In this document: positions 1-64,000 of the stretch, piece after piece
How the letters are laid out: each line of letters opens with the position of its first letter
Numbering within the stretch: the first letter of the stretch is position 1
Origin: Albidovulum litorale
GTDB lineage: Bacteria; Pseudomonadota; Alphaproteobacteria; Rhodobacterales; Rhodobacteraceae
Length of the DNA: 64,000 nucleotides
Assembly: GCF_025751495.1 (NCBI RefSeq)
Contig: NZ_JAOWKZ010000003.1
Coordinates: 558,001 to 622,000 of the forward strand
Direction: 5' to 3'
The notes under the pieces: generated by a model
Told to the model about the DNA's origin: nothing
Database searches by the model: none
Seen by the model: only the letters and a program-made list of their open reading frames with translations
Program-made: the position numbers and the translations under genes

Positions 1-436
1 GGATACGGGCACCATGGGCGCGCGCCTCGGCCATCAGCAAAGGCCCGGCGGTCACGAGGCTTTCCTTGTTGGCCAAGGCCAGAGTGCCACCATGCGACAG
101 GGCACGGAATCCGGGCGCAAGACCGGCGGCACCGACGATACCGGACATGATCCAGTCAACGGGGCGGTCGGCCGCTTCCAAAAGGGCATTCTGCCCGGCC
201 GCAGCGACAGTACCAGAACCCTGAAGCGCGGCTTTCAGGTCGGGCAGCAAAGCGTCGTCTGCGATAACCGCGACCTCGGCTTTCAGTGCCTTGGCCTGTT
301 CAGCCAATCGCGCGACATTCCTGCCACCGGTCAGGGCAACCGTCCGGTAGGCCTGCGCCCCACCCTGCCGCATCAGAAGGTCAAAGGTGCTTTCGCCGAT
401 GGAACCTGTGGCGCCGAAAACCGATACGCTGCGCAT
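1..436 (-). CDS. dxr: 1-deoxy-D-xylulose 5-phosphate reductoisomerase (partial, N-terminal part)
   Basis: This is the first 145 residues of DXP reductoisomerase, which converts 1-deoxy-D-xylulose 5-phosphate to 2-C-methyl-D-erythritol 4-phosphate with NADPH in the non-mevalonate isoprenoid pathway. The N-terminus carries the dinucleotide-binding motif GATGSIG, and the later stretch LALANKESLVTAG is characteristic of the family. The ATG at 434-436 lies 4 bases after the cdsA stop, so the two are almost certainly co-transcribed and translationally coupled in the order pyrH-frr-uppS-cdsA-dxr. The coding sequence is open at the left edge of the window, so truncation here is a window effect and not a defect of the gene. 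Confidence 0.94.
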   Translation of the reverse strand, partial: MRSVSVFGATGSIGESTFDLLMRQGGAQAYRTVALTGGRNVARLAEQAKALKAEVAVIADDALLPDLKAALQGSGTVAAAGQNALLEAADRPVDWIMSGIVGAAGLAPGFRALSHGGTLALANKESLVTAGPLLMAEARAHGARI

Positions 437-440
437 CGGC

Positions 441-1238
441 TCAGAACCGGACGACGGGGACCGGCGTGAGCTGGGCCACAAGCAGCATGAACAAGGCCGC
501 CCCCAAAAGCCCGTCGAACCGGTCCATCAGCCCGCCATGGCCCGGGATGAGGCGCGAACTATCTTTGACGCCCGAGCGCCGCTTGATCGCGCTTTCGGCG
601 ATATCGCCAAGCTGCGAGGCAAAGGCCAGAAGTGCCGAAATCCAGATCAGGTCTCGCCCGGCGGTCGAGATTTGCAGGAAGATGAGGCCGACGATGGCCG
701 CCGCGATCCATCCCGCGGCAGTGCCCGACCAGGTCTTCTTGGGGCTGAAACGCGGCCAGAATTTCGGGCCCCCGATGATGCGGCCCGCAAAATACCCGGC
801 AATGTCTGTCACGACGACGACAAGGATCAGCCAGAGAAGCCAGAGCATTCCGTAGCCTTCGCGGAAAGCGACGAGCCCGTAGCAGGCGATCATGATCGCA
901 ATCGAATAAATGCCATAATCGACCCGCATCGGTCGGCCCGGCCGCACCAGACCGACGATCGTCGGCAGCGCCAAAAGCGGCAGCAGGAACGGATCACGGG
1001 TATAAAGCACGATTGTCAGGGCAACAGCGGCCAACACGGCGAGCATCACGGCCTCGGACGGGCGCCCCCGGTCGGTCATCGCCGCCAGTTCCCAGACCAT
1101 AAGCGCACCTGCAACGATGGCCAGTGCTGCAAACCACGGCCCACCGAGCCAGACCAGAAGCAACCCGCCAAGCGCCATCGCCGCGCCCGAGATCAGGCGC
1201 GGCGCGAGGTCGCCCCATTTACCGGATGCATCGCTCAT
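441..1238 (-). CDS. cdsA: Phosphatidate cytidylyltransferase
   Basis: This 265-residue polytopic inner-membrane protein makes CDP-diacylglycerol from CTP and phosphatidic acid, the branch point for phospholipid synthesis. Several hydrophobic segments fill residues 15-200. The C-terminal third holds the family signature, seen as SAIKRRSGVKDSSRLIPGHG followed by GLMDRFDG, which contains the K-D and H-G-G-x-x-D-R residues expected for the active site. The start codon overlaps the uppS stop by four bases (ATGA arrangement) and dxr follows after 4 bases. This gene order is conserved in many alphaproteobacteria. Confidence 0.95.
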   Translation of the reverse strand: MSDASGKWGDLAPRLISGAAMALGGLLLVWLGGPWFAALAIVAGALMVWELAAMTDRGRPSEAVMLAVLAAVALTIVLYTRDPFLLPLLALPTIVGLVRPGRPMRVDYGIYSIAIMIACYGLVAFREGYGMLWLLWLILVVVVTDIAGYFAGRIIGGPKFWPRFSPKKTWSGTAAGWIAAAIVGLIFLQISTAGRDLIWISALLAFASQLGDIAESAIKRRSGVKDSSRLIPGHGGLMDRFDGLLGAALFMLLVAQLTPVPVVRF

Positions 1239-1963
1239 GCGCTCAGCGCGCCGCCGTAACGGCGTTCACGGTCGGTGAAGCGGGCCATGATCGCTTCAAG
1301 CTCAGCCGGGGTGAAATCGGGCCAGAGCGTATCGGTGAACTCGTATTCCGAATACGCCGACTGCCAAAGCAGGTAGTTCGAGATCCGCGTCTCGCCCGAA
1401 GTGCGGATCACAAGATCAGGGTCCGGCAGGTCATGGGTGTCAAGGCGGGCTTCGATCGCGGCCTCATCGACCTCATCAGGGGCCAGACGACCTGCGGCGA
1501 CATCCTCGGCCACCTTCTTCGCCGCGCGCGCCAGTTCGTCCCGGCCGCCATAGTTGATGGCGACGGTCAGATGCAGCCGGTCGTTGTCCTTCGTCCGCTC
1601 CTCAATCCCGGCCATCAGCTTTTGCAGCTTCTTGTCGAGCCGCGACCGCTCACCAATAAAGCGCAGCCGCACACCCTCAGCCGAAAGCCGTTCGGCTTCC
1701 GACTGGATGTAGCGGGCGAAGATCGTCATCAGGCCGATGACCTCTTCGGTCGAACGCTTCCAGTTTTCCGTCGAAAAGGCGTAAAGCGTGAGATAGCGGA
1801 TACCGAGCCCGGGCGCCGCCTCGACGATGGTGCGGACACGTTCCGCCCCCCGACGGTGGCCAACAAGACGCGGCCAGCCCCGGCTGGTTGCCCAGCGGCC
1901 GTTGCCATCCATGATGATGGCGACATGCGCCGGAACGCTGCCCGTGATGTCCTTCGCGGCCAT
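1235..1963 (-). CDS. uppS: Isoprenyl transferase (undecaprenyl diphosphate synthase)
   Basis: This 242-residue cis-prenyltransferase condenses isopentenyl diphosphate onto an allylic primer to make the C55 lipid carrier for peptidoglycan and other envelope polymers. The hallmark motif HVAIIMDGNGRWA near residues 13-25 carries the catalytic aspartate, and the C-terminal stretch EFTDTLWPDFTP matches the conserved end of the family. Length is typical. It overlaps cdsA by four bases and lies 36 bases after frr, in the middle of the pyrH-frr-uppS-cdsA-dxr operon, which joins isoprenoid precursor supply to its use. Confidence 0.95.
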   Translation of the reverse strand: MAAKDITGSVPAHVAIIMDGNGRWATSRGWPRLVGHRRGAERVRTIVEAAPGLGIRYLTLYAFSTENWKRSTEEVIGLMTIFARYIQSEAERLSAEGVRLRFIGERSRLDKKLQKLMAGIEERTKDNDRLHLTVAINYGGRDELARAAKKVAEDVAAGRLAPDEVDEAAIEARLDTHDLPDPDLVIRTSGETRISNYLLWQSAYSEYEFTDTLWPDFTPAELEAIMARFTDRERRYGGALSA

Positions 1964-1999
1964 CGGCCTGCCCTTTCCGCCCCCGGGACCTGCCGGTCC

Positions 2000-2563
2000 T
2001 CAGACCTGCATGATCTCCGCCTGCTTCTCTTCCAGCGCCTTGTCGACAAGCGCGATGTGCCGGTCGGTCATGGCCTGAACTTCGTCATGCCAGAACTTCT
2101 GGTCATCCTCGCTCATGCCGTCACCCTTGGCCTTCTTGATCTGGTCCATGCCGTCACGGCGCACATTGCGAATCGCTACACGAGCATTTTCGGCATATTG
2201 TGCCGCAACTTTGGTCAATTCGCGGCGGCGTTCCTCGTTTAGCTCCGGAATCGGCAACATTATGATCGTGCCATTAAGCTGTGGATTGATGCCAAGCCCG
2301 CTTTCGCGGATCGCCTTTTCAACCTTGCTCACGAGCCCCTTGTCCCAGACGTTGATCGTGACCATGCGCGGTTCCGGCACGTTGATCGTGCCGACCTGGT
2401 TGATCGGTGTCATCGCGCCATAGGCGTCAACCATCACCGGCTCCACCATCGTGGCCGAGGCGCGACCCGTTCTCAGCGTGCCGAATTCGTGGCGAAGCGC
2501 GCCCATCGCGCCGTCCATACGGCGCTCAAGGTCATCAGTGTCGATCTCAATATCGTCGGACAT
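2000..2563 (-). CDS. frr: Ribosome recycling factor
   Basis: This 187-residue protein splits post-termination ribosomes together with EF-G. The sequence is full length and shows the usual three-helix pattern: an N-terminal [30 protein letters not shown]-type region (residues about 9-38), the central beta part beginning around VMVDAYG, and the long C-terminal helices with [20 protein letters not shown]. It lies between pyrH (77 bases upstream) and uppS (36 bases downstream) on the same strand, the standard arrangement. I see no anomaly. Confidence 0.96.
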
Positions 2564-2640
2564 GGGGTATTCCGTCTTGTGCTCGTTAATCTTTTCGTTT
2601 TGCGCCCTTTAGCACGAAACCGCGCCGGAAGGGTAGAATT

Positions 2641-3372
2641 TCAACCGCCAACCAGCGTGTAGGTTCCGTCACCCGACAGGATGCCGCGGAAACCGCCCGG
2701 CTCATCCAGCGAAAAGACGATGATCGGCAGGTGGTTGTCACGGGCAAGCGCGATGGCCGAAGCATCCATGACGCCAAGGTGCTTTTGCAGCACCTCGTCA
2801 TAGCTGACCTTGTCATAGCGCTTGGCGTCGGCGTGCTTGACCGGGTCCTTGTCATAGACCCCGTCCACCTTGGTGCCCTTGAAGATCGCCTCGCAGCTCA
2901 TCTCATTGGCGCGGAGCGTCGCGGCGGTGTCGGTGGTGAAATAAGGGTTGCCGGTGCCGGCGGCGAAGATACAGACCCGCTTTTTCTCAAGGTGGCGGAC
3001 CGCGCGGCGGCGGATATAGGGTTCGCAGACCTGATCCATCGGAATGGCGCTGATCACACGGGTATGGATGCCCAGCGCCTCAAGGGCTGCCTGCATCGCA
3101 AGCGCGTTCATCACGGTGGCCAACATGCCCATGTAGTCGGCCGTCGTCCGCTCCATCCCCTGTGCGGAGCCTTGCAGGCCCCGAAAGATGTTGCCACCGC
3201 CGATGACCATGCAAATCTCGACACCGAGGTCGTGAACCGATTTCACTTCCGCCGCGATGCGGTTGACGGTCGGGGGATGCAGACCATAGCCCTGATCGCC
3301 CATCAGGGCCTCGCCGGAGATTTTCAGAAGAACGCGTTTATAGGTGACTTTCGGTTCCTGTGACGCGTCCAT
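2641..3372 (-). CDS. pyrH: UMP kinase
   Basis: This 243-residue amino-acid-kinase-family enzyme phosphorylates UMP to UDP. The N-terminal [14 protein letters not shown], the GGGNIFRG loop and the central [12 protein letters not shown] stretch are diagnostic of bacterial PyrH. The open frame reaches further upstream, but the ATG at 3370-3372 ([13 protein letters not shown]) is chosen because the preceding residues are arginine- and proline-rich and unlike the family. It is the first gene of the minus-strand operon and is divergent from miaA across about 177 bases that must hold both promoters, although I could not pick convincing hexamers there. Confidence 0.95.
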
Positions 3373-3549
3373 GCTCTGCTTCCCTTGCCGCCCCGTTCGA
3401 TCGCGCGCAAAATGGAGGAAATCGGCGGCGGGTTCAACCGGGCTCGGGCGGAAAGTCCGGCCGGAATTTGCCTGCGGCACAAGGGCACATGAGCATCGGC
3501 AGGCAAGGCACTGGATTTTATAAAGAACATAGACTCAGAGAGACCTGTC

Positions 3550-4386
3550 GTGATCGCCGGGGCGACCGCTTCAGGCAAATCTGCACTGGCGCTAGAAATC
3601 GCCCGGACGCAGGGCGGCGTGATCGTCAATGCCGACGCATTGCAGGTCTGGTCCTGCTGGCGGGTATTGTCGGCCCGACCCAGCGCCGAGGAAGAGGCCG
3701 AGGCACCGCATCTGCTCTACGGTCATCTGCCACGAGATGCGGATTATTCGGTGGGCCACTGGCTGCGTGAGGTCGAACCGATCCTGAAAGGCCCGGAACG
3801 GCCGGTTATCGTCGGTGGAACCGGCCTTTACCTGACCGCGCTGACCGAAGGGCTGGCCGACATTCCCGCCATACCGGCAGAGATTAGAGCCGAGGCGGAC
3901 CGACGTCTCGCAAGCGCCGGGCATGAGGCGATGCGGGCCGAGTTGGACGCAGCAACCGCAGCCCGCATCGACCGGCAAAACCCTGCCCGCATCCAGAGGG
4001 CGTGGGAAGTGTTGCGGGCAACCGGTCGGGGATTGATCGAATGGCAGGCTGAGACGGGCGCGCCGCTCCTGCCGCTCAGGGACTGTACCGCGCTTGTTCT
4101 CGATGCCGACCGCGACTGGCTGGCCAAGCGGATCGACCGGAGGTTCGAATTGATGGTCGAGGCGGGCGCTGTGGATGAAGTCCGGGCTGTCCTGCCGTAC
4201 TGGTCCCCCTCCTCTCTCTGGGCCAAAGCCATCGGCGCGCCGGAACTGATCAGCCATCTCAGGGGAGAGATCACACTGCGAGACGCGATAACGGCAGCGC
4301 AGGCCTCCAGCCGCCAGTATGCAAAACGCCAGCGCAGCTGGTTCCGGGGCAGAATGCGGGGCTGGCAGCGGATCGTTCGCCCGTGA
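3550..4386 (+). CDS. miaA: tRNA dimethylallyltransferase
   Basis: This enzyme transfers a dimethylallyl group to adenosine 37 of tRNAs that read U-starting codons. The P-loop [15 protein letters not shown] and the substrate motif [11 protein letters not shown] open the protein, and the middle has [13 protein letters not shown]. The reading frame is 278 residues from a GTG at 3550, a little short for MiaA, and the family normally has several residues before the first beta strand (here ...[10 protein letters not shown]). No in-frame ATG exists upstream, so the real start may be the CTG at 3511 or another weak codon. It is divergent from pyrH and is followed after 152 bases by a regulator gene. 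Confidence 0.93.
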
Positions 4387-4538
4387 CCGGTCGGCCACGC
4401 ACCGCCGACAGCACTGTGTTCCGGACATTTTCCCTTGGGTTTCCGAATCGGCCCGCATAGACTCCCGTCGCCCGGGCCCTGAACCGATTGCAACCAAGTG
4501 GTCGACAACACCGCGACCGGATCTTGAGGATTTGTCCT

Positions 4539-5441
4539 GTGAAACTCTTCACCGGCACGCCACTGTCGAAATTCTCCGACCCGTCGGCGAAGCGGGACGC
4601 GCGCGGTGGCAATGACAATCCGGATAAAACGGCTGTCTCTGCAACGAGCCCTGCCGAGAAGACCTCAAAGCTGCGTATCGTCCCAATTCCACGTCTTGCC
4701 GCTGGCGGACGCTGGCGGGTCGAGGCGATGCGGTCCTATTCCGAACCGCTTCTGCTGTGGTTCACGCGGGGTCAGGGCCGCATCACGGTCAATGGAGTCA
4801 CTCGCGGTTACGGCGCACATAATGCGATCTTTATCCCTGCCGGTGTCATGCATGGCTATGATGTCGGCAGCCAAAGCTATGGTACGGCTGTCTTCTTCGG
4901 GCGTGGCACCGACCTTTCCCTGCCCGGCACGGCCCATCATCTGCGCATACGCGATGTCGGGCCGCAGGCCGAGCTTTCCGGCCTGATCGACAACGTCCAG
5001 CGGGAACTGGACAGTGGCAAACCAGGCGCAGAACGAGCCGCGCATCACCATCTCGGCCTTCTCGGCGTTTGGCTTGAACGGCAGGTGGAGATTGCCAAGG
5101 CGGATGCAAAAAAACCCGGCGCGGCAGCCCGTCTTGCCGCGCGCTATACCGAACTGCTCGAACGCGACTTCCGTAGCGGCAAAGGCGTTGCAGAATACGC
5201 GCGCGAATTGGGTGTAACGCCGACCCACCTGACGCGCGTCTGCAATCAAAGCTGTGGCCGCTCCGCTTCGGACCTGCTGCACGACCGGGTGATCTTCGAG
5301 GCGCGCATTCTACTGACCGAAACCCGCATGCCGATCTCGCACGTCTCGCAAGAGCTTGGCTTTACGTCCGCTGCCTACTTTACAAGGGCATTTCAGCACC
5401 GGACCGGCAAGACTCCTACAGCGTTTCGCAAGGCTGGCTGA
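4539..5441 (+). CDS. AraC-family transcriptional regulator with N-terminal cupin domain
   Basis: This is a 300-residue DNA-binding regulator. The first about 160 residues form a cupin-like sensing domain ([13 protein letters not shown]), and the last 100 residues hold two helix-turn-helix motifs of the AraC type, ending with [21 protein letters not shown], a classic AraC signature. I prefer the GTG at 4539 because TTGAGGA lies 8 bases upstream; an ATG-initiated frame starting at 4488 lacks a ribosome site. It lies directly upstream of, and on the same strand as, the ABC importer at 5.6-12 kb and is a reasonable candidate to control it, but the ligand cannot be read from the sequence. Confidence 0.9.
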
Positions 5442-5644
5442 ATACTGGTTCAGCCCGACTGAACTTTGCCGCCGAACCAACCGTCAATGTCGTAAAATCT
5501 TCGAAAGTGACGGAATCCGGCGTTGACGCAGCGACAAAAACCGGGCGCAATGCTTCGGTGAGTAATTTCGTTGCGCATGGGGGGCCGGTATCAGACCGGT
5601 CGTTGCCGCGGCGGAATAAAAAAAGTCACGCAGGGAGAAAAAGC

Positions 5645-7288
5645 ATGACTAAGCACTTCACGCCGGATGTCCATCCGGCGGCCAAACTCTACGCCGATGA
5701 AGTTCGTGCCGGTTCGCTGAGCCGTCGCGAGTTTCTGACCCGGGCCTCCGCGCTTGGCGTCAGCTCGGCCGCGGCTTACGGCCTTCTCGGCCTTACCGCG
5801 CCGCAGCAAGCCCGTGCCCAGACGATGGGCGGCACGATCCGTTGCCAGCTTGAGACCAAGGCGCAGAAAGACCCGCGCACCTGGGACTGGTCGGAACTCG
5901 CGAACTTCGCGCGCGGCTGGCTCGACTACCTTGTCGAATATAACGGCGACGGTTCGATCCGCGGAATGCTTCTCGAAAGCTGGGAAGTTAACGAAGACGC
6001 CACCGAATACACGCTGAAGGTCCGTCAGGGCGTCAAGTGGAACAACGGCGACGACTTCACCGCCGCCGACGTGGCCAACAACATCACCCGCTGGTGCGAC
6101 GCCAATGTCGAAGGTAACTCGATGGCCGCGCGGATGGGTGCGCTGGTTGACGAAGGCACCAAGATGGCCCGCGACGGCGCGATCACTGTCGTCGATGACC
6201 ACACGGTCAAGCTGACTTTGCCCGCGCCCGACATCACGATCATCGTCGGTATGGCGGACTATCCGGCCGCTGTCGTGCATTCGTCCTATGACAATGGCGA
6301 TCCGTCCGCCAACCCGATCGGCACCGGCCCGTATCTGCCGGAATCGAACGAAGTCGGTGTTAAGCAGGTTCTGGTCAAGAATCCCGACCACACCTGGTGG
6401 GGCACCGAGGTGTATGGCGGTCCCTATCTGGACCGGATCGAGTATATCGACCTCGGCACCGACCCGTCGTCGTTCCTTGCCGCTGCTGAGGCTGAAGAAA
6501 TCGACATGCTGCACCGCACTGACGGTGATTTCGTCGACATCTTCGACTCGATCGGCTGGACCAAGTCTGAAGCGGTCACCTCGGCCACGCTCGCGGTGCG
6601 CTTCAACCAGGACGCGGAGCTTTACAAGGACGTGAATGTCCGTAAGGCGCTGCAGATGGCCGTGGATAACTCGGTCGTGCTGGAGCTCGGCTACGCCAAT
6701 CTCGGTAGCCCGGCCGAAAACCACCATGTCTGCCCGATCCACCCGGAATATGCCGAACTGCCGCCGCTGGTGGTCGATCCGGCCAAGGCGAAAGAGATGA
6801 TCGACGCGGCCGGCCATGCCGACACCGAGTTCGAGCTGATCTCGATCGACGACGCCTGGCAGGCGAACTCTTGTGATGCAGTGGCCGCACAGCTTCGCGA
6901 CGCAGGCATCAACATCAAGCGGACGATCCTGCCCGGCTCGACCTTCTGGAACGATTGGGCGAAGTATCCGTTCTCGGCCACCGAGTGGAACATGCGTCCG
7001 CTTGGCGTGCAGGTCCTTGCGCTTGCCTACAAGTCGGGCGTGGCCTGGAACGAAACGGCCTATGCCAGCGCCGAGTTCGACTCGCTTCTGGCCGAAGCCA
7101 TGTCCATCGCTGATGCCGATGCACGGCGTGAGGTGATGGCCAAGATCGAGAAGCTGATGCAGGACGATGGTGTGCTGATCCAGCCCTACTGGCGGAACGT
7201 CTACCGGCACTTCCGCGAAAGCGTGAAGGGTGCCGACATGCACCCGACCTTCGAGCACCACCACTACAAGTGGTCGATCGAGGCCTGA
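5645..7288 (+). CDS. ABC transporter periplasmic substrate-binding protein, peptide/opine type, Tat-exported
   Basis: This 547-residue extracytoplasmic binding protein of the SBP_bac_5 (DppA/OppA-like) family captures the substrate of the adjacent importer. The N-terminus has a twin-arginine signal ([13 protein letters not shown] at about residues 25-37) followed by a hydrophobic stretch and an ARAQ cleavage region. The body has family features such as [22 protein letters not shown]. The ATG at 5645 is favoured because AGGGAGAAA lies just upstream; the longer frame from 5507 lacks this. A 203-base leader precedes it, including a small dyad CCGGT-ATCAG-ACCGG at 5585-5599 of unknown role. A strong hairpin follows the gene. 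Confidence 0.93.
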
Positions 7289-7299
7289 TCGGTCTTAGT

Positions 7300-7333
7300 G
7301 CGGCGCGCGGAACAAATCCGCGCGCCGCTTTTT
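7300..7333 (+). terminator. Intercistronic intrinsic terminator after the substrate-binding protein gene
   Basis: A 12-base perfect inverted repeat (arms 7300-7311 and 7317-7328, loop ACAAA) is followed at once by five T residues. It lies between the binding-protein gene and the first permease gene of the same importer. Such a structure usually lets only part of the transcription pass, so that binding protein is made in excess over membrane components. Confidence 0.85.
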
Positions 7334-7398
7334 GTTGACGTGACGGCCCACGCACTCCAACCTGCCCCTACGTTCTTTGGGGGGAAGGACATGAAAAA

Positions 7399-8442
7399 AT
7401 GCTGATATTCCTGCTTCGGCGGCTGTTGACCATGGTCCTGACAGCCCTCTGCCTGACGTTCGTCGTCTTCTTTCTGACAAACCTGCCACCCAATCTTGAA
7501 AAGCTCGCCAAGACCGAGGCTGGCAGCCGCATCACTGATGAGGAGGTGCTGAGCTGGCTGGACAAGAACGGCCATGGCAGCCCGCTTCTGGTGCGCTACG
7601 GCGAATGGCTCGGTGTCCTTCCCGGCTGGACGCGCGAGGAAGATGGGGTGACGACCGGCCGCTGCATCCAGCGCGGGCAGGACCCGGCGACAGCTTCCCG
7701 TTTTTGTGGCGTTCTGCAGGGCAAGTGGGGTTTCTCCTCAGTCTTCAAGGACGAGGTATCGACGATCGTCGGAACACGACTGTCACTCACCGGCATTCTC
7801 ATGTTCTGGGTCATGGTGGTGATGGTTCCCGTCTCGCTGATCATCGGCGTCCTGGCGGGCATGCGCGAGGGGTCGAAACTCGACAGGTCGCTTTCCACCT
7901 TCTCCATCGCGACCACGGCAACGCCGGAATACGTGTCTGGCGTCATTCTTATCGCGGTCTTCGCCTCCTCCATGTTCGGACTGAAATGGTTCAAGGGCAC
8001 GGCGGCGAGTGCCATGGACGGCATCACGTTTGAAAACTTCTTCCTGCCGGTCATCACCATCGCGCTTTACGGCATCGGCTATATCGCCCGAATGACCCGC
8101 GCCTCGATGACCGAGGTCATGACCGCCCAGTACATCCGCACGGCACGGCTCAAGGGTGTATCCTTCCGCAACGTGGTCATGAAACACGCGCTCCGCAACG
8201 CGCTGATCGCGCCGTTCACGGTCATCATGCTCCAATTCCCCTGGCTTCTGAATGGCGTCGTTATCGTCGAGACCTTGTTCAACTACAAGGGCTTCGGCTG
8301 GACGCTCGTCTCGGCCGCGGGCAACAACGACATCGACCTGCTTCTGGGCTGTTCGGTAGTAGCCGTCATCGTAGTTCTGGTGACCCAGCTGATTTCCGAC
8401 ATCGGCTATGTCTTCCTGAACCCGCGTATCCGGATATCCTGA
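7399..8442 (+). CDS. ABC transporter permease, DppB/OppB-like
   Basis: This 347-residue inner-membrane permease forms half of the translocation path of the peptide/opine-type importer. It opens with a membrane segment (LLTMVLTALCLTFVVFFLTNLP) and ends with the typical module containing TARLKGVSFRNVVMKHALRNALIAP, the EAA loop that contacts the ATPase. Between them, residues about 35-115 form a hydrophilic stretch with two cysteines, which is longer than in ordinary DppB. It starts 110 bases after the binding-protein gene, beyond an intercistronic terminator, and is followed after 13 bases by the second permease with GAGGAGGA as ribosome site. Confidence 0.93.
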   Translation: MLIFLLRRLLTMVLTALCLTFVVFFLTNLPPNLEKLAKTEAGSRITDEEVLSWLDKNGHGSPLLVRYGEWLGVLPGWTREEDGVTTGRCIQRGQDPATASRFCGVLQGKWGFSSVFKDEVSTIVGTRLSLTGILMFWVMVVMVPVSLIIGVLAGMREGSKLDRSLSTFSIATTATPEYVSGVILIAVFASSMFGLKWFKGTAASAMDGITFENFFLPVITIALYGIGYIARMTRASMTEVMTAQYIRTARLKGVSFRNVVMKHALRNALIAPFTVIMLQFPWLLNGVVIVETLFNYKGFGWTLVSAAGNNDIDLLLGCSVVAVIVVLVTQLISDIGYVFLNPRIRIS

Positions 8443-8455
8443 GGAGGAACTGACA

Positions 8456-9883
8456 ATGGACCCGTTAACCTGGACCGGCGCTCTTTCCGTCCTCAATCCG
8501 GTCACCATGGCAATTGCGGCCGCCTTCGCGTTGGCCATCATCGCGCAGATCGTTCTGTCTTTCTCCGCCGCTGAAGTATCCGTCGTGGCCAATCCCGATG
8601 GCACGATTGCGGCACGAGGCGGCGCTTACGGTACAGCCGAAAAAGCCGTGCGCTGGCTGTTCGTCGCGCTTGTCGCGATCGTGGTTATCTACCTTGTTGC
8701 GGGCGCCGTCATGCCCTACGGCGATGTCGGCATCATCGGCGGGCTGGCCAAACGCTTCCTGCCGGTCTGGATATCGCTGATCGTGCTGTATGCGGTATCC
8801 ATCCGCTACAAGCGGCGGCTGGGCCTCTACGGCAAGCTCTTTGACTCCACGATTGGCATGATCGGTTTTGCGATCGTCATGTTCTGGGTCTTCTCGGCGA
8901 TCTTCGCCAACATGATCGCGACCCATGACGTTCTCAGCCAGATCAGCCAGATGAAGAACAAGGTTCCCGGAACGCCCACCCCGGACGACATGGGCTGGTA
9001 CCTCCTGGGCGGCGACCATCTGGGCCGCGATGTGTTCAGCCGTGTCGTACTCGGCAGTCGCATCGTTGTGCAGATCGCGCCGCTGGCCACGCTTTTTGCC
9101 TTCATGGTGGGAATCACGCTGGGCCTTCCGGCAGGTTACTACGGCGGCAAGCTGGATACAGGGCTGTCGTTCCTCGCGAACCTCATCCTCGCTTTTCCGG
9201 TGATCCTGCTCTTTTACCTGCTCGTGACCCCGGAAATCGTCGAAACCGGCATGCCGCAATACATGGCGATGGTGCTCTTTCTCTTCCCCATCGTCTTTCT
9301 GATGGTGCTGGTCAATTCGCGCTACTACGTGGTGCCGGCATTCCGAACGAAGGTGCTTTTGATCATCCTCTGCGTCGGTGGCTACCTCTACCTGTCGCTT
9401 GTGGGTGAGGTTGGCACCAAGGTGGCGGTCCTGCCCAACATGCTGGACCTGATCCATGTGCCGGGCAATATCCTGATCGTCTTCGTCTCGGTCGTGTTCG
9501 TGAACTCGCCGACCGTGTTCCGGATCGTGCGCGGCATCGTCCTGGACGTGAAGACGCGAGACTATGTCTCCGCCGCCCAGACACGCGGCGAACGTCCCTG
9601 GTACATTATGCTGTGGGAAATCCTGCCCAACGCCCGCGGTCCTCTGATCGTCGATTTCTGCCTGCGAATTGGCTACACGACGATCCTTTTGGGAACCCTC
9701 GGCTTCTTCGGCCTCGGTCTCAGCCCCGAAAGCCCTGACTGGGGCTCCACGATCAACGCGGGCCGCAAGCTGATGACGGTTGCGCAACACCCCGCCATCG
9801 TGCCCGCACTCGCGCTGATGAGCCTCGTTCTGGGCCTCAATCTTCTGGCCGACGGCCTGCGTGAAGAAAGCCTCAGGGATTAA
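8456..9883 (+). CDS. ABC transporter permease, DppC/OppC-like, enlarged
   Basis: This is the partner permease of the importer. The C-terminal part has the EAA loop in TRGERPWYIMLWEILPNARG followed by GFFGLGLSPESPDWGSTIN, both typical of DppC. At 475 residues it is far longer than the usual roughly 300. The excess is an N-terminal part with about three extra membrane segments (residues 15-115) and an insertion of hydrophobic segments between residues about 230 and 340 (LFYLLVTPEIV to NILIVFVSVVFV). The membrane topology therefore differs from classical dipeptide permeases. It lies 12 bases before the ATPase gene. Confidence 0.9.
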   Translation: MDPLTWTGALSVLNPVTMAIAAAFALAIIAQIVLSFSAAEVSVVANPDGTIAARGGAYGTAEKAVRWLFVALVAIVVIYLVAGAVMPYGDVGIIGGLAKRFLPVWISLIVLYAVSIRYKRRLGLYGKLFDSTIGMIGFAIVMFWVFSAIFANMIATHDVLSQISQMKNKVPGTPTPDDMGWYLLGGDHLGRDVFSRVVLGSRIVVQIAPLATLFAFMVGITLGLPAGYYGGKLDTGLSFLANLILAFPVILLFYLLVTPEIVETGMPQYMAMVLFLFPIVFLMVLVNSRYYVVPAFRTKVLLIILCVGGYLYLSLVGEVGTKVAVLPNMLDLIHVPGNILIVFVSVVFVNSPTVFRIVRGIVLDVKTRDYVSAAQTRGERPWYIMLWEILPNARGPLIVDFCLRIGYTTILLGTLGFFGLGLSPESPDWGSTINAGRKLMTVAQHPAIVPALALMSLVLGLNLLADGLREESLRD

Positions 9884-9895
9884 GGGAGACGGATT

Positions 9896-11980
9896 ATGAC
9901 CAAGTGGGACTATGACGGCCCGATCCTTGAGATCGAAAACCTCTCGATCAGCTTCTTCACCCGGCTTCGGGAAATCCCGGCGGTGATGGACTTTTCCTGC
10001 ACCGTGCAGCCGGGCGAGGCGATGGGCCTCGTCGGGGAATCCGGTTGCGGCAAATCCACCGTCGCACTCGCCGTGATGCGGGACCTTGGCAAGAACGGCC
10101 GCATCGTCGGCGGTACGATCAAGTTCAAGGGCCGCGACCTGACGACGATGAGCGAGGAAGAACTGCGCGACATCCGCGGCTCGGAAATCGCGATGATCTA
10201 TCAGGAACCGATGGCCTCGCTCAATCCGGCGATGAAGATCGGCAAGCAGCTGATGGAAGTGCCGATGATCCATGAGCGGGTCTCGCAGGAAGAGGCCTAT
10301 CAGCGCGCGCTGGAGGTCGTCACCGATGTGCGCCTGCCGGACCCCGAGCGGATCCTGAAAAGCTACCCGCACCAGCTTTCGGGCGGGCAGCAGCAGCGCA
10401 TCGTCATCGCCATGGCGCTGATGTCGAAGCCCGCCCTTCTGATCCTCGACGAACCCACGACCGCACTCGACGTGACGGTCGAGGCCGCCGTTGTCGACCT
10501 CGTGAAAGACCTCGGCAAGAAATACGGCACGTCGATGCTCTTCATCTCGCACAATCTCGGCCTGGTGCTCGACACCTGCAACCGGCTTTGCGTTATGTAT
10601 TCGGGCGAGGCGGTGGAGACGGGTTCCATCAAGGATGTCTTCGACAAGATGCAGCATCCTTACACTCAGGCGCTCTTCCGCTCGATCCCGCTGCCCGGCG
10701 CGGACAAGAACGCACGCCCCCTGATTGCGATTCCGGGCAACTTCCCGCTGCCGCATGAACGCCCCAACGGGTGCAATTTCGGCCCCCGCTGCGATTATTT
10801 TTCTGCCGGGCGCTGCGATGCGGGCGAGATCAAGATGCGCAACGTGCCGGGCGACGACCGCCACGATACGCGCTGCCTGAGGGTCGATGAGATCGACTGG
10901 AACGCCCCGCCGCAAGTCGCCGCCAAGGCTGCGAAGACTCCCATCGGTGACGTCGTCTTGAAAATGGACGACCTGCGCAAGTACTACGAGGTCAGCGCCA
11001 ATGCGCTCTTCGGCGGCGGCAGCAAGAAGGTCGTGAAGGCCAACGAGACGCTGAGCTTCGAGGCGCATGAGGGCGAAACGCTGGCCATCGTCGGCGAATC
11101 CGGCTGCGGCAAGTCCACCTTTGCCAAAGTGCTGATGGGGCTGGAAACCGCGACAGCGGGCCAGATCCTGCTGCACAATCACGAAATTCAGGACACGCCG
11201 ATCGAGGAGCGGTCGACCGAAACCGTCTCAAGCGTGCAGATGGTGTTCCAGAACCCGTTCGACACGCTCAATCCGTCGATGACGGTCGGGCGGCAGATTA
11301 TCCGGGCTCTGGAGATTTTCGGCGAGGGTAATTCCGACAAGGACCGCGAAGAGCGGATGCTGGAGCTTCTCGACCTCGTGAAGCTGCCGCGTGCGTTCGC
11401 AGAACGCATGCCGCGCCAGCTATCGGGCGGGCAGAAGCAGCGCGTGGGCATCGCGCGCGCCTTTGCAGGCGGCGCGAAGATCGTCGTGGCCGACGAACCG
11501 GTCTCGGCGCTCGACGTGTCGGTTCAGGCGGCGGTCACGGACCTTCTGATGGAGATCCAGCGCGAGAACCGGACGACGCTGCTCTTCATCAGCCACGACC
11601 TCTCCATCGTGCGTTATCTCTCCGACCGGGTCATGGTGATGTATCTCGGCCATGTGGTGGAACTGGGCACGACCGATCAGGTCTTCAGCCCCCCCTACCA
11701 CCCCTATACCGAGGCGCTGCTGTCCGCCGTGCCCATCGCCGACACCCATGTGGAGAAGAAGCGGATCGTGCTGGAGGGCGATATCCCCTCTGCGATGAAC
11801 CCGCCCCCGGGCTGTCCGTTCCAGACCAGATGCCGCTGGAAGTCAAAGGTTGCGGGCGGGCTCTGCGAAAAGGACGTGCCGCCGGTTCAGACGCTGCCGA
11901 ACGGGCACCAGATCAAATGTCACCTCTCGGCCACCGAGTTCGAGCAGATGGAACCCGTGATCAAGATCGCGGCCGAGTAA
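9896..11980 (+). CDS. Double ATP-binding subunit of the peptide/opine-type ABC importer
   Basis: This 694-residue cytoplasmic protein fuses two nucleotide-binding domains that power the importer, equivalent to DppD and DppF joined in one chain. Domain one has Walker A GESGCGKST at residues 47-55 and signature LSGGQQQR near 161-168; domain two has Walker A GESGCGKST near 399-407 and signature LSGGQKQR near 509-516. Each half ends with the oligopeptide-transporter C-terminal extension containing cysteines (CNFGPRCDYFSAGRC and CPFQTRCRWKS). It is the last gene of the importer operon and overlaps the convergent GNAT/FemAB-like gene by 20 bases. Confidence 0.95.
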   Translation: MTKWDYDGPILEIENLSISFFTRLREIPAVMDFSCTVQPGEAMGLVGESGCGKSTVALAVMRDLGKNGRIVGGTIKFKGRDLTTMSEEELRDIRGSEIAMIYQEPMASLNPAMKIGKQLMEVPMIHERVSQEEAYQRALEVVTDVRLPDPERILKSYPHQLSGGQQQRIVIAMALMSKPALLILDEPTTALDVTVEAAVVDLVKDLGKKYGTSMLFISHNLGLVLDTCNRLCVMYSGEAVETGSIKDVFDKMQHPYTQALFRSIPLPGADKNARPLIAIPGNFPLPHERPNGCNFGPRCDYFSAGRCDAGEIKMRNVPGDDRHDTRCLRVDEIDWNAPPQVAAKAAKTPIGDVVLKMDDLRKYYEVSANALFGGGSKKVVKANETLSFEAHEGETLAIVGESGCGKSTFAKVLMGLETATAGQILLHNHEIQDTPIEERSTETVSSVQMVFQNPFDTLNPSMTVGRQIIRALEIFGEGNSDKDREERMLELLDLVKLPRAFAERMPRQLSGGQKQRVGIARAFAGGAKIVVADEPVSALDVSVQAAVTDLLMEIQRENRTTLLFISHDLSIVRYLSDRVMVMYLGHVVELGTTDQVFSPPYHPYTEALLSAVPIADTHVEKKRIVLEGDIPSAMNPPPGCPFQTRCRWKSKVAGGLCEKDVPPVQTLPNGHQIKCHLSATEFEQMEPVIKIAAE

Positions 11981-12872
11981 GGGCGGGCAGGACAAGCATC
12001 GTTGCGCCCAAGGGCGCCACGGTTGCACCGCTGCCGATCTTGAACCGCGCAAGGCCCGGCGCGGCGTCGGCACTCGCATCGCCAAGATCGAGTGTACGAT
12101 AGCCTTGTTCGTGCAGGTCGCGGATCACATGCCACAGTAGAAGCTGATGAGCGTTCACGCGCCGCCCCTCGGCACCCGACCAGCCGATGTGATAGCTCGC
12201 TCCGGGCCGGTGCAACAGAACCAGCATTGTTGCGATCGTCCGACCGCGATGCTGCGCTTCGTAAAGGATCATGCCTTCAGGATCGGCCTTCAGCCAACCC
12301 AGGGTAAATGCGGGCGGCAAGGCTCGATAGCCGCGCTGCCTTTGCTGTTCGACCTCTCGGGACAAAAGCCGGGCAAGTTGCCCCGAATCCGGTAACGATT
12401 GCAGAACCGATATTCCCTCCAGTTCGGCCCGCACTAGCCTGTTGCGCCATTTCCCGCCGAGCCGCGCGCGGATTTCCGAAGGCGCGGGGCGAAGCTCGAT
12501 CACCGCTTCATGCCGCGCCGCGATCAGCGGGATGAGCCCAGCACCACGCAGTTCAACCTCTGGCGTGACGATCATGAGCCCCGCCTCACGACCAAGCGCG
12601 CGTAGCGCCCGAACCGCGAAGTCCGGCGCGACAGGCTCCAACCAGACAGGCCCCCGGCTGAGGAGCGTCACTCGCAGGGGTCCAAAGCGTCGCGAAACGA
12701 CCTGCGCGAGGCCGAGCCGCCGCCCCCCAAAGATGATCTCGGCATGGCGAACATTGCGCCCCATCGCGGACAGGACCGCACCGTAGGTCCAATGCTGCTG
12801 GGCCGGCAGCGACACCTTCGCCGTAGCAGCCCTCCATCCCTTCCGGTCGATCTGGTCCCAGACGATCTCCAT
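11961..12872 (-). CDS. GNAT/FemAB-like aminoacyl- or acyltransferase (BioF2-like)
   Basis: This 303-residue protein belongs to the FemAB/BioF2-like branch of the GNAT fold. The second half shows the family pattern: HIGWSGAEGRRVNAHQLLLW, then YRTLDLGDASADAAPGLARFKIG, where a glycine-aspartate turn is followed by a phenylalanine-lysine pair. Relatives transfer amino acids to lipid-linked precursors or acyl groups to small molecules; the substrate here cannot be read. The first half contains a degenerate copy of the fold. It is convergent with, and overlaps by 20 bases, the ABC ATPase gene and is divergent from glucokinase across 187 bases. Confidence 0.8.
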   Translation of the reverse strand: MEIVWDQIDRKGWRAATAKVSLPAQQHWTYGAVLSAMGRNVRHAEIIFGGRRLGLAQVVSRRFGPLRVTLLSRGPVWLEPVAPDFAVRALRALGREAGLMIVTPEVELRGAGLIPLIAARHEAVIELRPAPSEIRARLGGKWRNRLVRAELEGISVLQSLPDSGQLARLLSREVEQQRQRGYRALPPAFTLGWLKADPEGMILYEAQHRGRTIATMLVLLHRPGASYHIGWSGAEGRRVNAHQLLLWHVIRDLHEQGYRTLDLGDASADAAPGLARFKIGSGATVAPLGATMLVLPALTRPRS

Positions 12873-12995
12873 GCGCGGCAGTAAGCATGGGGATACCTAA
12901 CGCGAACCTAACCGCGTGACGCCCGTGTCAACCGGCCCGCATGGTCGCGGCAGCTTACTTTTCAGCAGCAATGTGGAATTGCTCGACGGCCGCAC

Positions 12996-13024
12996 TTGAT
13001 ACCGTCTCCGGATTGGGCATAACA
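12996..13024 (+). promoter_or_regulatory. Candidate glk promoter
   Basis: TTGATA at 12996-13001 and ATAACA at 13019-13024 are separated by 17 bases and lie about 35 bases before the glucokinase start. The fit to the sigma70 consensus is moderate, so this is a suggestion only. Confidence 0.3.
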
Positions 13025-13059
13025 GACGGGCCCCCCTGTCCTGGAGCGTATAGCCACCG

Positions 13060-14019
13060 ATGCCGACGTTGCTTTCTCTTGTGGTCGATATCGGCGGCAC
13101 CAATACCCGCGTGGCGCTCGCGAACGGCGACCGCGTCGACCGCTCCACGATCCGGCGTTTCGCCAATGCGGAATATCCGGGGCTGGGCCCGATTCTGTCG
13201 TCCTATCTCGACGCCACGGGCCGTCCGGCCTGCTCGGGCGTCTGCGTTGCCGTAGCCGGCCCGGTGGATGACGGCATAGCCCGCATGACCAACCTCGACT
13301 GGAGTATCGACGGCGACGCGGTCGCCTCGGCCACGAACACCGCCAATGTCGCGATCCTGAACGATCTGCAAGCACAGGGCCACGCGCTAGGCCATATCGC
13401 GGAATCGAGCTTGGTGCCGTTGATCAAGGCGACCCAGCGTGCGGGAGCGGCGCAACTGGTGATTGGTGTCGGAACCGGCTTCAACGCCGCCCCGGTACTG
13501 GATCAGGCCGGGCGGAGGACGGTCGCCCCTGCCGAATGCGGTCAGATCAGCCTTCCGGTACGCAACGAAACCGACCTGCGGATGATGCGCTTCGTCTCGA
13601 GAGATACCAGTTTCGCCTGTGTCGAGGACGTGCTCTCGGGGCGCGGGCTGGAACAGCTATTTGCCTTCCACGCGCACGAGGCCGGGCAGATCCGCACTCA
13701 GAATGCGGCCTCTATCATGCAAGCGGTGGCGGCAGGGGACGACCCCGTCGCCGAGGCCACCGGGCGCAGCTTCGTCAGGCTGCTCGGTGCGGTTTCAGGC
13801 GATCTGGCCCTTGGGTACCTTCCCTTTGGCGGCATCTACCTGATCGGAGGCGTGGCGCGAGCCTTCGCCCCCTATTACAAGCGCTTCGGTCTGGCCGATG
13901 CGTTTCAGGACAAGGGCCGCTTTGCCGCCTTCATGAACCGCTTTCCGGTCATTCTGGTCGAGGATGATTATGCCGCGCTCGAAGGATGTGCCCGCTACCT
14001 CCTGACCTCGGCGACCTGA
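13060..14019 (+). CDS. glk: Glucokinase
   Basis: This 319-residue cytoplasmic enzyme phosphorylates glucose at the 6 position with ATP. The phosphate-binding motif VVDIGGTNTRVALANGD lies at residues 8-24, followed by VAVAGPVDDGIARMTNLDW with the substrate-site region, NDLQAQGHAL near 110, and GVGTGFNAAPV near 145; this is the bacterial Glk type and not the ROK type. The product feeds zwf-pgl-pgi, which lie 8 kb away beyond the chemotaxis genes. The start ATG has GGAGC about 13 bases upstream. The gene appears monocistronic. Confidence 0.92.
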   Translation: MPTLLSLVVDIGGTNTRVALANGDRVDRSTIRRFANAEYPGLGPILSSYLDATGRPACSGVCVAVAGPVDDGIARMTNLDWSIDGDAVASATNTANVAILNDLQAQGHALGHIAESSLVPLIKATQRAGAAQLVIGVGTGFNAAPVLDQAGRRTVAPAECGQISLPVRNETDLRMMRFVSRDTSFACVEDVLSGRGLEQLFAFHAHEAGQIRTQNAASIMQAVAAGDDPVAEATGRSFVRLLGAVSGDLALGYLPFGGIYLIGGVARAFAPYYKRFGLADAFQDKGRFAAFMNRFPVILVEDDYAALEGCARYLLTSAT

Positions 14020-14130
14020 TCGGCCTGGCTGCGTCAAACCAATCTTAACGCTTCGACACATAGCCTGCCTCGGTGAATTCGACGGAGGCGGTAAGGTGCG
14101 GATACCAGCACGGAAGACGGACTTGACGGC

Positions 14131-14412
14131 ATGATGGCGCTGGTTCTCGACAGCCGTCTCGACCTCCCCGTTGCCCGGCGATTGCACGCGACGTTGCTGG
14201 CTCGCAGCGGCACAGCACTGGAGATTGATGCAAGCGCGGTATCGCATCTTGGCGGACTCTGCCTGCAGATCCTTCTCGCTGCGGGCCAGAACTGGCGAAA
14301 GACAGGGACCTCCCTGATCATCCGACAACGATCCGCCCAGTTCGACGCCGCGCTTAAGGCATTTGGCGTCGAGCCAGCCGATCTGCAGTCCCTCCCGGAG
14401 GAGGGCGTGTGA
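14131..14412 (+). CDS. STAS-domain protein at the head of the chemotaxis cluster
   Basis: This 93-residue protein consists of a single STAS domain (anti-sigma-factor-antagonist fold), with the central LEIDASAVSHLGGLCLQILLAAG stretch holding the position where a serine or threonine is phosphorylated in SpoIIAA; here the residues around it are S-H-L-G-G. Its last base overlaps the cheY start (TGATG). A small protein in exactly this place, before cheY and cheA, is CheS in Sinorhizobium meliloti, which binds CheA and helps drain phosphate from CheY1. Equivalence to CheS is inference from position and size. Confidence 0.82.
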   Translation: MMALVLDSRLDLPVARRLHATLLARSGTALEIDASAVSHLGGLCLQILLAAGQNWRKTGTSLIIRQRSAQFDAALKAFGVEPADLQSLPEEGV

Positions 14413-14777
14413 TGGGGATCAAGATCTTGGCAGTCGACGACAGCCGGACGATCCGAGACATGCTGGCTCTGGTGCTTGGCGAGGCGGGCTATTCGGTTCA
14501 AACCGCTGAAGACGGACAGGATGCGCTGGATACGCTCGATGGTTTTGAGCCAGACGTGATCATATCCGACATCAACATGCCGCGGCTCGACGGGTTCGGT
14601 TTTGTCCAGGCCGTCAGGCGGATAGACCGCTACCGCGCGACGCCTATCCTGGTGCTGACAACGGAAAGTGCGCCGGAACTCAAGGCGTGGGCCCGCGCGG
14701 CGGGGGCGACTGGCTGGATCGTGAAGCCGTTCGACGCGCAAAAGCTGATACGCGCCATTCAGATGGTGGCGGGGTAA
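14412..14777 (+). CDS. cheY: Chemotaxis response regulator CheY
   Basis: This 121-residue single receiver domain accepts phosphate from CheA and would act on the flagellar switch or serve as a phosphate sink. The acidic pair D9-D10 (AVDDSRT), the phosphoacceptor D53 (IISDINMPRLDG), the LTTES threonine and the conserved lysine in WIVKPFD are all present. I choose the ATG at 14412 because GGAGGAGGG lies 7 bases before it; a GTG three bases upstream is the alternative. It is translationally coupled to the STAS gene and precedes cheA by 9 bases. Confidence 0.93.
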   Translation: MGIKILAVDDSRTIRDMLALVLGEAGYSVQTAEDGQDALDTLDGFEPDVIISDINMPRLDGFGFVQAVRRIDRYRATPILVLTTESAPELKAWARAAGATGWIVKPFDAQKLIRAIQMVAG

Positions 14778-14786
14778 GGGCCAGAC

Positions 14787-16766
14787 ATGACCGACCGGCG
14801 CGATCCGATGTCAGAGCTTAAGGCCGGCTTCTTCGCAGAATGCGCCGAGCGGATCGAGCAGCTGCAGGACGCATTGGTGACCTTCGGGGAATCGGTCGGC
14901 GGTGGCGGGACAGTCGATCCGGAAGTCATCAACACCGCGTTTCGCGCCATCCATTCGATCAAGGGGGGGGCAGGCGCCTTCGGGCTGGATGCACTGGTCC
15001 GGTTCGCACATGGCCTTGAGTCGGTTTTCGACTTGGTGCGCGGTGAACAGGCTGACCTCACGTCCTGGCAGATCAACGACCTGATGCGGGCCAGCGACCA
15101 CCTCGCCGACCTGATTGATGCCGCCCGCGACGGGATCACGGCACCTCCGGGTGGCGACGATATCCTTGGTACCCTGTCCGCACCCGCGTCAGCCATAATG
15201 CCGGCACTGGAAGCCAGCCCTCTTACGGGCCCATGGACCCTCCGGTTCCGTCCACACACCGCGCTTTACGCCTCCGGCAACGACGCGTTGTTTCCGCTTC
15301 TGGCCCTGAGGGAGTTGGGGGCGACCGAAATTCGCTGCGACGTCGCGGCCCTGCCCGATCTTGCTGCGCTCGACCCGGAAGAAGCCTATCTTGGCTGGAC
15401 CCTCACAGTGTCCGCGGAACGGAACGAAACGGAAATCGCCGAATTGTTCGATTTCGTCATCGGTCTCTGCGATCTCGCGATCTTGCGCAAGCCACCGACG
15501 ACCAACGCCATCACCGATGCACCCCGGACGCAAGCTTCCGAAACATCACCGACCATGCGGGTCGATCTTGAAAGAATCGACCGGCTGATGAACGTGGTTG
15601 GTGAACTGGCGATCGGCCAGTCGATCCTGGCCCAAAGCCTTGCCGAGATCGGTCTGGACCGGCAATCGCAACTGGCTGAGCGTCTCGATACGCTGACCGG
15701 TCTGACACGCGACCTTCAGGACAGCGTCATGACGATCCGCGCGCAGCCCGTCAAACCGCTCTTTCAACGTATGGGCCGGGTTTTGCGCGAAACTTCTGCT
15801 GCGCTCGGAAAGCCCGCCCGCCTCGTTCTCGAAGGCGAGACGACTGAGGTTGACCGCACCGTGATCGAACGGCTTTCCGACCCGCTGATGCACATGATAC
15901 GCAACGCGGTCGATCATGGGCTGGAATCGCCTAGCGCACGTCTGGCCAGTCAAAAGCCGTCCGAGGGGACGATCACACTCGCAGCCGCGCATCGCGCGGG
16001 CCGCTTGGTGATCGAGCTCCATGATGACGGGCGTGGCCTCGACCGTAATCGTATTCGCGCCAAGGCCGAGGACCGAGGGCTGATCTCAAAGGGCGATATA
16101 TTAAGCGGAACGGCAATCGACGAGTTGATATTTCATCCCGGCCTATCCACCTGTGAGAGCCTGTCGAATGTTTCCGGCCGGGGTGTCGGAATGGATGTGG
16201 TGAAAACCGCAATCAGCCGTCTCGGAGGACGCATTTCAATCGCATCGGAACCGGGATGGGGCACCCGCTTCACGCTTTCACTTCCCCTGACGCTGGCCGT
16301 GATGGACGGTATGGTCGTAAGTGTCACCGGCCAGATGTTGGTGATCCCCATAGCGGCGATCCTCGAAACCGCCGCACTTCGGACGCTCGACCGGCGCGCC
16401 GCGGGATACGATGACGAACTGGTGCGAATACGCGGCGCTTTCGCAAAACTGATCGATGTTAGCGCCGCACTCGGCATTCGCAGGCCCGGACATTTGCCGG
16501 ACAACGCAATCGCGGTTCTGACTGCCTCCGAGGATGGCAGCCGGGCGGCACTGATTGTCGACGCGGTCATCGATCAAAGACAGATCGTGGTCAAATCGCT
16601 GCGTGGCGGCTTTGGCAGCATTCCTGGGATCTCGGCGGCAACGATCCTTGGCGACGGGCAAATCGCCTTCATATGCGATCCCGGCGAACTCGCCCGCACT
16701 TTACCCGTTGACCGGAACCAACCGGCGACCGTGGAGGACAGAAAATGTCAGATGCCGGCGAGATAG
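14787..16766 (+). CDS. cheA: Chemotaxis histidine kinase CheA
   Basis: This 659-residue cytoplasmic kinase couples receptor state to phosphorylation of CheY and CheB. In order: an Hpt (P1) domain with the phosphorylated His56 in FRAIHSIKGGAGAFGLD; a central region of about residues 145-235 in the place of P2; a dimerisation helix pair (MRVDLERIDRLMNVVGELAIG); a HATPase domain with N-box MHMIRNAVDHGLES, G1 DDGRGLD and G2 SGRGVGMDVVK; and a C-terminal CheW-like P5 domain. It overlaps cheW by 22 bases. All catalytic motifs look intact. Confidence 0.95.
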   Translation: MTDRRDPMSELKAGFFAECAERIEQLQDALVTFGESVGGGGTVDPEVINTAFRAIHSIKGGAGAFGLDALVRFAHGLESVFDLVRGEQADLTSWQINDLMRASDHLADLIDAARDGITAPPGGDDILGTLSAPASAIMPALEASPLTGPWTLRFRPHTALYASGNDALFPLLALRELGATEIRCDVAALPDLAALDPEEAYLGWTLTVSAERNETEIAELFDFVIGLCDLAILRKPPTTNAITDAPRTQASETSPTMRVDLERIDRLMNVVGELAIGQSILAQSLAEIGLDRQSQLAERLDTLTGLTRDLQDSVMTIRAQPVKPLFQRMGRVLRETSAALGKPARLVLEGETTEVDRTVIERLSDPLMHMIRNAVDHGLESPSARLASQKPSEGTITLAAAHRAGRLVIELHDDGRGLDRNRIRAKAEDRGLISKGDILSGTAIDELIFHPGLSTCESLSNVSGRGVGMDVVKTAISRLGGRISIASEPGWGTRFTLSLPLTLAVMDGMVVSVTGQMLVIPIAAILETAALRTLDRRAAGYDDELVRIRGAFAKLIDVSAALGIRRPGHLPDNAIAVLTASEDGSRAALIVDAVIDQRQIVVKSLRGGFGSIPGISAATILGDGQIAFICDPGELARTLPVDRNQPATVEDRKCQMPAR

Positions 16767-17197
16767 TGGAACTGCTCGCCTTCCGCCTGGGCGAGGAACG
16801 GTTCTGCGTCGATGTGACCGCGGTTCGCGAGTTGCGCAGTTGGGGACGCCCGACGCCCCTGCCCCACGCTCCGGCCTATCTCTCCGGGGTAATCAATCTC
16901 AGGGGAACAATCCTGCCGGTACTGGATCTGGCGACCCGACTCGGCCTTCCTCCGCTGGCAGGCGGCGACCGGAATGTGATCATTGTAGCCGAAGCGGCAG
17001 GGCAGAGTGCCGGGCTGATCGTCGACGCCGTCAGCGATATCCACCGGGTGGAACGCGGCGCGCTCGAAGCGCCCCCCGCGATGGCAAGTGATGGTCAGAC
17101 CGTCTGCATCTCGGCCCTCTCGCTGATCGGTGACCAGATGGTCCGGGTGCTCGATCTTGCCGCGCTGTTATCCACCACCGTGGTGGATGCGGCATGA
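16745..17197 (+). CDS. cheW: Chemotaxis coupling protein CheW
   Basis: This 150-residue adaptor links MCP receptors to CheA. The fold is recognisable from FRLGEERFCVDVTAVREL, LSGVINLRGTILPVLDL and a central hydrophobic core through GLIVDAVSDIHRV. It begins inside the 3' end of cheA (22-base overlap), with GGAGG upstream of its ATG, and its stop overlaps the start of the next gene by four bases, so the cluster is tightly coupled. Confidence 0.94.
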   Translation: MSDAGEIVELLAFRLGEERFCVDVTAVRELRSWGRPTPLPHAPAYLSGVINLRGTILPVLDLATRLGLPPLAGGDRNVIIVAEAAGQSAGLIVDAVSDIHRVERGALEAPPAMASDGQTVCISALSLIGDQMVRVLDLAALLSTTVVDAA

Positions 17198-17574
17198 GCA
17201 GCCCCCCCTCCCCCGAAATGCAGGAAAGTGTCCGCATTATTGACCTTGCCGTGCATCTAGCAGAGGAGCTGTCCCATCTGGCGCTGCTCAGCCAGACTGT
17301 GCAGGAGGCGCTGTCGGATTGCGTCTTCGCCGAGCCGCCGGATGAGGCGACTTTGGCCCGGCTTCAGTCCATTGACCGGATCGGTCAGGGGTTGGCGGAT
17401 CTCACAAGATTGATGGGCCTGTTTCAGTCAAGGCTACCCGGCGAGACGATGCTGCCGCGCGATGTCGTCCTTGCGCATCTGCATTTGCGCGAACTGGCCG
17501 ACCGTATCGTCGCACGAAACCGGTCGGACAGGCCGGATATCCTCATTGCTCGTGGTGAGGTGGTCTGGCTCTGA
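17194..17574 (+). CDS. Unknown 126-residue protein co-encoded with cheW
   Basis: I do not recognise a family. The protein is mostly helical in appearance, acidic, and lacks cysteines apart from one (SDCVF), membrane segments and signal sequence. Its ATG overlaps the cheW stop in an ATGA arrangement, which makes translation very likely, and its stop lies 15 bases from the convergent cheB stop. In related operons cheR often occupies the slot after cheW, but this chain is less than half the size of CheR and has no methyltransferase glycine motif. A small regulator or stabiliser of the signalling complex is possible. Confidence 0.7.
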   Translation: MSSPPSPEMQESVRIIDLAVHLAEELSHLALLSQTVQEALSDCVFAEPPDEATLARLQSIDRIGQGLADLTRLMGLFQSRLPGETMLPRDVVLAHLHLRELADRIVARNRSDRPDILIARGEVVWL

Positions 17575-17589
17575 CTGTGCCCGGTGTGG

Positions 17590-18678
17590 TTATCGCCGCC
17601 GGCAGCGCAAATCTGGTTCAGTCGTTCTGATCGGAACCAGACTGGTCTGGCTCAGGATCCACCGCGCAATCGCATCGAGCGGAACTGCCGCCCCGGCGGC
17701 GCCCAAAGCCAGTGCCGCGCCGGGCATACCGAATGCCGCCGAACTCTTCTTGTCCTGGGCAATTGTCTGCGCGCCCGCGGCGCGCAAGCGCAACATCGCC
17801 GTCACGCCATCCTGGCCCATGCCGGACAACATGACCGCAACAACCCGCCTGGCCAGCGGCAATGCTGATGCAAAAAGCGCGTCCACGGAGGGTGAAAAAT
17901 TCCCTTCGGTGCAAGATGGGTGCAACCGGCATACCGGCCTGAGACCGGCACCAATCACCAGATCAACCCCGCCGCCCGGCGCCAACCATACCTGACCCGG
18001 TCGGATTAATGATCCGGTCTCGGCGACCGCCACGGGCATCCGGATGCGGGTGGCCATCCGGGCTGCGAACCGTTCCAGGAATGCAGCGGGCATATGCTGC
18101 GCTATCAGAACGGGTGGACCGTCTGGCGGGAGTCCGCGCAACACCGTTTCCAGCGCTGTGACACCGCCTGTCGATGCCCCGATCAGAACTACCTTCCCGT
18201 TCCAGGGAAAGGGTCCGGTTGGAAGCCTCGGAGCGGCAGCGCCGCGAGACGCCTGCGGATATGTGCGTGACGCCGCGACAAGGCGATCGGCAAGCGATCG
18301 GTTTGCGCGGGCGTCGGCCAGTTCCGACTTAGAGATACAATCGACGGCACCGGCGACAAGAGCCTCGACCGCGAGTGCACTGCCGCGCCTTGTCATGCTC
18401 GACATCATGACAACCGGCAGCGGTCGCATCCGCATTAGATGATACAGGAATGTCAGTCCGTTCATGCGCGGCATCTCGATATCGAGCGTCAGAATGTCGG
18501 GATCAAGCTGCCTGATCAGTTCGCGCGCCTCGAACGGATCCGCGGCCTCACCGATCACCTTGATGCGGGGATCATCGGCGAGCGCGGTCCGGATTAGCAA
18601 TCGGGTTGTCCTGGAATCATCGATTACCAGAATGCGGCGCTGGCCCGTCGAACCCGCCGGAACCGGGCAGATCGTCAC
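17590..18678 (-). CDS. cheB: Protein-glutamate methylesterase CheB
   Basis: This 362-residue enzyme removes methyl groups from MCPs to reset adaptation. The N-terminal receiver has the acidic pair D20-D21 (VIDDSRT) and phosphoacceptor D66 (TLDIEMPRMNG); the C-terminal esterase has S169 in GASTGG, H195 in IAQHMP and the third residue in MLSGMGQDG. The start is a GTG at 18676-18678, chosen because GGAGGA lies 9 bases upstream inside the last codons of the MCP gene, whose stop is 2 bases away. The pair mcp-cheB is therefore translationally coupled and convergent with the cheY-cheA-cheW operon. Confidence 0.93.
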   Translation of the reverse strand: MTICPVPAGSTGQRRILVIDDSRTTRLLIRTALADDPRIKVIGEAADPFEARELIRQLDPDILTLDIEMPRMNGLTFLYHLMRMRPLPVVMMSSMTRRGSALAVEALVAGAVDCISKSELADARANRSLADRLVAASRTYPQASRGAAAPRLPTGPFPWNGKVVLIGASTGGVTALETVLRGLPPDGPPVLIAQHMPAAFLERFAARMATRIRMPVAVAETGSLIRPGQVWLAPGGGVDLVIGAGLRPVCRLHPSCTEGNFSPSVDALFASALPLARRVVAVMLSGMGQDGVTAMLRLRAAGAQTIAQDKKSSAAFGMPGAALALGAAGAAVPLDAIARWILSQTSLVPIRTTEPDLRCRRR

Positions 18679-18680
18679 GG

Positions 18681-21600
18681 TCAGAATTCCTCCCAGCCGG
18701 GTGTCACTGCGGGCAGCGGGCGGCGACGCGCCACCACCGACGCCATACGCCGTACCCCGTTCGCCCCCTTGAAAGCAGCAGAGGCGGCGGCGCTGGCCGG
18801 GCCGCAATCTTCCGCCCCAGGTCCACCGCCGCGCAGATCGATCCGGAAGCGACCCATCGTGGCCGTCAGCGCCTCCGCCCCCCGGGTCAGCGACTGGCTG
18901 GCAACCGATGCCTGACCGAACAGCGCAGCATTCTGTTGCGTGACCTGATCGATCTGATTTACGGCAATATTGATCTCGGCGAGACCCGCTGACTGTTCCT
19001 GTGCCGAGGCGGCAATTTCCGAAACGCGCTCCGCAATACTGGATACCGAGGCGACGATGTCCGTCAATGCTTGACCGGCCTCGCCGACGAGGCCGACACC
19101 GCGCTTGACCTGTGCGGAGGAAGCAGAGATCAGGCCGTCAATCTCGCGTGCCGCGTCTGATGAACGCTGAGCCAGAGCTCTGACTTCAGCAGCCACGACG
19201 GCGAATCCGCGCCCTGCCTCGCCCGCGCGGGCCGCTTCCACTCCGGCGTTCAAGGCCAAAAGATTCGTCTGAAAAGCAATGTCGTCGATAACTTCAATGA
19301 TACGGGCAATGCGCTCCGACGAGCTCTCTATCTCGCCCATGGCCCGGACGGCCTCCCTCACCACAGCGCCCGATGCCTCGGCCGAGGCAAGAGCATCGCC
19401 AACCACAACGCTCGCTTCAGCCGCCCCGCTCGCCGCCGATCGGACCGATATCGTCAGTTGATCAAGCGCCGCAGCGGTCTGTTCCAGCGTTGCCGCCTGT
19501 TGTTCAGTTCGGCCCGTCAGATCCTCGGCGGAGCGCGCGATGTCAGCCGCCTCGCCCTCGATGCCGGAGGCGTTTTCCATCACAACGGCCATCGCTACGC
19601 CAAGCTGTTCGATGGCGTTGTTAAAATCGTCGCGTAGGGTTTCGTATTCGGCCGCGAAGCCACTCTCGATACGTGTGGTGAGATCACCTTGCGAAAGTTC
19701 GCTCAACCCGATCCGAAGTGCCTCCACGACCTGGTTCTGCGCCTCTTCCAGCATTCGCCTGTGTTCCTCGGCGCGGCGCAGGCGGCGTTCGGCGACAGTC
19801 ATGTCGGCCCCCATCAACAGCACTTTCAGCAAAGCCCCATCGTGATCGTGGATCGGCGACAGACTGCCATCCACGACGCCTTCGGGTCCGTCACCGATCC
19901 GTGCCCGAAAGCGGCCGAAGACCGAAGCTCCGGCCATCAGCCGATCCCAGAGCGGTCCACTGTCACCACTTCCGTCATCGTCGAGATGCAGCAGGTCGGC
20001 AAGATGGCATGCCGGGATATCGATTCCTGGCAAACCGAGCAGGGTGCGCATCTTCTCATTGGCGTTGATCAGGTTGCCATCGGATTCAAATTCCGCTGTT
20101 GCGAGGTTCCGGTCGAATGCGGACAGCACGGCCCGGTTCATACGTTCGACCGTGACGTCGCGCCATTCGACGACGAAGCCGATGCGGCCGTGATCCTCCA
20201 TCACGACTTCGTTGATCTCGAGAGCGAAGCGCGCGTCACCTATACGAATCTCTGCGCGGTGAGGAAGATGAGCGGAAGCGGCCAACCGCTCCGCTATGCT
20301 ATCTGACGCCTTGTGGCACGCATCCATATTGCGACCGACGACCCCTGCTGCGTCGAAGTCAGGCGTGACCTTACGAAACTCTTGGATATGGTGACGGAAA
20401 AGACCTTCAAGCGATGCATTTGCGTAGGTAATGCGAAAGTCACGGTCCATGATCATCAGGGCTGCGGACGATCCTTCGAAAGCGGCGCTTTTGAACGCGG
20501 CATCCCGGGCGATCTCGGCGCTTTTTGCCAGGCCATCTCGGAATGTCTCCAGCGCCCGGGCGATGGTGCCGATCTCATCCCGCCGCCAAGTATCCAGGAC
20601 AGAAACATCATAGTTGCCCTCGGCGATTTCCCGCATCACGCTGGAATTCGCAATTAGCGGCCGCGATAGGCTGCTGGCGATCAGAGACACAACTCCGCCG
20701 AGAACAACCATGGAGACAAGCCCGGCGGTGACAAGGCTTGCCGTCAGGTCCCGGACGGGGGCCAATGTCGTTGCGAGAGGCTCCTCGTGCACCAGAACAA
20801 GATCGAGACCCGGCAAGGCAACCCGACTGGCCATGACGATCGACTGAGTGCCGAAAAGACCCGGTTCCTGCCTCAGTGCCTCACCCCCGGCAAAAGCCAC
20901 CCTGACCGATTGGGACGCGGTTCGCAGGCTCAGGATGGCATGCCTATCAAAGCCCTGAACATCAGACCGGAGCTTGAGGTCCTTGCCGACAAGATAGGTC
21001 AGACTGTCCTTTTCGTGATGCTCAGCCGGCCTCCGGGTCAGGGCGGTCACCTGATCGGCCGAGATCTGAAAGATCAGTGCGCCGACTGTCTTGCCGTCGC
21101 TGTCCTTCAGCGGAACTGCAGCAAAACTTGCGGGGTCGGTCCCGGACGGACCATAAAAGGCGAAATCGGTGAAGATCACATCGGCCTCGGGCATGTGCAT
21201 GACACGGCGCGCGACCCGTGACAGGCTGCTGGAGCGCAACTCGCCGATGAAAAGATTCTGGCCCAGATCCTCTTCTTTTGCGACGGAATAAAGTACGTTG
21301 CCCGCCACATCGATCATAAGGACGTCGTGATATCCTTTCTGTTCGACAAACGCTGAAAAGATCCCGTGATACCGCCCGTGGGCAATCGAGTAATCCGAAA
21401 TATCGGAAACGCTTTTCAGCTTGTAGCGCTGCCCGCTCGGATGGGGGTTGAGTTCGATGAAGTGATGACGGAGCAGGGTGCCGGGTCCATCGCCCATCCG
21501 CTCCCAAGCGCGGGAATAGTCCCTCAGGGCGCGGGCGGTTTGCGGGCTGTCCGCCAGCGAGCGCAGGTCGGTAGAAACGACCGCGAACCAGGCTTCGATC

Positions 21601-21773
21601 TCCAGCGCCTTGGCGTCAACGAAAATGCCGACCTGCTCCTCCCCCGCTTTTAGGAGGGCCGCACGGGCATAGTGATATCCCGTGTATCCCATCGTCAGCA
21701 GGGCCACGAGTGCGACAGTGCCCAGTACCAACGGCAGTTTCAGGGCAAGGCTGACATCGTCGAGCAGGCGCAT
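18681..21773 (-). CDS. Methyl-accepting chemotaxis protein with periplasmic Cache-like domain, two PAS domains and CheB/CheR-docking tail
   Basis: This 1030-residue transmembrane receptor has a membrane segment at about residues 12-36, a large periplasmic sensor of about 300 residues resembling a double Cache domain, a second segment at about 344-368, a HAMP domain to about 420, two PAS domains (about 435-540 and 555-660), and the coiled-coil signalling domain with hairpin tip [20 protein letters not shown]. The C-terminus is GWEEF, matching the xWxxF pentapeptide that tethers CheR and CheB. I use the ATG at 21773; the frame continues to a GTG at 21812. No CheR is encoded in this window. The ligand cannot be inferred. 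Confidence 0.92.
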
Positions 21774-21845
21774 GGCGGTTTCCGTCCGAAAACGCGCAGG
21801 TCTACGCGTCACCGGCCAACATGCGTGCGGGAATTGAAGATTCGC

Positions 21846-23444
21846 TTAACTACGCAGCCAGGCGACAAGTGCGCGGGTGGAACCATCCTTGCCTGACCCG
21901 TCCTCCTGCCCGCTGAACACGGGCTCCAGCGCCAGCGCCAGTTCCTTGCCCAGTTCGACCCCCCATTGATCGAAGGAGTTGATCCCGAGGATAACGCCTT
22001 CAGCAAAGACCCGGTGCTCGTAAAGCGCTATGATCTGACCGAGAACGAAGGGGGTGAGTTTCGGGTAGAGCAATGTCGTCGATGGCCGGTTGCCGGGAAA
22101 GACCCGGTGGCGGGCTTGCCGGTCCAATTCCGCACCGGTCAGCCCCTTTGCGGCCATGACCGCGCGGGCCTCTTCAAGGGATCGTCCACGCAAAAGCGCC
22201 TCAGATTGCGCGAGGCAGTTGGCGGCCAGAAGGCGGTGCTGATGTGCGAGGTCCGGCTCGTGCCCTTCCCGGCCCAGAAGGAACTCACACGGGATCACCC
22301 GCGTGCCCTGATGGATCAGCTGGTAGAAGGCGTGCTGGCCATTGGTGCCGGGCTCGCCCCAGACAACCGGGCCGGAATGTATCACCAGATCCGACCCGTC
22401 CATCGCCACGCGCTTGCCGTTGCTCTCCATCTCCAGCTGCTGAAGATAAGCGGGCAGCCGGGCAAGTCGCTGTTCATAGGGCAGGACCGCGCGGGTCGCG
22501 TGGCCGCAGATCTGGTTGTGCCAGAGGCCGGTCAGCGCCAGCATCACCGGCATGTTGTCGACAAAGGGGGCGTCGCGGAAATGGTCGTCCATCGCCCGGC
22601 CGCCATCCAGAAATGCGCGGAAATGTTCCGGCCCGATGGCGATCATCAGCGTGAGGCCGACCGGCCCCCACATCGAATAGCGCCCGCCGACCCAGTCGGC
22701 GAAACCGAAGACCCGTTCGGGCGGAATGCCGAAGGCTGCCGTCTTGTCGGCGGCAGTAGAGACGGCGGCGAACTGCGCAGCCGGGTCGGCGATCTTGTCC
22801 GCCATCCAGCGCCGCGCGGTTTCGGCGTTCGTCATCGTCTCGATGGTGGTGAAGGTCTTTGATGCGACGACGATCAGCGTCGTTGCGGGATTCAGCCCGG
22901 CCAGCACGTCATGCACGTGGGCCCCGTCCACATTCGACACGAAATGCGCCCGTGGCCCGTCGGCGTAGGGCGACAGTGCGATAGCCGCCATGGCGGGGCC
23001 GAGGTCCGATCCGCCAATGCCGATATTGACCACATCGGTAATGCGCCCGCCCTGCCCCGTGATGCGTCCATCACGGATGTCACGGGCAAAGTCTTGCATC
23101 CGCGCATGGGTCGCGCGCACCTCGGGCATAACGTCGCTGCCGTCCACCATGACCGAAGCGTCGATGTTGCGAAGCGCAGTATGCAGGACTGCGCGGTTCT
23201 CGGTTTCGTTGATCTTCCCGCCTGAGAACATCGCGTCGCGGCGGCTAGCCAGATGCGAGGCCTCAGCCAACCGGATCAGTAGCCCGCGGGCATGGGGGTC
23301 AATGGAGGTCTTGGAATAGTCGAAGTAGAGCCCGCCGGCTGCGATCGAGAAATTCTCTGCCCGCCCCTCGGCCTTGAACAGATCAAGAATCGGACGACCC
23401 GAATGGGTTTCATGGTAAAAGCGCAGATCTTCCCAAAGGGTCAT
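21846..23444 (-). CDS. pgi: Glucose-6-phosphate isomerase
   Basis: This 532-residue cytoplasmic enzyme interconverts glucose 6-phosphate and fructose 6-phosphate. The [13 protein letters not shown] loop that binds phosphate and [12 protein letters not shown] with the catalytic glutamate and its neighbours are both present, as is [18 protein letters not shown] near residue 370. Length is normal. It is the third gene of the zwf-pgl-pgi operon, starting 15 bases after pgl. Having pgi with the oxidative branch fits organisms that recycle fructose 6-phosphate into the Entner-Doudoroff pathway. Confidence 0.95.
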
Positions 23445-23459
23445 GGTCTCTCCGCAGGA

Positions 23460-24131
23460 TCAGGGGGCCCAGTGGACCGTCGCGTTGGAAAGGACGGCAG
23501 CCACGGGCGCTTCCTCAGCCGGCAGGCTTTCGGCCCGTTCAACGGCCGCTCGTTTTTCGGCCCCGGTGATGAGGATATGGCAAGCCATCGCGTCCGCCAG
23601 CACGCGGGCCGAGAGTGTCACACGTGGTTCAGCCGCACCGGGCGCGCGCATCGGGATTAGGATGGGTGCATCAGGCACGAGCGCCTCAGCCAGACGGTCG
23701 GCGCCGGGAAAGAGTGAGGCGGTATGCATATCCGCGCCCATCCCCAGAAGCAGCACATCAATCGGCAGGCAGGGTTCTATGGCGGCCGCGAGCATTTCCA
23801 CTGCGGCGTCGGGCTCCGGCGTATCCGCATATAACGGCAGGAAGGATGCGGCGGCGGCACGGCCTGTCAGCAGGCGGCTTTTCAAAAGCCGCGCATTTGA
23901 GCGTTCATGGCTCTCTGGCACCCAGCGCTCGTCGTTCAGAAAGATAGCCACCCTATCCCAGTCGAGATTCACGCCCGACAGCACATCGAAGACCGGACCG
24001 GGCGTCGTGCCGCCGGGGACGCAGAAACTGACCCGGTCATTCTGGCGCAGGGCGGCGGCAAGTTCGCTGGCCAGAATGTCGGCCAGATCGAACATCATCA
24101 GTTCGGAATCGGGGTATTCGATGAGTTTCAT
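23460..24131 (-). CDS. pgl: 6-phosphogluconolactonase
   Basis: This 223-residue enzyme hydrolyses 6-phosphogluconolactone to 6-phosphogluconate. The family motifs are FCVPGGTTPGPVFDVL near residue 37, LNDERWVP near 67, and LLGMGADMHTASLFPGA near 130, where the histidine belongs to the active site. It overlaps zwf by four bases (ATGA) and precedes pgi by 15 bases, so the three genes form one transcription unit. Confidence 0.94.
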   Translation of the reverse strand: MKLIEYPDSELMMFDLADILASELAAALRQNDRVSFCVPGGTTPGPVFDVLSGVNLDWDRVAIFLNDERWVPESHERSNARLLKSRLLTGRAAAASFLPLYADTPEPDAAVEMLAAAIEPCLPIDVLLLGMGADMHTASLFPGADRLAEALVPDAPILIPMRAPGAAEPRVTLSARVLADAMACHILITGAEKRAAVERAESLPAEEAPVAAVLSNATVHWAP

Positions 24132-25591
24132 TCACGGATCTCCCGCCACCTCCGGCCATCCCTGTGCAGCAGCATAAGCGCATCTTCCGGCCCGGACGAG
24201 CCCGGATCGTAACCCTTCGGCCGATCACCGCGTGCCTCCCATGCGGCGATGATCGGATCGGTCCAGGCCCAGGCGGCCTCCACCTCATCCCCGCGCATGA
24301 AGAGCGTCTGGTTGCCCCGGATCACATCCATGATCAGGCGTTCATAGGCGTCCGGAATATCGGCACCATCCTCGCCCAGAGCCTCGGCAAAGGACATGTC
24401 GAGTGGCACCTCGGTCAGACGCATGCCACCCGGGCCGGGTTCCTTGATCATGACGCTAAGGTTCATGCCCTCATTCGGCTGCAACCGGATCGCCAGCACG
24501 TTCTCGCGCCAGCCCTCTTCATCGCCGAAAATCGAATGCGGCACTTCCTTGAAGACGATGGCAATCTCGGACGCGCGGCCGCGCAGTTTCTTGCCGGTGC
24601 GCAGGTAGAACGGCGTACCCTTCCAGCGCCAGTTGGCGATATGGGCCTTCAGCGCGATGTAACTTTCGGTCCTTGTCGCCGGGTCGCCCACATCCTCAGC
24701 ATAAGATGGGGCCGCCCCCTTTTTCCCGCCGCCGCGATACTGGCCGCGTACGATATCGTCCGGCTCCACCGGCAGCAGCGCATGGATGACCTTCAGCTTT
24801 TCATCCCGCACTGCGTCGGGGTCAAAGCGATAGGGCGGTTCCATCGCGATGAGACACAGAAGCTGCATCAGATGGTTCTGCACCATGTCCCGCATCGCGC
24901 CCGACTTGTCATAGTAGGCGCCCCTGCCCCCGACACCGACCGTCTCGGCCACGGTAATCTGGACGTGATCGACATGGCGGGCGTTCCAGAGCGGCTCGAA
25001 CAGGATGTTGGCGAACCGTACCGCCATCAGGTTCTGGACCGTCTCCTTGCCCAGATAGTGGTCGATCCGGTAGATCTGGCTTTCGTCGAAATGCTCGGCC
25101 AACGTCGCGTTCAGCGTCTTGGCACTGGCAAGGTCGCGGCCGAAGGGCTTTTCAACCACGATGCGCGAATTCGGCGTCGCGATGCCATGGCGGTGCAATC
25201 GCTCGGCCAGATCTCCGAAGAGCGACGGACCGACGGAGAAGTAATAGGCCTGCACAACATCACGGCGGATCAGAGCCGCCAGTTCCGGCCAGCCGCCATC
25301 GCCTTTGGCATCCACGGCGACGTAATGCAAATGGTCGAGGAATCGCGCGACGCTGTCCGCGTCACGCTTTTTCACATCGAGGAATTCCTCGATCGCCTCG
25401 GCCACAAAGGCCCGGAAGCCCGCCGCATCCATCTCCGTTCTGGCCGAACCGATGATGCGTGAGGTTTCAGGGATCTGCCCCGCCACAAACCGACGATAAA
25501 GCCCCGGCAGGATCTTGCGCCGCGCCAGATCGCCCGTTGCGCCGAATACGACAAGGTCGAACGGATCGACCGGAATCACCCGTGAGACCAT
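24128..25591 (-). CDS. zwf: Glucose-6-phosphate 1-dehydrogenase
   Basis: This 487-residue enzyme oxidises glucose 6-phosphate with NADP+ or NAD+ as the first step of the pentose phosphate and Entner-Doudoroff routes. The nucleotide-binding motif GATGDLARRKILPGLY lies at residues 14-29 and the active-site motif RIDHYLGKETVQN is near 172. It heads the zwf-pgl-pgi operon. A perfect 16-base palindrome lies 20 bases upstream of its ATG, where a repressor would block the early transcript. Confidence 0.96.
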   Translation of the reverse strand: MVSRVIPVDPFDLVVFGATGDLARRKILPGLYRRFVAGQIPETSRIIGSARTEMDAAGFRAFVAEAIEEFLDVKKRDADSVARFLDHLHYVAVDAKGDGGWPELAALIRRDVVQAYYFSVGPSLFGDLAERLHRHGIATPNSRIVVEKPFGRDLASAKTLNATLAEHFDESQIYRIDHYLGKETVQNLMAVRFANILFEPLWNARHVDHVQITVAETVGVGGRGAYYDKSGAMRDMVQNHLMQLLCLIAMEPPYRFDPDAVRDEKLKVIHALLPVEPDDIVRGQYRGGGKKGAAPSYAEDVGDPATRTESYIALKAHIANWRWKGTPFYLRTGKKLRGRASEIAIVFKEVPHSIFGDEEGWRENVLAIRLQPNEGMNLSVMIKEPGPGGMRLTEVPLDMSFAEALGEDGADIPDAYERLIMDVIRGNQTLFMRGDEVEAAWAWTDPIIAAWEARGDRPKGYDPGSSGPEDALMLLHRDGRRWREIRE

Positions 25592-25611
25592 TTTCCGTTC
25601 CTTTGCGGCTT

Positions 25612-25627
25612 CCGTTAGCGCTAACGG
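25612..25627. promoter_or_regulatory. Perfect 16-bp palindrome, LacI-type operator candidate for zwf-pgl-pgi
   Basis: CCGTTAGCGCTAACGG is its own reverse complement, and its core TTAGCGCTAA with the central CG step is the usual form of LacI-family operators for sugar genes. It lies 20 bases before the zwf ATG and downstream of the candidate promoter, so binding could block elongation or initiation. No LacI-family gene is present in the window. Confidence 0.65.
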
Positions 25628-25655
25628 TGCTGCTCATAGCGCCTTGTGGACGATA

Positions 25656-25685
25656 AGTCTAGCACCGCCTACAGGGCCGAGACAA
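25656..25685 (-). promoter_or_regulatory. Candidate zwf promoter
   Basis: Read on the minus strand, TTGTCT (25680-25685) and TAGACT (25656-25661) are separated by 18 bases and each match four of six sigma70 positions. The palindrome at 25612-25627 would then lie in the untranslated leader. Confidence 0.3.
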
Positions 25686-25704
25686 TTGTGGTCCAGCGGG
25701 CGAC

Positions 25705-26697
25705 TTATTGGCCGTACATGCGTTTCTTGCGCGCCCGGGTCTCCTGCGTACCGGCCTCGGTCCCATCGTGGAAAGTGCCGAACCAGCGATCCCACGGCAT
25801 TTCCTGATTGCCGTAGTTACATTCGTAATAGCGGTGGTGGAGCTGGTGATAGAAGGTCCCGAGCGCGAGGCGGCGCTTGTCCTTGACCAGAAGATCCTCA
25901 TAGCCGGTATGGGTCATCGAGGCGCCGGGGCCTTCGTAGATCACGTGGAAGATGAGGTGGATCGGATGCGAGGCAACGATCCAGTGGATGGCGAGCGACG
26001 AGAAATAAAGGAAATGTTCGACCGGATGCATCGACATGCCCGACCAGGGGCCGATGTTGACATTCCGGTGATGCAGCGAATGGACCCGTCTGTACAGTAA
26101 CGGAACGTGCAAAAGCCGGTGCACCCAGTAGAAGTGGAACGCCGACCAGATCGGAATGAGGATAAGGGCCAGAATGAACCAGATGGGGTGTTCGGCAAAG
26201 GTGATGACCGGTGCGTAGCCATTCGCCATCAGCCAGATCGTCACGACCTGAAAACCGGTCAGTTGGGCCACGCCCGAGGTCAGCGACCAGAACATGTTGT
26301 CACGGACCTGATCGGCGAAATTCCACAGCCGGTTGCCCTTCGCCTGCTCCTTATGGTCGAATTTCAGCCGCTTGCCCTGCCCTTTCCTCATGTAAAAGTA
26401 CCAGTGCAGCCCGCCCGCGATCACGATCACCAATGCCATGTTGATCGCCCAGACCTGCGCGACCCAGCCGACGGCAAAATTCTGTGCTGTTTCCAGCGAC
26501 GGATAGGCGATTACGTAAAGGACGAAGGCGAGGATCACCATCATCACTCGCTCGCTCAGCATCAGCCAGTTTCGGGCGAACCAGCGCACAAGGAAACCGG
26601 GATCGGGCGGCCAGCGGAAGATCGAGGGATCGGCAAGCGGCAGGTCCGGGTGGTAATTCCACTCGCGGCTCATCGGTGAGTCATCACCCTGGCTCAT
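25705..26697 (-). CDS. Sterol desaturase / fatty acid hydroxylase superfamily membrane protein
   Basis: This 330-residue integral membrane di-iron oxygenase has the complete set of histidine clusters: H193-RLL-H197, H206-SL-H209-H210, H224-PVE-H228 and H284-QL-H287-H288. Four or so membrane segments surround them (about 48-65, 80-100, 165-190, 228-250). Members introduce a hydroxyl group or double bond into lipids, carotenoids or sterols; the substrate is not deducible. The ATG at 26697 is supported by AGAGGG upstream. It appears to be a single gene between zwf and acuI, with 154 bases to the acuI stop that hold nothing I can identify with confidence. Confidence 0.88.
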   Translation of the reverse strand: MSQGDDSPMSREWNYHPDLPLADPSIFRWPPDPGFLVRWFARNWLMLSERVMMVILAFVLYVIAYPSLETAQNFAVGWVAQVWAINMALVIVIAGGLHWYFYMRKGQGKRLKFDHKEQAKGNRLWNFADQVRDNMFWSLTSGVAQLTGFQVVTIWLMANGYAPVITFAEHPIWFILALILIPIWSAFHFYWVHRLLHVPLLYRRVHSLHHRNVNIGPWSGMSMHPVEHFLYFSSLAIHWIVASHPIHLIFHVIYEGPGASMTHTGYEDLLVKDKRRLALGTFYHQLHHRYYECNYGNQEMPWDRWFGTFHDGTEAGTQETRARKKRMYGQ

Positions 26698-26851
26698 GGC
26701 ATCGGCCCTCTTGCGGGTTTCCTTGTGCCAAGCCTATGACGCGTGCCAGCGGGTCACCACGCCAATAGCGACGCCCAGTGTCGCGCCGGAGCGTCCTTTG
26801 TCCCGCTAATACAGGTAGGGCGGCCGTGACCGGCCGTCGCTCTCAGACGGT

Positions 26852-27847
26852 TCAGGCGTTCACATCAACGACGACACGGCCCTTGACCTGACCTTTCAGA
26901 ATATCGCGGCCGAGGCCGGGCAGGTCCGAAAGCGTCGCGGGCCGGATCATCGCGTCTAGCTTGTCCATTGGCAGGTCCTGAGCAATCCGTTCCCACGCGC
27001 GGACACGGTTTGCGTAGGGCTGCATGACCGAGTCGATGCCCAGAAGGTTAACGCCGCGCAGGATGAAGGGGGTGATCAGAGCGCCTTCGATGGCAGCGCC
27101 CCCGGCCAAGCCCACGGCAGCGACCGAAGTGCCATATTTCATCTGTTTCAAGACGCGGCCAAGCATCGCGCCCGCAACCGCATCAATGCAACCTGCCCAT
27201 TGTTCGCCCTCAAGGGGCTTCTTCGTCACTTCGGTCAGGTCTTCCCGCGCAACGATCTGGCTTGCGCCAAGGCTTTTCAGATAGTCTGCCGTCTCGGGCC
27301 GCCCGGTGACGGCGGCGACCTCATGGCCAAGCTTGGCGAGGATCGCGACCGCGACCGAACCGACGCCACCAGCGGCGCCAGTCACCAGAACCGGACCGTG
27401 GCCCGGCTGAAGCCCGTGATCCTCAAGCGCCATGACCGAGAGCATGGAGGTCAGGCCCGCCGTACCCACCGCCATTGCCTGACGGGTGCTCAGGCCCGCA
27501 GGCAGCGGCACGAGCCAGTCGGCGCGGACGGAGGCCTTCTGGGCATAGCCGCCCCAATGCGCCTCGCCCACGCGCCAGCCGGTCAGAACGACCTTGTCGC
27601 CCGCCTTGTAACGCGGGTCGGACGACTTTTCGACAGTCCCGGCAAAGTCGATCCCTGGCACATGGGGGTAGTTGCGAACCAACCCGCCGCCCGGCCCGAT
27701 ACACAGACCGTCCTTGTAGTTCACCGTCGAGTATTCGACGGCGACCAAAACCTCGCTTTCGGGCAGGCGGCTTTCCTCGATCGCCTGAACGCTGGCCGAC
27801 GTCTTTCCGCTTTCTTCGTCCTTCGTGACAACCAGAGCGTTGATCAT
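26852..27847 (-). CDS. acuI: Acryloyl-CoA reductase, AcuI type (YhdH family)
   Basis: This 331-residue zinc-independent medium-chain reductase family protein would reduce acryloyl-CoA to propionyl-CoA with NADPH, detoxifying a product of DMSP breakdown. It has the YhdH/AcuI features: YSTVNYKDGLCIGPGG near residue 38, YPHVPGIDFAGTV, and the nucleotide-binding GAAGGVGSVAVAILAKLGH near 155. The ATG at 27847 follows GAGGAGAGGC; the longer frame lacks such a site. It starts 10 bases after the dmdA stop. In Ruegeria pomeroyi acuI likewise lies directly downstream of dmdA, which strongly supports this assignment over a generic quinone reductase. Confidence 0.92.
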   Translation of the reverse strand: MINALVVTKDEESGKTSASVQAIEESRLPESEVLVAVEYSTVNYKDGLCIGPGGGLVRNYPHVPGIDFAGTVEKSSDPRYKAGDKVVLTGWRVGEAHWGGYAQKASVRADWLVPLPAGLSTRQAMAVGTAGLTSMLSVMALEDHGLQPGHGPVLVTGAAGGVGSVAVAILAKLGHEVAAVTGRPETADYLKSLGASQIVAREDLTEVTKKPLEGEQWAGCIDAVAGAMLGRVLKQMKYGTSVAAVGLAGGAAIEGALITPFILRGVNLLGIDSVMQPYANRVRAWERIAQDLPMDKLDAMIRPATLSDLPGLGRDILKGQVKGRVVVDVNA

Positions 27848-27857
27848 GCCTCTCTCC

Positions 27858-28946
27858 TCAAATCCAGAACTTCGCCTGCAAGACGGCGTTTCGCATGCCG
27901 TCCTGCGTTTCCACTTCGATCTTGCTGCCCGCATCCCAATGGCTGTCGGCGATCATGCCGATGGCGACATTGGTCCCGAAATCGGGGCTTCGGACGGCAC
28001 TTGTCACCTGTCCGACCCGTTTCCCTCCGGCATAGACATGCCAGAGCCGGTCGCACGGAGGAATGTCGCCCTCGATCGCCAGGGCCCGGATCATCCGGCG
28101 CGCTGGACGCAGGCCCAGCCCCGCCTTGCCGATGTACTCGCCGGGCGCATTGACGAACTTGCCCAAGCCCGCCTCCATCGGCGTGTTTTCGCGGGTCATG
28201 TCATTGCCATAGGACAGGAGTCCACCCTCGACCCGTTCGATCAGGTTGGGGCAACCGGCACGGACATCCATATCCTCACCCGCCTTAAAGAGCGCGTCCC
28301 AGAGCGGCATGCCGAGGTCGAAGTCATCGACATAAATCTCGAACCCGCCCTGCTTGGAATAGCCCGACCGGGCGATGATGAAGTCGTGCCCTTCGAAAGC
28401 CAACCGCTTGTAGCGGAAGAAACGGATATCACGCACCGCGTCGCCAAAGACCCGCGCCATCAGGTCGTCCGATTTCGGCCCCTGAATGGCGAGCGGGGAG
28501 ACGTCGGGTTCCTCCACCACGACATCCAGTTCCAGCGCATCCGCGATACCCAGCACGTATTGCAGGAAATCGCTGTCGGCGATGGAGATCCAGTAGTGAT
28601 CGGGGGCGAGTTTCACCGCCACAGGATCGTTCAACATGCCGCCATGCCGGTCCACGACCGGAATGTAATAGCACTGGTCGTCCGCCATCTTTGAAAGGTC
28701 GCGGGGGGAGATCAGCGTCATCAACCGCAACGCATCCGGACCTTTCACGCTCACCTGCCGCTCGCAGGCTACATCCCAAACCTGAACATTGCGCTTCAGG
28801 TGATGGTAATCATTGACGAAATCCTGCCCGAACCGGGTCGGCAGCAGCATGTGGTTATAGACCGTATAGCCCTTGACCCCGGCGGCTTCGACACCGGGCG
28901 TGAAAGGGGTGCGGCGCACGCGCCGCGAGGGGGTGATGTCGGCCAT
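27858..28946 (-). CDS. dmdA: Dimethylsulfoniopropionate demethylase
   Basis: This 362-residue tetrahydrofolate-dependent enzyme moves a methyl group from DMSP to tetrahydrofolate, giving 3-methylmercaptopropionate; it starts the demethylation route that supplies carbon and reduced sulphur to marine bacteria. It belongs to the GcvT fold, seen in the N-terminal KGYTVYNHMLLPTRF region, QVWDVACERQVSVKGPDA and DLGMPLWDALF. The opening SRRVRRTPFTPGVEAAGVK and the pairing with acuI separate DmdA from ordinary glycine cleavage T-proteins and dimethylglycine enzymes. It lies 17 bases after the DUF1326 gene and 10 bases before acuI. A related non-DMSP demethylase remains a smaller possibility. Confidence 0.9.
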   Translation of the reverse strand: MADITPSRRVRRTPFTPGVEAAGVKGYTVYNHMLLPTRFGQDFVNDYHHLKRNVQVWDVACERQVSVKGPDALRLMTLISPRDLSKMADDQCYYIPVVDRHGGMLNDPVAVKLAPDHYWISIADSDFLQYVLGIADALELDVVVEEPDVSPLAIQGPKSDDLMARVFGDAVRDIRFFRYKRLAFEGHDFIIARSGYSKQGGFEIYVDDFDLGMPLWDALFKAGEDMDVRAGCPNLIERVEGGLLSYGNDMTRENTPMEAGLGKFVNAPGEYIGKAGLGLRPARRMIRALAIEGDIPPCDRLWHVYAGGKRVGQVTSAVRSPDFGTNVAIGMIADSHWDAGSKIEVETQDGMRNAVLQAKFWI

Positions 28947-28963
28947 GTGTGTCCCCGATCAGG

Positions 28964-29584
28964 TCAGTTCGGACCATGCCAGTCGATCTGGCAGATCTCG
29001 GCCGAGCGGCCGTCGAAATCCCAGACCCGGCCGAAGGCGCGGACCTTGCCCTTCGATGCCTTGGCGACCGTGATATCCGGCCCCATCCAGTATTCGGTAT
29101 TGGTGACAACGATATCCTCGCCCTTGTTGCCGGGCACCGGCGCGATCTCGCCCTTGATGGCACGGCCCACGGTCAGACGGCGGGTCTTGCCTTCGGTCTC
29201 ATAGGTGACGGGTGCCCGTTCAGCACCGAGGAATTCGCTGACCAGCACCTTGAACAGGCCAGTCGTGCCGCGCGCCTGGCCTGTGAAGACCTTCAGAAGG
29301 CCCTCATAGGCCGTATCGCTCGCCCGGTCATCGATATAGGCCGCCGCCTTCCAGTTGCCGCGCCCCATCTTGCCGGGAATTTCGAGGAGGAGGCCGATAT
29401 TGAGGCCGGAAATATCCTCGCCATCATAGTGCCCCTCGTCGATGCGGATACCAGCCCAGCCCATGCAATAGCCCTCGGTCGGGGGATGATCGCCGAGCGA
29501 GATCACGCAAGGACAGAAGACCGTGCAGTTGCAGTTGAGGATCAGTTCCCCCTTGATGGCCCATTCGGGCAAGGTGTCGGCCAT
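28964..29584 (-). CDS. DUF1326 protein with clustered cysteines
   Basis: This 206-residue soluble protein matches the DUF1326 family, whose function is unknown. The N-terminus has a dense cysteine cluster CNCTVFCPC (C18, C20, C24, C26) with a further C40 in TEGYCMGW and one cysteine near the C-terminus, a pattern that suggests metal or thiol chemistry. No signal peptide or membrane segment is seen. It begins 12 bases after the DUF2182 membrane gene and ends 17 bases before dmdA, so it is co-transcribed with both. The common pairing of DUF1326 with DUF2182 points to a functional partnership. Confidence 0.88.
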   Translation of the reverse strand: MADTLPEWAIKGELILNCNCTVFCPCVISLGDHPPTEGYCMGWAGIRIDEGHYDGEDISGLNIGLLLEIPGKMGRGNWKAAAYIDDRASDTAYEGLLKVFTGQARGTTGLFKVLVSEFLGAERAPVTYETEGKTRRLTVGRAIKGEIAPVPGNKGEDIVVTNTEYWMGPDITVAKASKGKVRAFGRVWDFDGRSAEICQIDWHGPN

Positions 29585-29596
29585 ATCGGTCCTCCG

Positions 29597-30403
29597 TCAG
29601 ACAAGTTGCAATGCGCGAAGGATCGAAACACCCCCCGCGAGGATCAGCGCCCAACCGGCGGGCCGGGTGAGCCAACGCCCGATCTCGGGCAGTTTTTCCA
29701 AGGTCATGAAGTGCGTCGCCGCCCCCATCCAGATCAGGTTCATCGTACCGCCGATGAAGCCGAGCGCCATCAGTGCCCAGCAGCAGCCAAGGCAAAGCGC
29801 ACCAAGCCGCAGGCCCATATCAAGCGCCGCCACTGCGCCGGGGCGCCAATGGCTCATGAAGAAGGTCAGCGGCATCCGGCATTTCGCAAGGCAGGCAGCC
29901 TTGAAGACCGAGAACTGATAGGCCCCAGCCCCGAAGAGCAGTCCGGCGGTCAGCCAGGGCGACAGGCTTGCCCCTGCAGGCGTCAGCATGCCGTTCCGCG
30001 CCAGCCCCCACTGCGCCGCCGCACCGATGACCGACGCGCCAAGCCAGATCGCAGTATACCCCGCGACAAGCGCCAGTGCGCCCGCCCCGTTCGTTGCTCC
30101 GGTCGCCGAAAGATCGGTGAAGGTTCGAAGCGCGGGCACGAAGGTCGGCAGCATCATCGCCATGGCCATCAGCGCCCACATCGCCCAGAGGGCAAAGGGG
30201 TTCGCCTCGGCCGCTGAAGCGCAAAGCGCGGCCCAGAATTCTGCCGGCACATCCGCCAACTCCGAGCCCGGCAAACCACGTGCCATCAGCACGACGGCAA
30301 TCCATGACAGAAGGATCAGCGCATAAAAACCAAGCCAGCCCGCAGCGCGCGGGCTGAGCCAGACAGGCACTCGCCTTTCACCACGCAGGATCGGTGCGGA
30401 CAT
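29597..30403 (-). CDS. DUF2182 predicted metal-binding integral membrane protein
   Basis: This 268-residue protein has about six membrane segments (near residues 22-42, 68-90, 108-130, 150-168, 190-215, 248-266). It carries the conserved family features C171-LAK-C175-R-M-P, H185-W, and ALCLGCCWALM (C204, C207, C208) followed by GGTMNLIWMG. The cysteine pairs facing the membrane core or its surface are the basis of the metal-binding prediction; the metal is unknown. It is the first gene of the four-gene operon with DUF1326, dmdA and acuI, with AGGGGGC before its ATG, and is divergent from an FCD-type regulator across 108 bases containing a clear operator. Confidence 0.88.
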   Translation of the reverse strand: MSAPILRGERRVPVWLSPRAAGWLGFYALILLSWIAVVLMARGLPGSELADVPAEFWAALCASAAEANPFALWAMWALMAMAMMLPTFVPALRTFTDLSATGATNGAGALALVAGYTAIWLGASVIGAAAQWGLARNGMLTPAGASLSPWLTAGLLFGAGAYQFSVFKAACLAKCRMPLTFFMSHWRPGAVAALDMGLRLGALCLGCCWALMALGFIGGTMNLIWMGAATHFMTLEKLPEIGRWLTRPAGWALILAGGVSILRALQLV

Positions 30404-30473
30404 GGATGCCCCCTGGCAAAAAAGGATGGACGGACAGCCCCGTCCTGCCTAGGGTCTACCTATCCGCGGCAAA

Positions 30474-30496
30474 TGTCAAACATTTAATGTCTGACA
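30474..30496. promoter_or_regulatory. Near-perfect 23-bp palindrome between the dmdA operon and its divergent GntR/FCD regulator
   Basis: Ten of eleven base pairs around the centre at 30485 are complementary; the outer arms are TGTCA and TGACA. Two shorter dyads are nested here, AAATGT-CAA-ACATTT (30471-30485) and TGTC-T-GACA (30488-30496), the latter close to the TTGTCnGACAA form used by FadR-subfamily regulators. On the minus strand the site includes a perfect TTGACA (30474-30479) that could be the -35 of the DUF2182-DUF1326-dmdA-acuI operon, and it lies 15 bases before the regulator ATG. Control of both directions by the neighbouring regulator is the natural reading. Confidence 0.75.
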
Positions 30497-30511
30497 ATTG
30501 AGGGAAGAGAT

Positions 30512-31261
30512 ATGAAAGGCCTGCAACTCGGCACCGAAGGCGAATTGCCGATCCGCATTGCGGCGGCGATCCGCGATGCAATTGTCGCGGGGCGGCTGAT
30601 CGTGGATGAACGCCTGCCTTCGGAACAGGAACTGGCCGAACAGTTCGGCGTCTCACGTCCCACGGTGCGGGAAGCGTTAAAACGGCTTGCGGCGCAAAGC
30701 CTGATCCGTACGCAGCGGGGCGCCACCGGGGGAGCCTTTATCAACCGGATATCGTACGAAGAGGCGGCCGGACAGCAGATCACCACGTCCACACTGTTGC
30801 TCAGCATGAATGCGGTCGATTTCGAGACCGCCTGCGAGGCCCGTTATGCGCTCGAACGCGCCTGCGTGCCCTTTGCCGCCGAACGGCGTGAGGCTGACCA
30901 TCTCGCTGCGATGCGGGCCGAGATCTTCCGCCAGTCGCAACCCGGCCTGTCGGACGAAAGCTTCTGCGCTTCTGACGTTGCCTTTCACCGCGCGCTCGTC
31001 GATGCGGCGGGCAATCCCGTGCTCTCCTACCAGCTTGCGGGCGCAGTCGAGGCGATGCAGCCCCTGATGAATATGATCACCTTCACCGCCCGTTCGCGCG
31101 AAAGGATCGTGTCCCTTCACACGGCGATAGCCGATGCCATCGAGTCCAAGAATCCTGCAACCGCCGAGGCGGCACTGGCAGAACTTGCCACCTACACAAT
31201 CGGTCTAGCCGCCGATATCCGCGCCAAACGCCTTACGACTAAAGGCGCGGCAGGGCAGTGA
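30512..31261 (+). CDS. GntR-family transcriptional regulator, FadR/FCD subfamily
   Basis: This 249-residue regulator has an N-terminal winged helix-turn-helix (LPSEQELAEQFGVSRPTVREALKRLAAQ, about residues 33-60) and a C-terminal FCD ligand-binding domain with the histidine-containing DVAFHRALVDAAGNPVL stretch and further conserved residues that usually bind a metal and a carboxylate or acyl-CoA. It is divergent from the dmdA operon and has a 23-bp palindrome just before its ATG, so autoregulation and control of DMSP metabolism are likely. Candidate effectors such as DMSP, acrylate or acryloyl-CoA are inference. It ends 15 bases from a convergent gene. Confidence 0.92.
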   Translation: MKGLQLGTEGELPIRIAAAIRDAIVAGRLIVDERLPSEQELAEQFGVSRPTVREALKRLAAQSLIRTQRGATGGAFINRISYEEAAGQQITTSTLLLSMNAVDFETACEARYALERACVPFAAERREADHLAAMRAEIFRQSQPGLSDESFCASDVAFHRALVDAAGNPVLSYQLAGAVEAMQPLMNMITFTARSRERIVSLHTAIADAIESKNPATAEAALAELATYTIGLAADIRAKRLTTKGAAGQ

Positions 31262-31276
31262 GAAAAGACCCAGCGC

Positions 31277-32701
31277 TTAATCCCCGAACAGCAGGAACGG
31301 CAGTCGCGCGGCAAGTGGCAATGCGTTGACCTGTTCGGCGCTGACTGTCGTCGCGGGCGCGGTTTCGACGGCAGCCATTTCGCCTTCACCCGACGCTTCG
31401 GGAACAGCGAATGTCGGCAGAGCCGCGGGCGCTTCTCGGGCCGACGCCTGATCCGCCTTGCCCGCAATCGTATAGGCGGCCTTGCGCACCAGTTGCATGC
31501 GGTCGGGCTGGCCCGGCGTGAACGGCACCGTTCCCGTCGTCGCGGCGGCCGAAATCGCCATGTCGTACCAGTCGAAAGCCAGATCCGCCCGCTGTGCGGC
31601 ACCGAATCCCTGGCTCAGATGATGACCGAGCAACTCGCCATAGGCACCCTCGCCCAGGGCCGCGAGAATGAGACCCGAAGCCACGGCGATATCCATATTG
31701 TCCTCGGCATAGCCAACCGACAGGCAGATCTTCGCCGTGGCGGCAAGCTGCACCGGCGCCATGCCTGAACTCAAGGCAAAGCCGCGCACATCGGCGATGA
31801 CCGCCTCGGCCGGTTCCAGCGACAGTGCGGCAACCTGCGCCTTCATCGCCGGACCAAAACCCGCACATTGCGCCGAGATATCGGCCTTCGTCACACCGGG
31901 CACCTTGGCGGCCAGTTCCTCGCCCTCGGCGATGGCGAAGCTACGGACAAGGCAGAACTGCTCGCCAAGCGCGGTCATCGGGTCGGTCATCGTCGCCGCC
32001 GTCATGTAGCCGCCATTGGTGGAGGTCATCAGCCCGATCCGGTTGCAATGCGAGGCAAGCGAGGCAGCCACCGCACCACCGCCAAGGAAGGTCGGCAGGC
32101 CCGGCGCTGCTGGTTCGGTTCCCGGCTCGGTCATGGCTTCGGTCGCTGCCGGGGCTTCGGGCGCCGGGGCGGGTGTGGTGGGCGTAACCGCGAACTGTGT
32201 TTGCGGCAAGATGCCTGCCGCCTCATCCCGCCATTGCAGCAGGAGGCCCCGCATACCCATCGGGTTCGCCGCGGCTTGCTGCATCGTCACCGGTCCGCCC
32301 GCGATGGCGCGGTGGTAGGAGGTAATGAGATGATTCCGCTCATAATCGGTCAGATAACCCGTCGCCGGATAGCCGAGCGTCGACTGGTACTGCGCGATCG
32401 CGGCCCGCGACTGGCGGCCAAGCACACCGTCGGGCGCGCCGACCGGATAGCCGAAATAGTTGAGCGCGACCTGCGTGTCGCGATTGGCGGCGCGGGTCGC
32501 CGAACTGATGCCCGAACTCGTCGATTTCCGTACGACGGTGCGTTGTTTCTTCTTGTTGGATTCGTTGACGATGGCACCGCCGATCAGCCCCCCGATAATA
32601 CCGCCGGCGATGGCATCGCCCGCATCGGCCAGAACCGGTGTCGTCGGCGTGAAGGCCAGCGACATCGCCACGGCACCGGTTGCAAATCCCTTGCAGATCA
32701 T
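31277..32701 (-). CDS. Exported peptidoglycan-binding-domain protein of unknown function
   Basis: This 474-residue protein has an N-terminal signal peptide (to about residue 25), then a glycine-zipper stretch GDAIAGGIIGGLIGGAIV that can insert in membranes, a basic KKKQR tract, and a PG_binding_1 domain around residues 70-115 (NYFGYPVGAPDGVLGRQSRA). The remainder, including a proline/alanine-rich linker near 165-190 and a cysteine-containing C-terminal half, is not recognised. The ATG at 32701 is preceded by GGGAGGGG. It is convergent with the FCD regulator and is probably an envelope protein; a catalytic domain is not evident. Confidence 0.78.
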   Translation of the reverse strand: MICKGFATGAVAMSLAFTPTTPVLADAGDAIAGGIIGGLIGGAIVNESNKKKQRTVVRKSTSSGISSATRAANRDTQVALNYFGYPVGAPDGVLGRQSRAAIAQYQSTLGYPATGYLTDYERNHLITSYHRAIAGGPVTMQQAAANPMGMRGLLLQWRDEAAGILPQTQFAVTPTTPAPAPEAPAATEAMTEPGTEPAAPGLPTFLGGGAVAASLASHCNRIGLMTSTNGGYMTAATMTDPMTALGEQFCLVRSFAIAEGEELAAKVPGVTKADISAQCAGFGPAMKAQVAALSLEPAEAVIADVRGFALSSGMAPVQLAATAKICLSVGYAEDNMDIAVASGLILAALGEGAYGELLGHHLSQGFGAAQRADLAFDWYDMAISAAATTGTVPFTPGQPDRMQLVRKAAYTIAGKADQASAREAPAALPTFAVPEASGEGEMAAVETAPATTVSAEQVNALPLAARLPFLLFGD

Positions 32702-32829
32702 AGTCCCCTCCCAAATGGCAGACGGTCCGGACCCGCAAGCAGATGGGCCCGGCACCGCATCTCAAGAATATCAATACCCGCCACTCTGCGCCCTTTTTGC
32801 CGATCTGGCAAATCCGGCCTCAGCCCCGA

Positions 32830-33081
32830 TCACTCGTCACGGGTTATCCGGACGTAACTCGCCCGGTTCATCTGGGCATGGGGTGCGACCAGCCGCGTGA
32901 CCTGACGCGCGGCATGCCGCGGCACGTAACGGTCGGGTTCCACGACGGGCTTGTCGTAAAGCACCCGGTTCATCTGGGCTGTGGGTTGCGGCACCTCTGC
33001 CTGCGCGGCGATGAGGACGGATGCAAACAAAAGACCTGCAATAACGGCGACCGATCCGGCCGCCACATGGAATACACTCAT
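32830..33081 (-). CDS. Small exported protein of unknown function
   Basis: This 83-residue protein has a signal peptide or N-terminal anchor (to about residue 28, ending IAAQA) and a short basic mature part in which the motif AQMNR occurs twice (PTAQMNRVLYDKP and PHAQMNRASYVRI), suggesting an internal duplication. The ATG at 33081 has GGAGG five bases upstream. It is on the same strand as the peptidoglycan-binding gene 128 bases downstream. I do not recognise a family. Confidence 0.6.
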   Translation of the reverse strand: MSVFHVAAGSVAVIAGLLFASVLIAAQAEVPQPTAQMNRVLYDKPVVEPDRYVPRHAARQVTRLVAPHAQMNRASYVRITRDE

Positions 33082-33279
33082 GGCTGCCTCCAATGGCATC
33101 TATTGAAATACGGGATGGGGGAATGCCCCCGACTTACTGGAATGGTCGCATAATGCGCCCGGCCCGGTCCTGCCGCCAGTCCGGTATTCCTGCCCCGTCA
33201 GGTTCCCAAGCGAGAGATACTTTTCACCTCTTGCGCGAGGGGGTATGTCCATGCGGAGAACGCCGCTTGAGGATCAACA

Positions 33280-33927
33280 TTGGTCGAATGGATCACCAGC
33301 CCGGGCCTCGTGCCCTACGACCACGCACTTGCCGAGATGGAAGCGCGGGTCGCCGCCATGGCCGAGGGCCGCGCGGGCGAGGCGATCTGGCTTCTGGAAC
33401 ATCCGCCGCTTTACACAGCAGGCACTTCCGCCCGCGCAGAGGACCTTACCGATCCCGACCGCTTCCCGGTCTTCGTGGCGGGGCGCGGCGGGCAGTACAC
33501 CTACCATGGTCCCGGCCAGCGCGTGGCCTATGTCATGCTCGACCTCAACACCCGCGGCCGGGACGTGCGCGCCTTTGTCGGGCGGCTGGAGGCCTGGGTC
33601 ATCGCGGCGCTCGCCGAGTTCAATATCCGGGGCGAGGTCCGAGAGGGCCGAGTGGGTGTCTGGGTCCCGCGGCCCGACAAGCCGCCCCTGCCCGACGGCA
33701 GCCCGCGCGAAGACAAGATCGCGGCAATCGGCGTGAAGCTCAGAAAGTGGATCAGCTTTCACGGCATCTCAATCAATGTCGAACCCGACCTGTCGCATTT
33801 CGACGGGATCGTGCCCTGCGGCATCCGCGATCATGGGGTCACGAGCCTCGTCGACCTTGGCCTGCCTGTGACGATGGAGGACCTCGATGTGGCACTTAAG
33901 GCAACCTTCGCCACCGCGTTCGGATGA
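33280..33927 (+). CDS. lipB: Lipoyl(octanoyl) transferase
   Basis: This 215-residue enzyme moves the octanoyl group from acyl carrier protein to the lipoyl domains of 2-oxoacid dehydrogenases and the glycine cleavage H protein. The catalytic pair is present: K153 in [11 protein letters not shown] and C180 in [11 protein letters not shown]; the motif [12 protein letters not shown] lies near residue 70. The start is a TTG at 33280 with TGAGGA upstream, and the resulting N-terminus MVEWITS matches the family well. It is followed by two adjacent hairpins. Confidence 0.93.
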
Positions 33928-33964
33928 TACCGGCGCCGGTCCAGAGCCTTCGGCAACGGACGGA

Positions 33965-34010
33965 GCAAAAATCATAATGATTTTTGCCAAGAAAATTCAA
34001 ATTTTCTTGG
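33965..34010. repeat. Two adjoining AT-rich hairpins after lipB
   Basis: Two perfect inverted repeats with 11-base arms lie end to end in the 230-base gap between lipB and the cytochrome gene. The first has arms 33965-33975 and 33977-33987 (GCAAAAATCAT and complement); the second has arms 33987-33997 and 34000-34010 (CCAAGAAAATT and complement). Their low GC stands out sharply from the surroundings. They may terminate lipB transcription, and their form is one I associate with recurring intergenic elements of Rhodobacterales; copy number was not checked. Confidence 0.8.
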
Positions 34011-34157
34011 CCCCTCCCCACCGGATCGCGCAGGATTGAAGGATATGCAGGTCGGTCCTGCCACTTGACTTATAGCAAGTCGGCCCGGAACCGGCCATGG
34101 TATAGGCGCGTGACGCAGTCCGCCTGCGCGCGAGTAACGACAAAGAGGACCATCGTG

Positions 34158-34571
34158 ATGAAAACCAGATTTCTTGCCCTTGCCGCCGCGCTGACCCTTG
34201 CCGGTCCCGCCCTTGCCGAGGGCGATGCCGCCAAGGGCGAATCGGACTTCAAGAAATGCAAGGCCTGCCACATGATCGTCGCCGATGACGGCACCGAGAT
34301 TCAAAAAGGCGGCAAGACGGGTCCGAACCTCTACGGCGTGATCGGCCGGGCTGTCGGCTCTGCCGATTTCAAATATGGCGATGCGCTTGTTGCCATTGGT
34401 GAGGGCGGCCTTGTCTGGGACGAGGCCGAACTGGCCGCCTATGTCACCGACCCCAAGGCCTGGGTGCAGGACAAGTCGGGGGATGCCGCCGCCAAGTCCA
34501 AGATGACCTTCAAGCTGACCAAGGGTCAGGAGGACATGGCCGCCTATCTCGCCTCGGTTTCCGCTCAGTAA
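34158..34571 (+). CDS. cycA: Cytochrome c550/c2-type periplasmic electron carrier
   Basis: This 137-residue class I c-type cytochrome has a signal peptide ending ALA at residue 20, a haem-attachment motif C34-KA-C37-H38, and the distal ligand M116 in KSKMTFKL. The stretch GGKTGPNLYGVIGR and the overall layout closely resemble Paracoccus cytochrome c550. It carries electrons from the bc1 complex to terminal oxidases; the oxidase subunit gene ctaD lies 205 bases downstream. The ATG at 34158 fits the signal peptide; an ill-fitting longer frame from 33984 is not used. Confidence 0.9.
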   Translation: MKTRFLALAAALTLAGPALAEGDAAKGESDFKKCKACHMIVADDGTEIQKGGKTGPNLYGVIGRAVGSADFKYGDALVAIGEGGLVWDEAELAAYVTDPKAWVQDKSGDAAAKSKMTFKLTKGQEDMAAYLASVSAQ

Positions 34572-34686
34572 TCGGTTCGGGTTAAGAAACACGGCTCCCC
34601 CCTTCTCACGAGGGGTGGAGCGCCGGACGAGGGCCTAGTTTATCCCTCGGTGCGGCAATTTTTCCTGTTCCCTGCGGCTTGGTGGA

Positions 34687-34715
34687 TTGCCCAAGCTGAA
34701 AACGCCCACTATTAC
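34687..34715 (+). promoter_or_regulatory. Candidate ctaD promoter
   Basis: TTGCCC (34687-34692) and TATTAC (34710-34715) are spaced by 17 bases, 61 bases before the ctaD ATG. The match is moderate. The rest of the 205-base gap also holds a G/C-rich dyad at 34594-34621 which may end the cytochrome transcript. Confidence 0.35.
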
Positions 34716-34776
34716 GGGGCCGGACGAGGTATCGGTGAGACGGCCGGTGCCCCCGTGCATGGAATGGGAGAACAGC

Positions 34777-36447
34777 ATGGCCGACGCAGCCGTTCATGGC
34801 CACGGTGATCATGGGCACCCCGGGTTCTTTACCCGCTGGTTCATGTCCACCAACCACAAGGATATCGGTATCCTCTACCTCTTCACGGCCGCCGCCGTGG
34901 GTCTGATTTCGGTGATCTTCACCGTCTACATGCGCATGGAGCTCATGGAGCCCGGCGTGCAATATATGTGCCTTGAGGGCGCGCGGTTCTTCGCATCTGA
35001 CGAGGTCTGCACCCCGAACGGCCATATCTGGAACGTGATGGTGACCTATCACGGCGTCCTGATGATGTTCTTCGTCGTCATTCCGGCGCTCTTCGGCGGT
35101 TTCGGCAACTATTTCATGCCGTTGCATATCGGAGCGCCCGATATGGCCTTCCCGCGCATGAACAACCTTAGCTACTGGATGTTCGTCGCCGGTGTGGCGC
35201 TTGGCGTCGCGTCGCTCCTCTCGCCGGGCGGCAACGACCAGGCCGGGTCGGGCGTCGGCTGGGTTCTCTACCCGCCACTGTCGACGAACGAGGCAGGCTG
35301 GTCGATGGACCTCGCGATCTTCGCGGTCCACGTCTCGGGCGCGTCGTCGATCCTCGGCGCGATCAACATGATCACGACCTTCCTCAACATGCGGGCACCG
35401 GGCATGACGCTGCACAAAGTGCCGCTCTTTGCCTGGTCGATCTTCGTCACCGCCTGGTTGATTCTTCTGTCCCTGCCGGTTCTGGCGGGCGCGATCACCA
35501 TGCTGCTGACAGACCGCAACTTCGGCACCACCTTCTTCCAGCCCTCAGGCGGCGGTGACCCGATCCTCTACCAGCACATCCTGTGGTTCTTCGGCCACCC
35601 CGAGGTCTACATCATCATCGTGCCGGGCTTTGGCATCATCTCCCACGTCATCGCGACCTTCGCCCGCAAGCCGATCTTCGGCTACCTGCCGATGGTCTAC
35701 GCGATGGTGGCGATCGGTGTTCTGGGCTTCGTCGTCTGGGCGCACCACATGTACACGGTCGGCATGTCGCTGACCCAGCAGTCCTACTTCATGCTGGCGA
35801 CAATGGTGATTGCGGTGCCAACAGGCATCAAGGTCTTCTCGTGGATCGCAACGATGTGGGGCGGCTCGATCGAGTTCAAGACACCGATGCTCTGGGCCTT
35901 CGGCTTCCTGTTCCTCTTCACCGTCGGTGGTGTTACGGGCGTCGTGCTGAGCCAGGCGCCGGTCGACCGGGTCTATCACGACACCTACTACGTGGTCGCC
36001 CACTTCCACTACGTGATGTCGCTGGGCGCCGTATTCGCGATCTTCGCGGGCGTCTATTTCTGGATCGGCAAGATGTCGGGCCGTCAATATCCGGAATGGG
36101 CGGGCAAGCTGCATTTCTGGATGATGTTTATCGGTGCGAACCTGACCTTCTTCCCGCAGCACTTCCTGGGCCGCCAGGGCATGCCGCGCCGCTACATCGA
36201 CTATCCGGAGGCCTTCGCCCACTGGAACTACATCTCGTCGCTGGGCGCATTCCTTTCCTTCGCTTCTTTCCTCTTCTTCATCGGCATCGTGTTCTACACT
36301 TTGCGTGCCGGTAAGCGGGTCGAAGAGGCGAACTACTGGAACCCCTATGCCGACACGCTTGAATGGACCCTGCCCTCGCCGCCGCCGGAGCATACGTTCG
36401 AACAGCTCCCGAAGCAGAGCGACTGGGATCACGGGCACGCCCACTAA
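34777..36447 (+). CDS. ctaD: Cytochrome c oxidase subunit I (aa3 type)
   Basis: This 556-residue membrane protein carries haem a, haem a3 and CuB of the terminal oxidase. The motifs include [17 protein letters not shown] with the catalytic glutamate and CuB histidine, [12 protein letters not shown] with the two further CuB histidines, [14 protein letters not shown] with the K-channel lysine, and [12 protein letters not shown] with the haem ligands; the D-channel aspartate lies in [12 protein letters not shown]. The ATG at 34777 is preceded by GGGAG. No other oxidase subunits are in the window, so subunits II and III are encoded elsewhere, as is usual in Paracoccus and Rhodobacter relatives. 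Confidence 0.97.
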
Positions 36448-36466
36448 TCGGCGCAGATGAACGAAC

Positions 36467-36500
36467 AACGGCCCCGGAACGTTCCGGGGCCGTTTGCTTT
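36467..36500 (+). terminator. Intrinsic terminator after ctaD
   Basis: A 14-base perfect palindrome with no loop (36467-36480 and 36481-36494, arm AACGGCCCCGGAAC) is followed by TTTGCTTTT-like T-rich bases. It lies 19 bases after the ctaD stop and may also act for the convergent methyltransferase gene. Confidence 0.88.
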
Positions 36501-36573
36501 TGCAGCCATCTCCTGGTCGCTCGTCAAGTTGAGACGCGGTGAAGTGTCGCGACTTTCAGTTCATTCCAGGCCG

Positions 36574-37383
36574 TCACTTGCGGCAAACGAACGTCGTCGA
36601 CGACAGCGGCATCGTCATACCGCACGGACCAAAGGCCTCTTGGAGCGCAGCGAGCATTGCCGCTGCGACTTCGTCAGGGTCTACGTCACCACGCTCGCGG
36701 ATTTCATCGATCAACGGATTGCCAAAAACTAGAGCGGTCGCAAACGCTTCCGGATTGACGATCGCCTTTTGCAACCGGATGGTCTTGTGGCCGATACTGC
36801 TCCATCCGGCCGAACCAAGGTCGGATATGACTCCCTCGGGATCGCCATAGTGGAACGGCACCTTGTAGAAACCGGGAGGATTGGTGGGAAAGAACCGCTT
36901 TCCGACGTCGTGCGCTACGAGTGAAAACGGATTATCGTCCATCGCGCTCCAAACATTGAAGACATAGCGCCCACCCTGCTTCAGGACACGGGCCGCTTCA
37001 CGAAATGAGGCGGCTTTGTCCGGGAAGAACATGACCCCGAATTGGCAGGCCATCAGATCAAATGTCGCGTTCTCGAAAGGCAGGTCCATTGCATCGACGA
37101 CCGCGTAATCCACGTTCTCCGCACCGGAGAGCTTGGTTTTGGCGACATCCAGCATCGGTGCGTTTAGGTCCGTTACCAACAATGCCGCTTCACGCGGCAA
37201 TCCGGACCGCAGCATCTGGCTAAGGATGCCGGTTCCGGCCGCCAGCTCCACGACTCTCCTCGGCTTTTCCTTGCAGCATTCCTCGGCAATAGCCTCGGCG
37301 TAATCGACAAATATGTTCGGCCCCAGACCATTGTCGTAGTGACGCGGGATATCCCCGACAAAACTGGCAGAATGAGTAGACAT
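36574..37383 (-). CDS. Class I SAM-dependent methyltransferase (UbiE-like)
   Basis: This 269-residue protein has the class I methyltransferase fold: motif I VVELAAGTGILSQ near residue 43, the acidic end of strand two at VTDLNAPML, and DLPFENATFDLMACQFGVMFF with the post-II and post-III region. It resembles the ubiquinone/menaquinone methyltransferase-related Methyltransf_11 group; the substrate is not known. It is convergent with ctaD and separated by a strong terminator. Its base composition appears lower in GC than neighbouring genes by eye, which may reflect transfer. The 148 bases upstream of it, shared with DUF2244, hold nothing I can name. Confidence 0.85.
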   Translation of the reverse strand: MSTHSASFVGDIPRHYDNGLGPNIFVDYAEAIAEECCKEKPRRVVELAAGTGILSQMLRSGLPREAALLVTDLNAPMLDVAKTKLSGAENVDYAVVDAMDLPFENATFDLMACQFGVMFFPDKAASFREAARVLKQGGRYVFNVWSAMDDNPFSLVAHDVGKRFFPTNPPGFYKVPFHYGDPEGVISDLGSAGWSSIGHKTIRLQKAIVNPEAFATALVFGNPLIDEIRERGDVDPDEVAAAMLAALQEAFGPCGMTMPLSSTTFVCRK

Positions 37384-37531
37384 ACCTACCTCCAGTCCGG
37401 TCGCTGGTGGTGATTGCGACGAGTATAGCCAAAAATCTCGTATCGCGCCAACATGGCCACCTTGCTGAGACGGAGGCCCTCGACGATCATGAGCATATTC
37501 AAGATCGGAAATTGGCCTGGAGCGCAGTTGG

Positions 37532-38026
37532 ATGCCCTATGAATGGATCAGACGCGAACCGACCGATATAAACCCGGCCGAGCTGCATCTCTGGCCGTAC
37601 AGGTCGCTGCCGCGCAAGGGTTTTGTGGTCTTTATCGGGATAACGGCTGCATTGCTCGCACTGCCGCTCTTTGCCGCCCTCGGCACGCTGGTTTTCTGGG
37701 GGCTCCTGCCCTTCCTGATCGCAACTGTCTGGGGCATCTGGCATGCGCTCACGCGCAGCTACCGGCAGGGGGAAACGGCCGAGATCCTGCGGCTCTGGCC
37801 CGACCGGATCGAGATTGCCCGGCGCGCACCGGACGGGGCTGAAAAGCACTGGCAGGCCAATCCCTACTGGGTCACGGTCACGCTTTACCCGAGCGGCGGG
37901 CCAGTCCCGTTCTATCTCACGCTGAAGGGTGAGAACCGCGAGATCGAGCTTGGAGCTTTTCTCACCGAAGACGAACGCAAGGCACTTGAGGGCGAAGTGC
38001 GGGCGGCACTGGCCACCCTGCGCTGA
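37532..38026 (+). CDS. DUF2244 membrane protein
   Basis: This 164-residue protein of the DUF2244 family has two adjacent membrane segments (about residues 29-50 and 52-70: FVVFIGITAALLALPLF and LVFWGLLPFLIATVW) and a cytoplasmic C-terminal domain with RLWPDRIEIARR and a beta-rich PYWVTVTLYP stretch. Members occur widely in alphaproteobacteria, often near respiratory genes, and have no assigned function. Its stop lies 7 bases from the convergent methyltransferase stop. Confidence 0.85.
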   Translation: MPYEWIRREPTDINPAELHLWPYRSLPRKGFVVFIGITAALLALPLFAALGTLVFWGLLPFLIATVWGIWHALTRSYRQGETAEILRLWPDRIEIARRAPDGAEKHWQANPYWVTVTLYPSGGPVPFYLTLKGENREIELGAFLTEDERKALEGEVRAALATLR

Positions 38027-38032
38027 CAAGGG

Positions 38033-38842
38033 TCAGTCCTCTGGGCGGATGCCCGAAACGGCCCAGACCCGGTGCGGCACGTTCAGGGGCTCTTCTGGAA
38101 ATCGGGCAGCCAAGAGTTTGGCCATTTCCGCATCGAACCGCGCCACCTCTCCTTTTGTCAAAGAGGCCTTGACCCCGGCGCTCGCCCGGATCCGGCCGCG
38201 CCAGGCCTCATGGCTATAAGGCTGCTCATGATCGAAGGAGAAACTTTCGATCCCGCCGAACCCCGCCCCTGCGAGGTCGGCGAACCAGCCGGGATAAAGC
38301 CCGGTGCCGCCGCCCAAGGTCCAGGCGGGGTTGTGGCGCAGGATCAGATCCTCGGTCGCGGCCACAATATTGCCGGCCAAGGGCAGCCAGTCGAAATGCG
38401 CGATCACGATGCGCCCGCCGGGCCTGAGCAGCCGGAAGGCCTCCGCCGCTGCGCGCGACCGGTCAAACCAGTGCCAGCACTGGCCCGCCGTGATCAGGTC
38501 AAGGCTGCTGTCGTCCCCGCCCGGCGCCTCCGCTTTGCCCGTTCGGTATGTTACCGTGACTCCGGCTTCAGCATCCAGCACCCCGGCCTCCGCCATCAGC
38601 GCCTCGGACGGGTCGAGCCCCTCGACCGTCAGACCGAGCCGCGCAAGCCCCCGCGCCACCGTTCCCGTGCCAGTGCCAAGGTCAAGCGCCCGTGCGCCGG
38701 GGACCGCCCATTTCCGATGTGAAAGAACGCGAAAGAACCGGTCGGGAAACCCAGCCCGATGGGCACGGTACTCCCCTGCGGCCCGGCCGAAATCCACCGT
38801 CCCGCCAAACTTGCGCGTTGCATTGATATCCGGCCCCGCCAT
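38033..38842 (-). CDS. Class I SAM-dependent methyltransferase
   Basis: This 269-residue cytoplasmic methyltransferase has motif I ALDLGTGTGTVARGLARLG near residue 48, strand two ending GLDPSEALM, and the later SLDLITAGQCWHWFD region typical of the trans-aconitate/Methyltransf_11 group. The substrate is unknown. The ATG at 38842 begins MAGPDINATRKFGG; upstream of it lies a G-rich hairpin-containing stretch, not coding. Its gene is convergent with DUF2244 and follows yqeY on the same strand. Confidence 0.85.
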   Translation of the reverse strand: MAGPDINATRKFGGTVDFGRAAGEYRAHRAGFPDRFFRVLSHRKWAVPGARALDLGTGTGTVARGLARLGLTVEGLDPSEALMAEAGVLDAEAGVTVTYRTGKAEAPGGDDSSLDLITAGQCWHWFDRSRAAAEAFRLLRPGGRIVIAHFDWLPLAGNIVAATEDLILRHNPAWTLGGGTGLYPGWFADLAGAGFGGIESFSFDHEQPYSHEAWRGRIRASAGVKASLTKGEVARFDAEMAKLLAARFPEEPLNVPHRVWAVSGIRPED

Positions 38843-38880
38843 GCGCCCCCACTTTCTGTCCGAAAATACTCTCGGGGGGA

Positions 38881-38916
38881 ATTGCCCGCAGGGCAATGGG
38901 GGGCAGACTGCCCCCC
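38881..38916. repeat. Pair of hairpins between yqeY and the methyltransferase gene
   Basis: Two inverted repeats lie side by side: ATTGCCC-GCA-GGGCAAT (38881-38897) and GGGGGGCAG-A-CTGCCCCCC (38898-38916). Just left of them is the stretch CGAAAATACTCTCGGGGGG. The combination resembles intergenic palindromic units I associate with Rhodobacterales genomes. Read on the minus strand it may terminate yqeY, although no T tract follows. Confidence 0.6.
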
Positions 38917-38928
38917 CCCTTTGGCGTC

Positions 38929-39387
38929 TCAGCCGAGCTTGGCCTTGACCATGGGGCCGACAGCGCCGAAATCCATCCGGCCGGTGAATTTCGTCTTCAG
39001 CGCCGCCATCACCTTGCCCATGTCGCGGATTGACCCGGCACCGGTCTCGGCAATCGCCGCGTCGATGGCCGCCGCGACCTCTGCCTCGTCAAGCTGGCGG
39101 GGCAAGAAGTCCTCGATCACCCGAATCTCGTTCAGTTCCTTCTCGGCCAGTTCCAGACGCCCGCCTTCTTCATAGGCGCGCGCCGATTCCTGGCGTTGCT
39201 TGACCATTCGGCCCAAGATCGCCAGCACCTCGGCATCGCCAACGGCACCCTCGCCGCCCTCGCCACGCAAGGCGATGTCCTTGTCCTTGATTGCGGCATT
39301 GATCAGCCGCAGGGTCGACAATCTCTCAGCATCTTTAGACTTCATCGCGTCTTTCAACGCGGTGCCGATCCGTTCGCGCAGTTCCAT
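38929..39387 (-). CDS. yqeY: GatB/YqeY-domain protein
   Basis: This 152-residue protein is a full-length YqeY: MELRERIGTALKDAMKSKDA at the start, a helical core with KQRQESARAYEEGGR, and a C-terminal part containing RDMGKVMAALKTKFTGRMDF, which corresponds to the tRNA-binding tail of GatB. Its role is unsettled but it is thought to relate to tRNA-dependent amidation. The ATG at 39387 is chosen because the longer frame is antisense to carA. It is divergent from carA across 183 bases. Confidence 0.92.
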   Translation of the reverse strand: MELRERIGTALKDAMKSKDAERLSTLRLINAAIKDKDIALRGEGGEGAVGDAEVLAILGRMVKQRQESARAYEEGGRLELAEKELNEIRVIEDFLPRQLDEAEVAAAIDAAIAETGAGSIRDMGKVMAALKTKFTGRMDFGAVGPMVKAKLG

Positions 39388-39510
39388 CGGGTCTCCATCC
39401 CCTGAGCTTCCGAAGACCCCCACCATATCTGCAACGCAACGCCGACACAACCGGCAGATTTTTCCATAACTTATTGAAATCGTTACGTAAGCCATATCGC
39501 ACCTTCCCCC

Positions 39511-39539
39511 TTGACCCCGCCTCTCCCGCCCCTTAGGTT
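39511..39539 (+). promoter_or_regulatory. Candidate carA promoter
   Basis: TTGACC (39511-39516) and TAGGTT (39534-39539) are separated by exactly 17 bases and lie 31 bases before the carA ATG. The -35 matches five of six consensus positions. Confidence 0.5.
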
Positions 39540-39570
39540 CCGCGGGATTTGACCGCCGGGGAGTCGCGCC

Positions 39571-40725
39571 ATGCCCAACAGTGACAAGCCCACCGCCTGC
39601 CTCGCGCTGGCCGACGGCACACTCTTTTACGGCAAGGGTTTCGGCGCTTCGGGCGAGACTGTGGCAGAGCTCTGCTTCAACACCGCGATGACCGGCTATC
39701 AGGAGATCATGACCGATCCCTCCTATGCCGGTCAGGTCGTGACCTTCACCTTCCCCCATATCGGCAATGTCGGCGTGACGCCCGAGGATGACGAGGCGGC
39801 CGAGCCGGTCGCTGCCGGCATGGTCGTGAAATGGGACCCGACCGAGCCTTCGAACTGGCGCGCCGCCGGAGATCTGGTCCATTGGCTGGAAAAGAACGGC
39901 CGCATCGGTATCGGTGGCATCGACACCCGCCGCCTGACCCGCGCGATCCGACAGCAGGGCGCCCCCCACGTGGCGCTGGCGCATGACCCTGAAGGCAATT
40001 TCGACATCGCCGCTCTGGTCGCGAAGGCGCGGGCATGGTCAGGTCTTGTCGGGCTCGATCTGGCCAAGGACGTAACCTGCGCGCAAAGCTACCGCTGGGA
40101 TGAAACCCGCTGGGCCTGGCCCGACGGCTATGGCAAGCGCGAGGGCGACGGTTTCCGCGTCGTGGCCATCGACTATGGCGCGAAACGCAACATCCTGCGC
40201 TGCCTTGCGAGTGCCGGCTGCGACGTCACCGTTCTGCCCGCCACCGCGACCGCCGAAGAGGTTCTGGCCCACAATCCCGAAGGCGTGTTTCTGTCGAACG
40301 GCCCCGGCGATCCGGCGGCGACCGGGGAATACGCCGTGCCGATGATCAAGGACGTGCTGTCCCGTGACCTGCCGGTCTTTGGCATCTGCCTTGGCCACCA
40401 GATGCTGGCGCTCGCTGTCGGCGCCAGGACGATCAAGATGAACCACGGCCATCACGGCGCCAACCACCCGGTCAAGGATGTGGAAACCGGCAAGGTGGAG
40501 ATCACCTCGATGAACCACGGTTTCGCGGTCGATGCCCAGACCCTGCCCAAGGGGGTCAAGGAAACCCATGTGTCGCTCTTCGACGGATCAAACTGCGGTA
40601 TCCGGCTGGAAGGCCGCCCGGTCTTTTCCGTGCAGCACCACCCCGAGGCGAGCCCCGGCCCACAGGACAGCTTCTACCTTTTCGAGCGCTTCGCACAGGC
40701 GATGCGCGACCGGCGCGCCGCCTGA
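39571..40725 (+). CDS. carA: Carbamoyl-phosphate synthase small subunit
   Basis: This 384-residue subunit hydrolyses glutamine and passes ammonia to CarB for carbamoyl phosphate synthesis, feeding pyrimidines and arginine. The glutamine amidotransferase triad is visible: the nucleophile in FGICLGHQMLALA, and the histidine and glutamate in SVQHHPEASPGPQD. The N-terminal half begins with ACLALADGTLFYGKGFGASG as in other CarA proteins. carB is not in the window, so the operon is split. Confidence 0.96.
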   Translation: MPNSDKPTACLALADGTLFYGKGFGASGETVAELCFNTAMTGYQEIMTDPSYAGQVVTFTFPHIGNVGVTPEDDEAAEPVAAGMVVKWDPTEPSNWRAAGDLVHWLEKNGRIGIGGIDTRRLTRAIRQQGAPHVALAHDPEGNFDIAALVAKARAWSGLVGLDLAKDVTCAQSYRWDETRWAWPDGYGKREGDGFRVVAIDYGAKRNILRCLASAGCDVTVLPATATAEEVLAHNPEGVFLSNGPGDPAATGEYAVPMIKDVLSRDLPVFGICLGHQMLALAVGARTIKMNHGHHGANHPVKDVETGKVEITSMNHGFAVDAQTLPKGVKETHVSLFDGSNCGIRLEGRPVFSVQHHPEASPGPQDSFYLFERFAQAMRDRRAA

Positions 40726-40782
40726 CGGCCGGGCGATCCCGTAGAAGAACCTGCAAATATTAACAAAATTTTCCGGGTTCCC

Positions 40783-40798
40783 TTAACCCGCCATTAAC
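40783..40798 (+). promoter_or_regulatory. CtrA-type binding box upstream of the glycosyltransferase gene
   Basis: TTAACCCGCCATTAAC matches the full CtrA consensus TTAA-N7-TTAAC. It lies 44 bases before the ATG of the MshEN-glycosyltransferase gene, a fitting place for activation or repression by the CtrA cell-cycle regulator, which in Rhodobacterales controls motility and surface functions. Confidence 0.65.
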
Positions 40799-40842
40799 CC
40801 TGTCGGCCTCAGGCTCAGCGAAAGCTCGGCACCGGAGGCCCC

Positions 40843-43086
40843 ATGGCACCCGTCGTTTCGCATCTTCATCTCGTCCCGGACCCGGCGGCAAAACCGCCCG
40901 TCGCAACCACCAAACTGCCCGCGGGCAAGCCGCGCCGCACGGGACGGCCCGACCGCAAGCCGCTTGGCCAGATCCTCATCGACATGAGGGCGGTAGAGCC
41001 GGGCGACATGCTCAAGGCGATCGCGCTCCGTGACCGGGAAGAGGCGCGGCTCGGCGATATCCTTCTGACCCATGGCTGGGTCAGCGAGGCCGACCTCATG
41101 GCGGCGCTGTCGCTGCAATGGGGGGCGCGGGCGCTCGATCTCGTCGCGCATCCGCCCGATGCGCGTTTGCTGGACGGGCTTGGCGCTGCGTTTTGCCTGA
41201 AACACGGTGCCTTGCCCTGGCGCCAGATCGGCGGCGCGACGGTCTTGGCGACCTCGCGGCCCGAGGAGTTCGCCCAGCTTCGCAACTCTCTGCCCGAGGA
41301 TTACGGCCCAGTTATCATGGCGCTGGCCCCCGAGCGCGACCTTCACACGGCCCTTGTTGCCGCACGTGAGACAACGCTAATCCGCAAAGCCGAAACACGC
41401 GTTCCCGAAGCTGAAAGCTGCCGCAGCCAGAACATAAACCGCGCGCACCGCATTGCCATCACTGCGCTTGCAATGCTGGTAGCGGGTGCGGTGATCGTGC
41501 CGTTGCAGACCTATCTTGCCCTCGCCTTATGGGCGGTCCTTTCTACCGTCGCGTTCACAGGACTGAAATTTGCCTGTTTCCTCGCCGAATCCCGCGCCCA
41601 ACGCCGCGCTCCGCCGCCGCTGCCACCAAGGCCCATGGCCCGATTGCCCATCGTGTCGGTCATGGTCCCGCTCTTTCGCGAGGACGACATCGCACCACGG
41701 CTGATCCGCCGGATCGGCCGGATCGACTATCCCAAGGAACTGCTCGATATCCTCATTGTCGTCGAGGAGGACGATCACCAGACCCGGACCGCGCTGGAAC
41801 GCCGTGGCCTGCCGCGCTGGATGCGGGTCGTTACCGTGCCAGACGGGCCCATCCGGACCAAACCCCGCGCGCTGAACTACGCGCTCGACTTTTGCCGCGG
41901 CTCCATTGTCGGCATATGGGACGCCGAGGACCGCCCGGAAGCGCAACAGATCCGCAAGGTCGTACGCGGCTTTTACGAGGCGGCACCGGATGTCGCCTGC
42001 CTTCAGGGCATTCTCGATTTCTACAATGCCCGGCACAACTGGCTGACGCGCTGTTTCACCGTCGAATACGCCTCGTGGTTCCGTGCTTTCCTGCCCGGGT
42101 TGGCACGGCTTGGCTTCGTCGTGCCGCTTGGCGGCACCACGCTCTTTTTCCGCCGCGAGGTTCTGGAGAAACTGGGCGGCTGGGACGCGCATAACGTGAC
42201 CGAGGATGCCGATCTCGGCGTCAGGCTGGCCCGTCATGGCTACCGGACGGACCTGATCGACACCGTGACCGAGGAAGAGCCAAACTCCCATGCCGTGACC
42301 TGGATCCGTCAGCGCTCGCGCTGGCAAAAGGGATTTGCCGTCACCTGGGCCAGCCATATGCGTGACCCCGCCCGGCTGTGGCGCGAGCTTGGGGCGAAGC
42401 GGTTCTGGGGCGTGCAGATCCTCTTTGTCGGCTCACTGTCTCAGGCCGTTCTGACACCGGTCCTGTGGTCGTTCTGGCTCATCACGCTTGGGCTGCCGAC
42501 GCCTTTAAACGATGTGCTGCCGCCGATGCTGCTGCTTTCCGTGGGCTTGTTGTTCGTCTCTGCCGAGGCGATCAATATCGCGGTTGGTATCTGGGCAACG
42601 CGCGGCCCCGCGCACCGGCACCTGCAAAAATGGGTGCCGACGCTGCATGTCTATTTCCCGCTAGCGGCGCTGTCGTCATACAAGGCGCTTTATGAATGGA
42701 TCACCCGTCCCTTCTACTGGGACAAGACCGCCCATGGCGTCGTCGCCGCACAGCAGGACATCGGGGCCATGCTTCCGGCCTATCTCCTGACCGATCCCGT
42801 GCATGTTCCGGCCGACCTGCCGCCTTCGGTCCAACTCCATTCCGACCGCAGCGCCGATTCCCGGCTGCATCTCTTCAGCATTGGCGATAACGGACATACG
42901 CAGCCATATTCCATAGTGGCCGAGCCGCGTGCAGATTTCGCATCGGCTTCGCCGCAACGCCCCGCCCTGGCGCTTTTACCCAGCGCGCCCGAGGCGACCT
43001 ATCTTCTGTTGTCGCCTCTACCCGGCACTGCGCACCGAACCGGCATCGAGCTTCAGCCGGGTCTCGAAGGCGCGGGAGATATGTGA
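40843..43086 (+). CDS. Membrane glycosyltransferase (GT2, cellulose-synthase-like) with N-terminal MshEN domain
   Basis: This 747-residue protein joins an N-terminal MshEN (GspE-N) domain at residues about 40-175 to a processive-type family 2 glycosyltransferase. Residues 69-92 carry the c-di-GMP-binding pattern RLGDILLTHGWVSEADL...Q, with a weaker copy at 41-64. Two membrane segments follow (about 204-248), then the catalytic domain with D360 and D363 (WDAED), TEDADLG near 453-459 and QRSRW at 490-494, and further membrane segments (about 518-620). The layout resembles XagB-type exopolysaccharide synthases. A CtrA box precedes it, and it overlaps a convergent GntR gene by 69 bases. Confidence 0.9.
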   Translation: MAPVVSHLHLVPDPAAKPPVATTKLPAGKPRRTGRPDRKPLGQILIDMRAVEPGDMLKAIALRDREEARLGDILLTHGWVSEADLMAALSLQWGARALDLVAHPPDARLLDGLGAAFCLKHGALPWRQIGGATVLATSRPEEFAQLRNSLPEDYGPVIMALAPERDLHTALVAARETTLIRKAETRVPEAESCRSQNINRAHRIAITALAMLVAGAVIVPLQTYLALALWAVLSTVAFTGLKFACFLAESRAQRRAPPPLPPRPMARLPIVSVMVPLFREDDIAPRLIRRIGRIDYPKELLDILIVVEEDDHQTRTALERRGLPRWMRVVTVPDGPIRTKPRALNYALDFCRGSIVGIWDAEDRPEAQQIRKVVRGFYEAAPDVACLQGILDFYNARHNWLTRCFTVEYASWFRAFLPGLARLGFVVPLGGTTLFFRREVLEKLGGWDAHNVTEDADLGVRLARHGYRTDLIDTVTEEEPNSHAVTWIRQRSRWQKGFAVTWASHMRDPARLWRELGAKRFWGVQILFVGSLSQAVLTPVLWSFWLITLGLPTPLNDVLPPMLLLSVGLLFVSAEAINIAVGIWATRGPAHRHLQKWVPTLHVYFPLAALSSYKALYEWITRPFYWDKTAHGVVAAQQDIGAMLPAYLLTDPVHVPADLPPSVQLHSDRSADSRLHLFSIGDNGHTQPYSIVAEPRADFASASPQRPALALLPSAPEATYLLLSPLPGTAHRTGIELQPGLEGAGDM

Positions 43087-43653
43087 CCTGAGCGCATCGG
43101 CGGCCGCATCACCATCGCCCGCCGCGATCGCCTTTACGATCGCCTCATGTTCGCCAAGCGCCGCCTCCCCCCGCCCCTCGGCCGCAAGCGAGGTTGTGGC
43201 CAGAAGCGCCATCGACCGATGCACTAGGTCAAGCTGCTGCACCAGATAGCGGTTGTGCGAGGCAAGGTGGATCTGCTTGTGAAACCGCCGGTTGGCCCGC
43301 GACAGGGCCGAGGGGTCGTTCAGGAACTCACGGTCCGCCTCGACCATATCGGCGAGGACCTTGACCTCTTCCGGGCTCGCATGTTTCGCCGCGAGCTTCG
43401 CGGCCAGCCCTTCCAGCTCGGCCCGCACGACGTAAAGTTCGGCAAGCTGGTTGTGATCGAGCGAGGCCACGATCAGCGACCGCCCGTCGCGCGCCAGCAT
43501 CGACTGGGTTTCCAGCCGCTGCAACGCCTCACGCACCGGCGTCCGCGACACGCCGAACCGCTCCGCCAGTTCCGCTTCGACCAGCCGGTCGCCGGGCCGG
43601 TAGACGCCGCCGTCGATCGCCTCCAGAATTAACGTATAGGCGTCCTTCTGCAT
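43018..43653 (-). CDS. GntR-family transcriptional regulator, FCD subfamily
   Basis: This 211-residue regulator has a GntR winged helix (LVEAELAERFGVSRTPVREALQRLETQ, residues about 24-50) and a C-terminal FCD domain (ANRRFHKQIHLASHNRYLVQQLD, with H-x3-H near 130) that usually binds a small carboxylate. Its 3' end overlaps the last 69 bases of the glycosyltransferase gene on the opposite strand. Target genes are not evident. Confidence 0.9.
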   Translation of the reverse strand: MQKDAYTLILEAIDGGVYRPGDRLVEAELAERFGVSRTPVREALQRLETQSMLARDGRSLIVASLDHNQLAELYVVRAELEGLAAKLAAKHASPEEVKVLADMVEADREFLNDPSALSRANRRFHKQIHLASHNRYLVQQLDLVHRSMALLATTSLAAEGRGEAALGEHEAIVKAIAAGDGDAAADALRSHISRAFETRLKLDAGSVRSAG

Positions 43654-43760
43654 CGTGGTCCCTTTTGCCCGTCCCCCGCGGCGCGGAGCCTAAGCGCCTG
43701 CGGTCACTCTTGGCAACCCATCCCATTGCGGCGCATGCGCGCAGCGCATAATGTCGCGCC

Positions 43761-44408
43761 ATGCCGCGCGAAGCCTTTTCCCATGTCGAGGCCTGGGTCT
43801 TCGACCTCGACAATACGCTCTATCCGCCATCGGTCCGGCTCTTCGATCAGATCGAAGTGCGGATGACAGCCTATGTGATGGACGCGCTCGGCGTGCCGCG
43901 CGAGGAAGCCGACCGGCTGCGCAGCCACTACTGGAAGCTTTACGGCACGACACTGGCAGGGTTGATGCATGAACATGGGCTCGACCCGGATCCCTATCTC
44001 ATTGATGTGCATGATATTTCCTTCGATGCGCTAACCCCGGACCCGAGCCTGCGCAACGCAATCTCCGCTCTGCCAGGTCGGCGGATCGTCTATACCAACG
44101 GATCGGCGCCCTATGCCGAACGGGTCCTCGCCGGGCGCGGGCTCAGCGGGCTATTCGACGCGGTCTACGGCGTGGAACATGCGGGCTACCGGCCGAAACC
44201 AGAACGGGTGGCCTTTGAGACGGTCTTTGCCCGCGATGGCGTCGCGCCCGAACGGGCCGCGATGTTCGAAGACGATGTGCGCAACCTCGCCGCCCCGCAT
44301 GAGATGGGGATGCGGACGGTGCATGTGGCACCCGCGCCCGAGCCCGCGCCCTTTATCCACCACCATACCGACGACTTGTCCGATTTCCTGAAAAGCCTCC
44401 TGAGCTGA
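43761..44408 (+). CDS. HAD-family pyrimidine 5'-nucleotidase-like hydrolase
   Basis: This 215-residue haloacid-dehalogenase-fold phosphatase has motif I VFDLDNTLYPP (nucleophile and acid aspartates), motif II IVYTNGSAPYAERVL, motif III lysine in YRPKPERVAFE and motif IV MFEDDVRNLAAPHEMG. The layout matches the SDT1/pyrimidine 5'-nucleotidase group, which dephosphorylates nucleoside monophosphates. It is followed by a small membrane protein gene on the same strand. Confidence 0.9.
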   Translation: MPREAFSHVEAWVFDLDNTLYPPSVRLFDQIEVRMTAYVMDALGVPREEADRLRSHYWKLYGTTLAGLMHEHGLDPDPYLIDVHDISFDALTPDPSLRNAISALPGRRIVYTNGSAPYAERVLAGRGLSGLFDAVYGVEHAGYRPKPERVAFETVFARDGVAPERAAMFEDDVRNLAAPHEMGMRTVHVAPAPEPAPFIHHHTDDLSDFLKSLLS

Positions 44409-44487
44409 TCCCGGACTGCGGCATTCAGACCCGTTGCCGCGCAGCCTGCGCGTTCATATCTGCCCTTCCGCGCAACAGGAGAACTTT

Positions 44488-44721
44488 ATGACCGTAACCA
44501 CTGCCCACAATCCCTGGTACTTCGCCATCCCCGTTTTCGGTTGGATCGCACGCGATCTCATCCATGGGACTCGCGACAATATCCTCTATTTCCTCGTCAT
44601 CCTGCTGACCCTTCTGGTGCTGGCGGTGAAGAACTGGGGGCTTGTGGCGCTGGCAATGACGGCGCTCGCCACCGTGCCGGTTATCTTCGCGACGCTGATC
44701 CTGATCACGCTGGGAAAGTAA
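44488..44721 (+). CDS. Small two-helix membrane protein of unknown function
   Basis: This 77-residue protein begins MTVTTAHNPWYFAIPVFGWIARDL and then has two membrane segments (about residues 30-48 and 53-74) and almost no soluble part. The ATG at 44488 has AGGAG seven bases upstream. It lies between the HAD gene and the flavin hydroxylase gene on the same strand. I do not recognise a family, but coding is supported by the ribosome site and composition. Confidence 0.65.
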   Translation: MTVTTAHNPWYFAIPVFGWIARDLIHGTRDNILYFLVILLTLLVLAVKNWGLVALAMTALATVPVIFATLILITLGK

Positions 44722-44793
44722 CACCGCGACGGTGTGCCCTCTGGCTGTCCGGTCCCGGCTCGCCTAGACTCCACCCAAGCGAAAGGCGGGGCC

Positions 44794-45987
44794 ATGGCAG
44801 TGACGACCGATATCCTGATTTCCGGTGGCGGTGTTGCCGGGCTGACCGCGGCAGCGGCCTTCGGCGCGGCGGGGTTTTCAGTAATCTGCACCGATCCCGC
44901 ACCCCCCGTCACCGATGATGGCGAGGGCGCCGACCTGCGCACCACCGCCTTTCTGCAGCCGGCCCGTTCCGTCCTGACCGAGGCCGGACTCTGGGACCGG
45001 CTTGCCCCCCACGCGGCGGAACTCAAAGTGATGCGCATCGTCGATGCGGGCGGTGAGATACCCGAGCCGCGGGTCGTGAAGGATTTCGACGCGGCCGAGA
45101 TCGGCGAAGAGCCCTTCGGCTGGAACTTCCCCAACTGGCTATTGCGCCGCGAACTGGTGGCCCGGATCGCCGAATTGCCGAATGTCGATTTCCGCCCCGG
45201 CATCGCGACACGCGGGGTTCTGACCCGCGAAACCGAAGCGCGGGTGACGCTGTCGGACGGGGCGCAGGTCTCGGCCCGGCTTCTGATCGCGGCCGACGGG
45301 CGGGGCAGCCCGGTGCGTGAGGCCCTCGGCATCGGCGTGAAGACCATGCGCTATGGTCAGAAGGCGCTCGCCTTCGCCGTCACGCACCCGATCCCGCATG
45401 AGAATGTCTCGACCGAGATTCACCGCACCGGAGGACCGTTCACCCTCGTTCCCCTGCCCGACCGCGATGGCAAACCCTGTTCCGCCATCGTCTGGATGGA
45501 GCGGGGGCCGGAAGCCGAACGCCTCGCCGCCCTGCCCGCCCCGGAATTCGAGTCGGCGATGTTCGAGCGCTCCACGGGCCTCTTCGGGCCGCTGACGCTG
45601 GTCACAAGACGGTCGATCTGGCCGATGATCGCCCAGATCGCCGACCGGTTCGAGGCCGAACGCACCGCGCTGATCGCCGAGGCCGCCCATGTCGTTCCAC
45701 CCATCGGCGCGCAGGGGCTGAACATGTCGCTCGCCGATCTGGCCTGCCTGTTGGATCTTGCGAAAGCCGCGCCGGAGCGGCTTGGCGACCGGACCATGCT
45801 GCAAAGCTATCACCGCCGCCGTTGGCCAGAGGTCAAGGCGCGGGTTCTGGGGATCGACCTTCTGAACCGTACCTCGATGCTCTCGCCCCGCCCGCTGCGC
45901 GACATGCGGGCCAGCGCCCTGAATGCGCTCTATTCGCTCGCGCCGGTCCGAAAAACGCTGATGAAGGCCGGGCTCGGGATGCGCTAG
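44794..45987 (+). CDS. FAD-dependent monooxygenase of the UbiH/UbiF/COQ6 family
   Basis: This 397-residue flavoprotein probably hydroxylates the aromatic ring of a ubiquinone precursor. The N-terminal Rossmann motif is ILISGGGVAGLTAAAAFGAAG, the middle has LLIAADGRGSPVRE, and the second FAD motif is VVPPIGAQGLNMSLADLACL near residue 300. Alphaproteobacteria use UbiL or UbiM variants of this family with overlapping positions of action, so I give no symbol. The start at 44794 is preceded by AAAGGCGGGG. It overlaps the convergent methyltransferase gene by four bases. Confidence 0.88.
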   Translation: MAVTTDILISGGGVAGLTAAAAFGAAGFSVICTDPAPPVTDDGEGADLRTTAFLQPARSVLTEAGLWDRLAPHAAELKVMRIVDAGGEIPEPRVVKDFDAAEIGEEPFGWNFPNWLLRRELVARIAELPNVDFRPGIATRGVLTRETEARVTLSDGAQVSARLLIAADGRGSPVREALGIGVKTMRYGQKALAFAVTHPIPHENVSTEIHRTGGPFTLVPLPDRDGKPCSAIVWMERGPEAERLAALPAPEFESAMFERSTGLFGPLTLVTRRSIWPMIAQIADRFEAERTALIAEAAHVVPPIGAQGLNMSLADLACLLDLAKAAPERLGDRTMLQSYHRRRWPEVKARVLGIDLLNRTSMLSPRPLRDMRASALNALYSLAPVRKTLMKAGLGMR

Positions 45988-46802
45988 ACTTCGCACAGAA
46001 AGCTGACAGTCCGGATACGGCGCTCCTTCAGGTTCTGCACCTGATTACGCACCATCTCTTCAAACCCATCGCCGAAGATGATGCCGCTTGAACTCGCACG
46101 CGCGCCAGATTGGGCGATCCTCGCGGCCACGTCCTTGAACCAGTTCAGACTTTCTTCGGTTGAATCGATCCGCTCCAGCCGCGTGAAGCCTGCGGCCACA
46201 AGCAGTTCGCCAACCTCATCAGGCGTCGCCACGAAGCTGATCGACGCGTCCCGCGCCCATGGCACCGGATAGATGATGTCACCGCCCTCGCCCTGCATGA
46301 CATCATAGACCGCAAACCGCGCGCCCGGTTTCAGCACGCGATGCGCCTCGGCATAAAGCTTGTCCTTGGCGGCAATGTTCATCGCGACGTGAACGGTCAG
46401 CGCGGCGTCGAACGCGTTATCCTCGAAAGGCAGAGCCGTGGCGTCGCCCTGAACGAAACGCACCTTGTCGGAAAGCCCGACCCAGCCGCTCATCTCATCT
46501 GCGGCCCGGCAAAACTCCGGCGTGAGGTCGATCCCCGTGACGTGACAGCCCCAGGTCTCGGCCAGGGTCCGTGCAGGTCCACCGAGCCCCGATCCAAGAT
46601 CAAGCACACGCGTCTTCGGACCAAGCAACAAAGCCTCGCCCAGTTCCAGCGTCGCCTTGCGGCCACGGATGTGAAATTCGTCCACCGGGCCCAGATCGGC
46701 CGTGGTGATCGCCCCCAGATCCTTGCCGTCTTGCTTCAGGCTCGCCGCGATCCTTGCGGCAAGCCCTTCACCACGGGTGTAGTGTTCTGTGACATCTGTC
46801 AT
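45984..46802 (-). CDS. Class I SAM-dependent methyltransferase, glycine/sarcosine-methyltransferase-like
   Basis: This 272-residue methyltransferase has motif I VLDLGSGLGGPARTLAETWG near residue 60, strand two with GIDLTPEFC, and the VQGDATALPFEDNAFDA stretch followed by ALTVHVAMNI. The overall pattern recalls bacterial sarcosine/dimethylglycine N-methyltransferases and related small-molecule enzymes, but the substrate is not proven. The ATG at 46802 is preceded by GGGAGGG. It lies 59 bases after the class V aminotransferase gene on the same strand and may be co-transcribed. Confidence 0.82.
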   Translation of the reverse strand: MTDVTEHYTRGEGLAARIAASLKQDGKDLGAITTADLGPVDEFHIRGRKATLELGEALLLGPKTRVLDLGSGLGGPARTLAETWGCHVTGIDLTPEFCRAADEMSGWVGLSDKVRFVQGDATALPFEDNAFDAALTVHVAMNIAAKDKLYAEAHRVLKPGARFAVYDVMQGEGGDIIYPVPWARDASISFVATPDEVGELLVAAGFTRLERIDSTEESLNWFKDVAARIAQSGARASSSGIIFGDGFEEMVRNQVQNLKERRIRTVSFLCEV

Positions 46803-46861
46803 CGTCGACCCTCCCCCGGCGGCCAAGTCTAACCGCAGGCGGGCCGTCCGGGCAAATTCGG

Positions 46862-47998
46862 TCAGCCCATCGCGGCGTCGAGCGCACGTTTGATCCGCCC
46901 GACGGTACCCTCGACATCATAAAGCTTGTCGAGACCGAAAAGACCCAGACGGAAACTGCGATAGGCCTCGCCCTCGCCCACCTGCAACGGCACACCGGCG
47001 GCGATCTGCACGCCCGCCGCGACGAACTTCTTGCCGGTCTGGATATCGGGATCGTCGGTGAAGCTGACCACCACGCCCGGCGCGCCGAAGCCTTCGGCGG
47101 CGACCGACTTGACGCCGCGCGATTTCAGTTCGGCCCGAACCGCATTGCCAAGTGCCCACTGCGCGTCGCGCAACTTCTCGAAGCCGTAGTCCTTGGTCTC
47201 AACCATCGTGTCGCGGAAGGCCGTCAGCGCATCGGTCGGCATGGTCGCATGATAGGCATGCCCCCCGCCTTCATAGGCCGCCATGATCGACCGCCACTTC
47301 TTCAGGTCCATCGCGAAGCTGGAAGACGTCGTTCCCTCCATCCGCTTCTCCGCCTCGGCATTCATCATCACGAGCCCGGCCGAGGGCGAGGCCGACCAGC
47401 CCTTCTGCGGGGCGGAGATCAGCACATCGACACCGGTCGCCTTCATATCGACCCAGACGCAGCCCGAGGCGATGCAGTCCAGAACGAATAGCGCGCCGAC
47501 CTCATGTGCGGCATCGGCCAGAGCCTTCAGGTAGTCGTCGGGCAGGATCATGCCGGACGCGGTCTCCACATGCGGCGCGAAGACGACGTCAGGCTTTACC
47601 TCTCGGACGGTCTTCGTCACTTCCTCAATCGGCGCGGGCGCAAAGGGGGCCTGTGCCTCGTTGCCCGCACGCCGCGCCATCGCGACATGGGTTTCACCCG
47701 CGAAACCGCCCGCCTCGAAGATCTGGGTCCAGCGGTAGGAAAACCAACCGTTCCGCACGATCAGCGCGCGTTTGCCCGAGGTAAACTGGCGGGCGACGGC
47801 TTCCATCGCATAGCTGCCACCCCCCGGCACCAATGCCACCGCATCGGCGTTGTAGACCTCTTTCAGCATGGACGAGATATCCCGCATAACCTGCTGAAAC
47901 TGTTTGCTCATATGGTTCAGAGACCGGTCGGTGAATACGACCGAAAATTCTTCCAGTCCCTCAGGGTCAATATCGGGAAGCAAAGCGGGCATGCGCAT
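46862..47998 (-). CDS. Class V aminotransferase
   Basis: This 378-residue pyridoxal-phosphate enzyme of the class V aminotransferase family (serine/alanine-glyoxylate type) has the cofactor lysine K199 in SAPQKGWSASPSAGLV, the ring-binding aspartate D174 in LFVLDCIAS, and an early phosphate-binding stretch LVPGGGSYAMEAVARQF. The substrate cannot be chosen from the motifs alone. It is followed after 59 bases by a methyltransferase gene. A dyad GCAAAG-TCTAC-CTTTGC lies 45 bases upstream of its ATG. Confidence 0.88.
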   Translation of the reverse strand: MRMPALLPDIDPEGLEEFSVVFTDRSLNHMSKQFQQVMRDISSMLKEVYNADAVALVPGGGSYAMEAVARQFTSGKRALIVRNGWFSYRWTQIFEAGGFAGETHVAMARRAGNEAQAPFAPAPIEEVTKTVREVKPDVVFAPHVETASGMILPDDYLKALADAAHEVGALFVLDCIASGCVWVDMKATGVDVLISAPQKGWSASPSAGLVMMNAEAEKRMEGTTSSSFAMDLKKWRSIMAAYEGGGHAYHATMPTDALTAFRDTMVETKDYGFEKLRDAQWALGNAVRAELKSRGVKSVAAEGFGAPGVVVSFTDDPDIQTGKKFVAAGVQIAAGVPLQVGEGEAYRSFRLGLFGLDKLYDVEGTVGRIKRALDAAMG

Positions 47999-48043
47999 CT
48001 CCTTGGCAAATCAGACCTCGCGTAACGCAGGGAATCGGTAAAG

Positions 48044-48060
48044 GCAAAGTCTACCTTTGC
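48044..48060. promoter_or_regulatory. Small inverted repeat upstream of the class V aminotransferase
   Basis: GCAAAG and CTTTGC (48044-48049 and 48055-48060) flank TCTAC. It sits in the 148-base gap between the aminotransferase start and an Lrp gene and could be an operator. The arms are short, so confidence is low. Confidence 0.3.
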
Positions 48061-48124
48061 ATACCGACAGAAAATTGCGCGGCCAGCCCGGAAGGGAGAC
48101 ATTTCATACCCGCCCACCCCGGCC

Positions 48125-48150
48125 GTAAGGTGGGTTTAAAACCACCTTAC
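48125..48150 (-). terminator. Hairpin at the end of the second Lrp gene
   Basis: Arms GTAAGGTGG (48125-48133) and CCACCTTAC (48142-48150) enclose GTTTAAAA. It includes the Lrp stop codon region and would form in the minus-strand transcript. No T tract follows, so it may act as a stability element and not a true intrinsic terminator. Confidence 0.45.
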
Positions 48151-48605
48151 CCCAAAGGTCCGGGCCGCCTTTCCTCGGAAAGAAGCACATTGGCCTCCAC
48201 ATTGCCGACCCCCGGCAGGGTCATGACCCGGCGGCGCAGGACACGCTCAAAATCGGCCAGATCGCGGGCGGTCACACGCAGGCGGTAATCGTATAGGCCA
48301 AGAACGTGCTGGACGGTCTGCACCTCGGGGATGGCGGTAGCGGCGCGCTCGAAATCCTCAAGGCTGACTCGACCCTTTGTGGCGAGTTTCACGCCAAGAA
48401 AAACGGTGACGCCGAAGCCGAGCCTTTCGGCATCCAGATCGATGCGGCGACCTGCGATCACGCCCGCCTCCTCCAGTCGTTTGATCCGCCGCCAGGTCGC
48501 GGGCTGGGAAAGCCCCAGCGCCCGCCCCACGGCGCCCGCACTTTGCGTCGCATCCGCGACCAGCGCCCGCAGGATCGACCGGTCGGTGTCATCAAGCGCG
48601 ATCAT
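48147..48605 (-). CDS. Lrp/AsnC-family transcriptional regulator (second of a pair)
   Basis: This 152-residue regulator has an N-terminal helix-turn-helix (LDDTDRSILRALVADATQSAGAVGRALGLSQPATWRRIKRLEEAGVI) and a C-terminal RAM/ACT-like domain that usually binds an amino acid (VQTVQHVLGLYDYRLRVTARDL). Its ATG overlaps the stop of the preceding Lrp gene by four bases, so the two paralogues are co-transcribed and may form mixed oligomers. It is separated from the aminotransferase gene by 148 bases. Confidence 0.93.
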   Translation of the reverse strand: MIALDDTDRSILRALVADATQSAGAVGRALGLSQPATWRRIKRLEEAGVIAGRRIDLDAERLGFGVTVFLGVKLATKGRVSLEDFERAATAIPEVQTVQHVLGLYDYRLRVTARDLADFERVLRRRVMTLPGVGNVEANVLLSEERRPGPLG

Positions 48606-49060
48606 AGCGGCAGGCTCCCCGTCTCCTTGATCGTCGAAACCAGCATCAGGCTTTCAATATCGGCGATATGCGGCAGGGTCAGGATGCGGTCGCGGTAGAC
48701 CTCCTGATAATGCCCCATGTCGCGGGCGATGACGTTCAGACGGATGTCAACGCGACCGAGGAAGGTCTGGATCTCGATCACCTCTGGCACCTCACGGGCA
48801 GCGTCTAGAAATTCGTCGAAGGCGCGCGGATTGGTCTTGTCGAGCGTGAAGCGCAAGCTGACTTCGACCGCCCAGCCCAAAGCGCGCCAGTCGATCACCG
48901 CATGCTGACCCTTCAGCACGCCCGCCTCGGTCAGCTTCTCCAGCCGCCGCCAGCAGGTGGCCGCCGTCACGCCCGCCCGTTCCGCCAGATCGGCGGTGGC
49001 AAGGCCCGGCTCTGCCAGAAGCTGGCGCAGGATGCGGCGGTCTGTGTCGTCGATTTGCAT
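48602..49060 (-). CDS. Lrp/AsnC-family transcriptional regulator (first of a pair)
   Basis: This 152-residue Lrp paralogue has the helix-turn-helix IDDTDRRILRQLLAEPGLATADLAERAGVTAATCWRRLEKLTEAGVL and a C-terminal effector domain (VIEIQTFLGRVDIRLNVIARDM). The ATG at 49060 is preferred over a longer frame. It heads a two-gene unit with a second Lrp gene and is divergent from ilvC across 128 AT-rich bases, so control of ilvC or of itself through that region is plausible. Confidence 0.93.
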   Translation of the reverse strand: MQIDDTDRRILRQLLAEPGLATADLAERAGVTAATCWRRLEKLTEAGVLKGQHAVIDWRALGWAVEVSLRFTLDKTNPRAFDEFLDAAREVPEVIEIQTFLGRVDIRLNVIARDMGHYQEVYRDRILTLPHIADIESLMLVSTIKETGSLPL

Positions 49061-49062
49061 GA

Positions 49063-50211
<1,149 letters not shown>

Positions 50212-50230
50212 TCCCGCCCAATTGCAGACC

Positions 50231-50258
50231 TGCCGGGGCGGTCGCGCCTGCCCCGGCA
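50231..50258 (+). terminator. Probable terminator after ilvC
   Basis: Arms TGCCGGGGC (50231-50239) and GCCCCGGCA (50250-50258) enclose a ten-base loop that can itself pair partly. A second small dyad GCAAAA/TTTTGC overlaps it (50256-50275). The T tract is delayed, so the call is moderate. Confidence 0.5.
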
Positions 50259-50324
50259 AAATGTTAGTGTTTTGCCGTATGTTCCGACCGTGTTACTCTT
50301 TCCGTAAAAAAAACGGAGGGGTAC

Positions 50325-50906
50325 ATGGACAGAAGATCCTTTGGCACTGGGCTAGTAGCCGCTGGTGCATCCTGCGCGATAAGTCCCGCCGCAGCGTCCG
50401 AGGAAGACCGTGACAAGGAAATCCGCAGGCTGGCGGATCAGTTCATGCGGGTCAGTCTCAAGGTGCCGGGCCTTGGGTCAGCGGTTCTCCTGACTGCCCT
50501 TCTGATTGTCGTAGGCGACTTCGCTTATTCCTATAACATGCAGCAGAAGTGGCAGCGTTTTGCATTATCACGGGCCAATCTCGGGAAAGTCCCTCTGTTT
50601 GGTGGCCTGACCCGTCCGACGGTTCTGACGCGCATGGCGACAATGATGCCGGTCGGCACTGCGATACTGGTGCATACCACGCTGATCCTGCTTCTCGATG
50701 CTGTTCTGCCACGGCCCCCGAAAAGCATGACAATCGTCAATGATGATAACGAGTTCTGGACCAAGTCGAGACCGGATCGGGTTCGATGGAACAGAAATGC
50801 ACGGGAGTTTGAACGCAATTCCACACTCGCCAGGATCGGCGGCTACTTCGACCCGAAGACTGGCGAGTTTCTGGCGCTGATACCGCCACACCTTCGATTG
50901 AACTGA
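50325..50906 (+). CDS. Membrane protein of unknown function with Tat-like N-terminus
   Basis: This 193-residue protein starts MDRRSFGTGLVAAGASCAISPAAAS, which has a twin arginine and a short hydrophobic stretch like a Tat signal. Two membrane segments follow (about residues 48-66 and 105-123), and the C-terminal 60 residues are charged and end with YFDPKTGEFLALIPPHLRLN. GGAGGGG lies before the ATG. I do not recognise a family; it stands alone between ilvC and the convergent glmM. Confidence 0.6.
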   Translation: MDRRSFGTGLVAAGASCAISPAAASEEDRDKEIRRLADQFMRVSLKVPGLGSAVLLTALLIVVGDFAYSYNMQQKWQRFALSRANLGKVPLFGGLTRPTVLTRMATMMPVGTAILVHTTLILLLDAVLPRPPKSMTIVNDDNEFWTKSRPDRVRWNRNAREFERNSTLARIGGYFDPKTGEFLALIPPHLRLN

Positions 50907-50951
50907 CCCACAAGCACGTTCCGACGATTGGAGGCGCCTTATCCGACGCGG

Positions 50952-52295
50952 TCAGACGGCGGCTTCAACCGCCGCGACGATCCCATCCACGACCTCGGTC
51001 AAAAGCGCCTCATCCTCGCATTCGGCCATGACCCTTATCAACGGTTCGGTGCCGGATTTGCGGATCAAAAGACGGCCAGAGCCGTTCAGGCGCGCCTCGG
51101 CGCCGGTGATGGCGTCCTGCACCGAAGCGGCGGAAAGCGGTTCTTTCCCAGCGCCATAGCGAACGTTCTTTAGAAGTTGCGGCACGGTGTCGAACTGGCG
51201 AGCGAGTTCCGAGGCCCGCTGCCCGGTCTCGGCCATGGCAGCAAGGAATTGAAGGCCGGCAATCAGTCCGTCACCCGTGGTCGCATAGTCCGTCATCACG
51301 ATATGGCCCGACTGCTCGCCACCGAGGTTGAAACCGCCCTCGCGCATCCGTTCGACCACATAGCGGTCGCCGACAGCGGTGCGTTCCAGCCTGAGGCCGC
51401 GCCCGGTCAGGAACCGCTCCAGCCCCAGATTGGACATCACGGTCGCAACCAGCGCACCGCCCTTCAGTCTCTCGGCCTCGGCCCAGCGCGCAGCAAAGAG
51501 CGCCATGATCTGGTCGCCATCGGCCACACGCCCGTTTTCGTCGAGGATCATGACCCGGTCAGCATCGCCATCAAGGCTGATGCCAAGATCTGCGCCATGG
51601 GCGACGATCGCCTCGGCTGCTGTCTGGGTATAGGTGGAGCCACATTTATCGTTGATGTTGAAGCCGTTAGGGGAAATTCCGACCGGGATCACGTCGGCCC
51701 CCAGTTCCCACAGCACCTCGGGTGCGGCCTTGTAGGCAGCGCCGTTGGCACAATCGACAACCACCTTCAGGCCCGACAGCGCCCCTCTCACCGGGAAGGT
51801 CGTCTTGGCATATTCGACATAGCGGCCCAGCCCGTTGTCGATCCGCTTGGCGCGACCGATATTCTGCGGCTGCGCGAGCGCGATATCGCCTTCGAGGATG
51901 CGTTCGATTTCTGCCTCGGCCTCATCCGACAGCTTGAACCCGTCTGGGCCAAAGAACTTGATGCCGTTGTCATGTGCATGATTGTGGCTGGCCGAGATCA
52001 TGATGCCGAGATCGGCGCGCATCGACCGGGTGAGGAAGCCGACACCGGGCGTCGGCACCGGGCCAAGCAGCAGCACGTTCATCCCCGTGGAGGTCAACCC
52101 CGCTGTCAGCGCGTTTTCCAGCATGTAGCCCGACAGCCGCGTATCCTTGCCGATCACCACACGGTGGCCGTTGCGCCCGTCGGTACGGAAGAACCGCCCC
52201 GCCGCCGCGCCGAGCCGCAGCGCCATCTCCGCCGTCATCGGATAGGTGTTCGCGGTTCCCCGCACGCCATCGGTGCCGAAAAGCTTCCTGCTCAT
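50952..52295 (-). CDS. glmM: Phosphoglucosamine mutase
   Basis: This 447-residue enzyme converts glucosamine 6-phosphate to glucosamine 1-phosphate for UDP-GlcNAc, the precursor of peptidoglycan and lipopolysaccharide. The phosphoserine loop is MISASHN with catalytic S103, the metal-binding loop is [10 protein letters not shown], the sugar-binding GEQSGH is present, and the phosphate-binding [14 protein letters not shown] lies near the end. The start overlaps the folP stop by four bases. The order folB-folP-glmM recurs in related genomes. Confidence 0.96.
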
Positions 52296-53305
52296 GTCGT
52301 TTCTCCCAGCGTCACGGCCTGCCAAAGCCTCAGCGCCTGTTTTGCCTCTGCCATATCATGAACGCGGTGAACCTGCACGCCCTGTGACAGCCCCGCGAGC
52401 GTGACGGCCAGCGTGCCAGGCACCCGGTCATCGGCCTTTTTCGCCCGCCCGATCGTACCGATGAAGCGCTTGCGCGAGGCCCCGAGCAGGATCGGACAGC
52501 CGAGCCCATGGAAGAGCGACAGACCCCGGATCAGGGCGAGGTTGTGGTCAACCGTCTTGCCGAAACCGATGCCGGGATCGACGATGATCCGGTCGCGACG
52601 AATACCCGCCGCCTCGGCCACGGCGACGCGCGCCTCCAGATAGTCGTAGACGTCGAGCAGGACATCGTCATAGCGCGGATCGTCCTGCATCGTCGCGGGA
52701 TCGCCCTGGGCATGCATCAGGCAGAGCGGCACGCCCGCCTTCGCCACCACTGACGCCAGTCGAGGATCATAGCTCAAGGCCGCAACATCGTTGACGATTC
52801 TTGCCCCGGCGGCAAGCGCTGCCTCGGCGACCTCCGCCTTGCGGGTGTCGATCGAGATGGGCGTCTGAATCCCCGCTCCGGCCAGCGCGCGGATCACCGG
52901 TTCGGTGCGCTGGACCTCTTCGCCGACGCTCACCGCCGCTGATCCCGGCCGCGTGCTTTCGCCGCCGATATCAAGGATATCGGCCCCCGCCTCTGCCATG
53001 CCGCGCGCATGGGCGACCGCCGCATCGGCCGCATGGAACCGGCCACCGTCGGAGAAACTGTCGGGCGTCACATTTATGATGCCCATCAGGCGCGGGCGGT
53101 CCATCGTCAGCCCGGCTATCGGGCCACGCGCATCGCACAACCGCCGCAGCACCGTTTCGGGCACCTCATCGACAGTGACCACTTTCGCGGCCTTGCCTCG
53201 TTCCAGCCGTTCCAGCCGGTCGAACCATGACCAGCCGCCTGCAAGCCAAGGCGCAAGGGCCGGGCGGGCGGCATCTGTCTGGGCGATGGGGCGGTAATAG
53301 ATCAT
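52292..53305 (-). CDS. folP: Dihydropteroate synthase
   Basis: This 337-residue enzyme joins p-aminobenzoate to dihydropterin pyrophosphate in folate synthesis. The signatures [17 protein letters not shown] near residue 73 and [11 protein letters not shown] near 110 are diagnostic, with [15 protein letters not shown] later. An N-terminal extension of about 70 residues, starting [14 protein letters not shown], precedes the TIM barrel and is longer than in the E. coli enzyme. The ATG at 53305 is chosen because the upstream frame is arginine- and proline-rich. It overlaps glmM by four bases. Confidence 0.95.
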
Positions 53306-53352
53306 GGTAAGCGGTTTAGGCCGGGCCGGGCGCGAATGGCAAGCGGCCCCTG

Positions 53353-54213
53353 TCACGCCCGCTCGACCGGCACGCGGCAACCCGCCGGAATTGCAACATC
53401 GCCGTGAGCAACGATCTTTGCCGCGCCGAGGTCTTCGGCCAGCCAGCAGGCCAGCACGCCCGCATCCGCAACTTGCGGGGCGCCCGGCGTGTCAAGGATG
53501 AGTTTCGACGGCGCCCAGACCACGGCGAGGCCCTGTTTCAACGCCCAGTCAAGCTCGGTGCGGGTGGCGACCACGGTAAGGGCGGGATCGCCGGCCGCCG
53601 CACCCCATGCCGCCTGTTCCATCGCCAGGAGGTCGATGCGAAGCTGAGCGACGCCGGTCGTGGCCATGGGCCGTTTCTCGGGCAAGGGCGGCACGACCAC
53701 GGCCGGACCTTGCGCGCGGCCTATCTGCCAGCCGCCCTGCCCCGATACGTGGACGACCGGCATTGGCGTTTCGGCCGCCACGGCGGGGCCCGCGATATCG
53801 GCGCGGCTGCGGACGATCTCTACCCCCAGCGCATAGGGCCCCCGGTCGAGCTTCTCGATCCTCAGGAAAACGCGTTCCGCCTGCGGTTCGGCCAGAATGC
53901 GGGCGGCGATATTATCGGCCAGCGTCTCCAGAAGGTTCAGCCGCTCAGCAGCAAGTTCGGCCCCGATCGCCTCGGTCAGTCGATCGTAGGATAGAATGAG
54001 ATCGACGTCATCGTCCGCAGCGTTCTGCGGGGCAAGCTCCACCACGACATTGAAGCGCAATCGCTGCTCCTGCCCGCGTTCGACCTGAAAGGCACCGATA
54101 TCGGCCGAGACGATGTAATCGCGCAACGACAGCCGGTCGGGCGGGTTAGACCCTTCCATGGCTTTCGCTCGCTCCTCGGGATGGGCGAAGGCCTGGGTGA
54201 TTTCGTCGGACAT
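53353..54213 (-). CDS. folB: Dihydroneopterin aldolase with long C-terminal extension
   Basis: Residues about 45-150 form the dihydroneopterin aldolase domain: LRDYIVSADIGAFQVERG, LSYDRLTEAIGAELAAERLNLLETLADNIAARIL, and VFLRIEKLDRGPYALGVEIVRSR. This enzyme cleaves dihydroneopterin in folate synthesis, matching folP 47 bases downstream. The chain is 286 residues, more than twice the usual length; about 40 residues precede the domain and about 125 follow it (from VHVSGQGG onward), and I do not recognise that tail. The ATG at 54213 gives MSDEITQAF. Confidence 0.88.
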   Translation of the reverse strand: MSDEITQAFAHPEERAKAMEGSNPPDRLSLRDYIVSADIGAFQVERGQEQRLRFNVVVELAPQNAADDDVDLILSYDRLTEAIGAELAAERLNLLETLADNIAARILAEPQAERVFLRIEKLDRGPYALGVEIVRSRADIAGPAVAAETPMPVVHVSGQGGWQIGRAQGPAVVVPPLPEKRPMATTGVAQLRIDLLAMEQAAWGAAAGDPALTVVATRTELDWALKQGLAVVWAPSKLILDTPGAPQVADAGVLACWLAEDLGAAKIVAHGDVAIPAGCRVPVERA

Positions 54214-54301
54214 GAAAGGCTCCGGGGCAGCGTCGCGGGCGATCATAGCGCCGCGCGCGGGCACCGAAAGGCGGAAGGCGGCATGGTGCCGCCCGCCAGC
54301 G

Positions 54302-54988
54302 TCAGTTCATCGCGGTCTTGAGCGGCGCCCGGTAGAAGATGTGGCGGCCGATCTTCGTCGTCTTTTCGAACCGCTTCGCCCATGAAGGCCGCACGGCGGG
54401 CGTATGGAAATAGGTCGCCCCATCCGTCAGCTGACGCGGCGCGCCGTCTATCATCGCGCGCGCGATCTTGCCCGCCACCGTCCATGCGCCGCGGTCGCGG
54501 ATGTTCTCCGGCCGCCCGTCGCAGGTGAACGAGAACTGGCAGCCGCGCGAATTGCCCTGATTGACCACGCCGCAGATCGTCTGCGGGAAGGTCGGGCTTT
54601 CGACCCGGTTGAGGATGACCTCAGCCACGGCGGCCTGGCCCTTGATCCCCTCACCGCGCGCCTCGAAATAAAGCGCGGTCGCGAGACATTCAAACTCAGG
54701 TCCGCCCTTCGCGGCGGGTTGCTCGGCCAGCCAATCCGCGTCATAGGCAATATTGCCATCGGATTTCGACTTCGACGGCTTCGCCACTGGCGGCGTCACG
54801 ATCTTGGTCAGCCGGGCGGCACTCACAGCCCCCAGCGCGGCCTTTTCCTGGCCAAGGAGCGCCGTGAGGTTCATCCCCAGGGCAGCGGTCGGATCATTGG
54901 ACTGGCTCACCGTCATCTCGGCATGCACGCCTCCGGCGAGGGCGAGGAGCAACACCGCGCTCCCGGTCCAGCACTTCAGCACTGACAT
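54302..54988 (-). CDS. Cell wall hydrolase, SleB family
   Basis: This 228-residue exported protein has a signal peptide (to about residue 25, ending GGVHA) and a C-terminal Hydrolase_2 domain of the SleB type, which cuts peptidoglycan: LATALYFEARGEGIKGQAAVAEVILNRV with the catalytic glutamate, then CGVVNQGNSRGCQFSFTCDG and TYFHTPAVRPSWAKRF. The start at 54988 follows GGGAAAGAAC. The 199-base gap upstream contains a perfect DnaA-box sequence and a short tandem repeat. Confidence 0.88.
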   Translation of the reverse strand: MSVLKCWTGSAVLLLALAGGVHAEMTVSQSNDPTAALGMNLTALLGQEKAALGAVSAARLTKIVTPPVAKPSKSKSDGNIAYDADWLAEQPAAKGGPEFECLATALYFEARGEGIKGQAAVAEVILNRVESPTFPQTICGVVNQGNSRGCQFSFTCDGRPENIRDRGAWTVAGKIARAMIDGAPRQLTDGATYFHTPAVRPSWAKRFEKTTKIGRHIFYRAPLKTAMN

Positions 54989-55101
54989 TGTTCTTTCCCG
55001 AATTACTTCGTCGAGCCACAGCCCCCCAAGGCTTTGACGGTGGCGGACATAGCCGAAATGGCCGACCCCGTCCACCCTTGAGACATTTTTGCAACAATAC
55101 C

Positions 55102-55110
55102 TGTGGATAA
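55102..55110 (-). other. Single consensus DnaA-box sequence
   Basis: The minus strand reads TTATCCACA, the perfect nine-base DnaA box. It lies in the gap between the ppdK-like gene and the cell wall hydrolase gene. A lone box may be incidental or regulatory; no cluster is present, so it is not an origin. Confidence 0.4.
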
Positions 55111-55179
55111 CCTGCATACCGTTTCCGAACAGGAAATCCTGTCGCAGCCAGCCACACGCGACGAAATCCATCTTAAATT

Positions 55180-55199
55180 ATTGATATTTATTGATATTT
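55180..55199. repeat. Two copies of a 10-bp AT-rich direct repeat
   Basis: ATTGATATTT occurs twice in tandem (55180-55189, 55190-55199), followed by more T. The right copy encodes the last codons of the ppdK-like gene and the left one lies just past its stop at 55188-55190. Confidence 0.75.
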
Positions 55200-57731
55200 T
55201 TTCGAATTTTGCCGATCGAGAAGAGCAAAATGGGCCGCTGCGAGACGCGCCACAGGCACCCGGAACGGCGAGCAGGAGACGTAGTCGAAGCCCAGCCTGC
55301 GACAAAATGCAATAGAGGCGGGGTTGCCGCCATGCTCTCCGCAGACCGAAAGCGTCACATCTTGTCGTATTTCGCGCCCGCGAGCAGAGCCCATAAGCAA
55401 GAGTTCGCCGACGCCATCCTCGTCCAGAACGTGGAAAGGATCCTCTGGGTAGACCCCCTGCTGCACGTAGTCGCTCATAAAGCGACCGGCATCATCGCGC
55501 GACAGGCCGTAGGTCATCTGCGTGAGGTCATTGGTACCGAACGACAGGAAAGCCGCGTGCTGCGCGATCTCGCCTGCGCGCAAAGCCGCGCGTGGGGTTT
55601 CCACCATCACGCCAAGCCGGTAGTCGAAATCGGCGGCGGTCGCGGTCCGCACAGCAGCGGCAACAGCGTCGACCCGCATCTTGACCAGTTCAACCTCGCG
55701 CTTGGCCGAGACGAGCGGGATCATCACCTCGGGCACCACCGCCGCACCGCGTTTCGACGCCTCGACCGTGGCCTCGAAAATCGCACGAGCTTGCATCTCA
55801 TAGATCTCGGGCACGGTCACGCCGATGCGAACGCCGCGCAGGCCGAGCATCGGGTTGAATTCCGATAGCGCCTCCACCCGGCGCATCACTTCCGACAGCG
55901 GCCGGTCGAGCGCCTCGGCCAGTTCGCGCATTCCCTCGCGGTCCTGCGGCAGGAACTCGTGCAGGGGAGGGTCGAAAAGCCGGATGCAGACCGGCAATCC
56001 CGCCATGATATCGAAAAGCGCGATGAAATCGGCCCGCTGCATCGGCAGAAGCAGATCCAGCGCGACCTTCCGGTCCTTCGCCGTGTCGGCAAAGATCATC
56101 TCGCGCATCACCGTCAGACGGTCCTCGTCGAAGAACATGTGCTCGGTCCGGCAAAGACCGATCCCCTCGGCCTCGAACATCCGTGCCGTGCGGGCATCAT
56201 CGGGCGTGTCAGCGTTGGCGCGAACACCGATGTCGCGCACATTGTCCGCCCAGTGCAGCAGCGTCGTGAACCATTCGTCGAGCGCGGGTTCCAACATCTC
56301 TGCCTGACCGGCCAGAACATCGCCCGTCGTGCCGTCAACGGTGATCACATCGCCTTCGCGGAAGCTGCGGCCATCCTTTGTCTTCAGAACCTTGTCGCGC
56401 TGATTGATGTCTATCTCAGACGCCCCGACAATGCAGGGCAGGCCCAGCCCACGCGCGATCACGGCGGCATGGCTGGTTACCCCGCCACGCTCGGTCAGGA
56501 CGGCAACGGCGGCATGCATGCCGCGAATGTCCTCGGGCGAGGTCTCGCGCCGGACAAGAATGCAGCGTTCGTCCCGCGCCGCCGAGGCCTGAGCATCGGC
56601 CGAGGTGAAGACCAGGCGCCCCGACGCACCACCGGGACTGGCTGCGATACCGCGGGCAATCCGGTCGCGCGGCGCGCGCGGATCGACCTGATAGTGCAGC
56701 AGTTCGGATATCGCGCGCGGCTCCACCCTCAGGATCGCTTCTTCGCGGTTGATGATCTTGTTCTTCGCCAGAGTCACGGCAATCCGCACGCTTGCTCGCG
56801 CCGAACGCTGGACCCGCACCGCGTCAATCACCTTCAGCGCGCCGTTTTCAAGCGCGAATTCGATCTGCATCTCTTCGCGCAGCTTCCGGCGACAGATCTG
56901 GCAATGTTCCTGCAGGGCGGCAAAGACCTCGGGCGCCGCCTCTTCCAGCGAATGGCCACGCTTGTCCTTAACCAGATAAAGGGTTTCCTCCGCCTTGCGG
57001 TTGGCCGGTTTCAGCCCCCGGAACCGGCCCGTGACCTGCGGTGCGCCGGTCACAGGTTCAATGAGCTGGATCGTGCCGCGCCCAGACAGGCCGGGACCGA
57101 AGGCCTGCGCCATTTCCTGAACGACCAGCCCGAGTGGCGCATCCGCAGGCGCCCCCTTAGCCTCGCGCAGAAGCCGGGCCGTCGTGCCTTCCCAGGCCCG
57201 CGCCATGGACCGCATCACCTCGGTGAATTGCTGGGCAGGGGATTGCGGGAATTCCTCGTCCATCTCGGCTTCATAGGCCGCGAGCGCGGCGGCCAGCGCC
57301 TCGGCCGATGGCTCGGCGGTGAACATGTCGGGATCAAGCCGCGCCACATGGATCGCATAGGACTGCACAAAACCCAGATAGGTCGCATCGGCGAAGGCCT
57401 GCCCGTGGTCGCGAGCAAGCTGGGCATGTTTATCGCCATTCATGCCGACGTTCAGGACCGTGTTCGGCCCGCCCCAGTCGGGATTGCCCGGCGAAGGCCG
57501 GATCGAGACGAGCACACCATCGAAACGCGCGGCGATACCGCCAATATCCGGCATCTGCCCGGCAGCGATGGCGCGCACCGTGTCGCAGGGCAAGGCCACG
57601 GTCTTTGGAACCGGCAGATCAAGACGGATCAATCGCTGCAGGCATTTCGCCCGCCAGCCGTGACGTGCCGGGTCAATCGCCGCAGACGGCGTGACCTCGG
57701 TATACTGGGTGAAATCGCTATGCTTCTGCAC
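55188..57731 (-). CDS. Pyruvate phosphate dikinase-like PEP-utilising enzyme
   Basis: This 847-residue protein interconverts pyruvate, ATP and phosphate with phosphoenolpyruvate, AMP and pyrophosphate if it is a true PPDK. The swivelling-domain histidine H421 lies in GGVTSHAAVIARGLGLPCIVG, and the PEP domain has LCRTEHMFF, FGTNDLTQMTYGLSRDD and CGEHGGNPASIAFC near the end. The ATP-grasp half has PNTVLNVGMN. The N-terminus is shorter and different from typical PPDK: the usual opening glycine-rich stretch is missing. The start is uncertain between GTG codons at 57731 (AAAGG upstream) and 57779. The tail NSKKYQ is encoded by unusually AT-rich DNA. Confidence 0.85.
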   Translation of the reverse strand: MQKHSDFTQYTEVTPSAAIDPARHGWRAKCLQRLIRLDLPVPKTVALPCDTVRAIAAGQMPDIGGIAARFDGVLVSIRPSPGNPDWGGPNTVLNVGMNGDKHAQLARDHGQAFADATYLGFVQSYAIHVARLDPDMFTAEPSAEALAAALAAYEAEMDEEFPQSPAQQFTEVMRSMARAWEGTTARLLREAKGAPADAPLGLVVQEMAQAFGPGLSGRGTIQLIEPVTGAPQVTGRFRGLKPANRKAEETLYLVKDKRGHSLEEAAPEVFAALQEHCQICRRKLREEMQIEFALENGALKVIDAVRVQRSARASVRIAVTLAKNKIINREEAILRVEPRAISELLHYQVDPRAPRDRIARGIAASPGGASGRLVFTSADAQASAARDERCILVRRETSPEDIRGMHAAVAVLTERGGVTSHAAVIARGLGLPCIVGASEIDINQRDKVLKTKDGRSFREGDVITVDGTTGDVLAGQAEMLEPALDEWFTTLLHWADNVRDIGVRANADTPDDARTARMFEAEGIGLCRTEHMFFDEDRLTVMREMIFADTAKDRKVALDLLLPMQRADFIALFDIMAGLPVCIRLFDPPLHEFLPQDREGMRELAEALDRPLSEVMRRVEALSEFNPMLGLRGVRIGVTVPEIYEMQARAIFEATVEASKRGAAVVPEVMIPLVSAKREVELVKMRVDAVAAAVRTATAADFDYRLGVMVETPRAALRAGEIAQHAAFLSFGTNDLTQMTYGLSRDDAGRFMSDYVQQGVYPEDPFHVLDEDGVGELLLMGSARGREIRQDVTLSVCGEHGGNPASIAFCRRLGFDYVSCSPFRVPVARLAAAHFALLDRQNSKKYQ

Positions 57732-57882
57732 TGCGGCAACCTTTCTTCGCGCCGCAGAATAGCGCCGATCCGTTGGCACGCAAGCAAAAGCGCCGCAACC
57801 GGCCTGTGGCGTGACGCCCCGGCGTCCCGGCTTGCACGCCGCCCTTCATTGCGCCATGACTGGCGCGAGACAGGAGACGATC

Positions 57883-58950
57883 ATGGCATTGCCGATCCGG
57901 AAGCAGGCGACATATTGGGGCATCGCGGCGGGCGTGTTCTTTGCTGCGCTCTGGGGGCTCGGCAATGTGATTCTGCCCTTCCTCGTCGGCGGCGCCATCG
58001 CCTATTTCCTCGACCCGGTTGCCGACAGGCTGGAACGCGCAGGCCTCAGCCGAACGGCGGCAACCTCGGTCATATCGGTAGGTGCACTTCTTATCTTTGT
58101 CCTTCTGTCGCTGCTCATCGTCCCGATGCTGGTGCGCCAGCTTGTCGGCCTCGTGAACGCGGCGCCGACGATCTTCGGCGAATTGCAGGGCTTCCTGACC
58201 GCGAAGTTCCCCTCGTTGATGGATGAACAAAGTGCCCTGCGCGACGCGCTGAACGGTATCGGCAAGACCATTCAGGCGCGGGGCGGTGAACTGGCGCAGG
58301 GCCTTCTGACCTCCGCCCTGTCGGTCATCAACGCCATCGTCTTCATCGTTGTGGTGCCGGTCGTCGCCTTCTACCTGCTTCTCGACTGGGACAACATGGT
58401 CGCCAAGCTCGACAGCTGGCTGCCGCGCGACCACAAGGAAACGATCCGCACCATTGCCCGCGACATCGACCGGGTGCTGGCGGGCTTCGTGCGCGGGCAG
58501 GTTTCGGTCTGCATGGCGCTTGGGACCTTTTACGCCGTCGCGCTGATGATCGCCGGGCTCGATTTCGGGCTGATCGTCGGGGCCATCGCCGGGCTCATCA
58601 CCTTCATACCCTATGTCGGCGCGCTGATCGGCGGCGCGCTCGCCATCGGGCTGGCGCTCTTCCAGTTCTGGGGCGACTGGCTGTCGATCGGCATCATCGC
58701 TGCGATCTTCGCCGCGGGCCAATTCCTTGAAGGCAATGTCATCACGCCGCGCTTTGTCGGCAAATCCGTGGGCCTGCACCCGGTCTGGCTGCTGTTCGCC
58801 CTCTCGGCCTTCGGCACCGTTTTCGGGTTCGTCGGTATGCTGGTCGCCGTTCCGGTCGCTGCCGCCATCGGTGTGCTGGCGCGGTTCGGTATCGGCCGGT
58901 ATCTTGACAGCCGCCTCTATCAGGGCCTTGCCGGGCGGGACGAGGAATAA
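57883..58950 (+). CDS. AI-2E family transporter (PerM/YfgO-like permease)
   Basis: This 355-residue membrane protein has about eight segments and the family pattern GGAIAYFLDPVADRLERAGLSR, a central soluble stretch, GFVRGQVSVCMALGTFYAVALMIAGLDF and IPYVGALIGG near residue 245, then EGNVITPRFVGKSVGLHPVWLLFAL. Members are annotated as exporters of autoinducer-2 or other small molecules, with limited proof. The start at 57883 follows CAGGAG. It is directly adjacent (no gap) to hdaA, the same pairing seen between perM and hda in E. coli. Confidence 0.9.
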   Translation: MALPIRKQATYWGIAAGVFFAALWGLGNVILPFLVGGAIAYFLDPVADRLERAGLSRTAATSVISVGALLIFVLLSLLIVPMLVRQLVGLVNAAPTIFGELQGFLTAKFPSLMDEQSALRDALNGIGKTIQARGGELAQGLLTSALSVINAIVFIVVVPVVAFYLLLDWDNMVAKLDSWLPRDHKETIRTIARDIDRVLAGFVRGQVSVCMALGTFYAVALMIAGLDFGLIVGAIAGLITFIPYVGALIGGALAIGLALFQFWGDWLSIGIIAAIFAAGQFLEGNVITPRFVGKSVGLHPVWLLFALSAFGTVFGFVGMLVAVPVAAAIGVLARFGIGRYLDSRLYQGLAGRDEE

Positions 58951-59625
58951 ATGCCACGCCAGCTTGCCTTCGACCTGCCGGTGCGCCCCGCACTGGGACG
59001 CGAGGACTTCTTCGTCTCACCCGCAAATGAACTGGCACTGGCCGCACTCGATGCGGGCGGCTGGCCGCAGGGCAAGATGCTGCTTCTCGGGCCCGAAGGC
59101 GCGGGCAAGAGCCATCTGGCGCAGGTGTGGGCGGGCGATACCGGCGCACAGGTTATCGCGGCCCGTGACATTACCGCCCTGCCCCTGCCCGAACCCGGAC
59201 CGATGGTGGTCGAGGATGCCGACCGCATCGCGGGCGACCGTGAGGCGGAAACCGCGATCTTTCACCTGCACAACCATCTGTTGGCCGCAGACGCGCCCCT
59301 GCTGCTGACCGCCCGGCGCGGCGCGACGCATTGGGGCCTGACCCTGCCGGATCTAAAAAGCCGGATGGAGGCGACCGCCACCGCCGAGCTTATGCCACCC
59401 GATGACGCGCTGCTCGCCGCGGTCTGCCTGAAACTCTTCGCCGACCGCCAGCTTCAGGTGACCCCTGCCCTGATCCAATGGCTCGTCCGCCGCATCGACC
59501 GGTCCTTCGCGGCTGCGCGGGCCGCCGTCGCCGCGCTCGACGCCGCGGCACTTCAGCGCGGACGGCCCGTGACGCGAGCCCTGGCGGCCGAGGTGCTGGA
59601 CACCGCGCCGCACGACGACGCATGA
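58951..59625 (+). CDS. hdaA: DnaA regulatory inactivator HdaA
   Basis: This 224-residue DnaA-related AAA+ protein would stimulate hydrolysis of DnaA-bound ATP after initiation. It has Walker [11 protein letters not shown] near residue 48, a Walker B-type VVEDADRI, and lacks the DNA-binding domain of DnaA. The N-terminal QLAFDLPV fits the beta-clamp-binding motif of Hda proteins. It starts immediately after the permease gene and its stop overlaps the ppk start codon (ATGATG), so replication control is co-translated with polyphosphate metabolism. Confidence 0.9.
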
Positions 59626-61829
59626 TGCGTCACGAAAGCGTCACATATCACGATCATAAGCCCCGCATGACACAGGCAGATTTCCTCAAGGCCCCCTTCC
59701 CCAAACCGGTCACCCTGCCTGAGGCGGACCTTACCGGCCCGAAACGCTTCTTCAACCGCGAACTGAGCTGGCTGGCGTTCAACTGGCGGGTTCTGGACGA
59801 GGCGCGCAATCCCCGCGTGCCTTTGCTGGAGCGGCTCAGGTTCCTGTCGATCTCGGCCACCAACCTTGATGAATTCTACACGGTCCGCGTGGCGGGCCTG
59901 CGCGAACTGGTGCGGGCGGGCAATTCGATGCATTCGGATGACGGCCTCAGCCCCGCCGAGCAGCTTCAGCTGATCAACGCCGATGCGCGCCGCCTGATGA
60001 CGATGCAGCAGACGGTGTGGAACAAATTGCGGAAGGAGTTGGACGCCGAGGGGATCGTCCTGCTGACCCGGTCGAAGTTGACGAAGAAGGATGAGGCGTT
60101 CCTTTCCGACTACTTCCTCAATAAGGTCTTTCCAGTCCTATCGCCGCTGGCCATCGACCCGGCCCATCCCTTCCCGTTCATCCCCAATACCGGCTTCTGC
60201 CTCGCGTTGGAGCTTGAACGCGACAAGGGCAAGCGGCACCTGCAGGCGCTTCTGCCGATCCCGCAACAGATCGCCCGCTTTGTCGCCATGCCGGGCGGCA
60301 AGAGGTTCCTGCCGATGGAGGAACTGCTGCTCCTCCATCTGAACTCGCTCTTCCCCGGCTATGTCGATACCGGCCACTGCGCCTTCCGGGTGCTTCGAGA
60401 CAGCGATATCGAGGTCGAGGATGAGGCCGAAGACCTCGTGCGCGAGTTCGAGACCGCGCTGAAACGCCGCCGCCGGGGTCAGGTGATCCGGCTGAAGATG
60501 ACGGCTGGTGCGCCCGAAGCGCTGCGCGCGCTGATCATGGAGGAACTGGCCGTCACGCCGGACGAGGTCGTGGAGGTCAAGGGCATGGTCGGCATGGCTG
60601 ACCTGAAGGAACTGGTGCTCGACAGCCGCCGTGACCTGCAATGGTCCTCCTTCACGCCCCGCGTGCCGGAACGGGTGCAGGACCATGACGGCGACATGTT
60701 CGCGGCGATCCGCCAGAAGGACATGCTTCTGCACCATCCTTACGAGACCTTTGACATGGTCATCCGCTTCCTCTCTCAGGCGGCGGCGGACCCGAATGTG
60801 CTGGCGATCAAGCAGACGCTCTACCGGACATCACAGGACAGCCCCATCGTCTCGGCGCTCTGCGAGGCGGCGGAGGCCGGGAAATCCGTCACCGCGCTCG
60901 TGGAACTGAAGGCGCGGTTCGATGAGGCCGCCAATATCCGCCAGTCGCGGCGGCTGGAACGCGCGGGCGCCCATGTCGTCTATGGCTTCATCAACTACAA
61001 GACCCATGCCAAGATCTCGACCGTGGTGCGGCGCGAGGGCGAGAACCTCGTGACCTATACCCACTACGGCACCGGCAACTATCACCCGATCACCGCACGC
61101 ATCTATACCGACCTCAGTTTCTTCACCTGTGATACCTCCCTTGGCCGCGATGCGACCAAGGTCTTCAATTACCTCTCCGGTTATGTGCAACCCGAGGGGC
61201 TGGAGAATATCGCGATCTCGCCGATCAGCCTGAAGCCACGGCTTCTGGAGATGATCGCGGCGGAGGCAGAGCATGCCCGTCAGGGGAAGCCGGCGGCGAT
61301 CTGGGCCAAGATGAATTCGCTCATCGAATCCGACATGGTCGACGCGCTCTATGCCGCCTCTCAAGCCGGTGTGAAGATCGAACTTGTGGTGCGCGGTATT
61401 TGCGGCGTGCGGCCCGGCATCAAGGGGCTATCCGAGAATATCCGCGTCAAATCCATCGTCGGCCGGTTCCTTGAACACAGCCGGATCGTCTGTTTCGGCA
61501 ACGGCCATGGCCTGCCCTCGAAACACGCCCGCGTCTTCTTTTCCTCTGCAGACTGGATGGGCCGCAACCTCAACCGCCGGGTCGAAACGCTGGTCGAAGC
61601 GACGAACCCCACCGTGAAGGCGCAGATCGTCAGCCAGATCATGGCGGCAAACCTTGCGGATGAGGCGCAAAGCTGGGTCCTGCAGCCCGACGGGCGCTAT
61701 ATCCGCGACCTGCCTGAAGGGCGCGATGATCTCTTCAACTGCCACCGGTTCTTCATGGAAAACCCCTCGCTATCGGGCCGCGGCTCGGCGGGGGCGAAGG
61801 ACGTGCCGAAACTCGCCCATGCCGATTGA
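59622..61829 (+). CDS. ppk1: Polyphosphate kinase 1
   Basis: This 735-residue enzyme makes polyphosphate from ATP. Features in order: [19 protein letters not shown] and the [19 protein letters not shown] stretch at the N-terminus, then two phospholipase-D-like domains with the autophosphorylated His462 in NYKTHAKIS and the second histidine His619 in RFLEHSRIV, and GRNLNRRVE near the end. I use the ATG at 59622, overlapping the hdaA stop; alternatives are 59625 and 59667. It is followed after 10 bases by a ppx gene. Confidence 0.95.
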
Positions 61830-61839
61830 GGATCTCCGG

Positions 61840-63441
61840 ATGCCTGCCAGCACCGCCAAGAAAAAACCGACGAGCCGCGAGAAGAAGAAGGAAAAGGTCG
61901 CCAAGGCCCGGTCGCTCGCCGAGGATTCAGGCCCCTTCGGCAAACCGTTGTTCGACGACCCCTCCGCCCGCGCGCTGGAACGGGTCGGCGTGGTCGATGT
62001 CGGCTCAAACTCCGTCCGTCTCGTTGTTTTCGACGGTGCGGCCCGCAGCCCGGCCTATTTCTACAACGAAAAGATCATGGCGGGCCTCGGTCAGGGGCTG
62101 GCCGAAACCGGACGGCTGAACCCGACCGGCCGCGCAAGGGCGCTTGCGGCGTTGAAGCGTTTCGCGGCGCTTGCGAAGGGCATGGACCTGCCGTCCCTGT
62201 CCTGCGTCGCCACGGCGGCAGTGCGCGAAGCCGAGGACGGATCGGAATTTCAGGCCGAGGTGGAGCGCGAGACCGGGCTGAAGCTCTGGGTCATCGACGG
62301 GCTGGAAGAAGCGCGGCTGTCGGCGCAGGGCGTTCTGCTCGGCTGGCCCGAGGCTGAAGGCATAGTCTGCGATATCGGCGGCAACTCGATGGAACTGGCG
62401 GAGGTTTCCGGCGGCAAGGTCGGTCGCCGCGTCACCTCGCCCCTCGGCCCCTTCCGGCTGCAACAGATCAAGGGCGGTAAGAAGGGCCTACAGGCCTATA
62501 TCAAGGAAACGGTGGAGAAACTCGCGGCCGAAATCGGCACGGGACACGAACGCATCTATCTGGTCGGCGGGTCATGGCGGGCGATCGCAAGGCTAGACAT
62601 GGAGCACCGGGCCTATCCGATGACGGTTCTGCACGAATACCGGATGAAACCGCAGGCGCTCTTGCAGACGCTGCACTGGATCGGCGAAAGCGACATGAAC
62701 GATCTGAGGGCGAAAACCGGCACATCGGCGGCCCGGATGGAGCTGGTGCCACTTGCCACACAGGTGCTGCGCCAGCTCGTGCTGACCTTCCGCCCAAAAG
62801 AGATCGACGTGTCCTCTTATGGCATCCGTGAGGGGCTTCTCTACGAGCAGATGCCCGAGCGGCTGCGCATGCGCGATCCGCTGATCGAGGCCTGCCGCCA
62901 CGCCGAACGCACGATGGCGCGGATGCCGGGGTTCGGCAAGAAACTCTACCAGTTCCTGCTGCCGCTTTACGCCAGCGAAAGCTTTCAGAAACTGCGCATG
63001 ATCCGAGCCGCCTGCCTTCTGCACGACACAACCTGGCGGGCGCATCCGGATTACCGGGCCGAGGTCTGCTTCGACAACGCCACCCGCGCCAATCTCGGCG
63101 GGCTCAGCCATCCGGAGCGGGTCTTCCTCGGCCTGTCGCTCCTGCACCGCTACAAGAACTCGCGGGCGGGATCGCGGATGGAACCGCTCTTTGGCCTGCT
63201 GAGCGAGGCGCAGATCAAGGAAGCGGAAGTGCTGGGCAAGGCAATGCGCTTTGGCGCGATGTTCGCCGTGAAGTCGCCCGAAGAGGCCGGCGAACTCGTC
63301 TGGCGGCCGAAGAAAAAGGTTTTGGAACTCAGGCTCAACGCCCATTCCGAGGCACTGTTCGGCGAGGTGGCACAGGCGCGGTTCGGATCCTTGGCCGATG
63401 CGCTGGGGGCAGAGGCCATCGTGACGAACGTCGCCATCTGA
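61840..63441 (+). CDS. ppx: Exopolyphosphatase / guanosine pentaphosphate phosphatase family protein
   Basis: This 533-residue Ppx/GppA phosphatase breaks down polyphosphate from its ends, or removes a phosphate from pppGpp. The ASKHA motifs are VGVVDVGSNSVRLVVFDG near residue 49 and VCDIGGNSMELAEVSGG near 175, with the later C-terminal helical domain. A lysine-rich leader of about 20 residues (KKKPTSREKKKEKVAKAR) precedes the fold. The ATG at 61840 is favoured by GAGGA eight bases upstream; an earlier ATG at 61819 overlaps ppk. A bidirectional hairpin follows. Confidence 0.93.
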   Translation: MPASTAKKKPTSREKKKEKVAKARSLAEDSGPFGKPLFDDPSARALERVGVVDVGSNSVRLVVFDGAARSPAYFYNEKIMAGLGQGLAETGRLNPTGRARALAALKRFAALAKGMDLPSLSCVATAAVREAEDGSEFQAEVERETGLKLWVIDGLEEARLSAQGVLLGWPEAEGIVCDIGGNSMELAEVSGGKVGRRVTSPLGPFRLQQIKGGKKGLQAYIKETVEKLAAEIGTGHERIYLVGGSWRAIARLDMEHRAYPMTVLHEYRMKPQALLQTLHWIGESDMNDLRAKTGTSAARMELVPLATQVLRQLVLTFRPKEIDVSSYGIREGLLYEQMPERLRMRDPLIEACRHAERTMARMPGFGKKLYQFLLPLYASESFQKLRMIRAACLLHDTTWRAHPDYRAEVCFDNATRANLGGLSHPERVFLGLSLLHRYKNSRAGSRMEPLFGLLSEAQIKEAEVLGKAMRFGAMFAVKSPEEAGELVWRPKKKVLELRLNAHSEALFGEVAQARFGSLADALGAEAIVTNVAI

Positions 63442-63456
63442 TCTTCGGCGGGGTGA

Positions 63457-63481
63457 AAAAGCGGCACGCCGCACCGCTTTT
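63457..63481. terminator. Bidirectional terminator between ppx and the RTX gene
   Basis: AAAAGCGG (63457-63464) and CCGCTTTT (63474-63481) flank a nine-base loop; each arm supplies A or T tracts for both directions, fitting its place between convergent genes. Confidence 0.7.
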
Positions 63482-63511
63482 CCCTGTCGCAAACTGCGGC
63501 GCTTTGCGCCG

Positions 63512-64000
63512 TCAGCCGAACACGACATCGCTTGCGTCGATCAGCGAGGCATCGACGCCGGTCAGCACCACCGTGACATTGGCGAAGTGCAATACCGTAT
63601 CGCTGCCCTGCCCCGCCACCGTGATTCCGGTGACGTCCAGCACCCCGGCGGTGATCCGGATCAGGTCGGTGCCATCCTCGAAATCCGCAACAGTGTCATG
63701 GCCATCGCCGGTGGCAAAGACGAACTCATCCGCGCTGGCCCCACCGGTCAGCCAATCATTCCCGGCCCCGCCAGCAATTCTGTCCGCCCCGTCACCACCT
63801 GTGACCGTATCGTTGCCAGAGCCACCGTCGAGGATGTTCCCCGTGCCGCCGATCACGGTCAGGCTGTCATGCCCCGCGCCACCGTAAAGTTCAGAGAAAC
63901 CGCTGCTGCCCGCCTCGATCGTGGCGGTCATCTGGTCGTTGCCATTGCCGCCATCCAGAAGGTTATGGGCGACGGCACCGGCATAGGGATCGTCAAAGGC
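63512..64000 (-). CDS. RTX-type calcium-binding repeat protein (partial, C-terminal part)
   Basis: The last 162 residues of a secreted protein are present; the frame continues past the right edge without a start. It contains glycine- and aspartate-rich nonapeptide repeats of the hemolysin type (LDGGNGNDQ, LDGGSGNDTVTGGDGADRIAGGAGNDWLTGG-like, spanning about 60 residues) that bind calcium and fold outside the cell after type I secretion, and ends with a beta-rich tail FADVTVVLTGVDASLIDASDVVFG. The function of the missing N-terminal part cannot be known here. It is convergent with ppx. Confidence 0.85.
   Translation of the reverse strand, partial: AFDDPYAGAVAHNLLDGGNGNDQMTATIEAGSSGFSELYGGAGHDSLTVIGGTGNILDGGSGNDTVTGGDGADRIAGGAGNDWLTGGASADEFVFATGDGHDTVADFEDGTDLIRITAGVLDVTGITVAGQGSDTVLHFANVTVVLTGVDASLIDASDVVFG

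What the first reader, a model, noticed from the sequence alone, without database searches (positions are those of the whole stretch)
26852..31261. DMSP demethylation island led by two uncharacterised cysteine-rich proteins
The operon order is DUF2182-DUF1326-dmdA-acuI with gaps of 12, 17 and 10 bases, divergent from an FCD-type regulator. dmdA-acuI pairing is known in Roseobacters; the presence of the DUF pair at the head of the same transcript suggests a helper function, for example metal or thiol handling related to methylmercaptopropionate or methanethiol. That role is inference.
Basis: partly seen in the sequence, partly recalled or inferred. Interest (0 to 1): 0.7.

Follow-up and report, generated by a model that had tools for sequence, protein, structure and literature searches.

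The report
Metal-handling gene pair in acrylate operon
In marine Rhodobacteraceae, the genes that break down the algal sulfur compound DMSP often share an operon with two overlooked, probably metal-handling genes, and family-wide comparison ties this pair to the acrylate-detoxifying gene more than to the demethylase.

Summary
In detail: ppoB2 (old name DUF2182), DUF1326, dmdA and acuI lie on the - strand with gaps of 12, 17 and 10 bases, divergent from a GntR/FCD regulator. The linkage is widespread. Of 149 sampled genomes (148 genera), 64 carry dmdA over the cut-off; 48 of these have ppoB2 within 5 kb, always upstream on the same strand. The interpretation needs correcting. DUF2182 is PpoB2, a family with a copper chaperone in Marinomonas. 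The partner that persists is acuI: 17 pairs sit beside acuI without a nearby dmdA, and dmdA beside the pair comes or goes at least 7 times on the DUF1326 tree. A double operator, TGTCWGACA twice, precedes most of the named operons, also pair-less dmdA-acuI of a Ruegeria pomeroyi strain; that species' operon is reported acrylate-induced. I propose that PpoB2 loads a soft metal, probably Cu(I), onto the five invariant cysteines of DUF1326 in an acrylate/acryloyl-CoA response. Operon membership is well supported; metal and function are inferred.

The parts
30474..30496 (.). double operator TGTCAAACA-TTTAA-TGTCTGACA between gntR and ppoB2; conserved as two TGTCWGACA boxes
   Evidence: the only match of the strict pattern in this genome; <=3 mismatches in 55 of 64 named pair loci (the pattern was drawn from these loci) and in 0 of 216 shuffles of them
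30512..31261 (+). GntR/FCD regulator, divergent from the operon
   Evidence: PF00392 and PF07729 over cut-off; divergent GntR in 72 of 80 named dmdA loci
29597..30403 (-). ppoB2 (DUF2182, COG5486): multi-helix membrane protein with MxxxMxxxMM and CxxxC / CLGCC motifs
   Evidence: PF09948 196.8 bits; invariant or >=90% residues in 76 aligned sequences; AF2 pLDDT 90.7
28964..29584 (-). DUF1326: protein with CxCx3CxC plus a fifth Cys, acetoacetate-decarboxylase-like barrel predicted
   Evidence: PF07040 174.9 bits; C18 C20 C24 C26 C40 invariant in 80 sequences; AF2 pLDDT 97.1; fold search
27858..28946 (-). dmdA, DMSP demethylase
   Evidence: NF009133 577.4 bits, cut-off 410; 72% identity to the protein at a Ruegeria pomeroyi strain SZCCDBG043 locus (L182)
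26852..27847 (-). acuI, acryloyl-CoA reductase family
   Evidence: TIGR02823 436.7 bits over cut-off 297.25; NF051456 417 under cut-off 440

Best explanation
The four genes form one GntR-controlled operon that answers acrylate or acryloyl-CoA. PpoB2, in the membrane, loads a soft metal (most likely Cu(I)) onto the five-cysteine site of its constant partner DUF1326, as Marinomonas PpoB2 supplies copper to the tyrosinase encoded beside it. The loaded DUF1326 protects metabolism while thiol-reactive acrylate/acryloyl-CoA is made from DMSP and removed by AcuI: either as a metal/thiol buffer or as a metal-dependent enzyme on an acetoacetate-decarboxylase-like barrel. Shown here: gene content, the conserved linkage, the shared operator in front of most dmdA-type operons, the stronger tie to acuI than to dmdA, the motifs and the predicted folds. 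Inferred: acrylate as inducer in this strain, copper as the metal, PpoB2 to DUF1326 transfer, and the protective role.
For: Linkage in 48 of 64 dmdA genomes. Of 71 PpoB2 genes with DUF1326 downstream ('type 1'), 42 lie near dmdA and acuI, 6 near dmdA only, 17 near acuI only and 6 near neither; of 20 with DUF1326 upstream ('type 2', two of them with a DUF1326 on both sides), 0 lie near either gene. DUF1326 lies within 5 kb of 91 of 98 PpoB2 matches. Type 1 and type 2 fall on the two sides of a branch with support 98 on the DUF1326 tree, and the label 'dmdA beside the pair' changes at least 7 times when only starred branches are trusted, 15 times on the full tree among dmdA and acuI-only rows. 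In one genome without acuI over the cut-off, crotonyl-CoA reductase, another enoyl-CoA reductase, follows the pair (L127). Operator: 33 of 38 distinct strict-pattern sites in 149 genomes have ppoB2, dmdA or acuI within 6 kb downstream, 3 of them acuI alone; the reversed control pattern matched once. The same site lies before pair-less dmdA-acuI in a R. pomeroyi strain (L182); in R. pomeroyi DSS-3 that operon is reported to be induced about 10-14 fold by acrylate or DMSP and not by MMPA (PMC3338564 passages). Invariant Cys in both proteins and Mx3Mx3MM in PpoB2. PpoB2 copper transfer in Marinomonas (PMC2855505 passages).
Against: No transcript, metal or phenotype data. The R. pomeroyi strain, three Leisingera and other dmdA loci lack the pair (13 of 80 named loci, two of these with dmdA near a contig start), so it is not essential for demethylation. 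Of seven such pair-less genomes searched, six have some PpoB2-family gene elsewhere, which could replace it. Of 16 acuI-only loci, only 2 show the double operator within three mismatches and 4 a divergent GntR, so the shared regulator does not cover most acuI-only pairs. In those longer stretches (about 480 bases) shuffles sometimes reach three mismatches too, and 1 of 18 type 2 loci does. Type 2 pairs have no acrylate link, so the biochemistry cannot be specific to acrylate. Copper rests on one characterised relative; zinc or another metal is not excluded. Six type 1 pairs lie near neither gene (two, G060 and G030, close to contig ends).
Confidence: 0.4

Rival explanations
1. The pair loads copper into a separate cuproenzyme of the demethylation route, above all the methanethiol oxidase MtoX (SBP56 family), a relative of which is reported to contain copper.
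For: SBP56 goes with dmdA across 149 genomes (39 of 64 with dmdA, 9 of 85 without; 48 of the 52 genomes with a match counted, four with weak or short matches, G023, G031, G037 and G075, dropped). SBP56 lies directly beyond gntR in G043 (L317) and by dmdA in G066, and a weak PpoB2 match (91.7 bits) lies near SBP56 in G136 (my own narrower HMM did not pick it up). Copper and its putative ligands in MTO are discussed in PMC10936201 (one passage).
Against: Within dmdA genomes the pair and SBP56 are not associated (30 of 48 against 9 of 16), and only 4 of 15 dmdA-less genomes with pair plus acuI have SBP56.
Confidence: 0.12
2. One reading: a helper for methylmercaptopropionate or methanethiol, that is, for the demethylation branch itself.
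For: 48 of 64 dmdA genomes have the pair just upstream of dmdA; an acyl-CoA ligase lies between DUF1326 and dmdA in three of the 20 dmdA loci laid out (L137, L141, L142; family).
Against: The pair remains with acuI in 15 genomes that lack dmdA over the cut-off, and the nearest tree neighbour of the window's DUF1326 is an acuI-only locus (G129). A R. pomeroyi strain, of a model demethylating species, lacks the pair at dmdA (L182).
Confidence: 0.13
3. DUF1326 is itself a metal-dependent enzyme of the acetoacetate-decarboxylase fold acting on an acrylate- or acyl-CoA-derived compound, and PpoB2 is its dedicated metal loader.
Against: No Lys is among the invariant or nearly invariant columns, so not Schiff-base chemistry as in acetoacetate decarboxylase (that mechanism recalled). 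A shared fold shows no function; no substrate known.
Confidence: 0.22
4. The linkage is only inherited gene order, without functional meaning.
For: The dmdA and acuI cases examined here are nearly all in one family; wider gene order (photolyase, trgA, cyclopropane-synthase-like and BCCT genes) is shared by a number of loci.
Against: Single flanking slots share one homologous gene in at most 12 of 60 loci, while dmdA beside the pair comes and goes at least 7 times, and 0 of 20 type 2 pairs sit there.
Confidence: 0.1

Closest known systems
dmdA-acuI operon of Ruegeria pomeroyi (PMC3338564, passages)
   Same: dmdA then acuI; in the strain seen here (SZCCDBG043, L182) a divergent GntR and the same type of double operator
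   Different: no ppoB2-DUF1326 at that locus; the window and most sampled dmdA relatives have them. Strain DSS-3 itself was not examined
ppoB1-ppoB2 tyrosinase operon of Marinomonas mediterranea (PMC2855505, passages)
   Same: PpoB2 family membrane protein next to a putative metal-receiving partner
   Different: partner is DUF1326, not tyrosinase; context is acrylate/DMSP metabolism
acuR-acuI-dddL operon of Rhodobacter sphaeroides (PMC3017554, start of abstract; described in PMC3338564 passages)
   Same: acuI in a regulated operon for DMSP catabolism
   Different: TetR-type AcuR and a lyase there; GntR/FCD, the pair and dmdA here
Acetoacetate decarboxylase superfamily
   Same: predicted barrel fold of DUF1326
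   Different: no conserved Lys; N-terminal Cys cluster instead

Membership tests
DMSP demethylase DmdA | score over NF009133 cut-off 410 | tested here: met
   577.4 bits
DMSP demethylase DmdA | demethylates DMSP with tetrahydrofolate (recalled) | not testable with these tools
   72% identity to the protein at a R. pomeroyi locus is indirect
AcuI / YhdH acryloyl-CoA reductase | score over subfamily TIGR02823 cut-off 297.25 | tested here: met
   436.7 bits
AcuI equivalog NF051456 | score over cut-off 440 | tested here: not met
   417 bits; so named as acryloyl-CoA reductase family, not as proven AcuI equivalog
PpoB2 (PF09948) | score over cut-off 28.7 and conserved Cys/Met positions | tested here: met
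   196.8 bits; C175 C204 C207 C208 M79 M84 invariant, M75 M83 C171 in >=90% of 76 sequences
PpoB2 (PF09948) | transfers copper to a client protein | not testable with these tools
   described for one member (PMC2855505 passages)
DUF1326 (PF07040) | score over cut-off 25 | tested here: met
   174.9 bits
Acetoacetate decarboxylase | fold | tested here: met
Acetoacetate decarboxylase | catalytic Lys (recalled) | tested here: not met
   no Lys among invariant or >=90% columns of 80 sequences
DMSP/acrylate regulon of the divergent GntR | double TGTCWGACA operator in front of the operon | tested here: met
   window 30474-30496, only site of the strict pattern in this genome
DMSP/acrylate regulon of the divergent GntR | induction by acrylate | not testable with these tools
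   reported for R. pomeroyi DSS-3 dmdA-acuI

The most novel reading that the evidence does not exclude
DUF1326 is a new metalloprotein or metalloenzyme family built on the acetoacetate-decarboxylase barrel, loaded with copper by PpoB2, and its type 1 branch is a dedicated, acrylate-induced component of bacterial DMSP and acrylate metabolism that has escaped notice, perhaps because the model species R. pomeroyi (strain SZCCDBG043 seen here) lacks it at its dmdA locus.
Probability: 0.3. Interest if true: 0.8.

Novelty: new variant of a known kind. Interest (0 to 1): 0.62.

Why it matters
dmdA is a marker gene for how much oceanic DMSP sulfur is kept from becoming DMS. In three quarters of the sampled dmdA genera (48 of 64) two genes whose function in this pathway is unknown lie just upstream of it. 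If they handle copper during acrylate stress, DMSP use, copper status and acrylate toxicity become connected and directly testable, and naturally pair-less strains, such as the R. pomeroyi strain seen here, serve as comparison. It also gives DUF1326 a first functional context, a predicted fold and an invariant cysteine site to test.

Tried and rejected
Methanethiol oxidase as copper client: rejected as the leading reading, because the pair and SBP56 are not associated inside dmdA genomes. Tie to the demethylation branch alone: weakened by acuI-only loci. Cupin DMSP lyases (PF16867): in 71 of 149 genomes (61 over the cut-off); other lyase families were not searched and I drew no conclusion. DmdB equivalog NF005426 in the own genome: best 311 bits against a cut-off of 822, so the rest of the demethylation route was not confirmed. 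Partners of type 2 pairs: a glycosyltransferase, an M20 peptidase, a phosphorylase and others among the neighbours scanned, with no shared theme. PpoB2 gave no clear PDB fold match, which is not evidence of a new fold. No convincing PDB sequence relatives of either protein (best E 0.68 and 0.58). Literature: no paper of the held library has the words DUF2182 or DUF1326; PpoB2 is in 4 and COG5486 in 1. Searches for COG5588 or dmdA (10 of 582 papers listed), dmdA/acuI/operon/cotranscribed, dmdA/GntR/acryloyl-CoA/repressor, dimethylsulfoniopropionate/copper/methanethiol/acrylate and DmdR/dmdA listed no title or abstract start about the pair. I saw passages of five papers (PMC2855505, PMC3338564, PMC4770636, PMC7487153, PMC10936201), none in full. 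Most subscription journals are not held, and Gonzalez et al. 2019, cited for a conserved dmdA operon, could not be read.

The Fisher values ignore relatedness. For the tree, rows under 150 aa and rows identical in their last 150 residues were dropped (85 kept), and it is a quick tree with long branches in type 2; the acuI-only label alone is scattered on it no better than shuffles (182 of 500 as low). The ORF caller in scripts is crude and missed some genes (PpoB2 in several loci), so counts of the pair rest on HMM searches instead. The operator pattern was drawn from the loci on which one search counts it; the strict whole-genome search has its own control.
Full report
What is there. On the - strand of window 26852-30403 four genes follow each other: ppoB2 (PF09948, formerly DUF2182), DUF1326 (PF07040), dmdA and acuI, with gaps of 12, 17 and 10 bases; a GntR/FCD regulator diverges at 30512-31261. 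dmdA passes its curated model (577.4 against 410 bits). acuI passes the subfamily model TIGR02823 but not the narrower AcuI equivalog (417 against 440). The operon's GC content matches the window, so nothing marks it as a recent island.

Is the linkage real? In a sample of 149 genomes from 148 genera, dmdA over the cut-off occurs in 64 genomes (70 matches), PpoB2 in 82 (98 matches) and DUF1326 in 79 (96 matches). In 48 of the 64 dmdA genomes PpoB2 lies within 5 kb, in all 48 upstream on the same strand. Among the 80 nearest named dmdA loci, 67 have both genes upstream, 73 have acuI downstream and 72 a divergent GntR. Outside the operon, the commonest homologous gene in any of six flanking slots occurs in 6 to 12 of 50 to 60 loci. 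That control undercounts genes that change slot: a BCCT transporter gene lies within about 5.5 kb in 31 of 80 loci (my count). Still, the pair's conservation belongs to the operon and not only to general gene order.

What is the pair tied to? PpoB2-DUF1326 pairs come in two orders. With DUF1326 downstream (type 1, 71 pairs), 42 lie near dmdA and acuI, 6 near dmdA only, 17 near acuI only and 6 near neither. With DUF1326 upstream (type 2, 20 pairs, two of which have a DUF1326 on both sides), none lies near dmdA or acuI; 7 further PpoB2 matches, mostly weak or cut short, have no DUF1326 near. Of the 17 genomes with an acuI-only pair, 15 have no dmdA over the cut-off. On a quick DUF1326 tree of 85 rows type 2 separates from type 1 by a branch of support 98; within the whole tree the label 'dmdA beside the pair' changes at least 7 times even if only starred branches are trusted (15 times among dmdA and acuI-only rows on the tree as drawn), and the window's DUF1326 groups with an acuI-only locus. 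In G090 the pair is followed after 25 bases by crotonyl-CoA carboxylase/reductase (TIGR01751, 545 bits), in a genome without acuI over the cut-off. The steady outside partner is therefore more the enoyl-CoA reductase than the demethylase, though 6 pairs lie near dmdA without acuI.

Regulation. Between gntR and ppoB2 lies TGTCAAACATTTAATGTCTGACA (30474-30496). Across named loci the site reads as two TGTCWGACA boxes. Within three mismatches it is found in 55 of 64 pair loci and 7 of 8 pair-less loci with a divergent GntR, against 0 of 216 shuffled sequences (the pattern was drawn from these loci). A strict pattern search of the 149 genomes gave 38 distinct sites in 37 genomes, with one match for the reversed control pattern. 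Of the 38, 33 have genes of this set within 6 kb downstream: 25 pair-dmdA-acuI, 2 pair-acuI, 1 pair-dmdA, 1 dmdA-acuI, 3 acuI alone and 1 a short ppoB2 match; 5 have none of them. The window's own genome has only this one site. A R. pomeroyi strain (SZCCDBG043, L182) carries the same site before its pair-less dmdA-acuI; in R. pomeroyi DSS-3 that operon is reported to be induced about 10-14 fold by acrylate or DMSP but not by MMPA (PMC3338564, passages). Acrylate induction of the pair follows by inference. Against this, of 16 acuI-only loci only 2 show the site within three mismatches and 4 a divergent GntR; in those longer stretches single shuffles also reach three mismatches, as does 1 of 18 type 2 loci. 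Most acuI-only pairs must be regulated otherwise.

Mechanism. I propose that PpoB2 brings a soft metal, most likely Cu(I), to DUF1326, in the way that Marinomonas PpoB2 serves its neighbour. The unit is made when acrylate or acryloyl-CoA appears, a thiol-reactive electrophile that would disturb the glutathione pool which buffers copper (established knowledge, recalled). DUF1326 then acts either as a metal/thiol buffer or as an enzyme on an acrylate-related compound. The data do not decide between these. Methanethiol oxidase as client is not favoured: SBP56 goes with dmdA (39 of 64 against 9 of 85) but not with the pair inside dmdA genomes (30 of 48 against 9 of 16; four weak or short SBP56 matches dropped).

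Further context. A DinB-family gene lies upstream of dmdA in 40 of 80 named loci, 39 of them with the pair; the window lacks it. In a genome of another family (L265) a type 1 pair sits between an EnvZ/OmpR-like two-component system and an acyl-CoA ligase of the same subfamily (NF006020) as one found between DUF1326 and dmdA in Rhodobacteraceae. Of seven pair-less dmdA genomes searched, six have a PpoB2-family gene elsewhere: the R. pomeroyi strain a weak, distant one (99.9 bits) without DUF1326, and the three that I looked at with strong matches (two Leisingera and the L221 genome) a type 2 pair.

Novelty. dmdA-acuI is known, and so are the PpoB2 and DUF1326 families by name. No paper of the held open-access library contains the words DUF2182 or DUF1326, and no title or abstract start in my other listings was about this pair; the library misses much, and I read passages, not whole papers.

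Noticed in passing
L109 (G000:C10:119289-121354): The window's own genome has a second PpoB2 flanked by two DUF1326 genes, away from dmdA and acuI.
   Followed up: partly
L181-L260 upstream of dmdA: A DinB-family gene (possible metal/thiol-transferase type, recalled) lies upstream of dmdA in 40 of 80 named loci, 39 of them together with the pair; absent in the window.
   Followed up: partly
L127 (G090:C9): Crotonyl-CoA carboxylase/reductase follows the pair where acuI stands elsewhere; an aconitase precedes it.
   Followed up: partly
L265 (G156:C14): Type 1 pair outside the family, between an EnvZ/OmpR-like two-component system and an NF006020 acyl-CoA ligase.
   Followed up: partly
L192: A record titled Nocardioides marinus holds the complete gntR-ppoB2-DUF1326-dmdA-acuI-BCCT locus at 68% DmdA identity; possibly a mislabelled assembly.
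   Followed up: no
G000:C9:19571-23625: A DmdA-like homologue under the cut-off (373.9 bits) lies next to an acyl-CoA ligase match in the window's genome.
   Followed up: no
L317 (G043:C11) and G066:C1:189548-192088: SBP56 (methanethiol oxidase family) lies directly beyond gntR in one genome and directly after dmdA in another.
   Followed up: partly
L311 (G442:C1:2712976-2713488): The R. pomeroyi strain genome has a distant PpoB2-family gene without DUF1326, next to a 499-aa gene that I did not identify.
   Followed up: no
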